In this document: one piece after another, positions 1 through 64,000 of the stretch
How the letters are laid out: each line of letters begins with the position of its first letter
Numbering within the stretch: position 1 is the stretch's first letter
Origin: Bartonella birtlesii IBS 325
GTDB taxonomy: Bacteria; Pseudomonadota; Alphaproteobacteria; Rhizobiales; Rhizobiaceae
Direction: 5' to 3'
DNA: 64,000 nucleotides
Assembly (NCBI RefSeq): GCF_000273375.1
Contig: NZ_CM001557.1
Coordinates: 1,001,625-1,065,624 of the forward strand
Position numbers and translations under genes: made by a program
Notes under the pieces: generated by a model
What the model was told of the DNA's origin: nothing
Seen by the model: the letters and a program-made list of their open reading frames with translations, nothing else
The model's database searches: none

Positions 1-611
1 AGCACTGCATCATACCCCAGTTCCATAGAAACAGTAGCATGGGAGGGGCGTCCAATGCCAGCATCAATAACAAGAGTAACATCAGGAAGGTAAGCGCGGA
101 TAGAACGCAATCCATCGGTATTATGAGGACCTTTGGCAGATCCAATAGGAGCACACCAAGGCATTATGACTTGACATCCAACGTCTAAGAGTTTTTCAGC
201 AACAATGAGATCATCCGTTGTATAGGCAAAAATTTTGAAACCTTCACTGTTTAAAATTTGTGCTGCTTCGATTAAGGAAAAAACATTTGGTTGTAAGGTG
301 TCAGGATTCCCAATAATTTCGAGTTTAATCCAAGACGTTTTAAAGAGATCTCGTGCAAGTTTTGCCGTTGTAACAGCTTCTTTAACAGTATAACAACCAG
401 CAGTATTGGGAAGCACTGTTATATCCAATTCTGTAAGAAATTGCCAAAATTGTCCTCCTTGTTTACCACCTGCAGTTTCACGGCGCAATGAAACTGTTAC
501 AATTTCTGTACCAGATTTACAAATAGCATCACGCAGAATTGCAGGTGAGGGATATTGTGCTGTACCTAACATAAGACGAGAAGAGAATTTACGTCCATAC
601 AGATTCAGCAT
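1..611 (-). CDS. thiG: Thiazole synthase ThiG (partial, C-terminus beyond window)
   Basis: ThiG condenses 1-deoxyxylulose 5-phosphate, dehydroglycine and ThiS thiocarboxylate sulfur into the thiazole phosphate of thiamine, in the cytoplasm. About 203 codons are visible on the minus strand, starting MLNLYGREF; the frame is still open at base 1. The TIM-barrel pattern is recognisable: the TVSLRRE segment near residue 40, and WIKLEIIG with Lys96 in the place of the Schiff-base lysine. The start at 611 is set by a strong AAGGAGGA ribosome-binding site seven bases upstream, which lies in the end of thiS. It is the last visible gene of the thiC-thiO-thiS-thiG operon. Nothing looks damaged in the visible part. 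Confidence 0.93.
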
Positions 612-615
612 AGTT

Positions 616-813
616 TTATCCTCCTTGCATTGGGCTTAAAACTTCAATTTTATCTCCCTCATGCAAGAAAAATTTGTTTCGTGCCTCTACAGGAACAACT
701 TCAGCATTAACAGCAATAGCAAGCCAATTTCCCTCATAACCCAATTCTTCAAGCAAGAGATTAAGGGTGCTGACTTCTGTTTGAATGGTTTCACCATTAA
801 CAAATATTTGCAT
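616..813 (-). CDS. thiS: Sulfur carrier protein ThiS
   Basis: This is the 65-residue ubiquitin-like sulfur carrier that donates sulfur to ThiG as a C-terminal thiocarboxylate. It has the family's usual length (about 65), begins MQIFVNGE and ends in the diagnostic Gly-Gly. It lies between thiO (3 bases away) and thiG (4 bases away), as expected for a co-transcribed sulfur relay. The two terminal glycine codons GGA GGA also form the core of the thiG ribosome-binding site, which may couple the two genes in translation. Confidence 0.95.
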
Positions 814-816
814 ATT

Positions 817-3790
<2,974 letters not shown>

Positions 3791-4775
3791 AGAGTTTTTA
3801 TTTGCAAAAACATGGTTGGCTTAAATATTTATATTGTCAATCGCAAAGATATGTTTTTAACGATTTTTCTATGTTTATTAAAAATGAAAACAGGTATCGT
3901 GATGTAGTGAGCAATAATACAAAAGTCTTCTATAAAGAAACGGTAAGAGCAAAATTCAGTGCTAAAACAATGGGATTTATACTTGGCTCTTCCATAAGTG
4001 CTTATTCTCCATTTTTGTGCGGCTCTTTTACTGATCTAGAGGTATATCTTCAGAAATCAGTACTTTTTTATAAAAAAATGTCATATTATTTTCTATTGAG
4101 TTAAAAATTTTTTAAGCGGCAATACTTTTGTTTCTGAAGTCGTGACACATATTGACTATTTCATCTTGAATCTATTTTGAAATGTTACTGTTCGCTCAGG
4201 TTAAATAGAAAATATTTTTTGGGAACTTATTTGCTATCATAACAATGTGAAGAAGCTTTATTTTTGTCTTGCTATGAGAAAAAAGAGAGCCAATAACTGT
4301 ACAGGCTTTATTCAGAAGAGTTTATTTTTTTTGCAAAAAATCTATATAATAGAATACTACATGTAAGTGATCATATTAAAAATGTGTAAGGACAATAGGC
4401 TATTACGATTCTTCAAAAATTAGCAGTGTGCATTTTGCAGGGGGTAGAGTGCAGTTTTGCAGTTTTTCAATTCATCTAAAGAAAGTTCTCTATGGGGTGC
4501 TAGGCTGTGAACAGGAGGCGCTGAAAAAATTTTATGTTTATCTGGCAAACTTAATAAAACAAGATGTTTTTTAAGAGGTTTCTATATACACATAAAAACA
4601 TGATGGGGTGTGTAAAGAATCTAGGGAAAAAGTATCAAAACTTTTTTGATACAGATAACTGCTAAACAAACTGAGAATGAAGTCTTTGCATTGCAAGTGG
4701 ATGCATGGATGTTTGTTTATAGAAAACTGTAGTGAATTTGATTTATTCAATTAGAGGGAAAAAAAGCATAAATGA
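3791..4775. other. Region without recognisable gene (decayed sequence)
   Basis: About 1 kb of AT-rich sequence with stops in every frame. One open frame of 100 codons on plus (3802-4104) has no recognisable domain and no good ribosome-binding site, so I do not call it. A short coding-like stretch at about 4520-4575 reads QEALKKFYVYLANL before a stop, suggesting scraps of a former gene. Because the next 1 kb is clearly a ruined phage tail gene, this stretch is probably also decayed prophage, but nothing here proves it. Confidence 0.4.
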
Positions 4776-4859
4776 ACAAATACTACAGGAGTAGATACTC
4801 TATCAACGAATAATGACGAAGGAAATCTATACCCTGGTGCACAAAAAGTAAATGACTAG
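4776..4859 (+). pseudogene. C-terminal scrap of an upstream phage-type gene
   Basis: This is a 27-codon open stretch ending in TAG. It contains LSTNNDEGNLYPGAQKVND, low in rare residues and coding-like, and lies 29 bases before the tail fibre remnant, with an AAGGAG sequence in between. I read it as the tail end of a neighbouring phage structural gene whose remainder has decayed. The product cannot be named from this fragment. Confidence 0.35.
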
Positions 4860-4888
4860 AAGGAGTTTAAGAACAATAGGGAATTGTA

Positions 4889-5851
4889 ATGTTTAATATT
4901 TATGATTGGTCGCTAAAGGCTTGTGAAAATGCTCATTCAGACAGCATCATTAATTGGGCAGAAGGTCAACCGCCTAGTTCTATCAATGATAGCGCACAAG
5001 CGATGATGCAGTATGTGCCGTGAATATCTTGCTGATAATGATGATTCTATTAATTTTGTGATCAATATAGAAGATAACACAACATTAATCATATTGAAAA
5101 CAATTTCACCTATAAAGAAATACAAAAATGATATAGTCATACGTTTTAAAGCGCATATGTGAATATTGGTACAACGACAATAACAGTGAATAATATGGGA
5201 GAGAAGCATATCTATAAAACTGCTAATACAGGTATTATACTGTTAGAAGGGGGAAAGCTACAAACAGATGGCATATAATGGCAATGTTTCAATAGAAAAT
5301 CGAGATGGTTGGTATCTTTGAAACCCAACGCCTATCCCTTCACCAAAGGTAGAAACTTTTCCATGTGGGGTTATTGCCACATTTGCTATGCAAGAGGTGT
5401 AAAACGGTTGTGTTTTATAAGACAGCACAGCCTATAATTGCAAAAGATTGTCCACGACTATTCAGAGCAATAGGCGATAAATGAGGAAAAACAGTGATAC
5501 AACCTTTAAAGTTCTAGATTTTAGAGGGATGTTTTTACGCGGTTCGGATAATGGTCGTGGTTTAGATACGAAGAGATAGTTTGCAAATGAGCAGCAAGAG
5601 AGTATTAAATCACATACGCATATTTGTACTCTATGGAAGGGGTAGGTGAATATACACACAGTTTTCAATATAATGGAGTTGGATAGAGTGCCAATGGCAT
5701 TGGTAGAAGAAATCCTTTTTATCCCTATGAAGTTATTACGGGGACTACACAATCAGCTGGAGCATATAAGCACAAAGTAATTCTTTCTACGACGGGTGAA
5801 ACAGAAATGCGACCTGTTAATACAACGGTTGGTTATGCTATAAAATCATAA
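4889..5851 (+). pseudogene. Phage tail fibre / tail collar protein, heavily decayed
   Basis: The start reads MFNIYDWSLKACENAHSD and then WAEGQPPSSINDSAQAMMQ, the N-terminus typical of phage tail fibre proteins in alphaproteobacteria. It stops at 5023 after a frameshift; the next frame resumes as MCREYLADNDDSINF. Further frames give IVIRFKAH, IGTTTITVNN, ENRDGWYL, then the collar-type segment FKVLDFRGMFLRGSDNGRGLD at about 5507-5570. The C-terminus TEMRPVNTTVGYAIKS ends at 5851. There are several frameshifts, and in-frame stops that look like CAG to TAG and TGG to TGA. A functional copy would be roughly 300 residues. It is a prophage relic between thiC and the haem locus. Confidence 0.75.
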
Positions 5852-6492
5852 GATTGTTGAATAATTAATAATCTATCAACTATTGATGATATCATTGACG
5901 CAGAGTTAGTCCGCGTTATTTTTTATGTAAATAATAAAAAGGAACGACTGTAGCTAAAGAAGATATTTGGGATTGGTAAAAGCTCTTAAAGTGATCAAAA
6001 CATCATCTCAAAGGCTATGTAGGGTAAGGATATGAATTATTACCAAGAAGCGGATTATAAATTATTGTAACTTTATAAATGCATGATTTAATGAAAATAA
6101 TACGTAAAAAGAATATTAAAAAACCGTTTTCTTATGAATGTGGAGAAGGATTTTTTGTAAAGTTATGAATAAGGATGAGAGAGAGAGCTACGAGATTTTT
6201 CATAAATATTGAGAAAAATAATAACGAAAATACATTTAATTTTATATCATGACAGAGGTATTTTTGTGTATTTCTTATATTATTTTATAAAGACCAGAGT
6301 GGTAAGAATAGAGAGATAATTCCTAAAATCTTCAATGTTTTCAAGCAGATTGTTTCTATTTTCAAAAATACAATAGCAGTTATTATATAGAAAGGAATTG
6401 ATTACAATTCATAAAAATCTCTCTATCTTTCATTTTGCTGTATATTTTAATTTTTTATTTAAGCAAACAGATCTCTAAAAAATTATACACTA
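5852..6492. other. Region without recognisable gene, downstream of the phage relic and of hmuV
   Basis: The first 130 bases contain possible coding scraps (LSTIDDIIDAELVRV, then KEDIWDW in another frame) that may belong to the same decayed phage cluster. The rest, to the hmuV stop codon at 6493, is AT-rich with stops in all frames. No clear terminator for the hmu operon was found. Confidence 0.4.
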
Positions 6493-7287
6493 TTATAGAC
6501 AGGATGCCGTTTGAGGGAGTATAAATGGAACACCTGTTTTAGGTAATTCAGAAACAACTAAGGAACAATGATAAACATCGCGCAGATTTTGTGTTGTCAA
6601 AACGGTAGAAGCATTTCCTTCAGAATAAATTTTTCCCTGATTTAGTAATACCACTTTATCTGCATAATGTGCAGCAAGATTGAGATCATGAAGAACAGCA
6701 AGAACACCACCACCACAACGGGCAAAATCTCTAGCAATATCCATAACGACAATTTGATGTTGAATATCCAGGCTTGCAATAGGTTCATCTAGTATCATCC
6801 AACGAGAAACTCCATGATAAACAGGTTCCCAGATTTGACAAAGTACGCGAGCAAGTTGCACTCTAGCCTGTTCCCCTCCTGAAAGTTGATGATAATACCG
6901 ATCAGTATAATCAGCAAGTCCTACACGTTTCAAAGCTTTTTGAGTAAGACTTCGTATTTTAGTTTTTGCAATGGTGTATTGGTTTATAGAAAGACCAAGT
7001 TCGACTACTTCATGAACTAAGAATGGGAAGACGAGCACTGTTGATTGTGGTAGTACTGCACGCATTTTTGCCATTTCAGAAGCTTTTGTTTGGCTAACAT
7101 CATAGCCATTTAAGGTTATTTTCCCACAATAGGGAATTTCACCACTCAACGCTTTGATAAAAGTACTTTTTCCAGATCCATTAGGGCCAATAATGATAGT
7201 AAAAGCACCGCTTTCAGCTTGAAGGTTAATATGATTAAGAATTTGTTTTTTGCTGCGTTGAACGCAAATATGGGTTGCTTCAATCAT
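6493..7287 (-). CDS. hmuV: Haemin ABC transporter ATP-binding protein HmuV
   Basis: This is the ATPase of the haemin importer, energising HmuU at the inner membrane. All ABC motifs are visible: Walker A GPNGSGKST near residue 36, signature LSGGEQARV, Walker B WMILDEP, D-loop SLD and H-loop AVLHDLN. The short insert before Walker B (QIWEPVYHG) is common in HmuV proteins. An upstream start at 7323 would lie inside hmuU; the ATG at 7287 overlaps the hmuU stop by four bases (ATGA) and gives 264 residues, the family's usual size. It is the last gene of hmuSTUV. Confidence 0.93.
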   Translation of the reverse strand: MIEATHICVQRSKKQILNHINLQAESGAFTIIIGPNGSGKSTFIKALSGEIPYCGKITLNGYDVSQTKASEMAKMRAVLPQSTVLVFPFLVHEVVELGLSINQYTIAKTKIRSLTQKALKRVGLADYTDRYYHQLSGGEQARVQLARVLCQIWEPVYHGVSRWMILDEPIASLDIQHQIVVMDIARDFARCGGGVLAVLHDLNLAAHYADKVVLLNQGKIYSEGNASTVLTTQNLRDVYHCSLVVSELPKTGVPFILPQTASCL

Positions 7288-8390
7288 GAAAAATTTGCTC
7301 CCCGTTTTTTTATAAGAATCCAAAGGAAAAAAGGTGCTCCAACAAGTGCTGTAACAATTCCAATTGGCAATTCCGCAGGAGCAACAATTAAGCGTGCAAA
7401 TGTATCAGCAAAAATAAGCAATGCCGCGCCCAAAAGAGCGGAACAAGGAATAAGATAGCGGTGATCTGGACCAATTAATTGTCGTAAAATGTGTGGAACA
7501 ACAATACCAATAAAACCAATACCGCCACTGACAGAAACTGCGCTACCACACATTAGGGCAACAAGGAAAATGGCACTATTTTTAATTCGTTGAATATGAA
7601 AACCAATATGACCAGCAACAGCTTCTCCAAGAGCAAGAGCATTAAGCGCTCGTGATAAAAAGGGCGAAAAAAGGAGGCCAATACAGATAAAAGGAAAAAC
7701 AAGCCAAACTTTCAACCATGTAGCACCTGCTAAAGAGCCAAGACTCCAAAAAGTAATGTCACGTAATTGTTGATCATTTGCGATAAAAATAAGTGTTCCC
7801 ACAACGGCACCACTTAAGGCACCAAGGGCAATACCCGCGAGAAGCATTGTTGCAATAGAAGTAAAATTCTGATGCGTCGCTATTGTATAAAGAACAATTG
7901 TTGATAGCAGACCACCAAAAAAGGCACCTATGATAACTTTGTAAGGCTCCAAAAAAGGGGCTAATGAGATAGGAAAAGAAATACCAATAACAATTGCTAA
8001 AACAGCACCAAGACCTGCACCTGCTGATACGCCTACAATTCCAGGATCTGCAAGAGGGTTTCGGAAAAGTCCCTGCATGAGAACACCAGAGACAGCTAAA
8101 GATGACCCAACCAATAACCCTAAAAAAACACGGGGAATCCTAATGTCGACAAGTATAAGGTACTCACGGGTTTTACTGCTTACTGAAAAATCTTGTGTAA
8201 ACATTATATGAAGAAAATCAAAAAAAGAAACCTTTGAAGGACCATTCAAAAGCCCACCAAAAATGCTACAAATGAGAAATATGACAAGACTCAATAATAT
8301 AATTTTCTTTAAGTATGCACGGCCTATTTTTTTATTCTTTTTTGCTTCAGATGCATATACTATGGATGTCTCATCTATCATTTGTATCAA
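7284..8390 (-). CDS. hmuU: Haemin ABC transporter permease HmuU
   Basis: A 368-residue integral membrane permease of the FecCD/BtuC family with many hydrophobic segments, expected to form the inner-membrane haem channel with HmuV. Family landmarks include RIPRVFLGLLVGSSLAVSGV near residue 105, NPLADPGIVGVSAGAGLGAV and the GFIGIVVPHILR segment that contacts the ATPase. The N-terminus carries about 30 charged residues before the first membrane segment, so a shorter start is possible. It overlaps hmuT upstream and hmuV downstream by four bases each (ATGA), showing tight coupling. Confidence 0.93.
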   Translation of the reverse strand: MIQMIDETSIVYASEAKKNKKIGRAYLKKIILLSLVIFLICSIFGGLLNGPSKVSFFDFLHIMFTQDFSVSSKTREYLILVDIRIPRVFLGLLVGSSLAVSGVLMQGLFRNPLADPGIVGVSAGAGLGAVLAIVIGISFPISLAPFLEPYKVIIGAFFGGLLSTIVLYTIATHQNFTSIATMLLAGIALGALSGAVVGTLIFIANDQQLRDITFWSLGSLAGATWLKVWLVFPFICIGLLFSPFLSRALNALALGEAVAGHIGFHIQRIKNSAIFLVALMCGSAVSVSGGIGFIGIVVPHILRQLIGPDHRYLIPCSALLGAALLIFADTFARLIVAPAELPIGIVTALVGAPFFLWILIKKRGANFS

Positions 8391-9289
8391 TTCTTATCAT
8401 TTTCATTTACACCATAAAAGATGTTAATAAGTTCTCTTGATGCGTCTGCAGTACGTGGACCAAATCCTAAAAGATACATAATATCCATCTGTTTAACGGC
8501 ATGATTTTTGGCGGCAGTTGTTGCTTGAACTGCTGGTATAGCTAAAATTTTTTCAAGATTGGCGGATTTTTCACCGTGTTTTACAAGTAAAATAACATCA
8601 GGATTTGACTTTAATAATGCTTCACTATTTAACAGCTTGTATCCTTTATAATCGCTGATGGCATTGATACCACCTGAAAGCTTTATCATCGCATCAGCAG
8701 CGGTAGCTGTTCCAGACGCCATAATGCGATCATTTTGTACAGAGAGTACAAAAAGAACACGCTTTGGTTTTACTATTTTTGCTAAAAGCGCATCATTATC
8801 TACAAAATCACGGCTTATTTTCTCAATTAATGCAGCAGCTTGTGCTTCACGATGAATAGCTTTACCAACAACACGAATCTTTTCTATTACACTTTCACGA
8901 GAGTAGTTTTCTGGTACAATCACGATCGGGATAGAAGTTTTCTTAAGAATGTCAATTGTTGAAGCAGGGCCACTTCCTTCAACAAGTAATATGCCTTCTG
9001 GATCAAGTGATAAAACCCCCTCAGGTGACAGAGCACGCATATATCCAAGTACAGGAAGTTTAAGTGCATCTTGCGGGTAAATACTTGTACTATCACGAGC
9101 CACAAGTTGATCTTGAGCTCCTAGTGCATAAACAATTTCTGTAAGAGAACCACCAATAGAGACAATCCGTGCATTTTTAGAAAAGTGCGTTGTAGGTTCA
9201 GCAATGACCGGTTGAAAAAAGGAGATAAAAGAAAATAGTACAACAACAAAAAAAACGCTTAAGAATCTACGTAAAAAACGCGCATTCAT
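8387..9289 (-). CDS. hmuT: Periplasmic haemin-binding protein HmuT
   Basis: This is the substrate-binding protein of the haemin importer. It starts with a signal peptide (MNARFLRRFLSVFFVVVLFS, cleavage after about residue 32) followed by the periplasmic-binding fold of the BtuF/FhuD type: RIVSIGGSLTEIVYALG, then ARDSTSIYPQDA and LPVLGYMRALSPEG. The frame is open back to 9316, but that lies close to the hmuS stop; the ATG at 9289 has an AAAGG ribosome-binding site and puts the signal peptide at the N-terminus, giving 300 residues. It lies between hmuS and hmuU. Confidence 0.92.
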   Translation of the reverse strand: MNARFLRRFLSVFFVVVLFSFISFFQPVIAEPTTHFSKNARIVSIGGSLTEIVYALGAQDQLVARDSTSIYPQDALKLPVLGYMRALSPEGVLSLDPEGILLVEGSGPASTIDILKKTSIPIVIVPENYSRESVIEKIRVVGKAIHREAQAAALIEKISRDFVDNDALLAKIVKPKRVLFVLSVQNDRIMASGTATAADAMIKLSGGINAISDYKGYKLLNSEALLKSNPDVILLVKHGEKSANLEKILAIPAVQATTAAKNHAVKQMDIMYLLGFGPRTADASRELINIFYGVNENDKN

Positions 9290-9305
9290 ATCCAGTTTTA
9301 CCTTT

Positions 9306-10349
9306 CTACGCCACAATAGCTTCTTGACAGGTAGGCAGATTATTTAATATTGAGCGCCAATCTTCACGCTCTTTTTGTCCTTCTTTTCGCATACCAAAGA
9401 ATTGAACAATCATCTCACCATTTTTATCGAAAATCTCAAGCGAACTGACATAACCATCACGGGTAGGTTTGCGAACATACCATACACGATCAATACCAGA
9501 AATAAGTAAATGCAGATCAAATTTAGGATCAAGAACATTAAGCCATGGTCCTACCTGTTTAATATTTTTTACTTGCCCACTGAAAATTTGAATACATCCT
9601 CTGTTCCCAACAAAGCACATAATAGGTATTTCTTGCTTTGCAACTTTTTTGAGCATCATTTCAACGGATTCTATAGTCACTTTATTAGCAAATTCATCAC
9701 CAGCATGTTTTACAGCATCATGTCGATTAATTTTAAATTCAGAAATAATCTCATGAAGCTGGTGCACATCAGTCATATTTCGCCAACGGCTTCTGAATTG
9801 TTCGACATCAAACTCTATAGTATTACGTTGACTTGGAGTAGAAAGCGGAAGAACATCAAGAATAGATGATTGGTCTTCATGAAGCAATTTTTTAACCAAT
9901 TCATTCCATTTGTCCATATTTGTGGTGTCTTTAGAATAGATTTTTAAGATAGAAACACCATACTGATCAAAAAATTGCAGACTTTTCGTAGGTTTTCCAA
10001 GAATAACCACATCATACTCAAAAGCAAATTTCCACTGCTTTGAAAAAATACGCAAATCGATTTCACCGAGAGTGATAGGAATATGTGAGCTTTGAACAAT
10101 TTTTTCAAAACATCCAGTTACTTCGTGAACAGCGTACTCATTGCGCGTCAACGCCATAACCGTTCCAAGCTGAGGAGCATTTTCTAAAAAAGTAGCAACA
10201 TCAACCTTTAGTTTTTTTGCTTTTTCAATTGTACAATAAGCAGCAATAAGTTCTGCTTCAGAGATACCAATAGAAACCGCAAAATCGCGGTTTCGCATTT
10301 CTTTTTTTTCTTCACGTAAACGAAGAATCACTTCAGCTGTATATGACAT
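9306..10349 (-). CDS. hmuS: Haemin-handling / degrading factor HmuS
   Basis: This is a HemS/HmuS-family cytoplasmic haem protein of 347 residues with the duplicated HemS domain. Conserved pieces include the opening LREEKKEMRNRDFAVSIGISEAEL and, in the second half, the CFVGNRGCIQIFSG and LHLLISGIDRVWYVRKPT segments. Family members bind imported haem and have been reported either to degrade it or to pass it on; the sequence cannot decide which. It is the first gene of hmuSTUV, with its own upstream region (10350-10619) and an AAGGAAAG ribosome-binding site. Confidence 0.92.
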   Translation of the reverse strand: MSYTAEVILRLREEKKEMRNRDFAVSIGISEAELIAAYCTIEKAKKLKVDVATFLENAPQLGTVMALTRNEYAVHEVTGCFEKIVQSSHIPITLGEIDLRIFSKQWKFAFEYDVVILGKPTKSLQFFDQYGVSILKIYSKDTTNMDKWNELVKKLLHEDQSSILDVLPLSTPSQRNTIEFDVEQFRSRWRNMTDVHQLHEIISEFKINRHDAVKHAGDEFANKVTIESVEMMLKKVAKQEIPIMCFVGNRGCIQIFSGQVKNIKQVGPWLNVLDPKFDLHLLISGIDRVWYVRKPTRDGYVSSLEIFDKNGEMIVQFFGMRKEGQKEREDWRSILNNLPTCQEAIVA

Positions 10350-10619
10350 AGACTTTCCTTAATATTACTTGTACAGAGTTAATTTTCAAAAATTTATACT
10401 TTTAAAACAATAGGCTGAATCATTCTCAACGAACGATTTAATCCATCACTAAATAAGCCCTTATATCAACAGCAAAATAACCAAAAGTTGATAAATGAAA
10501 AATAATTAAAGCGTTTCTTTACAACTCTTTGTGATTTAAAGAATGATAAGAATCGAAACACAACAATTTATCCTTTTACCGACACAATTTTCTATTGGTT
10601 TAATGGTTAACAGAAGTGA
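10350..10619 (-). promoter_or_regulatory. hmuS upstream region with an ICE-like (Irr-type) palindrome
   Basis: This 270-base spacer between hutA and hmuS holds the hmu operon promoter. On the minus strand, TTGAGAATGATTCAGC (10414-10429) has the GAA-n3-TTC core of the iron control element bound by Irr in related bacteria (TTTAGAA-n3-TTCTAAA), with weaker flanks. A second AT-rich stretch at 10533-10556 contains AATGATAAGAATC. Assignment as an Irr site is inference from the core and the gene context. Confidence 0.35.
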
Positions 10620-12797
10620 CTAAAACTTTTGCACGAACGACACTTTAAAATTACGACCAGGTTGACTATAGTAATCCTTTGGTGTTGAGCTTTTTCCTGA
10701 AGGAAGATCCGATACATTCCAATACTTTTCATTGAAAAGATTATAAACACCAGCTCTTATAACAGGGCCATTTTCACCAAATGGTTTCCACCATCCTGTC
10801 ATATCAACAACACGGTATCCTGGATTTTTTTGGTAGTCAGATCCTTTAATAACTTTATCACGCTTGGCTGCTAAGGTAAGCATAATATCAGTGCCCCAAA
10901 CTTCCCCAGCATATCCTAGGCCAATAATTACTTTCAAAGGTTGGATGGAGTCAAGATATTCATTTTTATCAAGATCTTTTCCTTGCGAATAGGCAAGAGC
11001 AACATTGCTATGAAAACCATTTTGCAAAATCCAATGCGCTTTTGTTTCAACGCCAAAAATTCGCACACGTGAACGATTTATATAATGCCGACGTGCAAAT
11101 CTGAATTCTTCTGATGGTCCTTTATCCATAGTATCGATGAAATTTTTGTACTGGTTAATAAAGGCACTAAAAGAACCACCGAAATTTACATTTCCATATT
11201 GTATCCCAAAATCATAACCATTGCTTGTTTCCGCTTTAAGATCAGGATTTCCCTTCGAATAATAAGCAGAGGGTTTAATATAAGAGACGTAAAGCTCCGA
11301 AACACGTGGCGCACGAAAAGCTTGTGCCCATTGAGCATAAAGCGTTATTTGATTACGAATATCCCACTCTATACGTAATTTAGGAGAAAAACGCGAACCA
11401 TTTCTCTCTGGAGGAAATTTGTCAGAAATCAGAGCTTTTTCATAAGCGGAGGTTTTTTGGGGGACATATTTATACCAATCATAACGCATCCCTGGTGTTA
11501 TACGGAGCCGGTTATCAACCAAACCAATTTCATCTTCGAAAGCAAAACCAAAACTGTAACTATTTGTATCTGGTGAATCAGATCGATTAGCAGGCACAAA
11601 AAGACATCCCCGTGCATTTTCTGGCAAATGGCAATTATCTTTACCTAACAAATAGTGATGAAATTTAGATGACGAAACATTCGTAGCAAGTTTTAATGTA
11701 TGATCTACAGTACCTATATAACCTTTTTTAAGAGCATGAGCGTTAAAACCATAACTGGTGTTACGTAAAAAATTATTTCTCAAATAATCTCCTTTGGGCG
11801 CTGCTACACGAAAGCCCGTCATAATATAACGATCTGACTGTTTTTGCCAATAAATTTGCCCACGAAACGCATCAATAATAGCATCTCCATTGCCATTATA
11901 ATTATAAGAAAGAGAAAGACGTTCACGGTTTTTATTATCTTTATCATACACGGAACCCGGAGCATATCTTTTAGATGCATCTAATGAATGTGTGTTGCTA
12001 TTATGAGCAAAACGTTCCGCAGTAAAACCAATTCGATGATTATCATTCAAATATTGATGAATTTTAAAAAGCAAATTATTTTTGTCAAAACGAGAGGGAT
12101 TTTTGCGTGTACGCTCATCATATCCCCCTACAGTTCCCATATTTTTTCGCTCATGACCCTCTACGTGAGATCCTTGAAAAAACAAAAACGTTTGTTGTGC
12201 ACGTACCGCCATCGCTTGATCTACACGCCAACTATTGTTAACAGAATGGTAACTGCCTTTTATAAGCCCTCCCCAATTCTTTCCTTCAGCAATAAGATCC
12301 TCAGGATTAAGGGTATGCAAAGCAACTACTCCCCCTAAAGCACCAGAACCATAAAGGCTAGAATCTGATCCTTGAATAATATCAAACGCAGAAAGCGCAC
12401 TAAAATCAAAAGTTGTGTTTCCACCATTTCCCCGCAATATATCATCAAACCATGGAAGAGCTATACCATCCATTGTTGTAAGAACACGATTTGCATTCAA
12501 ACCGCGGATTCCAAAACTATTATTAAGTGAGTTATAGGAAACAGAGGGATTAAGACGACCAACATCATGAACATCACTTATTTGTTTTTTATCAATATCT
12601 TCGGCAGTTTTCCGATCAGTCAGAATGGTTACTGACCCCGAAGCACCCTCTATTTTTTTCCCTTTGATAATAATCGGTTTAAGCTCAGTCACAGCATCTT
12701 TATTGCTGTTTTGCGCAAAAACAAATGAAGGTATACAGACCGACAAAGCACTTAAAATCATGCAGCTTTTATGGATATTTTTTCGTCTTATTCGCAT
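10620..12797 (-). CDS. hutA: TonB-dependent haem receptor HutA
   Basis: HutA is an outer-membrane beta-barrel that takes up haem using energy from TonB. The 725-residue precursor starts with a signal peptide (cleavage after about FVFAQ, residue 29). Next come a candidate TonB box and extension (TELKPIIIKGKK), then the plug domain with ISDVHDVGRLNPSVSYN and FGIRGLNANRVLTTMDG. The barrel includes the receptor motif QWAQAFRAPRVSELY near residue 487 and ends in a terminal phenylalanine (KVSFVQKF), as barrels inserted by BAM do. Haem receptors of this type commonly carry FRAP and NPDL motifs; both are present (FRAP, NPDLKAETS). tonB is divergent next door and hmuSTUV lies downstream on the same strand. 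Confidence 0.93.
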   Translation of the reverse strand: MRIRRKNIHKSCMILSALSVCIPSFVFAQNSNKDAVTELKPIIIKGKKIEGASGSVTILTDRKTAEDIDKKQISDVHDVGRLNPSVSYNSLNNSFGIRGLNANRVLTTMDGIALPWFDDILRGNGGNTTFDFSALSAFDIIQGSDSSLYGSGALGGVVALHTLNPEDLIAEGKNWGGLIKGSYHSVNNSWRVDQAMAVRAQQTFLFFQGSHVEGHERKNMGTVGGYDERTRKNPSRFDKNNLLFKIHQYLNDNHRIGFTAERFAHNSNTHSLDASKRYAPGSVYDKDNKNRERLSLSYNYNGNGDAIIDAFRGQIYWQKQSDRYIMTGFRVAAPKGDYLRNNFLRNTSYGFNAHALKKGYIGTVDHTLKLATNVSSSKFHHYLLGKDNCHLPENARGCLFVPANRSDSPDTNSYSFGFAFEDEIGLVDNRLRITPGMRYDWYKYVPQKTSAYEKALISDKFPPERNGSRFSPKLRIEWDIRNQITLYAQWAQAFRAPRVSELYVSYIKPSAYYSKGNPDLKAETSNGYDFGIQYGNVNFGGSFSAFINQYKNFIDTMDKGPSEEFRFARRHYINRSRVRIFGVETKAHWILQNGFHSNVALAYSQGKDLDKNEYLDSIQPLKVIIGLGYAGEVWGTDIMLTLAAKRDKVIKGSDYQKNPGYRVVDMTGWWKPFGENGPVIRAGVYNLFNEKYWNVSDLPSGKSSTPKDYYSQPGRNFKVSFVQKF

Positions 12798-13052
12798 AAC
12801 ACATCATAACCTTTTCTTAAAACATCCCCCCCCTAGCTTGAAATTTATTATAAAAGTGCCTGGCTCAATAATCATAAATTTGTCAACCAAGCATAACGTG
12901 ATTTGACTTAAGCACAAAACCACGGCAAAACCACGGCGAAACCATATTAAACATGACAAAATCAGTCAAGAAAAAAGTTGTCATTTAAAAATAGCTTGTT
13001 TTAATGAAGTTTAAGACTAACTATTAAATTTAGAATAGCGGCAGAAAAAACT
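12798..13052. promoter_or_regulatory. Divergent hutA/tonB control region with tandem repeat and candidate RirA box
   Basis: This 255-base region drives hutA leftward and tonB rightward. It holds a perfect 11-base tandem repeat AAAACCACGGC at 12916-12926 and 12927-12937. It also holds TGACAAAATCAGTCA at 12954-12968, which fits the TGA-n9-TCA iron-responsive operator pattern of RirA. TTTAGAA at 13029-13035 is half of an Irr-type element. On the minus strand, TATAAT (12852-12847) could be the hutA -10 box, but the good TTGACA (12886-12881) is too far from it to pair. These are sequence matches only; iron or haem control is inferred from the genes. Confidence 0.45.
12916..12937. repeat. Perfect 11-base tandem repeat between hutA and tonB
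   Basis: AAAACCACGGC occurs twice head to tail with no gap. Eleven bases is about one helical turn, so two protein subunits could bind the same face of the DNA. It is more GC-rich than the surrounding spacer. A role as an operator is inference. Confidence 0.6.
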
Positions 13053-13820
13053 ATGATTTTTGCAAATACAAGACGATTATTAGCTCTTTGGATTGGTGGA
13101 TTTATTTGTGCTTTCTCTTTGCATATAGCATTGGGAGTGCAGTTTTGTTTCTACAGTACTGGTGTAAGTAATGGCACACCCTCTTTCCCGATTATGCTGA
13201 CTTTTCTTCAAGAGAATCTTTCTCCGAATTTTGATACAGATGCGGCTGATATTGATACCAGTTTATCGAATGCTAGTATTGATCCAGAAATATTGCAGCC
13301 TGATTTTCTAGAGCAGGATTCAGAGATGCTGGAAGTCGTGGATAAGAATCAACCAGAAGAATCTTATCATAAAGATGATCTAACAGTTCTTAAGTCTTTG
13401 GAAGAACTTACACCTCAAAAAAGTGAACATGAAGTACGCATACAGAAAACGATATCAAAGATTATAGCAAAGCGTTCCACTGTAAAAGCGGTGCGTTCAT
13501 CTAGCGCTATTCAGGGTGGTGATACGGCAACACGTGAGGATGCATTATTAATAGAATGGCTGGCAAAGATACAAGAGCAATTAGAAAAGCAAAAAAAATA
13601 TGTTATAAGACAGCGTATCAGTCGTACAAAAGGGACGGTAACACTAGAATTTAGAGTGCATGAACAGGGGAGCATTTTTTCTAGTCGCGTTATGGTTTCT
13701 GCTGGTGACCCAGAACTTGATCGGTTAGCTATGGCGGTACTCCAACGTGTAAGTTCTTTTCCTCCACCACCACCATCGAAAGTCAATAAAATTATCAGAG
13801 TATCTTTGATATTCAGTTGA
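13053..13820 (+). CDS. tonB: TonB energy-transducing protein
   Basis: TonB couples the inner-membrane proton gradient to outer-membrane receptors such as HutA. The 255-residue protein has one N-terminal membrane anchor (LLALWIGGFICAFSLHIALG), an acidic and charged middle region, and a C-terminal TonB domain (KGTVTLEFRVHEQGSIFSSR ... SAGDPELDRLAMAVLQRVSSFPPPP) in the family pattern. The middle lacks the long Pro-Glu/Pro-Lys stretch of enterobacterial TonB, which is usual for short alphaproteobacterial forms. It is transcribed away from hutA. No exbB or exbD lies beside it in this window. Confidence 0.9.
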   Translation: MIFANTRRLLALWIGGFICAFSLHIALGVQFCFYSTGVSNGTPSFPIMLTFLQENLSPNFDTDAADIDTSLSNASIDPEILQPDFLEQDSEMLEVVDKNQPEESYHKDDLTVLKSLEELTPQKSEHEVRIQKTISKIIAKRSTVKAVRSSSAIQGGDTATREDALLIEWLAKIQEQLEKQKKYVIRQRISRTKGTVTLEFRVHEQGSIFSSRVMVSAGDPELDRLAMAVLQRVSSFPPPPPSKVNKIIRVSLIFS

Positions 13821-13928
13821 TTTTCAGGAGCTGTTAAGATTTTTCCTACTAATTTACTGCAATACTTTGGTCTATATCTTGAGAAATAAGAATGAGCGAT
13901 TTGAGGGTGAATTGAGATTGAATTACTT

Positions 13929-16052
13929 TTATCGGACGAAAAGAAGATCAGCTTTTATATCTGTTTTTCCAGTCAATCTTATTTTGTAAACTCCGTAATT
14001 TTCCATAACACGCATCACGTAATTACGTGTTTCTGTATAGGGAATCCGTTCAATCCAGTCGATGACTTTATCAAGAGGTTGATTTCGAGGATCACCATAA
14101 CGTTTTATCCATTCATCAACTCGGCGGGCGCCTGCATTATAGCCAATAAGAGTTAAGATATAAGATCCATTAAAACGTTCCAATTGTTCGCTTAGAAAAT
14201 AGGCACCTAATGTAGCATTATAGCTAGCATCACTACTCAATTTTTGAAGTGACCATGTCATTGAATATTTTTTTGCGAGTGTTTTTGCTGTAGTAGGCAG
14301 TAACTGGAGTATACCTCGTGCACCTGCTTTTGATATGGCTGTTGGATTAAATTCACTTTCTTGACGGGCGATAGCATAAATAAGTGCTTGCCCTGCACCA
14401 GAAACATTCGCAGAAGTTGGTATAGCACCTATAGGATGGGAAAGTGCACCAACATTTTTGCCTTTAGAAACGGCAGTTTTTCCGATTTTGAGGCTGGTAT
14501 AATAGTCGCCATTTTTTTCTGCCATCACAGCTAGAAGAACTAATTCGCCAGGACTTTCTATTTTTTCGCCGAGTTCTTTATAAAAAAACTTAGCGAGATT
14601 AGCATATCCAGCTGTTTCAAGACGTTGAATTGCTTTAATAGCTTCTCGTGTACTAAAGCGTTGTCGTTCAGTGGCTGTCGGTTTGGGAAAAGAAATTTGG
14701 AGCTTTTTTTGATTAAGTCGTGAAGCTGCTAATTGACCATAATAAGTTGCACCAAAATGGGCGGCACGATGAAAATAATTTTGAGCATTTTTATGTTCTC
14801 CCAGAGCTTCTGCAGCTCGTCCCATCCAATAATATCCACGGGATAAGGAAAGAGGTACAGAAGATAATTGAGGAATACGTGAAAAATGATGCATTGCCAA
14901 TTTAGGATCATGAAGGAATCGTAGCGCATACCATCCTGCGTGAAATTCAGCATCCACTGCCAATAAAGATGTCGTAATATTGTGTGTTGCAACGAGTTGA
15001 TAAGCGATTTTAGGTTTATTTAAATCGAGCATTTCACGAGAAAGGGCACGTCGTTCTTTCCACAATGCATGAGGATCCATAAGTTTTAATGTATCCTTTG
15101 ATGTCCTCATCATGAGTGTTACCGCTGCATTATATTGTCCTGTTCGTCTAAGATAGCGAATTTGAGAAAATTGTAAAAGAGGATCTTTTTGCCATGAACG
15201 CTCTACAGAACGTAAGTTTTGTGCAGCTCTAGGATCATTTTTTTCAACGGCAACAAAAGCGTTAAAAAGAGACTGGGCACGGGCTAATTTTGCAATGCGC
15301 CCTGCTGAATCAAAATGATGAGCGTAAAGCATAAATCGCATACGTTTCAAATGATCTATAGGTTTTAATATAGAGCTTGCATTTTTAAGAATAAGTTCTT
15401 CTTCTTTTGCATTGAGTTTTGCTTTATGCCACCATGGTGCAATAATTTGTTGAGCACGAGCAATTTGTCTCGTTGCAATAAGTGCTTTAGCAAATCGGGC
15501 CATACCTTGTGCTGTTAAAGGGGGATGATGAGCAAATTTTTGAAGGATGATGTGTGTAAAATTATTTTCATTGATAAAAGCACGTTCAGCGTTACGTTGC
15601 ATAATATCTATGCCTGGCCATCCTTTTAGCTCTTTTATTGCATTGAATATTTCAGAGCTTGGTATATTGGCTTGATTTGATATGCTGATTGCCCATGTCA
15701 AAATATGACGATCAAGACTATTTTTTTCCAGTGAATTACGAAGGCTTATTGTTTTTACAATATTGTTATTTAAAAGTGCGTCTAAACCCGCTTTAAGTTG
15801 CTTAAGAGTAGAATTATTGTTGGACGTAGGAAGACTTTTGGGTTTTGTGTGAATTTGTCTAGGAGTTTTTTGAATTTCTTTTTTTGTAATAAAGGGATTC
15901 GGACGAACTAAAGGGATTGGTGCTTTTTCATGTATAAAGGGCATTTTTGCCCATGTGGTTGAAAATAAACATGTGCTTGAAAATAAAATTGTTATTGCCA
16001 GTATAAGCACAGTAAAGGTTTGTAGACAAAAGAGGGCAGAAAATGCGCGCAT
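13929..16052 (-). CDS. slt: Soluble lytic murein transglycosylase (Slt-type)
   Basis: This 707-residue periplasmic enzyme cleaves peptidoglycan glycan strands, giving anhydromuropeptides. It has an N-terminal signal segment (LFCLQTFTVLILAITILFSS), a long helical superhelix region with TPR-like repeats (for example YYWMGRAAEALGEHKNAQNYFHRAA), and a C-terminal lysozyme-like domain. That domain shows the catalytic motif RQESEFNPTAISKAGARGI near residue 563 (catalytic Glu in QESEF), then GILQLLPTTAKTLA and GYNAGARRV. It is monocistronic and convergent with tonB; dapA starts divergently upstream. Confidence 0.92.
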   Translation of the reverse strand: MRAFSALFCLQTFTVLILAITILFSSTCLFSTTWAKMPFIHEKAPIPLVRPNPFITKKEIQKTPRQIHTKPKSLPTSNNNSTLKQLKAGLDALLNNNIVKTISLRNSLEKNSLDRHILTWAISISNQANIPSSEIFNAIKELKGWPGIDIMQRNAERAFINENNFTHIILQKFAHHPPLTAQGMARFAKALIATRQIARAQQIIAPWWHKAKLNAKEEELILKNASSILKPIDHLKRMRFMLYAHHFDSAGRIAKLARAQSLFNAFVAVEKNDPRAAQNLRSVERSWQKDPLLQFSQIRYLRRTGQYNAAVTLMMRTSKDTLKLMDPHALWKERRALSREMLDLNKPKIAYQLVATHNITTSLLAVDAEFHAGWYALRFLHDPKLAMHHFSRIPQLSSVPLSLSRGYYWMGRAAEALGEHKNAQNYFHRAAHFGATYYGQLAASRLNQKKLQISFPKPTATERQRFSTREAIKAIQRLETAGYANLAKFFYKELGEKIESPGELVLLAVMAEKNGDYYTSLKIGKTAVSKGKNVGALSHPIGAIPTSANVSGAGQALIYAIARQESEFNPTAISKAGARGILQLLPTTAKTLAKKYSMTWSLQKLSSDASYNATLGAYFLSEQLERFNGSYILTLIGYNAGARRVDEWIKRYGDPRNQPLDKVIDWIERIPYTETRNYVMRVMENYGVYKIRLTGKTDIKADLLFVR

Positions 16053-16296
16053 AAGAAAAAACCTAGAGACCTTGCTATTGAAGAATATTCAAAAGTTTTT
16101 ATAAGAGAAGCATGAAAAACGGGTTAATGTAAGCCAATCTTCTAAAGAGATGTTCAGAATTAAAGGAGATATGTTAAACCTTGAGAGAGCTATTATGAAA
16201 TTCATCTTGCTTCAACAAGAGAGCAAGACTATGCTCTATTATTGAGTAATTTATAAAGGCCATAAAAAATAAAGAGAACATTATAGGGAGTTTATC

Positions 16297-17190
16297 ATGC
16301 TCAAGGGAGCCATAACTGCGCTTATCACACCGTTTAATGATAAGGGTACTATTGATGAGAAGGCATTTTGCAATTTTGTTGAGTGGCAGATTGCACAAGG
16401 TATTAATGGTGTAAGCCCTGTTGGAACAACGGGTGAATCACCGACTTTAAGTCATGAAGAGCACAAACAAGTTATAGAATTGTGTGTTGAACAAGTTGCC
16501 AAGCGTATTCCTGTTGTTGCTGGAGCAGGCTCAAATAGTACAAGTGAGGCTGTAGAGCTTGCACAACATGCGCAAAAAGCAGGTGCAGATGCAGTTTTGG
16601 TCGTCACTCCTTATTATAACAGACCTAATCAGATTGGTTTATACAAGCATTTTTCGTCCATTGCGAAAGCTATTTCTATACCGATTATAATTTATAATAT
16701 TCCTGGTCGTTCTGTTATCGATATGGCTGTGGAGACTATGAGAGATCTGTGTCAGGATTTTAAAAATATCATTGGTGTTAAAGATGCGACAAGCAAAATT
16801 GAGCGCGTGAGTGAACAACGTGAAAAATGTGGTAAAAATTTTATACAGCTTTCCGGTGATGATTGTACTGCATTAGGTTTTAATGCACATGGAGGTGTGG
16901 GGTGTATTTCGGTATCATCCAATGTTGCTCCAAAACTATGCACAGAACTTCAAGCTGCTTGTTTGCGTGGTGATTATAAAACAGCACGTGAATTAAATGA
17001 TCGTCTGATGCCTCTTAATCGTGCAGTCTTTATTGAACCAAGCCCTGCTGGTATAAAATATGCTGCTGCAAAATTAGGGATTTGTGAAAGTACTGTTCGC
17101 TCACCAATTGTTCCACTAACAGATACCACAAAGAAAATTATTGATGCGGCCCTCTGCCATGCAGGACTGCTTAAAGAAAAAATGGTATAA
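16297..17190 (+). CDS. dapA: 4-hydroxy-tetrahydrodipicolinate synthase
   Basis: DapA condenses pyruvate with aspartate semialdehyde, the first committed step to lysine and meso-diaminopimelate for cell wall. The 297-residue TIM-barrel protein shows GTTGESPTL near residue 43, [14 protein letters not shown], and GVKDATSK with the Schiff-base Lys162. Length matches the family. The ATG at 16297 follows GGGAG at a good distance. smpB follows after 8 bases, so the two are likely co-transcribed, an arrangement common in this order. Confidence 0.96.
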
Positions 17191-17198
17191 AGGTTTCC

Positions 17199-17675
17199 AT
17201 GAGTAAAAAAAAGAACGCGTTAGTGCAAAAAATAATTGCTGATAATCGTAAAGCGCGTTTTAATTATGAAATTCTCGATAATCTTGAAGCTGGTCTGGTG
17301 TTACAAGGCGCAGAGGTAAAGTCTTTGCGTTCCAATCATGCGAATATTGCTGAAAGTTATGCCAGTTTTGAAAATGGGGAATTATGGTTAGTAAACAGCT
17401 ATATTCCCGAGTATACGCAAGCTAATCGTTTTAATCATGAGCCACGTCGTTTACGTAAGTTATTAATTTCAAAACGTGAAATGGCACGCTTTTTTAACGC
17501 GACTTCTCGTGAAGGAATGACTCTTGTTCCTCTCAAACTTTATTTTAATGAAAGAGGGCGTGCTAAGTTGGAGATTGCTCTGGCACGTGGAAAAAAGCTT
17601 CATGATAAGCGAGAGACAGAAAAGAAACGAGATTGGGGACGTGAAAAAGCAAGAATTTTAAAAAGATATGGATAA
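17199..17675 (+). CDS. smpB: SsrA-binding protein SmpB
   Basis: SmpB binds tmRNA and brings it to stalled ribosomes in trans-translation. The 158-residue protein has the OB-fold core ([32 protein letters not shown]) and the basic C-terminal tail rich in [15 protein letters not shown] that folds in the ribosomal decoding centre. The length is usual. It sits just after dapA and converges with the uracil-DNA glycosylase gene. Confidence 0.96.
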
Positions 17676-17716
17676 CAGAATTGCCATCCTTTATTTTTAG
17701 CATCCCTAAAGAGATT

Positions 17717-18409
17717 TTAGCATTGATCTAGATATGTTCTTGCTGCTGCGAAAATTTGATGGAACATGGTGTCTGTTAAACGGCCTGTATTAGTATTATA
17801 ACGTGAACAGTGATAACTTGAGAAAATACGTAATCTGCCAACATCGTTGATTTCTCCATGCCCAAAGGGATGGGCTAAAATTTTTGCATTGAGGGCACGC
17901 AATGTTGAGTGATGTGCAATAGTGCCGAGGGTAATAACAGCTTTAAGTTTGGGAAGATTTGTTAAAAGGGGTGCAAAGAAATATCGGCACGTATTAATTT
18001 CTGCACCAGTGGGTTTATTCTCTGGCGGTACACAACGAACTGAGTTAACGATCGCAGCATCAATCAATACAAGATTATCATCGGCTCTTTCTTCAAAAGT
18101 ACCTTGGGCAAAGCCAAATTTTTTCAAAGTAGAATAAAGTAAGTGTCCAGCATAGTCACCAGTAAACGGACGCCCAGTCCGATTTGCTCCACGCAATCCA
18201 GGAGCAAGACCAACAATGAGAAGGCGGGTTGTAGTAGCGCCTTTATAGGGAAAGAATGGGCGCACCGGTGCGTTATGCCAAGTCGGTTCTTTGATACGCC
18301 AGTCAGAGATAAACTTATGTAAGCGTGGACATAAATTGCAATTTTGTGGCGGCTCTGGGCAAAGTGGAGTTAATTGGTTATTCATGAGACAACATTCATC
18401 ATTTTTCAT
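17717..18409 (-). CDS. Uracil-DNA glycosylase, Fe-S family (type 5/UdgB-like)
   Basis: This 230-residue DNA repair enzyme should remove uracil (and possibly other deaminated bases) from DNA. The catalytic-site stretch reads GLAPGLRGANRTGRPFTGD, which matches family 5 (UdgB) better than family 4. Four cysteines that would hold a 4Fe-4S cluster are visible: NCNLC near residue 25, and C-VPPENKPTGAEINT-C near residue 127. The downstream HPFGHGE stretch carries the conserved histidine region. An alternative start at 18385 (MNNQLTPLC) is possible; neither start has a strong ribosome-binding site. The gene stands alone on the minus strand. Confidence 0.85.
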   Translation of the reverse strand: MKNDECCLMNNQLTPLCPEPPQNCNLCPRLHKFISDWRIKEPTWHNAPVRPFFPYKGATTTRLLIVGLAPGLRGANRTGRPFTGDYAGHLLYSTLKKFGFAQGTFEERADDNLVLIDAAIVNSVRCVPPENKPTGAEINTCRYFFAPLLTNLPKLKAVITLGTIAHHSTLRALNAKILAHPFGHGEINDVGRLRIFSSYHCSRYNTNTGRLTDTMFHQIFAAARTYLDQC

Positions 18410-18965
18410 AAAAATTATTTTGAGGTATATGACGGATCATGTTTTTTTGAACAACCATAATGAATATAAATGGATTATTTAATAACAGAGTTTAACATAA
18501 AAGATCGCGTTATTTTTCAAAGAATGAAAATCATCTAGTGATTTATTTGATAAACAAGATGGAAATGAATAAACATTTAATGAGATAAATTTTCTTAATT
18601 TATATGATGTATTATCATAAATAATATGTATGAGACTATTTTATAGCGAAAGATTTTTAATGAATTTGAATGATTGATATAATTTTAAAGGATGAATTTT
18701 CCAAAGTTTATCGAGTAGATTGAAACGGTGAGTGTATTTTTCTGTTTGAATTCACTACTCTTAAAACATTTTATTTTAAAGTGATACTGATAACAAACTT
18801 GGATAGGTAATGCACTTTTTGTAAAGCTTCTAAGAAGTTTTTTTTAATGAGATCTTTTAGTAAAAAATATTAAAACCTGCATTGTTTTTCTTGTGTTTTA
18901 TTTTGTTTATTGTATATACTCTTTCCTTATTAGAAAAAGTTTTAATCTTTAAGAAAGAAGCATAA
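18410..18965 (+). promoter_or_regulatory. Long spacer upstream of rpoZ with a candidate promoter
   Basis: This 556-base AT-rich spacer has no recognisable gene. Near its right end TTGTGT (18891-18896) and TATACT (18915-18920) are 18 bases apart, a plausible sigma-70 promoter for rpoZ, whose start is 46 bases downstream. No terminator or repeat of note was seen in the rest. Confidence 0.4.
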
Positions 18966-19364
18966 ATGGCCCGCGTAACGGTAGAAGATTGTATTGATAA
19001 AGTCGATAATCGCTTTGAGTTAGTGCTTTTAGCAGGGCATCGGGCGCGTCAAATTTCACAGGGGGCGCAGATTACGGTTGATCGTGATAATGATAAAAAT
19101 CCAGTTGTTGCTTTGCGTGAAATAGCAGAAGAGACGTTATCGTCTGCCGATTTGAAAGAAGATCTTATTCATTCGTTGCAAAAGCATGTAGAAGTTGATG
19201 AACCAGAAATGGTAAGTGAGTTTATTACGCATTCAGGTGAAACTGAAAGTGTTTTTGAAGCATCAACGGAAGAGGAAGGTGGTTTATTCGATCATATGTC
19301 AGAAGAAGAACTTTTAGCGGGTATTGAAGGTTTGGTTGTTCCGGAGAAGAGTGACGATTATTAA
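18966..19364 (+). CDS. rpoZ: RNA polymerase omega subunit
   Basis: Omega assists assembly of the beta-prime subunit in RNA polymerase. The 132-residue protein has the conserved N-terminus [30 protein letters not shown] (residues 1-30), given here only as the family hallmark VDNRFELV and HRARQI, and the alphaproteobacterial acidic C-terminal extension. It lies just upstream of rsh; omega also affects (p)ppGpp binding to polymerase in other bacteria, which makes the pairing functionally sensible. The first base of the gene is preceded by an AGAAAGAAG stretch serving as ribosome-binding site. Confidence 0.95.
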
Positions 19365-19491
19365 TTACAGCGATAATATTACGGGGGGAATGTACGTTGT
19401 TATGTGATAGTGGTTATTTGCGGGTCTTTTATTGATAGAATATTGGTATTCAATAAGGGTTAAATGGTGAAAAGATAAAGGATATGCTCGT

Positions 19492-21717
19492 ATGATGCGT
19501 CAGTGTGAGCTTGTTGGGCGTGTTCAACGTTACAAGTCTGACGTAGATGAAGCTCTATTAAACAGAGCCTATGATTATGCAATGCAAAAGCATGGTCATC
19601 AAAAGCGTGCTTCGGGTGATCTTTACTTTTCTCATCCTTTAGAAGTTGCCGCTATTTTGACGGATATGCGGTTGGATGAAGCAACGATTGCAGTTGCTCT
19701 TTTGCATGATACGATTGAAGATACGAGTGCTACACGAGCAGAAATTGACCAGCTTTTTGGGTCTGAAATTGGTAAGTTGGTTGAAGGTCTCACAAAACTT
19801 AATAAGCTTGATCTTGTATCGAAGAAGGCAGTACAGGCAGAGAATCTTCGTAAACTTCTTATAGCTATTTCTGATGATGTTCGTGTTCTTTTAGTCAAGC
19901 TTGCTGATCGTCTCCATAACATGCGTACCCTTGGTGCTATGCGTGATGATAAGCGCCGGCGTATTGCTGAGGAAACAATGGATATTTATGCGCCACTTGC
20001 AGGACGTATGGGTATGCAGGATATGCGTGAGGAATTAGAAGATCTTTCTTTCTTTTATTTAAATCCAGAGGGTTACCGTACGATTACAAATCGACTCTCT
20101 GAATTATCAAAGCGCAACCGTGATTTACTTTCTAGGATTGAAAATGAACTGACAAAACTTTTTTGCGAACATGGCATTAAAGCAGATGTTAAAAGCCGTC
20201 AGAAAAAATCTTATTCAGTTTTTCGCAAAATGGAAAGCAAGGCATTATCTTTTGAACAATTGTCAGATATTTTTGGATTTCGCGTTATTGTTGAAACAGT
20301 GAATGATTGTTATCGCGCTCTTGGCATCATTCACACGACGTGGCCAATGGTACCAGGTCGTTTTAAAGATTATATTTCTATACCGAAGCAAAATGATTAT
20401 CGTTCCATCCATACAACAATTGTAGGGCCTTCGAGGCAACGTGTTGAACTGCAGATTAGAACTGCTTCTATGGATGAAATTGCTGAATATGGCGTTGCTG
20501 CACATTCTATTTATAAAGACTATGGTTCTCATTATTCGACTCTGAAGTTATCAAATGAAACCAATGCTTATGCATGGTTACGTCAAACAATTCAATCTTT
20601 GTCTGATGGGGATAATCCAGAGGAATTTTTAGAACATACAAAGCTTGAGCTTTTTCAAGATCAAGTTTTTTGTTTTACCCCGAAAGGCAGATTGATTGCA
20701 TTTCCAAAAGGCGCTACTCCTATCGATTTTGCCTATGCAGTTCATACTGATATTGGTGATTCTTGTGTGGGAGTAAAAATCAATGGTCGTATTATGCCTT
20801 TAATGACTAAATTAAAAAATGGTGACGAAGTTGATATTATACGTTCACAAGCACAAATTCCTCCAGCAGCATGGGAATTTCTTGTTGTAACAGGCAAAGC
20901 ACGTTCAGCTATTCGCCGAGCAACCCGTGCAGCGGTACGTAAGCAATATTCGGGCTTGGGATATCGTATATTAGAGCGTGCATTTGAATATATGGGAAAA
21001 CAATTTTCAAGAGATATTCTTAAGCAAATTTTGCCACGTTTGGCACGCAAAGATGTGGAAGATGTATTGGCTGCTGTTGGGCGTGGTGAATTGCCTTCTG
21101 CTGATGTGATAAAAGCGGTTTATCCTGATTATCAAGATCACCGTGTGGTACAAAAGTCGTCTTTTAAGCCTGGGGAAGAAGGTTGGTTTAACATTGAAAA
21201 TGCTCAAGGTATGATTTTTAAAGTTCCAGAAAACGAAAAGAATACAATGGCAGAAAAGCATCAATCTAAAGCTTTACCTATTCGAGGAACCCGTGGAGAT
21301 ATTCCTGTACGATTTTCTCCTGAAGGAGCAGTGCCAGGAGATCGAATTGTTGGCATTATGCAACCAGGGGCAGGGATCGTTATTTATCCAATACAGTCTT
21401 CGGCTTTGATGGCGTATGATGATCAGCCAGAACGATGGATTGATGTCCGCTGGGATATAGATTCTCAAATGAGCGAGCGTTTTCCTGCTCGGATTAATAT
21501 TCTTGCTGTTAATAGTCCTGGCTCTTTGGCTGAAATTACTCAAGTGATTTCTGCCAATGATGCCAATATCCAAAATTTATCTTTTATCCGTACCGCCCCA
21601 GATTTCACAGAAATTATGATTGATCTGGAAGTTTGGGATTTAAAACATTTGAATCGTATTTTTTCTCAGTTAAAAGAGGCAGGTTCGGTTAGTGTGGTAC
21701 GACGGGTTCATGGGTAA
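19492..21717 (+). CDS. rsh: Bifunctional (p)ppGpp synthetase/hydrolase (Rel/SpoT homologue)
   Basis: This is the single long RSH enzyme typical of Hyphomicrobiales, making and degrading (p)ppGpp in the stringent response. Its 741 residues carry the domains in order. The HD hydrolase domain is at about 30-180 (HPLEVAAIL, HDTIEDT, LADRLHNMRTL). The synthetase domain is at about 235-350 (FGFRVIVE, GRFKDYIS, NDYRSIHTT). The TGS domain is at about 390-455 (CFTPKGRLIAFPKGATPIDFA) and the ACT domain is at the C-terminus (NILAVNSPGSLAEITQVI). Both catalytic halves look intact. A second ATG directly follows the first, so the start could be one codon later. pyrE follows after 17 bases. Confidence 0.95.
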   Translation: MMRQCELVGRVQRYKSDVDEALLNRAYDYAMQKHGHQKRASGDLYFSHPLEVAAILTDMRLDEATIAVALLHDTIEDTSATRAEIDQLFGSEIGKLVEGLTKLNKLDLVSKKAVQAENLRKLLIAISDDVRVLLVKLADRLHNMRTLGAMRDDKRRRIAEETMDIYAPLAGRMGMQDMREELEDLSFFYLNPEGYRTITNRLSELSKRNRDLLSRIENELTKLFCEHGIKADVKSRQKKSYSVFRKMESKALSFEQLSDIFGFRVIVETVNDCYRALGIIHTTWPMVPGRFKDYISIPKQNDYRSIHTTIVGPSRQRVELQIRTASMDEIAEYGVAAHSIYKDYGSHYSTLKLSNETNAYAWLRQTIQSLSDGDNPEEFLEHTKLELFQDQVFCFTPKGRLIAFPKGATPIDFAYAVHTDIGDSCVGVKINGRIMPLMTKLKNGDEVDIIRSQAQIPPAAWEFLVVTGKARSAIRRATRAAVRKQYSGLGYRILERAFEYMGKQFSRDILKQILPRLARKDVEDVLAAVGRGELPSADVIKAVYPDYQDHRVVQKSSFKPGEEGWFNIENAQGMIFKVPENEKNTMAEKHQSKALPIRGTRGDIPVRFSPEGAVPGDRIVGIMQPGAGIVIYPIQSSALMAYDDQPERWIDVRWDIDSQMSERFPARINILAVNSPGSLAEITQVISANDANIQNLSFIRTAPDFTEIMIDLEVWDLKHLNRIFSQLKEAGSVSVVRRVHG

Positions 21718-21734
21718 AAAAGAGAGATTTTGCA

Positions 21735-22313
21735 ATGAATACAAAAGATGTGATTGATATTTTTAAACAAGCAGATGCTATTCTGGAAGGACATTTTATT
21801 TTAACGTCAGGCCGTCATAGTGCGACTTATATGCAGAAGGCGAAGGTATTTATGCATGCTGACTTAACGGAAAAGTTATGTTATGGGTTAGCTGAAAAAA
21901 TCAAAAAGTCTATTGAAGGAAAAATTGATTATGTAGTTGGCCCCGCGATTGGTGGTCTTATTCCCTCTTATGAAACTTCACGTCATCTTGGGGTTCCCTC
22001 TCTGTGGGTAGAGCGTGTAAATGGTGTATTTGAGCTGCGCCGTTTTGAAATCAAAAAGGATGCACGGGTTGTGATTGTTGAAGATATCGTGACAACAGGT
22101 CTTTCCATTCGTGAGACAGTTGAGGCTTTGGTTGCAGCTGGAGCAAATGTATTAGCGAGTGCATGTATTCTCGATCGTTCTGGCGGTAAGGCTGATGTTG
22201 GAGTGCCGTTGATTGCACTTGCTGAATATGAGCTAGCATCTTATGCCAGTGATGCGCTCCCTTCTGAACTTGCAGCACTTCCGGCGATCAAGCCGGGAAG
22301 TCGGAATATTTAA
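21735..22313 (+). CDS. pyrE: Orotate phosphoribosyltransferase
   Basis: PyrE joins orotate to PRPP in de novo pyrimidine synthesis. The 192-residue protein shows the PRPP-binding loop VVIVEDIVTTGLSIRE near residue 113, with the acidic pair E-D, and the GPAIGGLIPS segment. Length matches the family. It lies between rsh and a DUF2062 gene, a common arrangement in this order; dihydroorotase is encoded separately at 30301. Confidence 0.94.
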   Translation: MNTKDVIDIFKQADAILEGHFILTSGRHSATYMQKAKVFMHADLTEKLCYGLAEKIKKSIEGKIDYVVGPAIGGLIPSYETSRHLGVPSLWVERVNGVFELRRFEIKKDARVVIVEDIVTTGLSIRETVEALVAAGANVLASACILDRSGGKADVGVPLIALAEYELASYASDALPSELAALPAIKPGSRNI

Positions 22314-22408
22314 TTATCTTTCTATTTCTTTTTATGCAAAAAACTTGGATAAACTTATTTAAACTATGCGAATTATTTCATTATCACAAGATGTATACTG
22401 AGAGGCAT

Positions 22409-23011
22409 ATGCTTTTTCGTCGTCGAGAACCAATAGATTTTATAAAGCGTGTGCGGCTTTGGTTATGGCCACGTCGTTCATTTTCTCGCTCATTTTGCTA
22501 CATACGTAAACGTATTTTACGTATATCAGCAACACCACATAAAGTTGCATTGGGCTTTGCCATAGGAATTTTTTTAGCTTGTTCGCCTCTCTTTGGCATG
22601 CATATTGTTTTGGCAATATTTTTGTCTTGGCTTTTACGAGCAAATTTTGCAGCAGCAATTATTGGAACGATTTTTTCTAATCCACTGACATTTTTGCTCA
22701 TTGTTATGGCTGATTATAAGATTGGTTATTTTTGTCTATCATTTTTTAGCAATGTAAATGAGATTTCTCTTTCGCAAATTCGCACTCTCTTTGATGGTTT
22801 GTCATTGTCAAATTTCTCTCTTCTTTTCAAGGGGGCATGGGACTCAATCATGAGACCAATGATTTTAGGTGGTACGCTTTTGGGTGCCATTTTGGGTAGC
22901 TTATCTTATATAAGTGTTTATAGAGCAATTGCCCGTTTTCAAAAAAAGCGATATCAAAAAATTATAAATAAAAAGCGTATGTGGCAGAAAAAAACAGGTG
23001 ATACCTTATGA
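22409..23011 (+). CDS. DUF2062 membrane protein
   Basis: A 200-residue inner-membrane protein of unknown function. The DUF2062 signature is visible as [23 protein letters not shown] (a 20-residue part of which, [19 protein letters not shown], is diagnostic) followed by two or three hydrophobic segments. The N-terminus is strongly basic ([24 protein letters not shown]). The frame opens at 22334, but the ATG at 22409 has a GAGAGG ribosome-binding site and fits the family start. It sits between pyrE and acpS and overlaps acpS by four bases. Confidence 0.8.
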
Positions 23012-23409
23012 TCATTGGTATCGGGAACGACCTTGTTAATATAAGACGCATCGAAAAAATGTTGATTAGTTATGGCGACCGTTTTGTTCAACGTATTTTT
23101 ACTGACATTGAACAGATCAAATCTGAAAATCTTCAAAAGAGATCTTCTTCTTATGCCAAAAGATTTGCTGCCAAAGAAGCATGTGCTAAAGCTTTGGGGA
23201 CAGGAATCGCTTGTGGTGTGAGTTGGAAAGATATGGGGGTGGTCAATTTATCATCTGGCAAACCAATCATGAAGCTAACAGGTTGTGCGCAAATGCACTT
23301 GCAAAAATTATTGCCTCTTTATTATGAAGCTGTCATTCATTTAAGTATAACGGATGATTTTCCTTGGGCGCAGGCATTTGTTATTATTGAAGCACTTCCA
23401 CGTGAATAG
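23008..23409 (+). CDS. acpS: Holo-[acyl-carrier-protein] synthase
   Basis: AcpS transfers 4'-phosphopantetheine from coenzyme A to AcpP, making it active in fatty-acid synthesis; acpP itself lies at 50959. The 133-residue protein has the metal-binding [13 protein letters not shown] near residue 4 and the [14 protein letters not shown] motif near residue 51. It starts within the stop of the DUF2062 gene (ATGA) and is followed by lepB, as in many alphaproteobacteria. Confidence 0.94.
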
Positions 23410-23490
23410 ATATTGTGGGAGATTGTACTTTTGTTATTTGAACATTATGATAAGAGATGAATTATAATTATAATGAGAAGGGTGTCTATA

Positions 23491-24303
23491 ATGATCCAGA
23501 AAGAGAAAATGCGTGAAAAGGAAGAAAAAGGTGGAATTCGTCAATTTATTTGGGTCTTGATACAGGCTCTATTATTAGCAGCGTTTATTCGCACAGTTTT
23601 TTTTCAACCTTTTAGTATCCCTTCCGGTTCTATGCGTCCTACTTTGCTTGTAGGGGATTATCTGTTTGTTTCAAAATATGCATATGGGTATTCTCGTTTT
23701 TCTATTCCTTTTTCTCCTCCTCTTTTTTCAGGACGGATTTGGGCGTCTCAGCCTCAGCGCGGTGATGTCGTTGTTTTTCGTTTACCAAGTGATCCAAAAA
23801 TTGATTATATAAAACGTGTTATTGGACTACCTGGTGATCGTATACAAGTCCGTCAAAGTATCCTTTATATTAATGATAAGGCTGTTTCACGTCACTTTAT
23901 GGGGAAGATTGATAATTCTGATATAACAGAGGTTAATTCCCCTGTCGATGTCTATCGTGAGACACTGCCCAATAGTGTTAGCTATGATACACTTGATTTA
24001 GCTTTTATTCCAAAAGTTGATGACACAAAAGTCTTTGAAGTTCCAGCAGGTCATTATTTTATGATGGGTGACAACCGTGATAATTCAGATGATAGTCGTT
24101 TAGATGTGGGTTATGTTCCGGAAGAGAATCTGGTTGGTCGAGCAAGTGTGATTTTTTTCTCTATTCGTAATGGTTCAAGTGCTTGGCAGATTTGGCGCTG
24201 GCCATTTGATATACGTTGGAGTCGTTTGTTTTCTTTTATCAATACTGTTCATGATTTGCCGCTTATCAAACAAGGAAACAATAATGAAGCGTCCAATGAT
24301 TGA
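23491..24303 (+). CDS. lepB: Signal peptidase I
   Basis: LepB removes signal peptides of secreted proteins on the periplasmic face of the inner membrane. The 270-residue protein has an N-terminal anchor (WVLIQALLLAAFIRTVFF). Catalytic Ser47 lies in PSGSMRPT, the catalytic lysine in DYIKRVIGLPGD, and the box E motif reads MGDNRDNSDDSR. A longer start at 23473 lacks a ribosome-binding site, while 23491 follows AGAAGG, so I prefer the latter. Its 3' end overlaps rnc by 20 bases. It contains an intact run of eight T at 23597-23604. Confidence 0.94.
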   Translation: MIQKEKMREKEEKGGIRQFIWVLIQALLLAAFIRTVFFQPFSIPSGSMRPTLLVGDYLFVSKYAYGYSRFSIPFSPPLFSGRIWASQPQRGDVVVFRLPSDPKIDYIKRVIGLPGDRIQVRQSILYINDKAVSRHFMGKIDNSDITEVNSPVDVYRETLPNSVSYDTLDLAFIPKVDDTKVFEVPAGHYFMMGDNRDNSDDSRLDVGYVPEENLVGRASVIFFSIRNGSSAWQIWRWPFDIRWSRLFSFINTVHDLPLIKQGNNNEASND

Positions 24304-24991
24304 TCAGCTTGAGAAGCTGACGGGGCATCGCTTTAAGAATGAAGAGAAATTAAAAAAAGCATTGACACATTCTAGTGTACAAGATTCAGAACAGGGGAAT
24401 TATGAACGACTGGAATTTCTAGGTGATCGAGTTCTCGGACTTTTGATTGCAGAAATGCTCTATCAATTTTTTCCGCAGGCAAGTGAAGGTGAATTATCGG
24501 TACGTTTAAACGGTTTGGTGAATGCGCAGACATGTGCCGATATTGCACGAGAAATGGGTTTGCCTGAAATGATTCATGTTGGTTTTGAGATGAGAAACTT
24601 TGAGCGACGCCGACTCATCAATATGCACGCTGATGTGGTAGAAGCTTTAATTGCTGTGATGTATCTAGAGGGAGGATTGGAAAGCGTTCGATTTTTTATT
24701 CAAAGATATTGGCAAAATCGAGCAAAACAAATGGATGCTGGCCGACGTGATGCCAAGACAGAGCTACAGGAGTGGGCGCACATGCAGGGCAGTGTACAGC
24801 CACATTATCGGGTTATAAAGCGTTCTGGCCCAGATCATGATCCTGTTTTTATGGTAGAAGTAAGCATTTCTGGTTTTGCTCCAGAGATTGGGCAAGGTAG
24901 TTCTAAAAGATATGCTGAAAGAATGGCAGCGGAGAAAATTTTACGACGAGAGGGGATATGGGAAACAATGGGAAAAAATAATCATGGATGA
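24284..24991 (+). CDS. rnc: Ribonuclease III
   Basis: RNase III cuts double-stranded RNA, including rRNA precursors. The 235-residue protein has the catalytic signature ERLEFLGDRVLGL near residue 41 and a second acidic site ADVVEALIAVMYLEGG. A C-terminal double-stranded RNA-binding domain begins at about residue 160 (DAKTELQEWAH ... KRYAERMAAEKIL). The true start is the ATG at 24284 with an AAGGAAA ribosome-binding site inside the end of lepB; the longer frame from 24170 reads out of frame through lepB. The gene overlaps era by 8 bases. Confidence 0.95.
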   Translation: MKRPMIDQLEKLTGHRFKNEEKLKKALTHSSVQDSEQGNYERLEFLGDRVLGLLIAEMLYQFFPQASEGELSVRLNGLVNAQTCADIAREMGLPEMIHVGFEMRNFERRRLINMHADVVEALIAVMYLEGGLESVRFFIQRYWQNRAKQMDAGRRDAKTELQEWAHMQGSVQPHYRVIKRSGPDHDPVFMVEVSISGFAPEIGQGSSKRYAERMAAEKILRREGIWETMGKNNHG

Positions 24992-25883
24992 CGTTATTAA
25001 AACGCGTTCTGGTTTTGTTGTGCTTATTGGAATGCCTAATGCTGGTAAGTCGACATTGGTTAATCAGTTAGTTGGAACGAAGGTTTCAATTGTAACGCAT
25101 AAGGTCCAAACGACGCGGACTTTGATTCGTGGTATTGTTGTTCATGATAATGCGCAAATTGTGTTGATTGATACTCCAGGTGTTTTTCGTCCCCATAAGC
25201 GCTTAGAACGTGCTATGGTATCTGCTGCTTGGGGAGGCGCTAAGAGTGCTGATATCCTTTTAGTTTTGATTGATGTTCAAAGTGGTCTTTCGGATGAAGT
25301 TTGTACAATGTTAGATATTGTAAAAAATTTTAAACAAGACAAGATTCTCGTTCTTAATAAGATTGATACAGTTGTTAAATCATCCCTTTTAGCGTTAACC
25401 ATTCAAATTAATGAGCGCGTGAAGTTTGTGCAGACATTTATGATTTCGGCTTTAAACGGTTCTGGTTGCAAGGATCTGCTTCATGCATTGAGTGTAATGA
25501 TGCAGGAAGGACCTTGGTATTATCCGGAAGATCAAATTTCAGATATGCCTATGCGTTATCTTGCTGCTGAAATCACGCGTGAAAAGCTTTTTCTCCGTCT
25601 TCATGATGAACTCCCTTATACTTCAACAGTCGAAACAGAAAGCTGGGAAGAGTATTCAGATGGTTCAGTTAAAATTAACCAAGTTATTTATGTAGAGCGT
25701 GAGAGTCAGAAAAAAATTGTTTTAGGAGCAAAAGGCGATACAATTAAAGCGATTGGACAGGCAGCACGCAAAGAATTAATGGAAATTATGAATCAGAAAG
25801 TTCATCTTTTTCTCTTTGTGAAAGTGCGTGATAATTGGGACACCGATCCAGAGCGTTATCGCGAAATGAGACTGGATTTTTAA
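24984..25883 (+). CDS. era: GTPase Era
   Basis: Era is a GTPase needed for 16S rRNA maturation and small-subunit assembly. The 299-residue protein shows the G motifs: G1 GMPNAGKST near residue 16, G3 DTPGV and G4 NKID, followed by a C-terminal KH domain (IYVERESQKKIVLGAKGDTIKAIG). The start at 24984 (MDDVIKTRSG) overlaps the rnc stop. The lepB-rnc-era-recO order is conserved across many Gram-negative bacteria and ties RNA processing to ribosome assembly. Confidence 0.95.
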   Translation: MDDVIKTRSGFVVLIGMPNAGKSTLVNQLVGTKVSIVTHKVQTTRTLIRGIVVHDNAQIVLIDTPGVFRPHKRLERAMVSAAWGGAKSADILLVLIDVQSGLSDEVCTMLDIVKNFKQDKILVLNKIDTVVKSSLLALTIQINERVKFVQTFMISALNGSGCKDLLHALSVMMQEGPWYYPEDQISDMPMRYLAAEITREKLFLRLHDELPYTSTVETESWEEYSDGSVKINQVIYVERESQKKIVLGAKGDTIKAIGQAARKELMEIMNQKVHLFLFVKVRDNWDTDPERYREMRLDF

Positions 25884-25890
25884 AAACAAA

Positions 25891-26637
25891 ATGAAATGGA
25901 AAGAACAAGCCATTATCCTTGGTACGCGCCAGTATGGTGAAACAAGTGTTATTCTTGAGATTATGACGCGTCAGCGTGGACGTTATATGGGAGTGGTAAA
26001 AGGGGGGCGTTCTCGTCGTATGGCGGCTCTTCTTCAACCTGGGAATTTTGTTGAGGCTGAGTGGTGGGCGCGTTTAGATGAACATTTAGGGCTTTTTCGA
26101 CTTGAAGCACTTAACTTACATGCTGCACGGTTAATTCTCTTACCAGAGGCACTTTATGCTTTGCAGTTGATAGCTTTTTATTTGCGTTTCCTTCCTGAGC
26201 GTGATCCGCATCCTATTTTATACGATATTTTACATCTCTTTATGCAGAATTTTGATGAGCTGTTTGTAAACGCAGAGTTGCTTGTACGTTTTGAAATGCG
26301 GCTGCTTGAAGAACTTGGCTTTGGCCTTGATTTATCTCATTGTGCTGCAACAGGCAGCACAGAAAGACTTTGTTATGTATCACCAAAATCGGGACGAGCT
26401 GTATGTGAGGAGGCGGGGCGCCCTTGGAAAGAGAAGCTTTTCATTTTACCACAGTTTCTTGTGCAAAGAACGACACGTCCTGTAGATTTTAATGACATAA
26501 TAAATGGTTTCATTCTAACGGGTTTCTTTTTAATGCGTCATGTTTGGGAACCGCGGGATATAAAGCAACCACCGATGCGCATGAATTTGATACAATTATT
26601 TGAACGCCAATTTTGTATGCAAGCATCAATTTGTTAA
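25891..26637 (+). CDS. recO: DNA repair protein RecO
   Basis: RecO loads RecA onto SSB-coated DNA in the RecFOR pathway. The 248-residue protein has the N-terminal OB-fold (AIILGTRQYGETSVILEIMT), the helical middle (ELLVRFEMRLLEELGFGLDLSHCAATG) and the SGRAVCEEAG segment. The usual zinc-finger cysteines are reduced, which is common in alphaproteobacteria. It follows era by 7 bases. Confidence 0.92.
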   Translation: MKWKEQAIILGTRQYGETSVILEIMTRQRGRYMGVVKGGRSRRMAALLQPGNFVEAEWWARLDEHLGLFRLEALNLHAARLILLPEALYALQLIAFYLRFLPERDPHPILYDILHLFMQNFDELFVNAELLVRFEMRLLEELGFGLDLSHCAATGSTERLCYVSPKSGRAVCEEAGRPWKEKLFILPQFLVQRTTRPVDFNDIINGFILTGFFLMRHVWEPRDIKQPPMRMNLIQLFERQFCMQASIC

Positions 26638-26659
26638 TCCGATAAATAGTCAATAGAAT

Positions 26660-27535
26660 ATGAAGATGCGAATCTTAAAAACAATTTCTGAAGTACGTCA
26701 ATATATCGCAGCAGAACGGTGTTTAGGACTTTCGATTGGTTTTGTTCCAACGATGGGGGCACTGCATGAGGGGCACCTAGCATTAGTGCAGAAAGCACGA
26801 GCAACGTGTGATAAAGTGTTGGTTTCTATTTTTGTCAATCCAAAACAATTTGGTTCCAACGAGGGTTTTGATAAATACCCAAGAGATTTGGTGGGCGATT
26901 GTGCTTTGTTGAAAAAAGCGGGTGTTGAATATGTTTTTGCACCTTCTGTAGAAGAAATGTGGCCACTAGGAAATGACACAGTTGTGGAGGTGGGAAAGTT
27001 ATCACGTATTTTGATAGGGAGATTACGTCCAAGGCATTTTTGTGGCGTGACCAGCGTTGTTGCTAAGCTTTTTAATATTGTCCAGCCAGATAAGGCTTTT
27101 TTTGGGGAAAAGGATTTTCAACAAATTTTGATTATTCGACGTATGGTGGAAGACTTAGCTTTTCCTATTGAAATTGTAGGGGTGCCTATTTTACGTGAAG
27201 CAGATGGGCTCGCCTGTTCTTCACGTAATCAGCTTTTAACATTAGAAGATCGCAAAGCTGCAAAAATTATTTCTAAAAGTGGTAAAGCTGCTGAAAAACT
27301 TTATCGCCAAGGTGAACGCTCGGTTGATAAATTATGCAAAATTGTTCATGATATTTTACAGCAAGAATCGCGCGCCATTATTGAATCAGTGGATTTACGA
27401 GATATGGAAACCTTATGCGAGGTAAAAGGGAGATTAGAAAAACCTGCAGTTTTACTCCTCACTGTCCGTTTTGGTACAGTGAGGCTTATTGATCAATACA
27501 TATTGCAAGAGAAGCATGAAAATGAGTGTACATAA
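26660..27535 (+). CDS. panC: Pantothenate synthetase
   Basis: PanC joins pantoate and beta-alanine with ATP to give pantothenate (vitamin B5). The 291-residue protein has the nucleotide-binding [13 protein letters not shown] near residue 29, FVNPKQFG and GEKDFQQ, as in the family. Two starts two codons apart (26660 and 26666) are possible. It overlaps panB by 14 bases, so the two genes are translationally linked. Confidence 0.95.
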
Positions 27536-28340
27536 TAAAGCTATGAAGCGTATAACTTCTTCTGAAATACGATCAAGAAAAGGGCAACAACCGATTGTTT
27601 CTTTAACAGCTTATCAGGCTTATACTGCGCGAATTGCTGACCCATATTGCGATTTACTTTTGGTTGGTGATAGCGTTGGCATGGTTGTGTATGGGTTTGA
27701 GACAACACTTCCTGTTAATTTAGACATGATGATTTTGCACGGACAGGCGGTTATGCGTGGATCGCAAAAAGCCCTTGTAGTTGTTGATATGCCTTTTGGT
27801 TCTTATGAAGAAAGTCCAGAACAAGCTTTTTCTAATGCGTCGCGTGTTCTTGCAGAAACAGGGTGTGGTGCAGTGAAGCTTGAAGGCGGTGTTTATATAG
27901 CAGAGACAATTGATTTTTTGTGTAAACGTGGCATTCCAGTTATGGGGCATATCGGACTGACGCCACAGGCGGTAAATCGTTTTGGCGGTTTCAAGACGCA
28001 AGGACGCAAGGAGAGTGATTGGCAAAGGATTGAATCCGACGGGATAGCGATCGAAGAAGCTGGTGCTTTTGCTGTAGTTGTAGAAGGGGTTGTCGAACCT
28101 TTAGCGGTGAAGCTTACAGAAAAACTTTCTATCCCGACCATTGGTATTGGTGCGTCTAATCAGTGCGATGGACAGGTATTAGTTATGGAAGATATGTTAG
28201 GCTACGGTGCTTATGTACCAAAATTTGTGCGTCGTTATGGTGCTCTTGAACAAGCAATGGAATCTGCAATCAAGAATTATGCAGAGGATGTCACATCGCG
28301 TACTTTTCCAGCTGATAAGGAAGTTTATAAACTAAAATAA
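27522..28340 (+). CDS. panB: 3-methyl-2-oxobutanoate hydroxymethyltransferase
   Basis: PanB makes ketopantoate from alpha-ketoisovalerate and methylene-tetrahydrofolate, the step leading to PanC. The protein (272 residues from this start) shows [20 protein letters not shown] near residue 40, [16 protein letters not shown], and [16 protein letters not shown]. Starts at 27516, 27522 and 27543 are all possible; I chose 27522 because AGAGAAG lies at a suitable distance. No panE or panD lies beside it in this window. Confidence 0.94.
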
Positions 28341-28755
28341 AATCCACTTTAATATGAAAAATTTGATAAGAGAGCATTTGTGATCGAGCTCCGATAATAT
28401 ACATGTTCTTTCATATATCTCTTGTTTGTATTCAATTTGAGCTGTAATTTTTAATATATCATTCCGTTTATATAATTATTGATTCATAAACGCATAAAGT
28501 TTTCGAAGTTTTCATTGATAGTAGATCGCAAAAACTTGAACTTAATAATATGTGCTTTTTGTTGGTTTTAAGTTACAATTTATTATAGAGGCAGAAATTG
28601 TAGACTATCAAATTTCTATAGGATAGTGGATGAAAAAAGGGGATCATTCTTTTTAATAATTGCATTTAAGAAAGCGTTAAGGGAAAAAGGCGAAAACCTA
28701 ATATAGGAATTTTTCTCAACTCAAATGATAAAGGGTGAATGATACAAGAAGAATA
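28341..28755. other. Spacer between convergent panB and HD phosphohydrolase genes
   Basis: A 415-base AT-rich spacer with no gene, RNA or clear terminator. A short inverted repeat ACTATC/GATAGT (28604-28609 and 28622-28627) is too weak to call. It may hold both transcripts' 3' ends. Confidence 0.4.
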
Positions 28756-29376
28756 TTAGTGTGCTCTCTGGGTATCAAGGTCATTAAAACGGATTAAAAA
28801 GGTGTTTTCAATTTGTTGTGTAGAGTATGGTTGCAAATTGAGATCATCGGGTAAAATATTATTTGGAGAGCCAAAATAGCGAAGGGCTTCTTCTGTATTA
28901 AATCCAGCAAGCGTGATAGCTTCGTAGAATGCAGCAATGCGGTCAGCATGTTTGATTTTTTTTAAGAGCTTTTGAGAAGGATTAACGGGGAGGGAAAAGC
29001 GCATGTGGATAGCATCTTGTATACGTTTTTCGATGAGCTCATATTGTTTTCCTATGACAGCTTTAAAGGGCGAAATCATGTCACCTATGACATATTCCGG
29101 TGCATCGTGAAGGAGAGCACACAGGCACGCATCGCTACGCGATTGGGGAAAAAGTTTTTGAAATATTTGTTCTACCAAAAGTGAATGTTGTGCAACAGAA
29201 TAGGCATGTTCTCCTCGTGTTTGACCGTTCCAACGTGCAACACGGGCAAGTCCATGGGCAATATCTTCGATTTCGACATCAAAAGGAGAAGGGTTTAGCA
29301 AATCGAGACGCCGGCCAGAAAGCATTCTTTGCCAAGCTCGTGCTTCTCCATTTTTTGATAATTCAGCTTTAGCCAT
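28756..29376 (-). CDS. HD-domain phosphohydrolase (YfbR-like 5'-nucleotidase type)
   Basis: A 206-residue HD-domain protein. The metal-binding residues are visible as AYSVAQHSLLVE near residue 63 (His), LLHDAPEYVIGDM near residue 87 (HD pair), and KHADRIAAFYEA near residue 143 (Asp). These fit the YfbR/YGL101W type that dephosphorylates deoxynucleoside monophosphates, though the exact substrate cannot be read from sequence. Its ATG shares a base with the stop of the upstream YgfZ-like gene (TAATG), so the two are co-transcribed. Confidence 0.8.
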   Translation of the reverse strand: MAKAELSKNGEARAWQRMLSGRRLDLLNPSPFDVEIEDIAHGLARVARWNGQTRGEHAYSVAQHSLLVEQIFQKLFPQSRSDACLCALLHDAPEYVIGDMISPFKAVIGKQYELIEKRIQDAIHMRFSLPVNPSQKLLKKIKHADRIAAFYEAITLAGFNTEEALRYFGSPNNILPDDLNLQPYSTQQIENTFLIRFNDLDTQRAH

Positions 29377-30242
29377 TAGGGAGTTTTCACAGTGCTTTCA
29401 GGGAAGGTAAAATTCATATTTTCAGCAATGCTTACTGTGACGGGAGAATTTTCTACTGTAAATGGGATATTGTTATTCATAGCATCTTTGACATGATCTA
29501 TACGCATTAAAACTAAGGCTTCGTTTACAGCACATGTTCCTAGATAACCAAGTATTTTTTTTCCTGCTTCAACGCTGGAGCCTTTGGTTAATTCATGCTG
29601 GCTTTTTACGACTAAAACACGGCGACGTGCCATGCGACGGTGATGCATTCTTGAAACAACTTCTTGCCCGATATAGCAACCTTTATTAAATGCTAGCCCA
29701 CTGATTTGATCGTAATTAATATCATGAGGAAAGATTTTACCTATTTCGTAATCTTGACCGCTTTCTGCGATTGCATAACGAATACGTAATCGATCCCAAT
29801 TATCATTATATTCTGGAGCCAAAAAAGCTATTTTTCCATAGGATCGTATTATTTTTTCTTTTTGTGGAAATCGCTTATCAATAAAACTTGAATCAAAATT
29901 TAAAGTATTTGATTCGTTGTTCCAGAAAACTGTAACAAGTTCTTGTAATGGTTGTGTAATTTCTATTTTTGTATGCAACTTATAGAGGAGCAAACGCTTG
30001 TAGAAGGTATCAGCTAAATGTGCAACGATATCAATCAGATAACCATCATCTCTTTTACCGATAAGAAAGTCAGCAATAACCTTTCCTTGTGGAGATAAGA
30101 GAGCTCCAGGGAAAATTTCTTTTGGGGCGATTTTTGTCACATCTGTTGTGATAAGAACTTGAAGAAAATTTGTTGCTTCTTCACCGGTAACTTTAATAAT
30201 TCTACGATTTTTAAAGAGAATGGCATTTTGTTTTTCAATCAT
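29376..30242 (-). CDS. ygfZ: YgfZ/GcvT-like folate-binding protein
   Basis: This is a tetrahydrofolate-binding protein of the YgfZ family, linked in other bacteria to assembly or repair of iron-sulfur enzymes such as MiaB. The 288-residue protein begins with the GcvT-like fold (IIKVTGEEATNFLQVLITTD) and carries the family's signature KGCYIGQEVVSRMHHR near residue 196 (K-G-C-Y-x-G-Q-E). The frame opens at 30302, but the ATG at 30242 has AGAAAGG in front and matches the family N-terminus. It is divergent from pyrC. Confidence 0.9.
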   Translation of the reverse strand: MIEKQNAILFKNRRIIKVTGEEATNFLQVLITTDVTKIAPKEIFPGALLSPQGKVIADFLIGKRDDGYLIDIVAHLADTFYKRLLLYKLHTKIEITQPLQELVTVFWNNESNTLNFDSSFIDKRFPQKEKIIRSYGKIAFLAPEYNDNWDRLRIRYAIAESGQDYEIGKIFPHDINYDQISGLAFNKGCYIGQEVVSRMHHRRMARRRVLVVKSQHELTKGSSVEAGKKILGYLGTCAVNEALVLMRIDHVKDAMNNNIPFTVENSPVTVSIAENMNFTFPESTVKTP

Positions 30243-30300
30243 GGTTCTTGCCTTTCTGCCTAAAGTTACATAATCGATAAAGAAAGGATATGTGAGGAGC

Positions 30301-31635
30301 ATGGCTATGTTTAAAACATTTGATACAATTTTTAAAGGTGCAACAGTAGTAAATCATGATGGAAGGAGTAAGCGTGATATTGGTATTACAAATGGCCGTA
30401 TTGCTGAAATTGGTGATCTTACATGGGCATCTGCTGGTGAAGTGATTGATTGTACAGGGTTACATATTTTGCCAGGGATTATCGATAGTCAAGTTCATTT
30501 TCGCGAACCAGGTAATGAACATAAGGAAGATTTAGAAAGTGGTTCCTATTCTGCGGTGTTAGGAGGTGTTACGGCAGTATTTGAAATGCCTAATACCAAT
30601 CCCTTAACCACATCAGAAGAAGCTTTGTTTGATAAGGTAAAGCGCGGATTTCATCGGATGCATTGTGATTTTGCCTTTTGGGTTGGAGGAACGCGTGAAA
30701 ATGCACATGAATTAGCTGAGTTAGAAAGACTTCCTGGTGTTGCTGGAATTAAAGTCTTTATGGGATCTTCTACAGGTAATCTTTTGGTGGATGATGATGA
30801 AAGTGTGCGTCTTATTTTGCAGAATACACGCCGTCGTGCAGCCTTTCATTCTGAAGATGAGGAAAGGCTCAAAGAGCGTAAAATGTTGTGTATTGAAGGA
30901 GATGCATCATCACATCCGGTCTGGCGTGACGAAGTCGCAGCATTAAAATGTACACAGCGCTTAGTGAAAATTGCGCATGAAACGAAGGCGCGCATTCATG
31001 TATTACATCTCTCTACTGCAGAAGAAATAGATTTTCTAAAAAAACATAAAGATGTTGCAACTATTGAAGTTACACAACATCATTTGACTTTAACTGCTGA
31101 TGATTATTTGCAGTTTGGCACATTGATTCAGATGAATCCACCTATTCGTGAAAGCCGCCACTGTGAGTCTCTGTGGTATGGTGTTCAGCAAGGTATTGTT
31201 GATGTATTAGGTTCTGATCACGCTCCTCATACGCTTGAAGAAAAGCTTAAAGCTTATCCTGCGTCACCTTCGGGGATGACAGGTGTGCAGACAACGACGG
31301 CAATTATGCTAACACATGTAAATGCAGGAAAGCTTTCTCTTGAACGTTTTGTTGATCTTTCTTCGCATGGCCCTAGCCGTATTTTTGGTATAAGCTGTAA
31401 AGGGCGCCTTGCTGTTGGATATGATGCTGATTTGACCATTGTTGATCTTAAGCGGGAAGAAATTATTACGAATGCATTAATTGGTTCGCGTGTAGGTTGG
31501 ACACCTTATGATGGTAAAAAAGTTAAAGGCTGGCCTGTTGGTACTATTATTCGTGGTATGCGCGTTATGTGGGAAGGTGAAATTATCACACCTTCGCAAG
31601 GTGAGCCTGTTAAATTTATAGAAGCTTTGGTATGA
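30301..31635 (+). CDS. pyrC: Dihydroorotase PyrC
   Basis: This amidohydrolase closes carbamoyl-aspartate to dihydroorotate in pyrimidine synthesis. The protein is 444 residues (long type I/class III dihydroorotase), with the zinc-binding DSQVHFREPG near residue 61, GGVTAVFEMPNT, metal histidines in HVLHLSTAEE, and GSDHAPHT with the catalytic Asp. Its length and motifs separate it from the short PyrC of enterobacteria. The start at 30301 follows GTGAGGAGC. A related hydantoinase or allantoinase function is less likely. Confidence 0.9.
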   Translation: MAMFKTFDTIFKGATVVNHDGRSKRDIGITNGRIAEIGDLTWASAGEVIDCTGLHILPGIIDSQVHFREPGNEHKEDLESGSYSAVLGGVTAVFEMPNTNPLTTSEEALFDKVKRGFHRMHCDFAFWVGGTRENAHELAELERLPGVAGIKVFMGSSTGNLLVDDDESVRLILQNTRRRAAFHSEDEERLKERKMLCIEGDASSHPVWRDEVAALKCTQRLVKIAHETKARIHVLHLSTAEEIDFLKKHKDVATIEVTQHHLTLTADDYLQFGTLIQMNPPIRESRHCESLWYGVQQGIVDVLGSDHAPHTLEEKLKAYPASPSGMTGVQTTTAIMLTHVNAGKLSLERFVDLSSHGPSRIFGISCKGRLAVGYDADLTIVDLKREEIITNALIGSRVGWTPYDGKKVKGWPVGTIIRGMRVMWEGEIITPSQGEPVKFIEALV

Positions 31636-31799
31636 CCACATAAAACTGATAAATTTTATAAAATAATTTTATGGGTGAACAAGGTGCTCGTAGTGATTTT
31701 ATTATACAGAGTAAAAGCATATTGAGGGTTTAGCCTTAAAAATTTGCTATAATTTATATCAGAATAAGCTTATTGATCTATTTATTTTTGAGAGTATTG

Positions 31800-32216
31800 T
31801 TAGTGGGATAAGTCAAATCGAAGATTTGGTAATTTTTGCGCAGGTTGATTGTTATAATACGTGAGAAGGCTTTCGGATAAGGCTTTTCCTTCTTTAATAT
31901 ATCTTTGATTTGCTTCAATTGCTGATTGTGTACAATAATGATAATTTTCTGAAAAAGCACTATACGCTCTATTAAACGCTTCGTAAAAGTAAGCACGTCT
32001 TTGTGCTATTGGTTGTTCTATCTCGATCAGTGCATGCATGTAGTCATACCATTGATTTGTTGGAGTACTGCAAAGGTTTTGTAGAGAATGAAGGGATCCC
32101 AAAATTTCTGCTAGCCGTAGCAATTTTGACTCATAGGGTGGCAATTGTTGCGCAAAAGTTTGTGATGAAGTTAAAAAAAATATTAAAAAAATGATATTTA
32201 TCAATATATTACGCAT
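31800..32216 (-). CDS. Secreted protein of the TIGR02301 type, unknown function
   Basis: A 138-residue protein with a clear signal peptide (IINIIFLIFFLTSSQTFAQ, approximate residues 5-23). The mature part is helical and contains LRLAEILGSLHSLQNLC and YFYEAFNRAYSAFSENYHYC, two cysteines that could pair. The pattern LAEILGSLHxL and the length match a family of small periplasmic proteins confined to Hyphomicrobiales (TIGR02301); its function is not known. It stands alone on the minus strand. Confidence 0.75.
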   Translation of the reverse strand: MRNILINIIFLIFFLTSSQTFAQQLPPYESKLLRLAEILGSLHSLQNLCSTPTNQWYDYMHALIEIEQPIAQRRAYFYEAFNRAYSAFSENYHYCTQSAIEANQRYIKEGKALSESLLTYYNNQPAQKLPNLRFDLSH

Positions 32217-32732
32217 AAATTTATTTGCTTTCTTTTAATAAGCTTCTGTACGATTACAATCGTGAAAAATGGTTTTGTCATAGAACATATGCTAAAAGAT
32301 AGGACACAAATGAATTTATACATCATTCCCAATAACCGGTATGTTGTAAAATTTAGAGCATGAACAAAGAGTAGGGAGAGCGTCATAGAGATTGATTAAA
32401 AATACTAACAAAGTTTTGTGTGATTAAAAATTTCAAATTTTCTGTATATAATTTATTTTTCGTGTAAGTCTGAGTTGTATTACACATTACAGATTTTCTT
32501 CTGTGACATTTTTTTATCGAGAAAAAGTATGTATTGATAAAATATTTTTGTCCAATCAAATAAAGCGGATTGTTTTTGTGACAGATGATCAATGCTGCCT
32601 GAAGGAAATGGGGAAATTATGAGAATTCTACATAAGCTATAGAAATTTTTAGCTCAAACCGCATAATGCAATGATTTTAGATGAGTTTTATCTTAGATAA
32701 GCGGCGAGTAATATCGCTAATGGAGTATAAAG
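32217..32732. other. Spacer upstream of cysS
   Basis: A 516-base AT-rich spacer between divergent genes. Short open frames here lack ribosome-binding sites and recognisable domains. It must hold the promoters for cysS and for the secreted protein gene, but I cannot place them with confidence. Confidence 0.4.
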
Positions 32733-34241
32733 ATGAAAGAGTTGCGATTTTATAATACGCTTACACGTAAAAAAGAAAATTTTACACCAATAGATACGAC
32801 AAGAGTACGTCTTTATGTTTGTGGTCCAACGGTTTATGATTATGCGCATATAGGTAATGCGCGTCCTGTAATTGTTTTTGATGTTTTATTTCGTTTATTG
32901 CGTCATGTTTATGGAAATGATCATGTTATATATGCGCGTAATATTACAGATGTGGATGATAAAATTAATGCACGAGCAGCTTGCGAATATCCAGAATTAG
33001 GATTTAATGATGCTATTCGTCGATTAACAGAGCGCACATATGCTCAATTTCAACAAGATACACTAGCACTCGGTTGTCTACTGCCAACTAGTCAACCGCG
33101 TGCAACTGATCATTTAGAGGAAATGCGCTCTTTAATTGAAAGGTTGCTTGAAAAGGGGCACGCTTATAAAGCAGAAAATCATATATTATTTTCTGTGAGC
33201 AGTATCAAAAAACATTCCCATTATGGGGCATTGGCAAAACGCTCGTTGGATGAAATGAGAGCGGGTGCGCGTGTTGATGTTGCTGCTTATAAAAGAGAGG
33301 AGATGGACTTTGTTTTATGGAAGCCCTCTATGGAGGGAGAACCAGGTTGGGTATCACCGGCAGGAATTTCTGTTTTAGGGCGTCCAGGATGGCATATTGA
33401 ATGTTCTGCAATGTCAATGGCAAAACTATTAGCACCCTATGGTGGTGGTTTGACTTGTGATGATCCAACAGCGAATATTTTTGATATCCATGGTGGTGGT
33501 ATCGATTTGATTTTTCCTCACCATGAAAATGAGATTGCACAAAGTTGTTCAGCTTTTGGAACTGAGCGGATGGCTAATCTTTGGATGCATAATGGATTTT
33601 TGCAAGTTGAAGGTAAAAAGATGTCTAAAAGCCTTGGCAATTTCATAACCATTCGTTCTGTTTTAGAGAGCAATTTTGTTGAGACTAGTAGTGTTTTAAC
33701 AGATGAAATAAAGCAAAATTGGGCTGGTTTGTCTGCACGTTTTTCAATGTTACAAACGCATTATCGTGAACCGTTAAATTGGACATCTCAACGTTTGGCA
33801 CAGTCTAGTAGCGAACTGTATCGTTGGTATCAATTGCTTCGCTATGAAAGAGAAAGAGTAGAAAACAATGAATCGATTGATGAATCTTTACTAAATGCAC
33901 TAAGTGATGATCTTAATACTCCGAGTGCATTTACTCTTTTGCGAAAATTTTATAAAGCAGGAAATGCTATAGCACTCGCAAATGGGATGAATTTATTTGG
34001 GCTCTTGCGGCAAGAATGGATTAGCGATCTAGAATGCCCACTGTTTATAAAAAAAACTTCTCTTGATAAAAAAATTATTGATCAGCGCATTGCCGAAAGG
34101 TTGCAGCTTATCCATAATAAAGAGTGGGCAGCTGCGGATACAATTCGTGATGAGCTTGCAGCCGAGGGGATTTCACTCAAAGATAGCAAGGATTCACAAA
34201 CTGGTGAACGTATAACCGTGTGGGAAATCAAACGCTTATAA
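32733..34241 (+). CDS. cysS: Cysteinyl-tRNA synthetase
   Basis: CysS charges tRNA-Cys. The 502-residue protein has class I signatures HIGN at residues 39-42 and KMSKS at about 296-300. It has zinc ligands beginning at Cys30 ([12 protein letters not shown]), with further ones in WHIECSAMS and HHENEIAQS. The length is slightly above the E. coli enzyme because of an insert typical of alphaproteobacteria. No unusual feature. Confidence 0.96.
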
Positions 34242-34283
34242 TTCCCGTATTCTAGCAGCTTTCATAACAAGGGAGAAAGTTTG

Positions 34284-34955
34284 ATGGAATTTGTATATTA
34301 TTACGGGTATGTCGCATTTAAATTGGTTGTAGGTCTTATCGCCTTCCTCTTGATTTTAAGAACAACAGGGCGCGGCAGTCTCAGTCAAATGACACCGGTT
34401 GATTTGATAAGTAATTTTGTGATGGGGAGTATCATTGGAGGGGTTGTTTATAATCCGAACATTAGTACTGTTCAATTGTTGATTGTTTTATGTATTTGGC
34501 AAGCTTTGGTTACATCTCTTAATTTTTGTGCACGATATTCAGTTTTTTTTCGTCGTCTTGTTGCAGGACGAAATGTCACATTAGTTTTAGATAGTGTATT
34601 TCAAATGGATAAGATTAAGAGTTTGGGTATCAGCGTAAATGACTTGATTACAATGTTACGAATTAAAGGTTGTAGTTTACATGAAGCAGCTTTTGTTCAT
34701 TTAGAAACCAGTGGTGATTGTTCCGTTGTTAAAAAGGATGAGGGAAAAAAGTCTATTATTTTAGTAGAAAATGGCGAAATTATCGACGATGGACTTAAAG
34801 AGATTGGTAAATCAAAGACATGGCTTCAAGCAGAATTGAAAAAAAAGCGTGTAAAAGTTGAGAATTTATTTGCAGCAGAATGGTATGAGCATACAGACGA
34901 AAATAATAAATCTTATGGTGGATTATTTCTTGTTCCTTTTTCAAAAACAGTCTAA
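34284..34955 (+). CDS. DUF421 membrane protein (YetF/YcaP type)
   Basis: A 223-residue protein with three N-terminal membrane segments and a soluble C-terminal DUF421 domain. Hallmarks are LRTTGRGSLSQMTPVDLISNFVMGSIIGG near residue 27 (key part RGSLSQMTPVDLI) and the cytoplasmic LVENGEIIDDGLKEIG segment. Function is not established for the family. The start at 34284 follows GGGAG; a TTG three bases earlier is less likely. It lies between cysS and an ABC exporter without clear operon linkage. Confidence 0.8.
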   Translation: MEFVYYYGYVAFKLVVGLIAFLLILRTTGRGSLSQMTPVDLISNFVMGSIIGGVVYNPNISTVQLLIVLCIWQALVTSLNFCARYSVFFRRLVAGRNVTLVLDSVFQMDKIKSLGISVNDLITMLRIKGCSLHEAAFVHLETSGDCSVVKKDEGKKSIILVENGEIIDDGLKEIGKSKTWLQAELKKKRVKVENLFAAEWYEHTDENNKSYGGLFLVPFSKTV

Positions 34956-35072
34956 CCTAAAAAGTTAAAACGTATAGTTTGCCGGAGGAATATACAAAGA
35001 GATGATATGACCTGTAAATAGCAACAGGGTGGTTATCATCTGTTGAGTGAATAATAGAACAGTAAGGACTTT

Positions 35073-36956
35073 ATGGAACAGAGTGGAATGACAAAAACTG
35101 TGTCATCAGGTACAGGTCAAACTCTACGTACGCTTTATAATTTATGGCCTTATATGTGGCCGGTAGATCGGCGCGATCTAAAAATACGTGTACTATGGGC
35201 GATATTTTATCTTGTTTTGGCCAAGCTCGTTCTTATATGTGTGCCATATTTCTTTAAATATGCTACGGATGCACTTAATGCAACCTTTAAGCTGCCTGTA
35301 TGGTTTCCATCTAGTTGGCTTATTCCTATTATGCTAGTTTTAGCATATAATGTTACGCGTATTATTCAGGCTGGATTAAACCAGTTACGTGATTCTCTTT
35401 TTGCGACCGTTGGTCAACATGCTATTCGCCAATTAGCCTATAAGACTTTTGTGCATATTCATGGATTGTCTTTGCGATTTCATCTAGAAAGGCGAACAGG
35501 TGGACTTTCTCGTGTGATTGAGCGTGGTACGAAGGGAATTGAAGCTATCGTTAGATTTTCAATTTTGAACACAGTACCGACAATCTTAGAATTTATTTTA
35601 ACAGCATTTGTATTTTACATAAGCTATGGATGGCATTATTTGTTCATAGTTGTAATAATGGTTGGCTTGTATATTTGGTTTACAATCAAAGCGAGTGATT
35701 GGCGCATTCGAATTCGGGAAAAAATGAATATGGCAGATACTGAGGCCAATACGCATGCTGTTGATTCTCTTTTGAACTTTGAAACTGTCAAATATTTTTG
35801 CAATGAAACTCTAGAAGCACGTCGATTTGATTCTTCTATGGCAAATTATGAAAAAGCGGCAACAAAAATTTGGACATCATTAAGCTGGCTTAATTTTGGT
35901 CAGGCTCTTATTTTTGGTATTGGGATGGCTATCTTGATGTTGATGTCAGCTTATGAAATTTTTCATAAAACACAAACTGTAGGAGATTTCGTTTTTATTA
36001 ATGCGCTTTTAATACAGCTTTCTATTCCGCTAAATTTTATTGGCTCAATTTATCGTGACGTTCGACAAGGATTAACTGATATTGAAGCCATGTTTGATCT
36101 TTTAGATGTTCAGCAGGAAATCGTTGATAAATCGGATGCCAAGCCATTGATAGTGCGTGATGGTAGTATTCGGTTTAACCAGGTAAAGTTTTCCTATGAT
36201 CCGACTCGTCAGATTCTCAAAGATATTGATTTTGAGATCCCTGGAGGCAAAACCGTTGCCATTGTCGGTCCATCCGGTGCTGGTAAATCGACTATTTCTC
36301 GATTACTTTTTCGTTTTTACGACGTGGATGCGGGTTCTATCACAATCGACGGACAAGATATTCGTGATGTAACGCAAAAAAGTTTGCGTGAAGCTATCGG
36401 CATGGTACCGCAGGATACGGTGTTATTTAATGATACCATTGCGTATAATATTTGCTACGGGCGTCCAAGTGCTACTGAGGAAGAGATGCGCAAAGCTGCT
36501 GAAATGGCACAGATATCAAAATTTATTGAGATGCTTCCAGAAGGTTTTCAATCTATGGTAGGAGAGCGTGGGCTCAAACTATCAGGTGGTGAAAAGCAGC
36601 GTGTGGCTATTGCACGGACACTGTTAAAAGCTCCTCCACTTCTTATTCTGGATGAAGCAACCGCGGCTCTTGATACAGCAACGGAACAGGAAATTCAACA
36701 AGCATTGGATATTGTAAGCCGTGGGCGGACAACATTGATAATTGCGCATCGTCTTTCTACTGTTATAAATGCGGATGAAATTTTGGTTCTAAAAAATGGC
36801 CGTATTATTGAAAATGGGACACATGCAGAGCTTTTACGTAAGAAAGGTTTATATGCTTCAATGTGGAATAAGCAGCTTGAAGCATCGCAAGCTGAAGAAA
36901 AATTACGTAAAATGCGTGAAGAAGATGAGACAGGTGTTGTTAATCGTAAAAAATAA
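35073..36956 (+). CDS. Atm1-type ABC exporter (fused permease and ATPase)
   Basis: A 627-residue half-transporter of the ABCB7/Atm1/HMT1 group. The N-terminal half has six membrane helices (ALIFGIGMAILMLMSAYEIF is one); the C-terminal half is an ATPase with Walker [10 protein letters not shown] near residue 400, signature LSGGEKQR, Walker B LLILDEAT and H-loop AHRLST. The region NFETVKYFCNE and LRFHLERRTGG are typical of Atm1 proteins, which export glutathione-linked sulfur or metal compounds. Alphaproteobacterial members protect against heavy metals. Substrate here is inferred from family only. Confidence 0.88.
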   Translation: MEQSGMTKTVSSGTGQTLRTLYNLWPYMWPVDRRDLKIRVLWAIFYLVLAKLVLICVPYFFKYATDALNATFKLPVWFPSSWLIPIMLVLAYNVTRIIQAGLNQLRDSLFATVGQHAIRQLAYKTFVHIHGLSLRFHLERRTGGLSRVIERGTKGIEAIVRFSILNTVPTILEFILTAFVFYISYGWHYLFIVVIMVGLYIWFTIKASDWRIRIREKMNMADTEANTHAVDSLLNFETVKYFCNETLEARRFDSSMANYEKAATKIWTSLSWLNFGQALIFGIGMAILMLMSAYEIFHKTQTVGDFVFINALLIQLSIPLNFIGSIYRDVRQGLTDIEAMFDLLDVQQEIVDKSDAKPLIVRDGSIRFNQVKFSYDPTRQILKDIDFEIPGGKTVAIVGPSGAGKSTISRLLFRFYDVDAGSITIDGQDIRDVTQKSLREAIGMVPQDTVLFNDTIAYNICYGRPSATEEEMRKAAEMAQISKFIEMLPEGFQSMVGERGLKLSGGEKQRVAIARTLLKAPPLLILDEATAALDTATEQEIQQALDIVSRGRTTLIIAHRLSTVINADEILVLKNGRIIENGTHAELLRKKGLYASMWNKQLEASQAEEKLRKMREEDETGVVNRKK

Positions 36957-37073
36957 GCTGCGCAAAATGTAACTTATATCTTTATATGGAGCGATTGGTT
37001 CAGTACAGAAAGGAGTAAGGAGGAACAAAAAGATTTATGACTTAGTTAAGTTATACGATGAATAGGAAATTAT

Positions 37074-37772
37074 ATGAGTATTTTACAATCTATCCATAAT
37101 AGTTTTACGCCAATTCACAGAGAAGGCTATTCTTTTATTATTGTATTTTTTATTATTTCGCTCTTTCTTGGTTGGCTATGGAGTCCATTATTTTGGTGTG
37201 GTCTTGTTCTTACTATTTGGTGTATATACTTCTTCCGTGATCCAGAGCGTGTAATTCCTTTGAATCCCAATTGGGTTATGTGTCCTGCTGATGGGCGTAT
37301 CTCGTTTGTTGAGCCATGTGTTCCGCCTGAAGAATTAGGATTGGGTAGTAAAGAAATGATCCGTATTTCCGTATTTATGGACATTTTTTCGTGCCATATT
37401 AATCGTATTCCTATAAGTGGTACAGTAGAATCTATAGTTTATCGTCCAGGCCAGTTTAGAAATGCTGAGCTTGATAAAGCTAGTCAGTTTAATGAGCGTA
37501 ATGGGTTGGTGATTGACAGCAAACACGGTAAAATTGGTATGGTACAGATAGCTGGAATGATTGCTCGTAGGATTGTGTGTTGGTCAAAAAAAAATGATTC
37601 CGTCATAACTGGAGAACGATTTGGGTTGATTCGTTTTGGTTCTCGCCTTGATATTTATATCCCCACTGACGTGAAATTGCGTGTTGCTGTTGGCCAGACA
37701 GCAATTGCTGGAGAAACAGTTTTAGCTTCTTTTGATGATAAGAGTGCTACAACTGATTTCAGATTTGATTAG
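37074..37772 (+). CDS. psd: Phosphatidylserine decarboxylase proenzyme
   Basis: Psd converts phosphatidylserine to phosphatidylethanolamine at the inner membrane. The 232-residue short form is typical of alphaproteobacteria; it has an N-terminal membrane segment ([16 protein letters not shown]) and the self-cleavage site LIRFGSRLD with Gly189-Ser190, where Ser190 becomes the pyruvoyl group. The [12 protein letters not shown] and [13 protein letters not shown] segments are also conserved. pssA follows after 8 bases and supplies its substrate, so the pair works as one pathway unit. Confidence 0.95.
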
Positions 37773-37780
37773 GATAAGCA

Positions 37781-38620
37781 ATGAAAAACTTTTCACTATT
37801 TTCTTCATTTAATCCTGAGGGGCAGCATGATGATGTTGCAAATCGGTGGCGTTCACCTACACCTATGCGATATGTTATTCCTAATATTATTACTATTTTG
37901 GCGATTTGTGCAGGGATGAGCAGTATTCGTTTAGCTTTTGAGCATCGCTATGAGGCTGCTATTTTAATGGTACTTTTGGCAGCAATCCTAGATGGTGCCG
38001 ATGGTCGTATTGCTCGTTTGATGGATGGGAGTTCATCTTTTGGGGCGCAGATGGATTCTCTTGCCGATGTGGTTAATTTTGGTGTTGCTCCAGCGTTTAT
38101 TGTTTACTCCTTCATTTTGACTCAAACCCACCAAGTAGGCTGGGTAGCCGCACTTGTCTATTGTGTTGCTTGCTGTTTACGGTTAGCACGTTTTAATGTA
38201 ATGTTAGACAATGCTGATATACCAAAATGGAAGGAAAGTTATTTTATTGGGGTTCCTGCACCAGCAGGGGCATTATTGCTTTTATTACCTATGTATTTAG
38301 GAGCTCTTGGTTTGGTTCCAAGTTGGGGTTGGGCATTATTTTTTAGCCTTTATACTGTGATTATTGCCTTTCTTTTGGTCAGTCGTTTACCAGTATGGAA
38401 CGCAAAAACAATTGATCAAAATTTGAGTCGTGATATCGTTGTACCGTGCATGCTGGGCGTTGTTATTTATGTAGGTTTTCTTGCAACTTACACATGGCAT
38501 ACTTTATTGATCACTGCTGTTGGTTATATGATTTTTCTTCCCTGTAGTTTTGTGGCTTATAATAAACGCACTGCTTTGGAAGAAAAGAAGATAAATGCTC
38601 AAAATATCAAAGAACCGTAG
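37781..38620 (+). CDS. pssA: CDP-diacylglycerol-serine O-phosphatidyltransferase
   Basis: PssA makes phosphatidylserine from CDP-diacylglycerol and serine. The 279-residue membrane protein carries the CDP-alcohol transferase motif DGADGRIARLMDG followed by FGAQMDSLAD near residue 70 (D-G-x2-A-R-x8-G-x3-D-x3-D). Several further hydrophobic segments follow. It has the long subclass II form with extra membrane helices seen in alphaproteobacteria. It directly follows psd. Confidence 0.95.
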   Translation: MKNFSLFSSFNPEGQHDDVANRWRSPTPMRYVIPNIITILAICAGMSSIRLAFEHRYEAAILMVLLAAILDGADGRIARLMDGSSSFGAQMDSLADVVNFGVAPAFIVYSFILTQTHQVGWVAALVYCVACCLRLARFNVMLDNADIPKWKESYFIGVPAPAGALLLLLPMYLGALGLVPSWGWALFFSLYTVIIAFLLVSRLPVWNAKTIDQNLSRDIVVPCMLGVVIYVGFLATYTWHTLLITAVGYMIFLPCSFVAYNKRTALEEKKINAQNIKEP

Positions 38621-39013
38621 AGATTTATATTTTGTTTTTAGAAAAAAATAAAAGTAGAGAGAAATTTAGTTCCAGCGGATCATTTTTATTCTGTGTTTAT
38701 GATTGATAGAAGCACGCCTCTCGCAAAGAGCAATACGCCATTGCGTTGCTTATGCGCGGATTTGTTTTACAGAAACTTCTTTTGTGGCTCCCAATCTCAT
38801 TTCATTAACAGGTCGTGAAGGTATAACACAAAATCCGCTGTGTCCTGCTCTTTTCTTAAATAATATTTATCTATACATTCATTTTGTTTATAGTATACAA
38901 ACGAGCGTTTTTCTTATTTATAATAGAAGATAAAATAAAAAAATTTTATTGGATTTAGAATTCTCATTTAAGTTGCGAAACAATGAATTATTTTTATAAG
39001 CCAATATATTGCC
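38621..39013. other. Spacer between convergent pssA and SDR genes, with one doubtful small frame
   Basis: This 393-base spacer contains an open frame at 38703-38933 (+, 76 codons) whose first 50 codons (RLSQRAIRHCVAYARICF, then ISLTGREGITQ) are less AT-rich than the flanks and end in low-complexity codons. It has no ribosome-binding site. It may be a remnant or a dispersed repeat rather than a gene. No terminator was recognised. Confidence 0.35.
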
Positions 39014-39766
39014 TTAATCAGGTAGATGATAATCCATAAACCGATTTTTACGGACATTAAAAAGTTTTCCTGTTTCTTTTAAATTAGGTGAGAATAAATG
39101 TGCTATCTTTGCTGCAACTTCTTGTGGTGAAGGAAGAGTTTGAGGGTTTTCTCCAGGCATGGCTTGTGCTCGCATAGCAGTGCGTGTTGCACCAGGATCA
39201 ACACAGTTAATTTTAATAGAAGTTTGCTTTAATTCTTCTGCCCAACAACGGGCAATCATCTCTAAAGCAGCTTTAGAGGCTGCATAAGGTCCCCAGAAAG
39301 CACGTGAAACATGAGCAACGCTCGAAGATAGCAGAATCGCTCGTCCAGCATCAGATTTACGCAATAAAGGTTCAATAGCTTTCATTAAACGCCATTGACT
39401 GATAAGGTTTATTTGAAAGACATCTTCAAATACCGTATTTTCGATATGTGTTATTGGTGAAAGTGTTCCAAGAATTCCTGCATTTGCAACCATAATATCA
39501 AGTTTTTTCCAGCGTTTAGCAATTGAAATACTAAGGGTATCAATATTATCCATATGATGTAAATCGAGTGGGACGAGTGTTGCGTGGGCACCTTCTTTTC
39601 GGATTTGATTATCCAGTTCAGTGAGGCCACTAACTGTTCGTGCAAGTGCGATGATATGAGCACCACGTGCCGCGAGTTCTAATGCTAAATGGTAGCCAAT
39701 ACCTCTTGAAGCACCGGTAACAAGTGCAACACGACCAGAGAGACTAAAATCAAATTTTGCTATCAT
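39014..39766 (-). CDS. Short-chain dehydrogenase/reductase (SDR)
   Basis: A 250-residue classical SDR with the cofactor motif TGASRGIGYH near residue 17, NAG motif VANAGILG near residue 93, and active site YAASKAA near residue 160 (Tyr and Lys), preceded by a serine at SSSVAH. The substrate cannot be told. Its ATG shares a base with the purF stop (TAATG), so it is the last gene of the cvpA-purF-SDR run; an SDR in this place is conserved in related orders. Confidence 0.88.
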   Translation of the reverse strand: MIAKFDFSLSGRVALVTGASRGIGYHLALELAARGAHIIALARTVSGLTELDNQIRKEGAHATLVPLDLHHMDNIDTLSISIAKRWKKLDIMVANAGILGTLSPITHIENTVFEDVFQINLISQWRLMKAIEPLLRKSDAGRAILLSSSVAHVSRAFWGPYAASKAALEMIARCWAEELKQTSIKINCVDPGATRTAMRAQAMPGENPQTLPSPQEVAAKIAHLFSPNLKETGKLFNVRKNRFMDYHLPD

Positions 39767-41255
39767 TAATTTCTTGTTTTAAGAACGGATGATTGATGAA
39801 TTTGAGGAATACTTTCTTGATCAACTAGATGTGTAGGATAATGTCCAGTAAAATAATGATCGGTAAATTGTGGATTAGCGTTATTTCGTTTTTCTCCTGT
39901 TACAGCAAGATACAGACCATCCGTTGAAAGAAATTCCAATGAATCAGCTCCTACAAAATTGCACATGGATTTTAAATCTGGATATTGATTAGCCAATAGA
40001 CTTTCAACTTTAGGTGTATCAATACCATAGAAATCAGGATAAAAAATCATAGGGCTAGAAACGCGCATATGCACTTCTTTCGCTCCAGCATCGCGGAGCA
40101 TTCGCACAATTTTGAGGGACGTTGTTCCACGTACAATGGAGTCATCAACTAGAATAACGCGTTTTCCTTCTATCACAGGGCGATTTGCAGAATGCTTTAA
40201 TTTTACCCCAAAAGCACGAATTTGCTGTGTTGGTTCAATAAAAGTGCGGCCAACATAGTGATTGCGAATAATACCAAGCTCAAAAGGAATTCCAATCTCT
40301 TGTGCATAGCCAATTGCAGCAGGTGTTCCGCCATCGGGAACGGGAACCACAACATCACCCTCACAAGGTGCTTCTTGTGCCAAACGAGTTCCCATATTTT
40401 TACGCACCGTGTAAACACTGCGCCCTCCAACAATTGAATCAGGACGTGCAAAATACACATATTCAAAAAGACAAAGTTTTTCAGGCTTCTCATCCTCTGG
40501 TTTTATAATTTTTTCGTAATTTCCCCATTTTTTTGTATTTCACATATGATAATTTCCCCATTTTTAACATCGCGGACATATTTTGCTCCAATAATATCAA
40601 GTGCACAGGTTTCGGAACAAAAGATTGGTTTACCATCAAGCTCACCCATCACGAGAGGTCGAATTCCTATTGGATCTCGCGCTGCAATGAGTTTAGTGCG
40701 TGTGAGTGCCAACATGGCATATCCGCCTTCCACTTGCCGAATAGCATCGACAAAACGATCAGATGACGATTCATAACGTGAGCGGGCAATAAGATGGAGA
40801 AAAACTTCTGAATCTGATGTCGATTGACAGATGGCACCCGAAGCAATGAGTTCACGGCGTAATGTAAGACCATTGGTAAGATTGCCGTTATGGGCAATAG
40901 CAATACCTCCAGCTTTTAATTCAGCAAAAAGAGGCTGAACATTGCGTAATGCTATTTCTCCAGTTGTTGAATAACGGGTATGTCCGATAGCACGATTTCC
41001 TGGTAAACGAGCAAGTGTTACCGGATTTGTATAGTGATCACCAACAAGACCTAAATGCTTTTCTTGATGGAACATTTTATGATGATAAGAAACAATTCCA
41101 GCAGCTTCTTGTCCACGATGTTGAAGTGCGTGAAGCCCAAGAGCTGTTAATGTTGCAGCATCTTCATGCCCAAGGATACCAAAAACTCCACATTCTTCAT
41201 GAAGAGTATCATCATCCAATAAAAAATCCTGACAGAAAATGTTGCTTTTTGTCAT
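39766..41255 (-). pseudogene. purF: Amidophosphoribosyltransferase PurF, frame broken by one base
   Basis: PurF makes phosphoribosylamine from PRPP and glutamine, the first step of purine synthesis. The N-terminal part (41255-40503) starts with a short propeptide and the glutaminase nucleophile Cys22 in HEECGVFGI. It stops at 40503 soon after GEIIICEIQKNGEITKK. The rest continues in another frame as IIKPEDEKPEKLCLFEYVYFARPDS and carries the PRPP loop VILVDDSIVRGTT. The break lies at a run of six A (coding strand; plus-strand 40509-40514); seven A would give ITKKIIKPED and an intact protein of about 495 residues. Either an undercalled base or a recent mutation. cvpA is upstream and the SDR gene downstream. 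Confidence 0.88.
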
Positions 41256-41344
41256 TATATTCTTTCAATTATGCTATCTATAATACCATGAGGAATAACC
41301 ATATTATACTTATATGTTATTTGGAACTTTTGTTTCATGATAAA

Positions 41345-41926
41345 CTACTCCTTATTTTGTTGAATAAGATTTTTATGAGAAAACTTATTCTGTGTGGGAG
41401 CATTGTCTTTTTTGAAAATTTTTTCTGCTTTTTCAAGAACAATATCAAAATTTTTAGGAAGTTTTTCCCAAACTTTTTGTCCCAATGAATCTAAGATGGG
41501 TTTTGTTTTGGCATTTTTTAGCCAGTTTGCTTGATTTTCTGGTTTAATAAGTGCATTAAGGAGTAACATACCGATAACCATAATGAATAAACCGCGAAGC
41601 GCTCCAAAAATAAAACCAATAGTACGGTCTAAGATACCAATTCGACTATCAATAATAAAATCAGAAATCTTCATTGTAATGATTGAAGTAATAATGAGAA
41701 CAATAATAAAAATCGTGACCAATGTTGTGATTAATGCAATCGTTTTATTAGAGAGATATTGCTCAAAAAAAGGCAAGACAGGTTTGAATAAAAACAGTGT
41801 AGCAACAGCAGCAATTGCCCAAGAGATCAACGAAAACACTTCACGCGAAAATCCTCTAAGCATAGCAAGAAAAGCGGACAACAGGATGACTGCTACGACA
41901 ATTCCATCAAGGACTGTTATGATCAT
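41345..41926 (-). CDS. cvpA: CvpA family membrane protein
   Basis: A 193-residue inner-membrane protein with four hydrophobic segments (VLDGIVVAVILLSAFLAMLRG at the N-terminus; family hallmark LRGFSREVFSLISW near residue 23; RTIGFIFGALRGLFIM near residue 101). In E. coli cvpA is needed for colicin V production and lies upstream of purF, as here. The C-terminal tail is lysine-rich and variable. Its biochemical role is unclear. Confidence 0.88.
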   Translation of the reverse strand: MIITVLDGIVVAVILLSAFLAMLRGFSREVFSLISWAIAAVATLFLFKPVLPFFEQYLSNKTIALITTLVTIFIIVLIITSIITMKISDFIIDSRIGILDRTIGFIFGALRGLFIMVIGMLLLNALIKPENQANWLKNAKTKPILDSLGQKVWEKLPKNFDIVLEKAEKIFKKDNAPTQNKFSHKNLIQQNKE

Positions 41927-42056
41927 TTATTTGTTCCTTATACATAAAGTTGTATTTTTGTAAGTTAATATACAAATACGTTTCTTGTTATGTCATTTTT
42001 TATTCTTATAGCAAAGGCCTTTTGCGCTTTGTAGGGTTTTTTCTATATTATTATGC

Positions 42057-43445
42057 TTATGGGGCGACACATTTTTTACCTGTGGTAAGAGCGACAACCA
42101 GCTCAGAAAGGTCGGAGAATGTTTTTTGTTGAAAATTGAGTAATTTCATTGTTTTGCCTGTTGTTGTAGGGTGAACAGCTCCTTGAAAGCCAAGTTTTTT
42201 TGCTTCATTGATGCGTTGTGCTGCATGTGCAACAGTGCGCGTAGCACCTGAAAGGCTAATTTCACCAAAATATATGAAATCTGTTGGGAGAGGAATATTT
42301 GCAAGAGAGGATATCAAAGCCGCTGCAACAGCTAAATCAGCTGCTGGTTCTGATATGCGATATCCACCTGCAACATTAAGATAGACATCGTGTTGACCAA
42401 AGCGAATGCCGCAATGGGCTTCTAAAACAGCAAGAATCATAGAAAGACGGTTTCCATCCCATCCTACAACAGCGCGTCGCGGTGTTCCAAGTGAAGAAGG
42501 AGCAACAAGCGCTTGAATTTCTACTAATATTGGCCGTGTCCCTTCCATTCCTGCAAAAACAGCAGATCCTGGTGCTTTTTCATTTCGTTCACCCAAAAAT
42601 AGTTCAGATGGATTGATGACCTCCCGTAATCCTTTATCAGACATTTCAAAAACGCCAATTTCATCCGTTGGCCCGAAACGATTTTTTACAGTTCTAAGGA
42701 TTCTGTAATGATGTCCTCCTTCACCCTCAAAATAGAGAACACCATCAACCATATGTTCGACAACACGGGGACCAGCAATTTGTCCATCTTTTGTCACATG
42801 GCCGACAAGAACAACAGTCGTTCCTGTTTTTTTAGCAAAGCGGATCATTGCTTGAGCGCCAATACGTACTTGTGTAACTGTGCCTGGTGCTGAATCAGCA
42901 GCATCTGACCATAGGGTCTGGATAGAATCGATGATAACCATATCAAGTTTTTTATGTTCGCTTAAAGTTGCAAGAATATCTTCAACATTAGTTTCAGCGG
43001 CGAGTTTAACTTCTGTATTGGCTGCTCCAAGTCTTTGTGCACGAAGGCAGATTTGTGCGATAGCTTCTTCACCTGAGACATAGATGACGTGATAACCTTT
43101 TCGCGATAAGGCGGCGGCTGCTTGTGTCAGCAATGTTGATTTTCCAATACCTGGGTCGCCACCAACAAGTAATGCTGATCCACGCACAAAACCTCCTCCG
43201 GTGACACGATCGAGTTCAGCAATACCGGAATAGATACGGGGAGCATCTTGAAGATCTCCAGAAAGGGATGTAAGGGCAACTATACGTCCTTTGCGAACAT
43301 TTTGCATAGGACCAGTGCCGATACCACCATTCGTATTTTCTTCGATAAGGGAATTCCATTCGCCACAAGAATTACATTTCCCAGCCCAACGTGAATAAAT
43401 GGTTCCACAATTTTGGCAGATAAATTGAATACGGTTACGTGCCAT
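42057..43445 (-). CDS. radA: DNA repair protein RadA
   Basis: RadA (Sms) is a RecA-like helicase that extends recombination intermediates. The 462-residue protein has the N-terminal zinc finger with Cys10, Cys13, Cys24 and Cys27 (CQNCG ... CNSCGEW), Walker A GGDPGIGKST near residue 93, the RadA-specific KNRFG motif, and a C-terminal Lon-like domain (YLNVAGGYRISEPAADLAVA). It follows dnaB by only 6 bases. Confidence 0.95.
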   Translation of the reverse strand: MARNRIQFICQNCGTIYSRWAGKCNSCGEWNSLIEENTNGGIGTGPMQNVRKGRIVALTSLSGDLQDAPRIYSGIAELDRVTGGGFVRGSALLVGGDPGIGKSTLLTQAAAALSRKGYHVIYVSGEEAIAQICLRAQRLGAANTEVKLAAETNVEDILATLSEHKKLDMVIIDSIQTLWSDAADSAPGTVTQVRIGAQAMIRFAKKTGTTVVLVGHVTKDGQIAGPRVVEHMVDGVLYFEGEGGHHYRILRTVKNRFGPTDEIGVFEMSDKGLREVINPSELFLGERNEKAPGSAVFAGMEGTRPILVEIQALVAPSSLGTPRRAVVGWDGNRLSMILAVLEAHCGIRFGQHDVYLNVAGGYRISEPAADLAVAAALISSLANIPLPTDFIYFGEISLSGATRTVAHAAQRINEAKKLGFQGAVHPTTTGKTMKLLNFQQKTFSDLSELVVALTTGKKCVAP

Positions 43446-43451
43446 AGTGAT

Positions 43452-44957
43452 TTAACCAATTTGTTCTGGAAGGTAATTACTATCTGCTAAATCGCTAAAA
43501 CGTGTGAAATCAGATTGAAAGGCAAGGTGAACTGTTCCCGTTGGTCCGTGGCGTTGTTTTGCGATAATAACGTCAGCTTTCCCAAAAACTTTGTCCATTG
43601 TATTTTGCCATCTTTCATATTCAAGAGTACCTATCTTAGGTTCTTCATTTTTGAGGTAATATTCTTCACGGTATACAAAAAGAACGATGTCAGCATCTTG
43701 CTCAATTGAACCAGATTCACGTAAATCTGAGAGTTGAGGGCGTTTATCTGCGCGATTTTCAACTTGTCGTGAAAGCTGTGAAAGAGCAATAATAGGAATA
43801 TTCAGTTCCTTCGCCAATGCTTTTAATCCTGTAGTAATCTCTGTAATCTCTTGAACACGATTTTCTGAAGAACGCTTTGAATGGCTTGTCATGAGCTGGA
43901 TATAGTCAATAATCAGGATATCCAAACCATGTTGCCTCTTGAGGCGTCGTGCACGAGCAGCAAGTTGCGTAATAGATATACCACCAGTTTGATCAATATA
44001 AAGCGGTGTTTTTTGTAAGCGACTCATTGCACGGATGATTTTAGAAAATTGCTCTTCTGAAATATTCCCCCGCCGGATATCAGAAGAAGAGACCCCTGTT
44101 TGTTCAGAAATAATACGGGTTGCGAGCTGTTCTGATGACATTTCAAGTGAGAAAAATCCGACAATACCTCCCTCATTGTCTTGTGTTTTGCTGTCATAAC
44201 TGTATGCGTTGGCAATATTAAAGGCAATATTGGTAGCCAGTGATGTTTTTCCCATACCGGGGCGTCCAGCAAGGATAATTAAATCAGATGCTTGTAACCC
44301 ACCCATTTTTTCATCAAGTGTTTTAATATGGGTAGCTATTCCTGATAAGTGTGAAGAACGCTGTTTGGCAGCATTTACCATATCAACAGCTTTTTTGATA
44401 GCTTCGTTGAAATTTTCAAATCCTCCCCCATATTTGCCTTTTTCTGCCAATTCAAACAACTGGTGTTCAACAGTTTCGATTTGTTGGGATGGAGAAAACT
44501 CTATAGGAGCCTCAAAGGCTGTATTAACAACTTGAGTCCCAAGATTGATTAAGGATCTCCGAATAAAAAGATCATAAATAACACGTCCATAATCTTCGGT
44601 ATTAATAATTGTCACTGCCTCTTTTGCTAAACGAACAACGTAATTATATACGGTAATGTCGCCAATTTTCTCATCAGCAGGAACAAAGGACTTGATGGTA
44701 ACTGGATCTGCAATTTTTCCTTTTTTAATAAGCTGTGATGAAACATCGTAAATTTTTTGATGCAACGGTTCAAAAAAATGTTCTGGTTTTAAAAAATCTG
44801 AAACGCGATCATGCGCATCATTATTGATGAGAAGTGCACCAAGTAATGCTTGTTCAGCTTCAATATTATGTGGGAGTTGTTGAAAAGAAGAGGAGTCTTC
44901 TTTTTGTGAAGAACTGAAATTGACAATGCTTGTTTTTTCCATAACAGTTTTTTCCAC
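43452..44957 (-). CDS. dnaB: Replicative DNA helicase DnaB
   Basis: DnaB is the hexameric helicase of the replication fork. The 501-residue protein has the N-terminal helical domain (LPHNIEAEQALLGALLINND) and a RecA-like domain with Walker A AGRPGMGKTS near residue 225, Walker B LDILIIDYIQLM, and the GSIEQDADIVLFVYREEYY segment. The first codon at 44957 is GTG; an ATG five codons later (44942) is an equally good start. In many Hyphomicrobiales an alanine racemase gene lies between dnaB and radA; here the two are adjacent. Confidence 0.95.
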   Translation of the reverse strand: MEKTVMEKTSIVNFSSSQKEDSSSFQQLPHNIEAEQALLGALLINNDAHDRVSDFLKPEHFFEPLHQKIYDVSSQLIKKGKIADPVTIKSFVPADEKIGDITVYNYVVRLAKEAVTIINTEDYGRVIYDLFIRRSLINLGTQVVNTAFEAPIEFSPSQQIETVEHQLFELAEKGKYGGGFENFNEAIKKAVDMVNAAKQRSSHLSGIATHIKTLDEKMGGLQASDLIILAGRPGMGKTSLATNIAFNIANAYSYDSKTQDNEGGIVGFFSLEMSSEQLATRIISEQTGVSSSDIRRGNISEEQFSKIIRAMSRLQKTPLYIDQTGGISITQLAARARRLKRQHGLDILIIDYIQLMTSHSKRSSENRVQEITEITTGLKALAKELNIPIIALSQLSRQVENRADKRPQLSDLRESGSIEQDADIVLFVYREEYYLKNEEPKIGTLEYERWQNTMDKVFGKADVIIAKQRHGPTGTVHLAFQSDFTRFSDLADSNYLPEQIG

Positions 44958-45440
44958 TAAAATTTCATGTTTCGCTATTTAGGGCCATCAATTGAACACC
45001 ACATCTCAAAAGGATAGGAGATCAAATCTTCCTTTTAAGTTAAAACCACATTTTCAATTTCTGATTCATCATTTATGTTTTTATATTACAGCCTACTCCT
45101 TTACATTTTATTTTTATAGTACAGAAATTTTAGAGAGTATATAAATCTTCTAAATTGTACTTTTGGTGTTTTAAAGAAAGTACAATGCTATATCTCAAAT
45201 ATTACGACATTAGATGATTTCAAAATCTCAGAATCGCTATGGGTAAAATAACTTTTTCACTTTAAATAACAGGATGCTATTGATTTACCACTGTGCACAA
45301 ACTTTTCTCTTTTAAAAAGTAGAAAGAAAGAAGTTTTTCATTTCTATCTTAAGTAAATAACATGTGTAAGTATTTTGCTTATTGCGCGCATAGCTTTTAG
45401 TATGGAACGCTTTTACACAATATGTTAGATGTTATTTCCC

Positions 45441-45463
45441 CATCAAAATTGAATTTTTTGATG
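45441..45463. repeat. Perfect hairpin CATCAAAA/TTTTGATG downstream of rplI
   Basis: Eight-base arms (45441-45448 and 45456-45463) around a seven-base loop. It is AT-rich and lies about 120 bases past the rplI stop codon. It could be a second terminator or a structured 3' end. Confidence 0.5.
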
Positions 45464-45473
45464 ATAAAACAAT

Positions 45474-45504
45474 AAAACACCCAACTTTTTATCTGAGTGT
45501 TTTT
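45474..45504 (-). terminator. Likely rho-independent terminator after rplI
   Basis: Arms AAAACAC (45474-45480) and GTGTTTT (45497-45503) pair across a 16-base loop that offers one extra C-G pair. On the minus strand the hairpin is followed by TATTGTTTT. It lies about 66 bases beyond the rplI stop, suited to ending the rpsF-rpsR-rplI transcript. Confidence 0.55.
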
Positions 45505-45569
45505 ATAATACGCCAATTTACTAAACGATGAAAAAATAATACAAGATAGGAAAAAACAATTAAACTTCT

Positions 45570-46157
45570 TTATTCACCGTTGTTTATATCATTTTCATTC
45601 TTTTCTTCTGCTGATAATTTATTCTGCTTTTCTTCATTCATTTTTTTCTGAATATCATATATTGCTTCAGCAGAGGTTAAATTTTCACCTTCTGCTTGAC
45701 GTTGTGCTTCACTAGTTGAACGCGCAACATTAATGATCACAGAAATTTGCACTTCAGGATGCAGACTAAGAGTGATGGTATATAGGCCGATGGCTTTTAT
45801 TGGATGGTTAAGTTCAACCTGATTGCGTCCAATGGAAAAACCTTCACTTGTTATAATTTCAGAAATATCACGTGTTGATACAGATCCGTAAAGCTGTCCT
45901 GTTTCACCTGCTGAACGAACGGCAATAAATGATTTACCATCAAGCTTTTCAGCAACTTTCTGTGCTTCGCTTTTGCGTTCAAGATTGCGTGCTTCAAGTT
46001 GTGCACGTTGTATTTCAAAATGTTTTTTATTAGCTTCATTCGCGCGTAAAGCTTTGCCTTGAGGTAAAAGAAAATTACGTGCATAACCATCTTTCACTGA
46101 GACAATATCACCCATCTGACCAAGACGAGGAATGCGCTCAAGTAGAATAATATCCAT
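45570..46157 (-). CDS. rplI: 50S ribosomal protein L9
   Basis: L9 binds 23S rRNA and has two globular domains joined by a long helix. The 195-residue protein opens [20 protein letters not shown], with the family signature [16 protein letters not shown] near residue 28. It carries a C-terminal acidic/lysine-rich extension ([18 protein letters not shown]) beyond the roughly 150 residues of the E. coli protein, as usual in alphaproteobacteria. GAAAGGAAAAA forms its ribosome-binding site. Confidence 0.95.
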
Positions 46158-46182
46158 AGTTTTTCCTTTCGAACAAATAAAT

Positions 46183-47163
46183 TTAATGAAGTTTTTTGCG
46201 TGATTGAAAATTGTATTGAATCGTTGCCCAAATACCCATTAAAAGCGTCATGAGAGCAATAGGTGGAGCAAAAACGACGGTTAAAATAGCAATATAAACA
46301 AGAGAGAGTATGATAATGCGACCGTTGATTCCTTTTGTAATATTGTGAAGATATGCTAAACCACAGATTGCTATGATCACAGTATATGCAGAGCTAAAGA
46401 CACGTGTGCTCAAATTAGTAGCAGTACTAAAATCAATCATTGATGCTATACAAACAAGAATAAAAATAAAAATTCCAGAGATTGGAAGGCGTAGAGTTTG
46501 ACTCCAATCATCACGGGGTCTTTTCAACCATTTCATATGTTGTGCTGTTATCATAGAAAAATAAAGGTTACCAATAAGAAAAACCAAACTATAAAAGGTA
46601 AGAGCAATCGCAGTTAAAGTCGCTGCATGTGTCATTAAAAACTCACCAAAAGCGCGTATATCAGTTTCTTTTATTGACCGCGATTGTTGTATAGCTTGTG
46701 TTATGTCTGCAGTGATTTTTTCTGCAATGAGGGGTGTGGATGGACGAGTCTGAACATAGAATCCGATAAAGGTCGCTATAAGAGCAATAAAATTGGTTAA
46801 ATGAAAAATTACTGATGATAATGGATACCATATCAGAGTATCTTCTTTTTGCGTTGGTCTTGCAAGTCCAAGGAGCCAAGAGGCATAAACAGCAGGAAGG
46901 AAAAATAACAACATAAAACCAAGAGCAATATAAATATCAGTGGTGATGATAAGAACAGCAGTAGCAATTATGAGAGCAACGAAGCTGGATAATGTTCCTT
47001 GACCGAATGCAACAATGAAAATTGGCAATGAAAGACAGCAACCAAGAAGAAGAGAAAAAAAGGGTACAATATTTGCAACGTTGATAATTGCCATTGCTAT
47101 CACAACAGCAAATAACCCGGCTAAAATACCAGTCATTATTTTATAAAGATTAAATTTTTCCAT
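46183..47163 (-). CDS. DUF2232 membrane protein
   Basis: A 326-residue inner-membrane protein with about eight hydrophobic segments (for example [20 protein letters not shown] at the N-terminus). Its place between rpsR and rplI is a conserved feature of alphaproteobacteria, where the gene is annotated DUF2232/YybS-like. No catalytic motif is visible and the function is unknown. It is probably co-transcribed with the ribosomal protein genes. Confidence 0.82.
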
Positions 47164-47318
47164 TTATCGCTGTCCTGCCTTTTGCAGTTAGAGGCATTAT
47201 AAACACCTCAACTTTTGGTATTTTTATATCTTAATACAGGCATATAATTAATATATGGTTAGATCATACAAGGGAAAGCAACTGAGGAATTTCCCCAGCT
47301 GCATAGTTCACAGAGAGT

Positions 47319-47570
47319 TTACCTTATAACATATGGAAGTAAACCTAGAAAACGAGCACGTTTAATGGCATTAGCTAACTCACGCTGTTTTTTTTGGCTA
47401 ACGGCGGTGATTCGCGAAGGGACGATTTTCCCACGTTCTGAAATATAACGCTGCAACAATTTGACATCTTTATAATCAATTTTGGGAGCATTTGCACCTG
47501 AAAACGGACATGTTTTACGACGTCGGTGGAAAGGACGACGTGCTGCAGCTTGATTAATATCGTTCATCAT
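47319..47570 (-). CDS. rpsR: 30S ribosomal protein S18
   Basis: S18 pairs with S6 on the small-subunit platform. The 83-residue protein (82 from the second ATG) shows RRKTCPFSG near residue 16, [19 protein letters not shown] and the basic [18 protein letters not shown]. The first ATG overlaps the rpsF stop (ATGA), and GAAGGAG lies in front. Confidence 0.95.
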
Positions 47571-47974
47571 TCTACTCCTTCTATGGCATCTTCACGTTGA
47601 CGACGTGGGGAGCGAGATCGTTCTTCATCTTGACCAATGTGAGCATTACGATCAAGCCGTGAGAGTACAACAGATTTCTCTGTTTCATGTTTTTCTACAC
47701 GAATGGTCATATAACGCAGAATATCTTCATTGATGCGCATCTGACGCTCAACTTCAGCAATTGCCGTAGCTGGCGCATCAATATTAACCAGCACATAATA
47801 AGCCTTACGGTTTTTGCGGATACGGTATGCGAGGGGCCGAAGGCCCCAATTTTCTACGCGCCCAACTTTTCCACCATGCACTTCAATGACACCTTTGTAG
47901 AGGCTCAAAAGTTCATCAATTTGCTGTGGAGCAATGTCCTGTCGGGCAAGGAACACATGTTCATAAAGAGCCAT
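47567..47974 (-). CDS. rpsF: 30S ribosomal protein S6
   Basis: S6 forms a heterodimer with S18. The 135-residue protein starts [14 protein letters not shown] and has the conserved [19 protein letters not shown] and [11 protein letters not shown] segments; the C-terminal tail is rich in Arg, Ser and Glu. An upstream in-frame start at 47992 is less likely because GAAAGG precedes the ATG at 47974. It is the first gene of the rpsF-rpsR-DUF2232-rplI group. Confidence 0.95.
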
Positions 47975-48320
47975 TGTTTTGCCTTTCTTCAATTAAACTT
48001 TACCGGTTTCAGCGCAAAGCCTCTGCAACTTGTCTTTTTTGGAAAACCAAAGAAGAAAGGACACGTTTACAATTCGAGACATTCGAGAGCGGAGATACAG
48101 GAAGCCGAAAACATTATGTTTTCTACTAGTCAATTTCCAGTCTTCCTTTCAATCTCCAGCTAAAGTGCCGGCAACAAACGCCTAGTATTTACAGCTTATC
48201 TTTAAAAATAGCAAGTTTATGCGCATAAAAAAATTAATTTATTGAATTTTGATATATTTTTCATATCACTTTTTTACAAAGAAACGATGCTTTAAAGCTA
48301 TAAATATAAAGGAGAGAAAA
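47975..48320. promoter_or_regulatory. Divergent spacer rpsF/PAP2, with possible S6-S18 leader
   Basis: This 346-base spacer carries the rpsF leader on minus and the PAP2 promoter on plus. About 40 bases before the rpsF start the RNA can form a small hairpin (48014-48026, GCAGA-GGC-TTTGC) followed by GCTGAAACCGG. Many bacteria have an S6:S18-binding leader with a conserved CCG element upstream of rpsF, so this is a candidate, not a proven one. An imperfect nine-base tandem repeat ATTCGAGAC/ATTCGAGAG lies at about 48072-48089. Confidence 0.35.
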
Positions 48321-48908
48321 ATGGATTTTTTCAACCAGATTGACGTTGCGCTTTTTCAAATGCTTGCTGGCAATCATCAATCTTGGTCGGTTTTAGTGTT
48401 GTTTAGTATTTTTTGTGCAAAGTTTTTGATTTATGTCATTCCACTACATCTTTGTGCGTTGTGGTTTTGCGGTGAAATTATAGAACGGCGTGTGGCGCTA
48501 AGTATTTGCGTGAGCATTTGTATGGCTCTTTTTATAGGTTATCTTATTTCTCTTATTTATTTTCATCCACGCCCATTTGTTATGGGGTTGACAATACCAC
48601 TGATTAAGCATCGTCCAACTGCTTCTTTTCCGAGTAATCACGCTTTGACTATCGCATCTTATGTGGCGAATCTTTACTTCTACCGATACAAAGTTGCATC
48701 TCAGTTTGCGGCAGTTCTTTTATGTCTAATTTGTTGGGCACGCGTATTCGTTGGTATACATTATCCCTTTGATGTTTTAGTGGGTACGTTTTTAGGAGGT
48801 TTTATCGGTTATGCTGTTATTCAGTTTATGGTACCGTATTTTCCTAAGTTTTTATATCAAATTCCACCATTAAAGTATAACTTTAAGAGAGGTATTCGTT
48901 CCAAATAA
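48321..48908 (+). CDS. PAP2-family membrane phosphatase
   Basis: A 195-residue inner-membrane protein of the PAP2/undecaprenyl-diphosphatase superfamily. The three active-site motifs are visible: KHRPTASFPSNHA near residue 95 (signature PSNH with its histidine), and WARVFVGIHYPFDVL near residue 140 (R and H of motif three); the KxxxxxxRP motif is reduced to YFHPRPFV. It may recycle undecaprenyl diphosphate (YbjG/BcrC type), but the lipid substrate is inferred. The start at 48321 follows AAAGGAGAG; the longer frame from 48249 lacks this. Confidence 0.8.
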   Translation: MDFFNQIDVALFQMLAGNHQSWSVLVLFSIFCAKFLIYVIPLHLCALWFCGEIIERRVALSICVSICMALFIGYLISLIYFHPRPFVMGLTIPLIKHRPTASFPSNHALTIASYVANLYFYRYKVASQFAAVLLCLICWARVFVGIHYPFDVLVGTFLGGFIGYAVIQFMVPYFPKFLYQIPPLKYNFKRGIRSK

Positions 48909-48986
48909 GATAGTTTGTCTTAATTTGTGTTAATGAATAAGATCATAAAAAAATAATTTAATGGCACAATTTTTAGGAGTGGATAG

Positions 48987-49931
48987 ATGGTGGCAGCTTT
49001 TATTTTTCCAGGGCAGGGAAGTCAGCTTGTTGGTATGGGTAAAGCGCTTACAGAGCAATTTTCTGCAGCACAGATGGTTTTTGAGGAAGTCGATGAGGCT
49101 TTAGGTGAAAAGTTATCAAAGATCATTTTTGAAGGACCAGCAGATGTTTTGACGCTAACAGCAAATGCGCAACCAGCATTAATGGCTGTATCCATGGCTG
49201 TTATTCGTGTGATGGAACAATTGGGGCTGAATATAGAGGAGAAGGTGAAATTTGTTGCAGGTCATTCTTTGGGAGAATATTCGGCTCTTTGTTCTGCTGG
49301 TATGTTTAGTCTTACTGATACGGCAAAGCTTTTGCGCATTCGTGGAAATGCTATGCAAGCCGCTGTTGCTGTTGGTGAAGGTTCTATGGCAGCACTGATT
49401 GGTTTGAGTGAGAAAGATGTAGAAGAAATTTGTGAAACCGTTTCTGAAGAAGGACAATGTCAAATCGCTAATGATAATGGTGGTGGGCAAATTGTTATTT
49501 CAGGTAAAGCAAAAGCGGTAGAGATAGCAGTAGGGATTGCGTCTCAAAAAGGTGCTAAACGTGCACTTCTTCTTCCGGTTTCTGCACCTTTCCATTCAAC
49601 CTTAATGCAGCCTGCCGCTGTTGCCATGAAGAAAGCACTTTTGACTGTTAACAAAAGGGCTCCTCTTGTTCCTCTCATTGCCAATGTTTCTGTTGCACCA
49701 GAGAGTGATCCAGAGCGTATTATTACGCTTCTTGTTGAACAAGTGACAGGAAGAGTGCGATGGCGTGAAACAATAGAGTGGATTAGTGCCAATGGGGTTG
49801 ATACGCTTTTTGAAGTTGGTTCTGGAAAAGTATTAACAGGTTTAACGCGTCGTATTAACAAAGACATCAAGGGATTAACAATTGGAACAGTTAGAGAAAT
49901 AGAAACAGCATTACAGGTACTTGATGTTTAA
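48987..49931 (+). CDS. fabD: Malonyl-CoA:ACP transacylase
   Basis: FabD loads malonyl groups onto AcpP. The 314-residue protein has FPGQGSQLVGMG at the N-terminus and the nucleophile motif GHSLGEYSAL with Ser94; the catalytic histidine is in SAPFHSTLM near residue 200. It opens the fabD-fabG-acpP-fabF cluster, which carries the central fatty-acid cycle. GGAGTGG serves as its ribosome-binding site. Confidence 0.95.
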   Translation: MVAAFIFPGQGSQLVGMGKALTEQFSAAQMVFEEVDEALGEKLSKIIFEGPADVLTLTANAQPALMAVSMAVIRVMEQLGLNIEEKVKFVAGHSLGEYSALCSAGMFSLTDTAKLLRIRGNAMQAAVAVGEGSMAALIGLSEKDVEEICETVSEEGQCQIANDNGGGQIVISGKAKAVEIAVGIASQKGAKRALLLPVSAPFHSTLMQPAAVAMKKALLTVNKRAPLVPLIANVSVAPESDPERIITLLVEQVTGRVRWRETIEWISANGVDTLFEVGSGKVLTGLTRRINKDIKGLTIGTVREIETALQVLDV

Positions 49932-49951
49932 TTTATAAGGAGTCTAAAAAG

Positions 49952-50689
49952 ATGTTTAAGTTAACAGGTCGTAAAGCTCTTATAACGGGGGCTTCGGGAG
50001 GAATCGGTGAGGCAATAGCGCGTTGTTTTCACGCGCAAGGAGCAATTGTTGGGTTACATGGAACGCGTGAAGACAAGTTAAGAGAAGTAGCTACAGATTT
50101 AGGACAAAATGTTTTTGTATTTCCCGCTAATCTTTCTGACCGTCAATCTATTAAGCAATTGGCTGAAATAGCAGAAAAAGAAATGAATGGTGTTGATATA
50201 TTGGTTAACAATGCAGGAATCACTCGAGATGGTCTTTTTGTACGTATGCAAGATCAAGACTGGGATGATGTTTTAGCAATCAATCTCACAGCTGCTTCTA
50301 CTTTGACACGTGAATTAACACATTCTATGATGCGGCGTCGTTATGGAAGAATTATTAACATAACATCTGTCGTTGGTGTTGTTGGAAATCCTGGGCAAAC
50401 AAATTATTGTGCTGCAAAAGCTGGTTTGATAGGCTTTTCTAAAGCATTAGCACAAGAAATTGCCTCACGGAACATAACGGTTAATTGTATTGCTCCAGGA
50501 TTCATTAAATCTGCTATGACCGAAAAACTTAATGAGAAACAAAAAGAAACTATTATGGCTGCGATTCCAATGAAGCGCATGGGGAATGGAGAAGAAATAG
50601 CTTTTTCTGCTGTTTATTTAGCGAGTGATGAAGCGGCATATGTAACGGGTCAAACACTACATATCAATGGCGGGATGGCAATGATCTGA
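49952..50689 (+). CDS. fabG: 3-oxoacyl-[acyl-carrier-protein] reductase
   Basis: FabG reduces 3-oxoacyl-ACP with NADPH. The 245-residue SDR has TGASGGIGEA near residue 12, NNAGITRDGL near residue 84, catalytic NYCAAKAG (Tyr and Lys) near residue 148, and the C-terminal YVTGQTLHINGGMAM. Its place between fabD and acpP separates it from the unassigned SDR at 39014. AAGGAG precedes the start. Confidence 0.95.
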   Translation: MFKLTGRKALITGASGGIGEAIARCFHAQGAIVGLHGTREDKLREVATDLGQNVFVFPANLSDRQSIKQLAEIAEKEMNGVDILVNNAGITRDGLFVRMQDQDWDDVLAINLTAASTLTRELTHSMMRRRYGRIINITSVVGVVGNPGQTNYCAAKAGLIGFSKALAQEIASRNITVNCIAPGFIKSAMTEKLNEKQKETIMAAIPMKRMGNGEEIAFSAVYLASDEAAYVTGQTLHINGGMAMI

Positions 50690-50958
50690 GTATTTGCTTT
50701 ATTGCACATTGATTTATAAGTCGTATTATTTTAGATAGTAACGAATGAAATGGGCAGATGTGTCTATTTCTCTAAAAGTTGTAGGTTAATCAATTTATAT
50801 CGGATTGTCAGGCTATCGGATTTTTTTATTTTGTAGGGGATATCCACAGAATGTTTTAAATCGCTGCTAAAATCTTTTAGAGCAATGCATCTATTGCTTG
50901 ATTGGATAAGCCGATATAGCTAACCAAATTATAGGAAAATAAATTTGAGGATTTCAAC
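50690..50958 (+). promoter_or_regulatory. Spacer upstream of acpP
   Basis: This 269-base spacer is longer than the other gaps of the fab cluster and probably holds a separate acpP promoter, as is common for this highly expressed gene. I could not place -10 and -35 boxes with confidence. Confidence 0.3.
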
Positions 50959-51195
50959 ATGAGTGATACAGTAGAGCGCGTTAAGAAAATTATCGTAGAG
51001 CATCTTGGAGTTAATGCAGATAAGGTCGTGGAAAATGCGAGCTTTATCGATGATCTAGGAGCAGATAGCCTTGATACGGTTGAGCTTGTTATGGCTTTTG
51101 AAGAAGAATTCGGTGTCGAAATCCCAGATGAGGCCGCTGAGACGATCTTCACAGTAGGTGATGCAGTGAAATTTATTGATAAAGCTTCTGCGTGA
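50959..51195 (+). CDS. acpP: Acyl carrier protein
   Basis: AcpP carries growing acyl chains on a phosphopantetheine arm attached by AcpS. The 78-residue acidic protein has the family's usual length and the attachment site [17 protein letters not shown] with Ser37. It is flanked by fabG and fabF. A hairpin-forming element follows the stop codon (51205-51227). Confidence 0.96.
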
Positions 51196-51204
51196 AATTG
51201 AAAG

Positions 51205-51243
51205 GCAAAAGCGTAAAATGCTTTTGCTTTTGCTTTTGCTTTT
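51205..51243 (+). terminator. Hairpin plus GCTTTT tandem repeat between acpP and fabF
   Basis: GCAAAAGC (51205-51212) and GCTTTTGC (51220-51227) form a perfect eight-base stem with a seven-base loop right after acpP. The right arm is the first of four tandem GCTTTT units (51220-51243). It may act as an attenuator or an mRNA-stabilising 3' end that lets acpP be made in excess over fabF. The hexanucleotide repeat could vary in copy number. Confidence 0.5.
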
Positions 51244-51303
51244 GGAGGACTATTTTAAGAAGAGAGCTTTGAGAGATAAATCTCAATCCAAGGTTTTAAA
51301 ATT

Positions 51304-52566
51304 ATGAGACGTGTTGTTGTTACTGGTTTAGGGTTAGTATCTCCATTAGCTGGTGATGTTGAATATAGTTGGAAGCACCTTCTTGAGGGGAAAAGTGGTG
51401 TTCGGCGCATTACTGAATTTGATGTGTCGGATTTGCCGTGCCAGATTGCTGCTCGTATTCCATTGGGTGACGGAACAGACGGTACATATAATGCTAATTT
51501 ATATATGGATCCCAAGGAACAGCGCAAGGTTGATGCATTTATTGTTTACGCAATGGCTGCTGCTGGTCAAGCACTTGCAGATGCTGAGTGGTTTCCCAAC
51601 AGTGAGGAAGATCAGGTTTGCACGGGTGTATTGATTGGTTCGGGAATTGGTGGCGTTGAAGGTATTGTTGAGGCTGGTTATACGCTTCGTGACAAAGGTC
51701 CAAGGCGTGTTTCTCCTTTTTTTATTCCAGGACGTTTAATTAATCTTGCTTCTGGCTATGTGTCTATTAAGTATGGTTTGCGCGGCCCCAATCATTCAGT
51801 TGTAACGGCTTGTTCAACAGGAGCGCACGCCATTGGTGATGCAGCACGTTTAATTGCATTGGGGGATGCAGATGTTATGGTGGCAGGGGGAACTGAGTCT
51901 CCGATAAATCGAATATCTCTTGCTGGCTTTTCTGCTTGTAGAGCGCTTTCTACTTGTCGTAATGATGACCCTGAACGTGCTTCACGTCCTTATGATGCTG
52001 ATCGTGATGGTTTTGTAATGGGTGAGGGAGCAGCAGTTGTCATTTTAGAAGAGCTTGAACATGCAAAAAAACGCGGTGCTCGCATTTATGCTGAGATTAT
52101 TGGTTATGGTTTATCTGGAGATGCTTACCACATTACTGCTCCTTCAGAAAGTGGTGAAGGTGCACAGCGTAGCATGATAGCTGCTCTTAAGCGTGCTCAA
52201 GTGAATGTAAGCGAACTTGATTATATTAATGCTCACGGCACTTCAACGATGGCTGATGTCATAGAGTTGAAAGCTGTTGAGCGCGTTTTAGGGCATTATG
52301 CACCACAAGTATCTATGTCATCAACAAAGTCATCTGTGGGGCATTTACTTGGTGCTGCTGGTGCAGCTGAGGCTATTTTTTGTATTCTAGCGATACGAGA
52401 TAATATTGCTCCCGCAACACTTAATCTTGATAATCCATCAATCGAAACGAAAATTGATCTTGTTCCGTATAAACCGCGTGAACGAAAAATTGATACGATT
52501 CTTTCCAATTCTTTCGGCTTTGGTGGGACAAATGCGTCTTTAGTAATGCGGCGTTTTGAAAAATAA
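51304..52566 (+). CDS. fabF: 3-oxoacyl-[acyl-carrier-protein] synthase II
   Basis: FabF elongates acyl-ACP by condensation with malonyl-ACP. The 420-residue thiolase-fold enzyme has the catalytic Cys170 in VTACSTGAHAIGDA, and the two histidines in INAHGTSTMADVIE near residue 305 and SSVGHLLGAAGAAE near residue 345. GFGGTNASLV near the C-terminus is also conserved. It follows acpP. Confidence 0.96.
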   Translation: MRRVVVTGLGLVSPLAGDVEYSWKHLLEGKSGVRRITEFDVSDLPCQIAARIPLGDGTDGTYNANLYMDPKEQRKVDAFIVYAMAAAGQALADAEWFPNSEEDQVCTGVLIGSGIGGVEGIVEAGYTLRDKGPRRVSPFFIPGRLINLASGYVSIKYGLRGPNHSVVTACSTGAHAIGDAARLIALGDADVMVAGGTESPINRISLAGFSACRALSTCRNDDPERASRPYDADRDGFVMGEGAAVVILEELEHAKKRGARIYAEIIGYGLSGDAYHITAPSESGEGAQRSMIAALKRAQVNVSELDYINAHGTSTMADVIELKAVERVLGHYAPQVSMSSTKSSVGHLLGAAGAAEAIFCILAIRDNIAPATLNLDNPSIETKIDLVPYKPRERKIDTILSNSFGFGGTNASLVMRRFEK

Positions 52567-52663
52567 GAAATTGTTTGTTTTTTTTGTGTTTTCTACTTTA
52601 TTATAAAATTATAAGTGAGAAGATTATAATTATAATACTTAAAATTTAGTGAGGGTGATAGTT

Positions 52664-53773
52664 GTGTCCGGTGTGAAAAATAGAAGACCACTAAAGGACG
52701 TAAAGGATTCCTCTTTGGATCATAGAGTAGATAATAATGGTATGTTAGCACATAAGATACGAAAGAAATCGTTTATTGTACGTAATCCGTTGGTTATTCT
52801 CGGTCATTTTTTTTTGATGCTGATTGTAGTTATTATTTTAGCCATAAGCATTCCTCTTTATATCGGCAAAACTATTTTTGAAGGAAAGGGGATGGCTGAA
52901 GAGGAACAAGTTGTTCTTATCTATCCTAGGATAGGAATCCGTGAAATTGCTTCACTCCTTGAAAAACGTGGTCTCATTCGATCATCTGATATTTTTGTTT
53001 ATGGAGTTGGTTATCACCAAAAAACAACACATCTGAAAGCTGGTGAATATTTAATTCCAGCGCATGCTTCGATGCGGGATATTATGGATATCCTTGTGAA
53101 AGGAAAATCTATTGAATATACGTTTACAGTGCCAGAAGGCTTGACGGTTCAACAAGTTTTCGATCGATTGGCTGCCAATGAAATTTTAATTGGAGATCTT
53201 CCAAAAGCTTTACCTCCAGAAGGCAGTTTGATGACAGATACTGTTCGTTTTATTCGGGGAACAACGCGTAAAGAAATTATAAACAGATTGCGTGAAGGAC
53301 AGACAAAATTAATTCATGCTATATGGGCTACGCGTTCACCTGATTTACCAATAAAATCCATTGATGAATTTGTTATATTGGCATCAATTGTTGAAAAAGA
53401 GACAGGAATTGCTTCTGAGCGACCAAAGGTTGCAGCGGTGTTTTATAACCGTCTTGCAAAGCATATGCGTCTTCAATCTGATCCAACCGTTATTTATGGC
53501 CTTTTTGGTGGAAAAGGGATACCACCCGGTCGCGCAATTTACCGCTCAGATCTTGAGAAAGAGACACCATATAACACTTATAAAATTAATGGTTTACCAC
53601 CAACAGCTATTGCGAATCCAGGTCGTGATTCTTTGAAAGCAGTGGCACATTCGCCAAGCAGTGATGTACTCTATTTTGTCGCTGATGGTTCTGGAGGGCA
53701 TGTCTTTTCTAGAACTTTAGAGGAACATAATATGAATGTTCGCAAATGGCGTGCATTAAAAGCAACGCATTAA
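52664..53773 (+). CDS. mltG: Endolytic murein transglycosylase MltG
   Basis: MltG (YceG) cuts nascent glycan strands near the inner membrane and so sets their length. The protein has a single membrane anchor (LVILGHFFLMLIVVIILAIS near residue 45), a LysM-like part, and the YceG catalytic domain with VILASIVEKETGI near residue 238 (catalytic Glu) and QSDPTVIYGL. The start is likely GTG at 52664, since GAGGGTG lies just upstream; an earlier GTG at 52649 is possible. A run of nine T at 52807-52815 is read through intact. Its place between fabF and gmk is conserved. Confidence 0.9.
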   Translation: MSGVKNRRPLKDVKDSSLDHRVDNNGMLAHKIRKKSFIVRNPLVILGHFFLMLIVVIILAISIPLYIGKTIFEGKGMAEEEQVVLIYPRIGIREIASLLEKRGLIRSSDIFVYGVGYHQKTTHLKAGEYLIPAHASMRDIMDILVKGKSIEYTFTVPEGLTVQQVFDRLAANEILIGDLPKALPPEGSLMTDTVRFIRGTTRKEIINRLREGQTKLIHAIWATRSPDLPIKSIDEFVILASIVEKETGIASERPKVAAVFYNRLAKHMRLQSDPTVIYGLFGGKGIPPGRAIYRSDLEKETPYNTYKINGLPPTAIANPGRDSLKAVAHSPSSDVLYFVADGSGGHVFSRTLEEHNMNVRKWRALKATH

Positions 53774-53827
53774 TTTGGGTGATTGTAGAAAACGTGTTAT
53801 TAAAGTTTTGAAGAGAAGTAGAACAGT

Positions 53828-54495
53828 ATGATGACATTCTTTGGGAATGAATTGGCTACTAAAAAAAGGAATAAACGTCGCGGTTTTTTATTTATTCTCT
53901 CTTCGCCTTCAGGAGCTGGTAAATCAACCCTTTCTCGCTTACTTTTAAAAGAGGGACAATTAGAGCTCTCCATCAGTATGACAACACGGCAAAGACGTCC
54001 TAGTGAAGTGAATGGTCTTCATTATCATTTTATTTCAAAAAAAGAGTTTGAACGCAAACGTGATGGTGATGAGTTTATTGAATGGGCAGAAGTGCATGGA
54101 AATTATTACGGCACTTTACGTGAAAGCGTTGAAGATGCTTTGAGTGTTGGCCGAGACATGTTATTTGATATTGATTACCAAGGCACAAAGCAGCTACAAA
54201 AAAAATGCTAGGAGATACTGTATCTGTTTTTATTCTTCCACCATCAATGAAAGAGCTCGTTTCACGTTTACATCGTCGAGCAGAAGATAATCAAGATACC
54301 ATTGATTTACGATTAGAGAATGCACGGACGGAAATACAGCATTGGCATTTTTATGATTATGTCGTTATTAATAAAGATTTAAATCAATCTTTGTCGCTTA
54401 TTAAATCGATTTATTTAGCCGAAACAGTAAAACGTGAGCGGTGCTCCTTTCTTGAATCTTTCATTGATGGACTTATTGCTGAAAAGATTGATTAA
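53828..54495 (+). pseudogene. gmk: Guanylate kinase Gmk, frame broken by one base at a poly(A) run
   Basis: Gmk phosphorylates GMP to GDP and is generally essential. The first part (53828-54211) has the P-loop [11 protein letters not shown] near residue 26 and the GMP-binding [19 protein letters not shown], then [14 protein letters not shown] before a stop. The remainder (54205-54495) continues in the -1 frame as [25 protein letters not shown]. The break is at eight A (54198-54205). Nine would give QLQKKMLGDT and an intact protein of about 222 residues. The heptamer A-AAA-AAA (54199-54205) would also allow a -1 ribosomal shift that restores the frame exactly. mltG is upstream; ksgA converges. 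Confidence 0.88.
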
Positions 54496-54542
54496 TATTC
54501 TTATTGTTTTGAAAAGGAATAGTGAGCAAAAAGTTATGCTGT

Positions 54543-55373
54543 TTAAATCACCAAATTAGCTAAAGCCACAAATTCGGCAATTGAAAGTGTTTCAGCACGG
54601 CGTGTTCCATCGATTCCAGCTTTTTTTAAAAGCATTTCATCTCCAAGTGTTTTAAGATTTTGACGAAGCATTTTTCGTCTTTGTCCAAAAGCGGTTTTTG
54701 TGACAAAGCTTAATTTTTGTGCGGAGCAGGTAAGAGGTTGTGTTCGCGGAATGATATGAACAACGGAAGAAGTTATTTTGGGTGCTGGTATAAAGGCTTG
54801 AGGAGGCACATCAAAAGCAATTTTAGCAGTGGTACGCCATCCGGTTAAGACACTAAGACGTCCATAGTGGGCTGATTGAGGTTTTGCGATAATGCGGTTG
54901 GCAACTTCACGTTGAAACATCAATGTCATTGATTCATAAAAAGGAGGCCATGGTTCAGCCAACAACCAATTTAATAAAAGTTGTGTTCCAATATTATAGG
55001 GAAGATTTGCAATAATGCGTGGTTTTTCTGGATATGTTTCAAAGAGTTTTGAAAAATCTTGCTTTAGTGCGTCATTACAAATAAGTTTTAGTTTTTGAGG
55101 ATAGTGCTGTTCTATCTCTAAAAGAGCTGGTATACAACGTTCATCACGTTCTATCGCTGTGACAATGGCACCTTTTGCAAGCAAGGCACGAGTCAGCCCC
55201 CCAGGACCAGGGCCAACTTCAATAACAGGTTTTCCTTCTATATTTCCTGCTTGATGAGCAATTTTAGATGTTAAATTAAGATCAAAAAGAAAATTTTGGC
55301 CAAAAGATTTATGAGCTTGTAATCTATATTTATTAATTACTTCACGAAGAGGAGGAAGATCATCTATTGGCAT
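54543..55373 (-). CDS. ksgA: 16S rRNA dimethyladenosine transferase (KsgA/RsmA)
   Basis: KsgA dimethylates two adjacent adenines near the 3' end of 16S rRNA. The 276-residue protein has FGQNFLFD near residue 21, the SAM-binding [13 protein letters not shown] near residue 52 and the catalytic [11 protein letters not shown] near residue 125. The start overlaps the end of pdxA by ten bases, so translation is probably coupled. Confidence 0.95.
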
Positions 55374-56377
55374 GGTATCAAACTATTTTTTGCAAGTTGG
55401 CTTGCAAGTTTAAGAGCAGAAATAAAGCTTTCAGGAGAGGCTATTCCTTTATCAGCAATATCAAAAGCAGTTCCGTGATCTGGTGAAGTACGAATAAATG
55501 GAAGTCCTAAAGTGATATTGACAGTGGTATCAAAGTCCAATGTCTTAACAGGAATGAGGGCTTGGTCGTGATACATGCAAAGGGCAACATCATATGCCTG
55601 TCTTGCTCTTTCATGGAACATTGTATCGGCAGGCAGTGGACCTACAATATTGAACCCTTTATTTTTAAGATATTCAACAGCAGGAAGGATAATTTCAATA
55701 TCTTCTTTACCCATTGCCCCTTCTTCTCCAGCATGAGGATTAAGGCCAGCAATAGCGAGACGAGGAGAAGTTATTTTAAATCGCATTCTTAAGTCGTTTT
55801 CAGTAATTAATGCTGTTTGAATAATTAAATCGCGAGTGACATGTGAGGGGACTTCATTGAATGGAATATGAACAGTAATGGGAACTGTTTTTAATCGAGG
55901 TCCAGATAACATCATAACCGGATGATAGCATTTATCGAAGATTGTGTAGGCCAAATCAGCTAAGAATTCTGTATGACCTGGAAATTTAAACCCAGCGTCG
56001 TAAAGGCTTTTTTTTGCAATAGGGCAAGTAACGAGTGCGCACGCATGTCTATCTCGAATCAACTGAACGCTGCGTTTAATCGCTTCAATTATTCCAGCAG
56101 CATTGTCCGGTGAAGGCGAGCCTAGTTGATCGCTTTGTCGGTTTTTTAATGGTATTATAGGGAGAGCAGTTTGAAAGTTTTTTACAGGATTATTTATTAA
56201 AACAGATTCTACTTCAACATCTATATGTAAAAAACGAGCGCGCGAACGAATAACGTCTGGATCAGCAAAAAGAGCAAAAGGTGGAACTTGACGTGTAACA
56301 CGCAAACTCCACGCTTTCAATACTATTTCAGGACCAATGCCGGCAGGATCACCACCACTAACAATAAGTGCAGCCAT
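55364..56377 (-). CDS. pdxA: 4-hydroxythreonine-4-phosphate dehydrogenase
   Basis: PdxA oxidises 4-phosphohydroxythreonine in pyridoxal phosphate synthesis. The 337-residue protein begins [15 protein letters not shown]. It has the metal-binding GHTEFLADL near residue 135, the [16 protein letters not shown] motif near residue 210, and [13 protein letters not shown] near residue 292. Its ATG overlaps the surA stop by one base. The surA-pdxA-ksgA order is widely conserved in proteobacteria. Confidence 0.95.
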
Positions 56378-57333
56378 TATGAGTTTTGAATACGCGCTAC
56401 CCGCCGCAATTCTTCTAAATATTTTTCACTTAATTTTTCAAGTTTTTGCGAGCTTTTTTGTTTATTATCTTGAAGAGAAAATATTAGCCGTGCCACGTAA
56501 TCATCAGAAACTCTTTTTATTTTGCAGACAGCTACTGCCTCAATTCCATCAGATGTTTCCTGAAAATGAGTCATTTTTCCCACAGGTGTTGCAAGGATAG
56601 CTTGCTCCCACGAACTAGGAAGCTGGGGTTCAAGAAATTTTCCCAAGTGGCGAATTGTAACATCTAAGATACCTCTTGCCTGATTGTGAGCATTCACACA
56701 CCCACGGAAATGTGCACGGAAGTTATTGGCTTCTCTTTGGCGTCTTTCAAGAATTTCTGCACGGCGATGTGCAGGAATAACAAAAATAATTCGCTGTAGT
56801 GTATATTCATTTGTTGAAGGCTTTACTCCACCATTTTTTAATATTCTGCGTACAGCTTCTTGCTCGGTAATCATACCCGCTTCAGTTTGATAGCGTGCAT
56901 TAACAAGACGCCCCCATCCCATTTGTCCACGGATGTAATCTTTAAAGTGCTGTATTGTTATATCATTTTGAATCAGAATCTGATTAAGTTGATCAATAGT
57001 CATATTATTTTGTATTGCAAAATTTTCAAAAGCTTTATCAACTTCATCATTGCTTACCTCAATATTTCGACGCTTAATTTCAATATTTTTGAGAACTTCA
57101 TTGATAAGCTCATTTTTAGCTTGCAGGGTAAGATTGCCTTGTTTTTGTTGCAATCTTAGAAAAGCTGCACGTCTTTGAATATCATAATTTGTGATGGGTT
57201 TACCATTGACTGTGACAACAATGCTCGTTTGTGCAAAGACCGGTGAAATTAAAAATCCACTTACCAGTAGGTTGCTCACACTCAAAGGTGCAATACAAAA
57301 CAAAGTAAGAATACGCTTTTTCAATTTATTCAT
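56377..57333 (-). CDS. surA: Periplasmic chaperone / peptidyl-prolyl isomerase SurA-like
   Basis: A 318-residue SurA-type chaperone for outer-membrane protein folding. It has a signal peptide (FCIAPLSVSNLLVSGFLISP region, cleavage after about VFA) and the SurA N-domain (VVTVNGKPITNYDIQRRAAFL and IDQLNQILIQNDI). A single parvulin-like segment follows (TLQRIIFVIPAHRRAEI ... VGKMTHFQETSDGIEAVAV). The start at 57333 (MNKLKKRIL) follows AAGG; the frame opens at 57351. Being downstream of lptD, one of SurA's known clients, fits the role. Confidence 0.88.
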   Translation of the reverse strand: MNKLKKRILTLFCIAPLSVSNLLVSGFLISPVFAQTSIVVTVNGKPITNYDIQRRAAFLRLQQKQGNLTLQAKNELINEVLKNIEIKRRNIEVSNDEVDKAFENFAIQNNMTIDQLNQILIQNDITIQHFKDYIRGQMGWGRLVNARYQTEAGMITEQEAVRRILKNGGVKPSTNEYTLQRIIFVIPAHRRAEILERRQREANNFRAHFRGCVNAHNQARGILDVTIRHLGKFLEPQLPSSWEQAILATPVGKMTHFQETSDGIEAVAVCKIKRVSDDYVARLIFSLQDNKQKSSQKLEKLSEKYLEELRRVARIQNS

Positions 57334-57448
57334 GTAAATAGGCCTTCGCATTGTTTATTAATTTTCATCAATTCCTCAAAATATACGTTTTTTTTATAAA
57401 AACAATAATAAGTTAAATTGCCTCTACATTCTCCTTATAAACTTTAGT

Positions 57449-59800
57449 TTATCTTTTTTCCAATGTCTGCAATTGTACGCAATGAAAGAGAGAAATTAAA
57501 GTTTTGTAGAGGTGTTTTTTTCCTGGATCAGTTATTTGCTGATAACCAAATGTTAGTCCAAAACATTCATCTGTATAGTTCAAGCTGATTCCTCGTTTTG
57601 TGAATGTTCCAGATACTAAATCATAACCGGCATTGCTGTTAACAGACCAATAGTTAGCTAGTTTTATGCCCGTTTGAAACGAAATTTCTTGGCGCTCTTG
57701 TGGATGTTCATAATCTGGTTGATTTGCAATGTAAGCATATTGCACTGCTCCCCAAAAATTTTTCCATTTCTGTGCTACTTCGATTTCGTTGCGACGAATT
57801 TTTCCTGTCTTTTTATCAAAACGTCCACGAGATTCTAAGGAAAAGCCGTTTTTATTATTTGTACCAAACATTGCCACATAGTCTGAACGTGTTGCCTCTA
57901 AGCTAGAATGAATGCCTACGTTAACAAAGTCCTTTTCTGCAAAAGAATTTTTTCCTGCAAGATGAAAGGATTGTCCAACAAGGCCATAAAAAGACCAGTT
58001 ATTGTTGAAATCTCCAGAATATCTTAAGCCTATATTGGCTCTTGTTCCACCTTCTATACGGTCATAACCAGAGAATTTATCACGTTGAAAGAGGGTGGTT
58101 GCATCAAATATGAAGCTTTGCGCGTCTTCATTAGGGATTTGTCCTATATAGCGTTCATTATTTCGTATAAAAATTTGTGCCGTTGGTTCTATAATATGTG
58201 TAGAATTTGCCGATGTAATGAGGAACGGATAGCGTAATTCTAAGCCAGCAGTTGCCATGCCACGAACTGTTAAACTACGAAAAGTGGATGAGAAATCATT
58301 TGGGATATGAACAGTATTATTTTCGTGCATATTTGTGGAAATAATATCAGCACGTAAAGAAAGAAGAGGAGCTAGTATCAGCCCACTGCGCATATAGAGA
58401 CGTTTTTTCCACTCTAGTTCATTTGTTAAACGAAAACTATTTCCTGCAATACCAGAAATCCTAACAGTGTTGAGAGGATTCCCATTCCAGTTAGTAGAAC
58501 TAAAATCAGTATGACGACGATAAATTGATTGCATATTGCTATGAAAAGTAAGCTCTCCATGATAAATTGATTTGGCTGGGGTAAAAAAGTAATCAATGCG
58601 GGGAAGAACCCACGCTTGCCGAGAATGACGTTCATGAGGATCATCCAAGATCAAATCTTGAACTTTGAAATGATAAAAACGCATATCAAAATAATTTTTC
58701 CCAGCCAGACCATTCAAATAAAGTTGAGAAAGTTGCGTGGGATTATTATAGTTCTCGAGTTTATAAGCACGACTAAAATGTCGATCAGATTGTGAAAAAA
58801 TATCCCATCCGTAAGCCCAGTGTGAATTAATACGAAAATCTCCTTTTGTTGCAAACATATAACGATTTTTATGCTGTGCATCAATTGTATCATTGTTAAA
58901 GTTGCGCGGTTTCATTTGGTATATATGAGCAAAGCGAATGTTATAATTGCCTGTTTTAAAACGTTGACGCCATTCAGCTTCTGTTAAAAGTCCTTGTTGT
59001 GTATAGAGGGTCGAAGAAAATGTAAAATCATAATAAGGTGCGAGATTCCAAAAGTAAGAATTTTTTATACCCATGCCAAGATAATCGGCATAAAAAAAGC
59101 GAGGAGCAAGGAAACCGCTTGCACGTTTCACCGTTGGATCATTAAGTTCAAAAGTTGGAAAGTGTAGAATTGGTACACCAAAAATTTCAAAATAACTATT
59201 TTCAAAGCGAATTTTTTTAGTAACATTATTCCATATGATCTTTCTTGCTTTAATCCTCCATATAACTTCTCTATCTGGTTTATAAGAGCAAGGTTCACAG
59301 GCTGTGTAAGTGGCATTATCGAAGACTGTTATTTGACTGTTGTTACGTGTAGCACTTGCTGCTGCAAAATGAATGTTGTTAGCGGTATCAATGCGTAAAG
59401 CCTTTACAAATCCTTCACCGAAGTCTTTAGTCATATCAATTTGGTTAGAATAAATTCTGTTACCATCTTTTTGAATAACTTCAACATTTCCTTGCGCTAT
59501 GATTCGCCCTGTTTTTTGATTGTAAGTGACTTTTTGAGCGACGACCTTATTGCCATCATATTCGATTTGGACATTGCCTTGTGCGGAAACAGTATTTTCA
59601 TCACGGTTGTAGATAAGTTCATTTGCAGAGAGCAAGAGAGGACTTACCGGATTTTGGATGCGACTTTGAGCAAAAAAAGGAGAGCCATTGGCATTTACAG
59701 AACAAGATAAAGATATAATTAAGATACAGCCCATAATATTTTTCAAAGTAAGGGGACTTAATTTTGCCAAAATCACTTTTTTACTTATTAATACGTTCAC
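57449..59800 (-). CDS. lptD: LPS-assembly protein LptD
   Basis: LptD is the outer-membrane barrel that places LPS in the outer leaflet. The 783-residue precursor has a signal region, an N-terminal OstA/LptA-like domain at about residues 50-160 (NELIYNRDENTVSAQGNVQIEY, in its key part SAQGNVQIEY, and GNRIYSNQIDM), and a long C-terminal beta-barrel. Conserved pieces such as FGVPILHFPTFELNDPTVKR near residue 205 and YSVNSNAGYDL-like strands near the end fit the family. The start codon is GTG at 59800, directly after the lptG stop. surA follows downstream. Confidence 0.92.
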   Translation of the reverse strand: MNVLISKKVILAKLSPLTLKNIMGCILIISLSCSVNANGSPFFAQSRIQNPVSPLLLSANELIYNRDENTVSAQGNVQIEYDGNKVVAQKVTYNQKTGRIIAQGNVEVIQKDGNRIYSNQIDMTKDFGEGFVKALRIDTANNIHFAAASATRNNSQITVFDNATYTACEPCSYKPDREVIWRIKARKIIWNNVTKKIRFENSYFEIFGVPILHFPTFELNDPTVKRASGFLAPRFFYADYLGMGIKNSYFWNLAPYYDFTFSSTLYTQQGLLTEAEWRQRFKTGNYNIRFAHIYQMKPRNFNNDTIDAQHKNRYMFATKGDFRINSHWAYGWDIFSQSDRHFSRAYKLENYNNPTQLSQLYLNGLAGKNYFDMRFYHFKVQDLILDDPHERHSRQAWVLPRIDYFFTPAKSIYHGELTFHSNMQSIYRRHTDFSSTNWNGNPLNTVRISGIAGNSFRLTNELEWKKRLYMRSGLILAPLLSLRADIISTNMHENNTVHIPNDFSSTFRSLTVRGMATAGLELRYPFLITSANSTHIIEPTAQIFIRNNERYIGQIPNEDAQSFIFDATTLFQRDKFSGYDRIEGGTRANIGLRYSGDFNNNWSFYGLVGQSFHLAGKNSFAEKDFVNVGIHSSLEATRSDYVAMFGTNNKNGFSLESRGRFDKKTGKIRRNEIEVAQKWKNFWGAVQYAYIANQPDYEHPQERQEISFQTGIKLANYWSVNSNAGYDLVSGTFTKRGISLNYTDECFGLTFGYQQITDPGKKHLYKTLISLFHCVQLQTLEKR

Positions 59801-60891
59801 TTAGCCATCCTCTTTATGCAGTAAAAAAGAGATTCCTAAAAATAATGCAATAATAACTGGTGTCCAAGCTGCAATAATTGGTGGAATATATCCAGCGTTA
59901 CCAAAAGCCTGAACAAGTACAGAAATAACATAAAGCATGAATCCAGCGAGTACACCACCAAGAATTAACATTCCAGATTGCCCAAAGCGGGTGAAATTTA
60001 AAGAAACAGTTGCTGCAATAAGAGTCATCGCCACAAGCAATGCGGGTAATGCAATCAAAGATTGTAAATACATATCAAAACTATTGGCAGAATAGCCAAA
60101 TGAACGTGCAATCATAATTTTTTTGGGCAATTGGTAAAATGGGATAGTTGCTGGATTTGCTAAACGTTCAGTTAAAAATTCAGGCTTTAAATTAGTTTTT
60201 ATTTGAAATGTCGTAAATTTTTCAGGAGGATGTCCTATTTTGTAGATAGTTCCATCTGTTAACAACCAAGCGCCATTTGTTAATGTTGCTTTTTTTGTAT
60301 TAATCCAATTTTTAACTGTTGCATTATCATTGTATTGTACAAAGGTTGCGTCAAGAAGAGAGAGTCCTTGATCGGTAACAGATTTAGCACCAATGGTTGT
60401 TCTATCTGAAATGGTGCGTTGTGTTAACCATGGGATACGTGTATTATGAAGAGGTGTTAGTACATTATTATTACGCCACTCAGTTATCATTTTTTCTGCG
60501 TGAGAAAATCCCCATGCAGCAAGAGGATTAATAAGGAAAATAGAAAATAATCCCAAAAGAAAAGCTCCCAAACAGGCTGGCATAAGAAATTGCCATGCAG
60601 AAACACCAATAGAGCGGGTCACAACAAGCTCAAGCTTTCGATTAAGCGAGATCAACATTACCATTGCAGAAAAGAGTGTAATAAAAGGAATAAGTTGTTG
60701 CATGATAAAAGGGATGCGTAAAGCAGAGATGAAAAAAGCATCTTTTGCCGTATAATGAGGAAGGTGGGAAAGTCGGCTAGAGTTTTCTGTAAAGTCGATC
60801 AAAAGAGCAAGAATAAAAATACCCCAAAAAAATAACAGATTGTTTTAAGATAACGTGTAAAGAAATATTGTCCAAGCGTCCATCCAATCAT
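59801..60891 (-). pseudogene. lptG: LPS export permease LptG, frame broken by one base near the N-terminus
   Basis: LptG pairs with LptF and the ATPase LptB to pull LPS from the inner membrane. The original start is the ATG at 60891, overlapping the lptF stop (ATGA); it reads MIGWTLGQYFFTRYLKTICYFF and then shifts to a stop at 60799. The rest of the protein (333 codons, from 60802) reads IDFTENSSRLSHLPHY in another frame. The break is at seven T on the coding strand (60826-60832). Eight would give YFFWGIFILALLIDFTEN and an intact protein of about 363 residues. The run is also a U-UUU-UUU slippery heptamer, and a -1 shift gives the same protein. The remainder shows normal LptF/LptG membrane segments. 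Confidence 0.87.
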
Positions 60892-62078
60892 GATATTTTA
60901 TCCGTGGGATATTGAGATTTTCGGTGGACAAATTTGCTTTTCACTTTTTGAAAAATGATTTGAAGACTCTCGTTAAGTTTTGTGGGGATACCAATTGTAT
61001 GATTGGTCAAAAGCATGAAAGAAACCAAAGCACTCATTCCTATAGGAGTTATATAAAGAAGAGGAACATATGCAAGATCACTCTTTGCTTTTTCAGCAAA
61101 AAAATATCCCATCCAATAAACAAGTAAAGAAAAAGCAATCGCAGAGAAATTTACAGAATTACGTGCTTGTCGATATGAGCGCGTATCTCCTGATACTGCT
61201 AATGCAATGAGTGAAAAAACAACAGGATAGAGCCATTCTGTAAGTCTGCGGTGAAATTCAGCTTTATATTGGAGTGGTTTCCTTTGATAATAGGGGTCTT
61301 TAGGGTTAGGGCTTAGTAAATAAAGAAGAGGTTGATCTTTTGGATAAAGTGTAGGTGTTTTATCGTTGGGGATAAATTCACCCAAGCTAAAGGTATAAGA
61401 GCTGAATTGAACAATTGAAACGCTGTCATTTTGATGATTGATTCTTTCTATTTCGCCGTTATTGAGAACAAGAAAATTACCACTTTTATTGCTAACAATT
61501 GATGCATTTGTTGCATAATAAAAAAGATCATTTTTAGGATCACGTTGATCAGCAATGAAGAGACGCTCAAGGGTTCCGTTTGGATTTCGTTCACCAATTT
61601 CTATGTAAAGATTGTTGGCAAGTTTTTGGAAACTTCCTTCACTGATAAAAAGATTAATAAGATCAACATGGGCACTTGCTAGCATTTGTCGCATGTTAAG
61701 GCGTGCTTGAGGAACAACAAAATTGGCTATAAAAAAGGAAAGACATGATGCAACAATAGCAAGAAGAAGAATTGGTCTCCACATAGTACTTTTAGGAAAA
61801 CCAGAGGCGCTGATGATGGCAAGCTCTGAATCTTGATTCATCGCCGAAAGGGTATTTGTAATTGCGATTACTAATGCAAATGGAATAACAAGAAAAATAA
61901 CAGGGGGAACTAATGAGAGTGAAAACTGCAAGACTGTTAGGAGCGTTTGTCTACTTGTTGTAAGAAAGTTTATTCGTGCAAGAATTTGTACTGTCCAGCT
62001 GATACCAACTGCTGCAATCATGACAGCACTAAATAAGATAAGAACACGTTTTAGAATGTACAATTCAATAATACGCAT
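60888..62078 (-). CDS. lptF: LPS export permease LptF
   Basis: LptF is a six-helix inner-membrane permease of the LptBFG exporter. The 396-residue protein has the usual N-terminal helices (LFSAVMIAAVGISWTVQIL), the LVPPVIFLVIPFALVIAITNTLSAMNQDSEL segment near residue 55 (key part MNQDSELAI), a periplasmic jellyroll domain in the middle and C-terminal helices (PVVFSLIALAVSG). It overlaps lptG by four bases and heads the lptF-lptG-lptD-surA-pdxA-ksgA run. Confidence 0.93.
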   Translation of the reverse strand: MRIIELYILKRVLILFSAVMIAAVGISWTVQILARINFLTTSRQTLLTVLQFSLSLVPPVIFLVIPFALVIAITNTLSAMNQDSELAIISASGFPKSTMWRPILLLAIVASCLSFFIANFVVPQARLNMRQMLASAHVDLINLFISEGSFQKLANNLYIEIGERNPNGTLERLFIADQRDPKNDLFYYATNASIVSNKSGNFLVLNNGEIERINHQNDSVSIVQFSSYTFSLGEFIPNDKTPTLYPKDQPLLYLLSPNPKDPYYQRKPLQYKAEFHRRLTEWLYPVVFSLIALAVSGDTRSYRQARNSVNFSAIAFSLLVYWMGYFFAEKAKSDLAYVPLLYITPIGMSALVSFMLLTNHTIGIPTKLNESLQIIFQKVKSKFVHRKSQYPTDKIS

Positions 62079-62475
62079 AAATAGGGTAACATCCTCATGT
62101 CTTTAATCTAGAAACAAGTATTCTACACTGCCTTAAATGAAAAATATAACCAAAATTTAAAATATTTTATATCTTTTGCATATTATTTATAAAATAAAGA
62201 ATGTAGAATTATGAAATAATTTCAACCCATTGTGCCATACATTATATTTTATTTTTAGCGATAGATTATAGAGAAGTAAGAAAATAAGCTGATATAAATC
62301 TTTTGTTGTACGCAAGAAATGATAATTTGTTTTTTTTCTCTCTTTAGTGCATATGAAAAAACAAGTAATGCATATTGCTAAGAAAAGAGGGAGCATTATA
62401 TTTTTGACCAGTTCTTTTTATGATGGAGATGGTAGACATTTCTCCTCAAATATATTGATTTTTTTATAAAGAGCG
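62079..62475. other. Spacer between lptF and holC
   Basis: This 397-base AT-rich spacer between divergent genes has no recognisable gene or RNA. In many alphaproteobacteria pepA lies here between lptF and holC; I see no trace of it. Short hydrophobic frames (for example 62187-62396 minus) lack ribosome-binding sites. Confidence 0.45.
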
Positions 62476-62937
62476 ATGAGGGCTAAGAGGGTGGATATTT
62501 TATTCTATCATTTGACGCAATCAACGCTGGGGGATATTTTGCCAACGTTGGTGGAACGTGCATTAATCCGTTTTGGTAAGGTCACAATACAATGTGTGAG
62601 TAGAGAACAACGCGATGCTATAGACATGCGTTTATGGACCTATTCTGATGAAGCATTTATTGGACATGGGACAGAGTGTGATCAATATCCAAATTTGCAA
62701 CCTGTTTTTCTGACCACAGGACAGGAAAATCCGAATGATTCCAAGATACGTTTTCTCATAGAGGGAGCTGTTTGCTCGGATATTGAGGCTTATCAACGGC
62801 TTGTCGTGATATTTGATGGTCAAAACGATGAACAGTTGAATTTTGCTCGGGTGCAGTGGAAAAAATATAAAATGAAAAATCATAACTTAACTTATTGGCA
62901 GCAGACTGAAGATCGCAGTTGGGAAAAGCAGGGTTGA
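62476..62937 (+). CDS. holC: DNA polymerase III chi subunit HolC
   Basis: Chi links the clamp loader of DNA polymerase III to SSB. The 153-residue protein shows the family's LFYHLTQSTLGDILPTLVERAL near residue 9 (key part FYHLTQSTL), DMRLWTYSDEAFIGHG near residue 50, PVFLTTGQENPN, and a C-terminal YWQQTEDRSWEKQ. The family usually starts right before the hydrophobic strand, so a GTG at 62491 (VDILFYH) is an alternative start. Confidence 0.9.
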   Translation: MRAKRVDILFYHLTQSTLGDILPTLVERALIRFGKVTIQCVSREQRDAIDMRLWTYSDEAFIGHGTECDQYPNLQPVFLTTGQENPNDSKIRFLIEGAVCSDIEAYQRLVVIFDGQNDEQLNFARVQWKKYKMKNHNLTYWQQTEDRSWEKQG

Positions 62938-63062
62938 TGTGTGTCGCGCCTGTTATTTTTATAAGATTGATAAGAATAATGAATCCAACATTCTTTATCG
63001 CGGAAGGATTAGAAGGAAGATCGTTGGTTTTTATCATGACTTTCTTTTAAGGGACTAAAAAT

Positions 63063-63356
63063 ATGGCTTATAATCAAAAAATAACGGTAATAATGATTGT
63101 TGATCGAATTTTGCTTGTTTTGTGGGCTGTTATGTTAGCTTTTTTTTGCGTTTCATGGTTAGGTACAACGCACATTTTATCGGGAATATTTCCGGCTGCT
63201 TATATGAGCAATATCGCAGATATGTTATTTTTTGTTTTGAGTGCACTGTTTGCTGGAATATTGTGGTTGAGTATACCTCAACCAATGTCTTGGAAAATGA
63301 AACTGGCGGCATTTATGCCGCCAACGCTCATTTTACTCCTTTTTATCACATTTTAG
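63063..63356 (+). CDS. Small membrane protein, unknown
   Basis: A 97-residue hydrophobic protein with three likely membrane helices (VIMIVDRILLVLWAVMLAFF, MLFFVLSALFAGILWLS, LAAFMPPTLILLLFI). I recognise no family. AAGGGAC lies nine bases before the ATG, and the frame is clean, so it is probably a real gene. It lies between holC and a convergent MFS gene, whose stop codon begins within a few bases of its own. Confidence 0.6.
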   Translation: MAYNQKITVIMIVDRILLVLWAVMLAFFCVSWLGTTHILSGIFPAAYMSNIADMLFFVLSALFAGILWLSIPQPMSWKMKLAAFMPPTLILLLFITF

Positions 63357-64000
63357 TTGGAGATTTCATCTTCCGTAAATCCCACAAAGCAAATCAGTGA
63401 AATAAAAGAAGCAAGGAGCAAATAATAACCAATATAAGAAGTATCAAAATTTTGCACCAAATATTCGGCAATATAAGGTGCAAGAGAGGCACCTACGATC
63501 CCAGACAAATTAAACGTTATAGAAGAACCCGTGTATCGAATTGCTGTTGGATATGGCGAAGCCAAAACAGCACCAAGAGGACTATAGATCATCCCCATGA
63601 TCGACAAACCAATGATAGACATGGCAAGAATTCCTATAATTCCAGAATTTAGAAAATAAGGAATTGCGAAAGAATAGATACCGGTAATTATTGTGACAAA
63701 AATCATCAAAGTCCTACGCTTAATACGATCAGCAAGTTTTCCGGTTATAACGGTAAAAATTCCACAGAAAATAGCACCAATCATTTCTACTTGGAGAGCC
63801 TGATGATATGGTAATTCCAGGTGATTTGTTGAATAGCTTAATAAATATGCCGTGACCAAATAAAATAAAACAAATGTTGCCATACCAGCAAATATTCCAA
63901 GAAATAGGATTCGCGGACATTTTAAAAAGACATCAATTATAGGAATTTTAACACGTTCTTTACTTTCAAGATTTTTTTTGAATTGAACTGTTTCATTGAT
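63353..64000 (-). CDS. MFS transporter, metabolite:H+ symporter type (partial, N-terminus beyond window)
   Basis: The last 215 codons of a major facilitator protein; the frame is open at base 64000. It begins mid-protein with the cytoplasmic loop (NSKKNLESKERVKIPIIDVF) and continues with about six membrane helices, the arrangement of the C-terminal half. The loop motif GKLADRIKRRTLM near the middle matches the G-x-L-x-D-R-x-x-R-R motif. The overall pattern (CPRILFLGIFAGMATFVLFY) suits the MHS family (shikimate, proline or dicarboxylate symporters); the substrate cannot be told. It overlaps the end of the small membrane protein gene by four bases, tail to tail. Confidence 0.85.
   Translation of the reverse strand: MNETVQFKKNLESKERVKIPIIDVFLKCPRILFLGIFAGMATFVLFYLVTAYLLSYSTNHLELPYHQALQVEMIGAIFCGIFTVITGKLADRIKRRTLMIFVTIITGIYSFAIPYFLNSGIIGILAMSIIGLSIMGMIYSPLGAVLASPYPTAIRYTGSSITFNLSGIVGASLAPYIAEYLVQNFDTSYIGYYLLLASFISLICFVGFTEDEISN

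Follow-up and report, generated by a model that had tools for sequence, protein, structure and literature searches.

Guanylate kinase is normally essential. In the assembly of Bartonella birtlesii IBS 325 (a single contig of 1.83 Mb with a GC content of about 38%, hereafter G000), its gene, gmk, is split into two reading frames at a run of eight A's. Does the living bacterium carry this break and make the enzyme by some form of slippage, or was a base dropped in the assembly? The window analysed here is a 64,000-nucleotide stretch of the contig (1001625-1065624). Four of its features define the locus, with positions counted from the first letter of the window:

53828..54211, + strand: 5' part of gmk, an open reading frame (ORF) of 127 codons (127 aa) that matches positions 2-109 of TIGR03263 (guanylate kinase)
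54198..54205, + strand: run of eight A's (A8), the point at which the frame is lost
54199..54205, + strand: A_AAA_AAA heptamer in register with the 0 frame, a formal -1 slippery site
54205..54495, + strand: 3' part of gmk in the -1 frame, 96 codons (96 aa) from an ATG, matching TIGR03263 positions 112-179 of 180

The two gmk ORFs overlap at the A8 run. Because together they cover positions 2-109 and 112-179 of the 180 in TIGR03263, almost the whole kinase is present. The preliminary description of this DNA had stated that gmk is interrupted at 54198-54205, stops at 54211 and continues in the -1 frame; both the ORFs and the TIGR03263 coverage bear this out. The codons at the run likewise read as it had claimed: CAA AAA AAA TGC TAG, with the heptamer A AAA AAA (54199-54205) in register and the TAG as the 0-frame stop at 54211. 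The break is isolated within gmk, and the earlier impression of a gene free of other decay holds as well: neither half contains an internal stop, and dN/dS is low for both halves in both of the genomes that carry A8 (G000 and a second genome, G038). When G000 is compared with the corresponding locus of its near relative G013 (L039), omega is 0.06 and 0.11 for the two halves, beside medians of 0.09 and 0.15 for 390 intact pairs; values this low would be seen whether the gene were intact, recently broken or rescued. An intact second gmk elsewhere in the genome had also been contemplated, but a PF00625 profile search of the 1.83 Mb contig found no second copy, the two gmk pieces being its sole matches. 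The order of genes around the locus is fabF, mltG, gmk, ksgA, two genes that we take to be pdxA and surA, and lptD.

Homopolymer errors occur mainly in long runs, and most of them are losses. The comparisons described below make it very probable that A8 is a homopolymer undercall in the assembly and that the living bacterium has an intact gmk. On this explanation, long A/T runs in coding genes of many kinds would at times come out one base short in the assembly, the more frequently the longer they are; gmk lies on such a run and would have been hit. The same type of break is found at two other genes in the window:

39769..41255, - strand: purF, with a single break by one-base loss at the A/T run 40509-40514
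57449..59800, - strand: lptD, in which a one-base loss at the A/T run 57515-57521 puts the last ~20 codons into another frame, as judged against G013 and a third relative, G063

With gmk, these make three losses in the window. The comparison was extended to 460 kb of G000 (a 400 kb stretch plus the window), which was set against 400 kb of G013, 160 kb of G063 and 596 kb of G038. This G000 sample contains 13 one-base losses in or beside A/T runs, spread over 12 otherwise intact genes: gmk, purF, lptD, recR, secA, nrdI, thrB, ubiA (two losses), pepN, a pstA-like gene, an AsmA-family gene and an MFS transporter. The automatic rule flagged 16 loci, among which no one-base gain in an A/T run was found. 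Ten of the 16 were kept (11 events, as ubiA counts twice) and six were dropped, the choice being made by eye; those dropped were two unclear indels, a repeated family with a longer indel, a locus at which G000 and G013 agree and G038 differs, and two seemingly non-genic loci. The automatic rule had flagged neither lptD nor secA, and both were added by hand (secA through the reverse comparison) to give the total of 13. Where the same run could be aligned in coding DNA and differed by one base, G000 had the shorter run in 13 cases and the other genome in 2 (the comparisons overlap).

The losses pay no heed to gene function: gmk, secA, lptD, glmS, purF, recR, nrdI, ubiA, thrB, pepN and transporters are affected alike. 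The glmS case, a one-base loss in an A run, lies outside the sample (L221, C1 1394600-1395900) and was met by chance in the search for purF. Four of these genes (secA, lptD, glmS and gmk) are ones that a living cell should need; in secA and lptD the 3' end alone is affected. mutS and mutL are full length in G000, G013, G038 and G063, so a mutator lineage is not indicated. Two further observations concern the same genes. Upstream of glmS, G000 has a 4-base gap relative to G013. The secA frame (L134:5750-8899) shifts near its 3' end and continues into a Fur-like regulator as one frame of 1050 codons, probably a false fusion.

The share of runs inferred to have lost a base in G000 climbs with run length: 0/464 for runs of 6, 2/193 for runs of 7, 6/55 for runs of 8 and 5/10 for runs of 9. 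The length before the loss is itself inferred for 7 of the 13 losses, gmk included, in which the compared relatives have an interrupted run and G000 may instead have lost the base that broke it. If only cases in which a relative has a pure longer run are counted (6 of the 13: recR, lptD, the pstA-like gene, one of the two in ubiA, purF and pepN), the corresponding figures are 0/464, 2/193, 3/52 and 1/6.

Control genomes were treated by the same method. G013 has no loss in 181 runs of at least 7 (Fisher p = 0.001 against G000; 0.04 by the strict count), and A/T runs of at least 6 are involved in none of its five broken loci; the excess of one-direction losses at A/T runs that is observed in G000 is therefore absent from its near relative. 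No loss was found in 68 such runs of G063 (p = 0.08; strict 0.35). G038 has 4 losses in 271 runs (p = 0.025) and, by the strict count, 0 in 267 (p = 0.013). Its broken loci number nine, of which four were kept as losses, one is a gain in an A run and four were dropped; the kept losses are in gmk, thrB, a T run and a gabD-like gene, and at all four the relatives have an interrupted run. With the three controls pooled, the strict count in G000 stands apart at p = 0.001.

We have, then, one-base losses in a single direction, with a rate that rises with run length and no regard for function, and their origin most likely lies in the sequencing rather than in the cell. Among the affected runs, those that are now of 6 or 7 (purF, ubiA, glmS) are too short for efficient rescue by slippage, which makes a sequencing origin the simplest common cause. 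Genes that relatives have whole are split by one-base homopolymer errors in other bacterial assemblies as well (Kastor, PMC12007338; Homopolish, PMC8011154); for G000, the evidence comes from the assembly.

Several points stand against an undercall. The run is interrupted in the relatives, the run-length spectrum of the genome is unremarkable, non-coding runs have no asymmetry, the same A8 occurs in G038 (an assembly with few such breaks), and a gmk repeat of A8-9 has been published from Illumina data; the last two weigh most. As to the spectrum, a genome-wide shortage of long runs in G000 was not significant (the ratio of runs of at least 9 to runs of 8 is 0.072, versus 0.109-0.115; p = 0.34-0.54), although its direction fits an undercall. 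In aligned non-coding runs, G000 is shorter in 8 cases and the other genome in 10, a comparison that is underpowered, with just one run of at least 8. The interrupted run matters most for gmk itself: the closest gmk relatives of G000 (L039, L219 and L043) have A7 followed by G, and an undercall would require a prior silent change that gave a pure run. This extra step is plausible, because runs of 9 have arisen at least nine times at this site in the genus.

That count comes from a search for gmk in 71 genus genomes, with one genome per species. The gene is present in 70; the exception, G018, is 85% complete. Among the 70, gmk is split at the A8 site in G000 and G038 (2.3 Mb in 90 contigs) alone. 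The preliminary description had looked to the length of the A run in other genomes as a guide, and the tract was read in 69 of the 70 (G064 was left out): the longest A run is 7 in 32 genomes, 9 in 16, 8 in 2 and shorter in 19. On a gmk tree built from the alignment with the tract excluded, the two A8 genomes lie apart and require two changes by parsimony, and the runs of 9 have at least nine separate origins.

A second poly(A) tract lies in a lysine-rich stretch before the kinase domain (near codons 12-16); in 11 of the 69 genomes it holds 8 to 11 consecutive A's. In G062 (L124), an A8 in this second tract, near codon 14, separates the usual ATG from the kinase frame; this break is invisible to the Pfam search and was seen by reading the tract. 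Of the other genes searched across the genus, cmk and pyrH were picked blind; each scored above the cut-off in 70 genomes, and neither is broken in any of these or in G000. purF is broken in 2 of 71 genomes (G000 and G025) and unbroken in 69, and recR is broken in 3 of 71 (G000, G054 and G065); the break in G000 was the reason for examining both genes, which makes their G000 entries biased and not independent.

The preliminary description had offered three readings of the break: an undercall, transcriptional slippage and ribosomal frameshifting of the dnaX kind. The undercall is the one favoured here, slippage is possible but nothing in these data needs it, and dnaX-like frameshifting is disfavoured by an unconserved heptamer and a poor downstream fold. 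Should A8 be real, transcriptional slippage would be the best candidate mechanism: RNA polymerase would slip on the run, so that some of the gmk mRNA would be full-length. Poly(A) frameshifts rescued in this manner are reported for Buchnera and Blochmannia (PMC3017870). We regard this as unlikely for G000. A8 reaches the length of about 8-9 that slippage needs, the gene is otherwise intact and lacks a second copy, and purifying selection has acted on both sides of the run; an intact gene would, however, show low omega equally. The presence of A8 in the distant G038, as a second origin on the tree, also speaks for slippage, as does PMC1088944, where eight A's are described as able to slip (about a tenth of the product in human apoB, and IS elements of Deinococcus and Nostoc). 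According to PMC5574713, insertions in runs increase exponentially with length, but restoration of frame was not seen in that study. Against slippage, similar losses in G000 affect runs of 6-7, where slippage should be weak. The likeness to the insect endosymbionts is that of a one-base indel in an A/T run of an essential, otherwise intact gene; those genomes have a much higher AT content and far more long A runs (PMC3017870), whereas G000 has a GC content of about 38% and is affected at runs now of 6-7 too. A literature search found no report of transcriptional slippage in Bartonella, nor for guanylate kinase.

The published gmk repeat bears on slippage and also on a further possibility, namely a genuine A8 in a gmk that acts as an ON/OFF contingency locus and happened to be OFF in the sequenced clone. 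In Table 1 and section 11 of Rodriguez-Pastor and others (PLoS Pathog 2024, PMC11466379), gmk is among the candidate repeats with ON/OFF states, as A8-9 in Bartonella khokhlovae (three strains, Illumina reads downsampled to 90x); the species column of the table lists species in which two or more strains have a run of at least 9. The gene, the run lengths and the genus are those of the G000 case. The differences are that those genomes are Illumina drafts of another species and that the main text is silent on which poly(A) tract varies and which strain is A8, so that the published run may be the other tract, near codons 12-16. In sections 11 and 12, repeats of this kind are discussed as candidate contingency loci, and rescue by slippage does not come up. 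For G000 we consider an OFF state highly improbable: gmk is single copy there and is present in 70 of 71 genus genomes, and a clone in which a normally essential kinase was fully OFF should not grow. Equally doubtful as slippage at the single locus is its wider form, in which gmk would be truly out of frame in several Bartonella lineages on two poly(A) tracts (at codon 124 in G000 and G038, and near codon 14 in G062), Gmk would be made from slipped transcripts, and the essential GMP-to-GDP step would be throttled by a leaky A8/A9 switch.

Two readings locate the event in translation or in real decay, and both seem to us extremely improbable. A -1 ribosomal frameshift at a real A_AAA_AAA would give the full protein, as in dnaX, and the heptamer is indeed in register, as it is there; gmk differs from dnaX in having neither a conserved site (A8 in 2 of 69 tracts) nor a downstream structure. 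No stimulatory structure was found 3' of the heptamer: the folding energy of the next 70 nt is -3.9 kcal/mol, and 198 of 200 shuffled versions do better (z = +2.0, and +1.7 over 50 nt); in G038, 161 of 200 shuffles equal or beat the native sequence (z = +0.8). In PMC4066793, E. coli heptamers without stimulators exceed a background of about 0.055% by a factor of about 10 at most; at such a rate little Gmk would be made. A programmed ribosomal frameshift at gmk was rejected on these two grounds, the lack of site conservation and of downstream structure. Alternatively, gmk could be a genuine recent pseudogene, or its halves could be translated separately, with a restart at the ATG at 54205 that overlaps the stop region (ATGCTAG). 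Against this, G000 has no second gmk; no ribosome-binding site is evident by eye just 5' of this ATG, where the sequence is A-rich, and in most of the genus relatives, which read through, the ATG is an internal codon.

As an artefact, the undercall is a warning: this genome is rated 99.98% complete, yet the 460 kb sampled contain 13 such frameshifts, roughly one every 35 kb, and because of them the list of pseudogenes in G000 is not to be trusted before a check of the reads. If A8 were real, gmk would be a rare essential nucleotide kinase that relies on polymerase slippage outside insect endosymbionts, and the reading of ON/OFF repeats in Bartonella genes would change. The interest thus shifts from the G000 locus to the genus, and to whether any Bartonella truly carries gmk A8 and lives by slippage.

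Breaks at shared or similar positions were also seen in other genes of these genomes. thrB (homoserine kinase) is out of frame relative to G013 at the same C/T stretch in G000 (C1 about 942811) and G038 (C1 about 34646), both of which are A8-gmk genomes. recR of G054 (L223) breaks at the same A-rich codon 37 as recR of G000 (C1 about 764385), and these two genomes are distant. purF of G025 (L224) and recR of G065 (L226) each have a one-base loss beside a G run.
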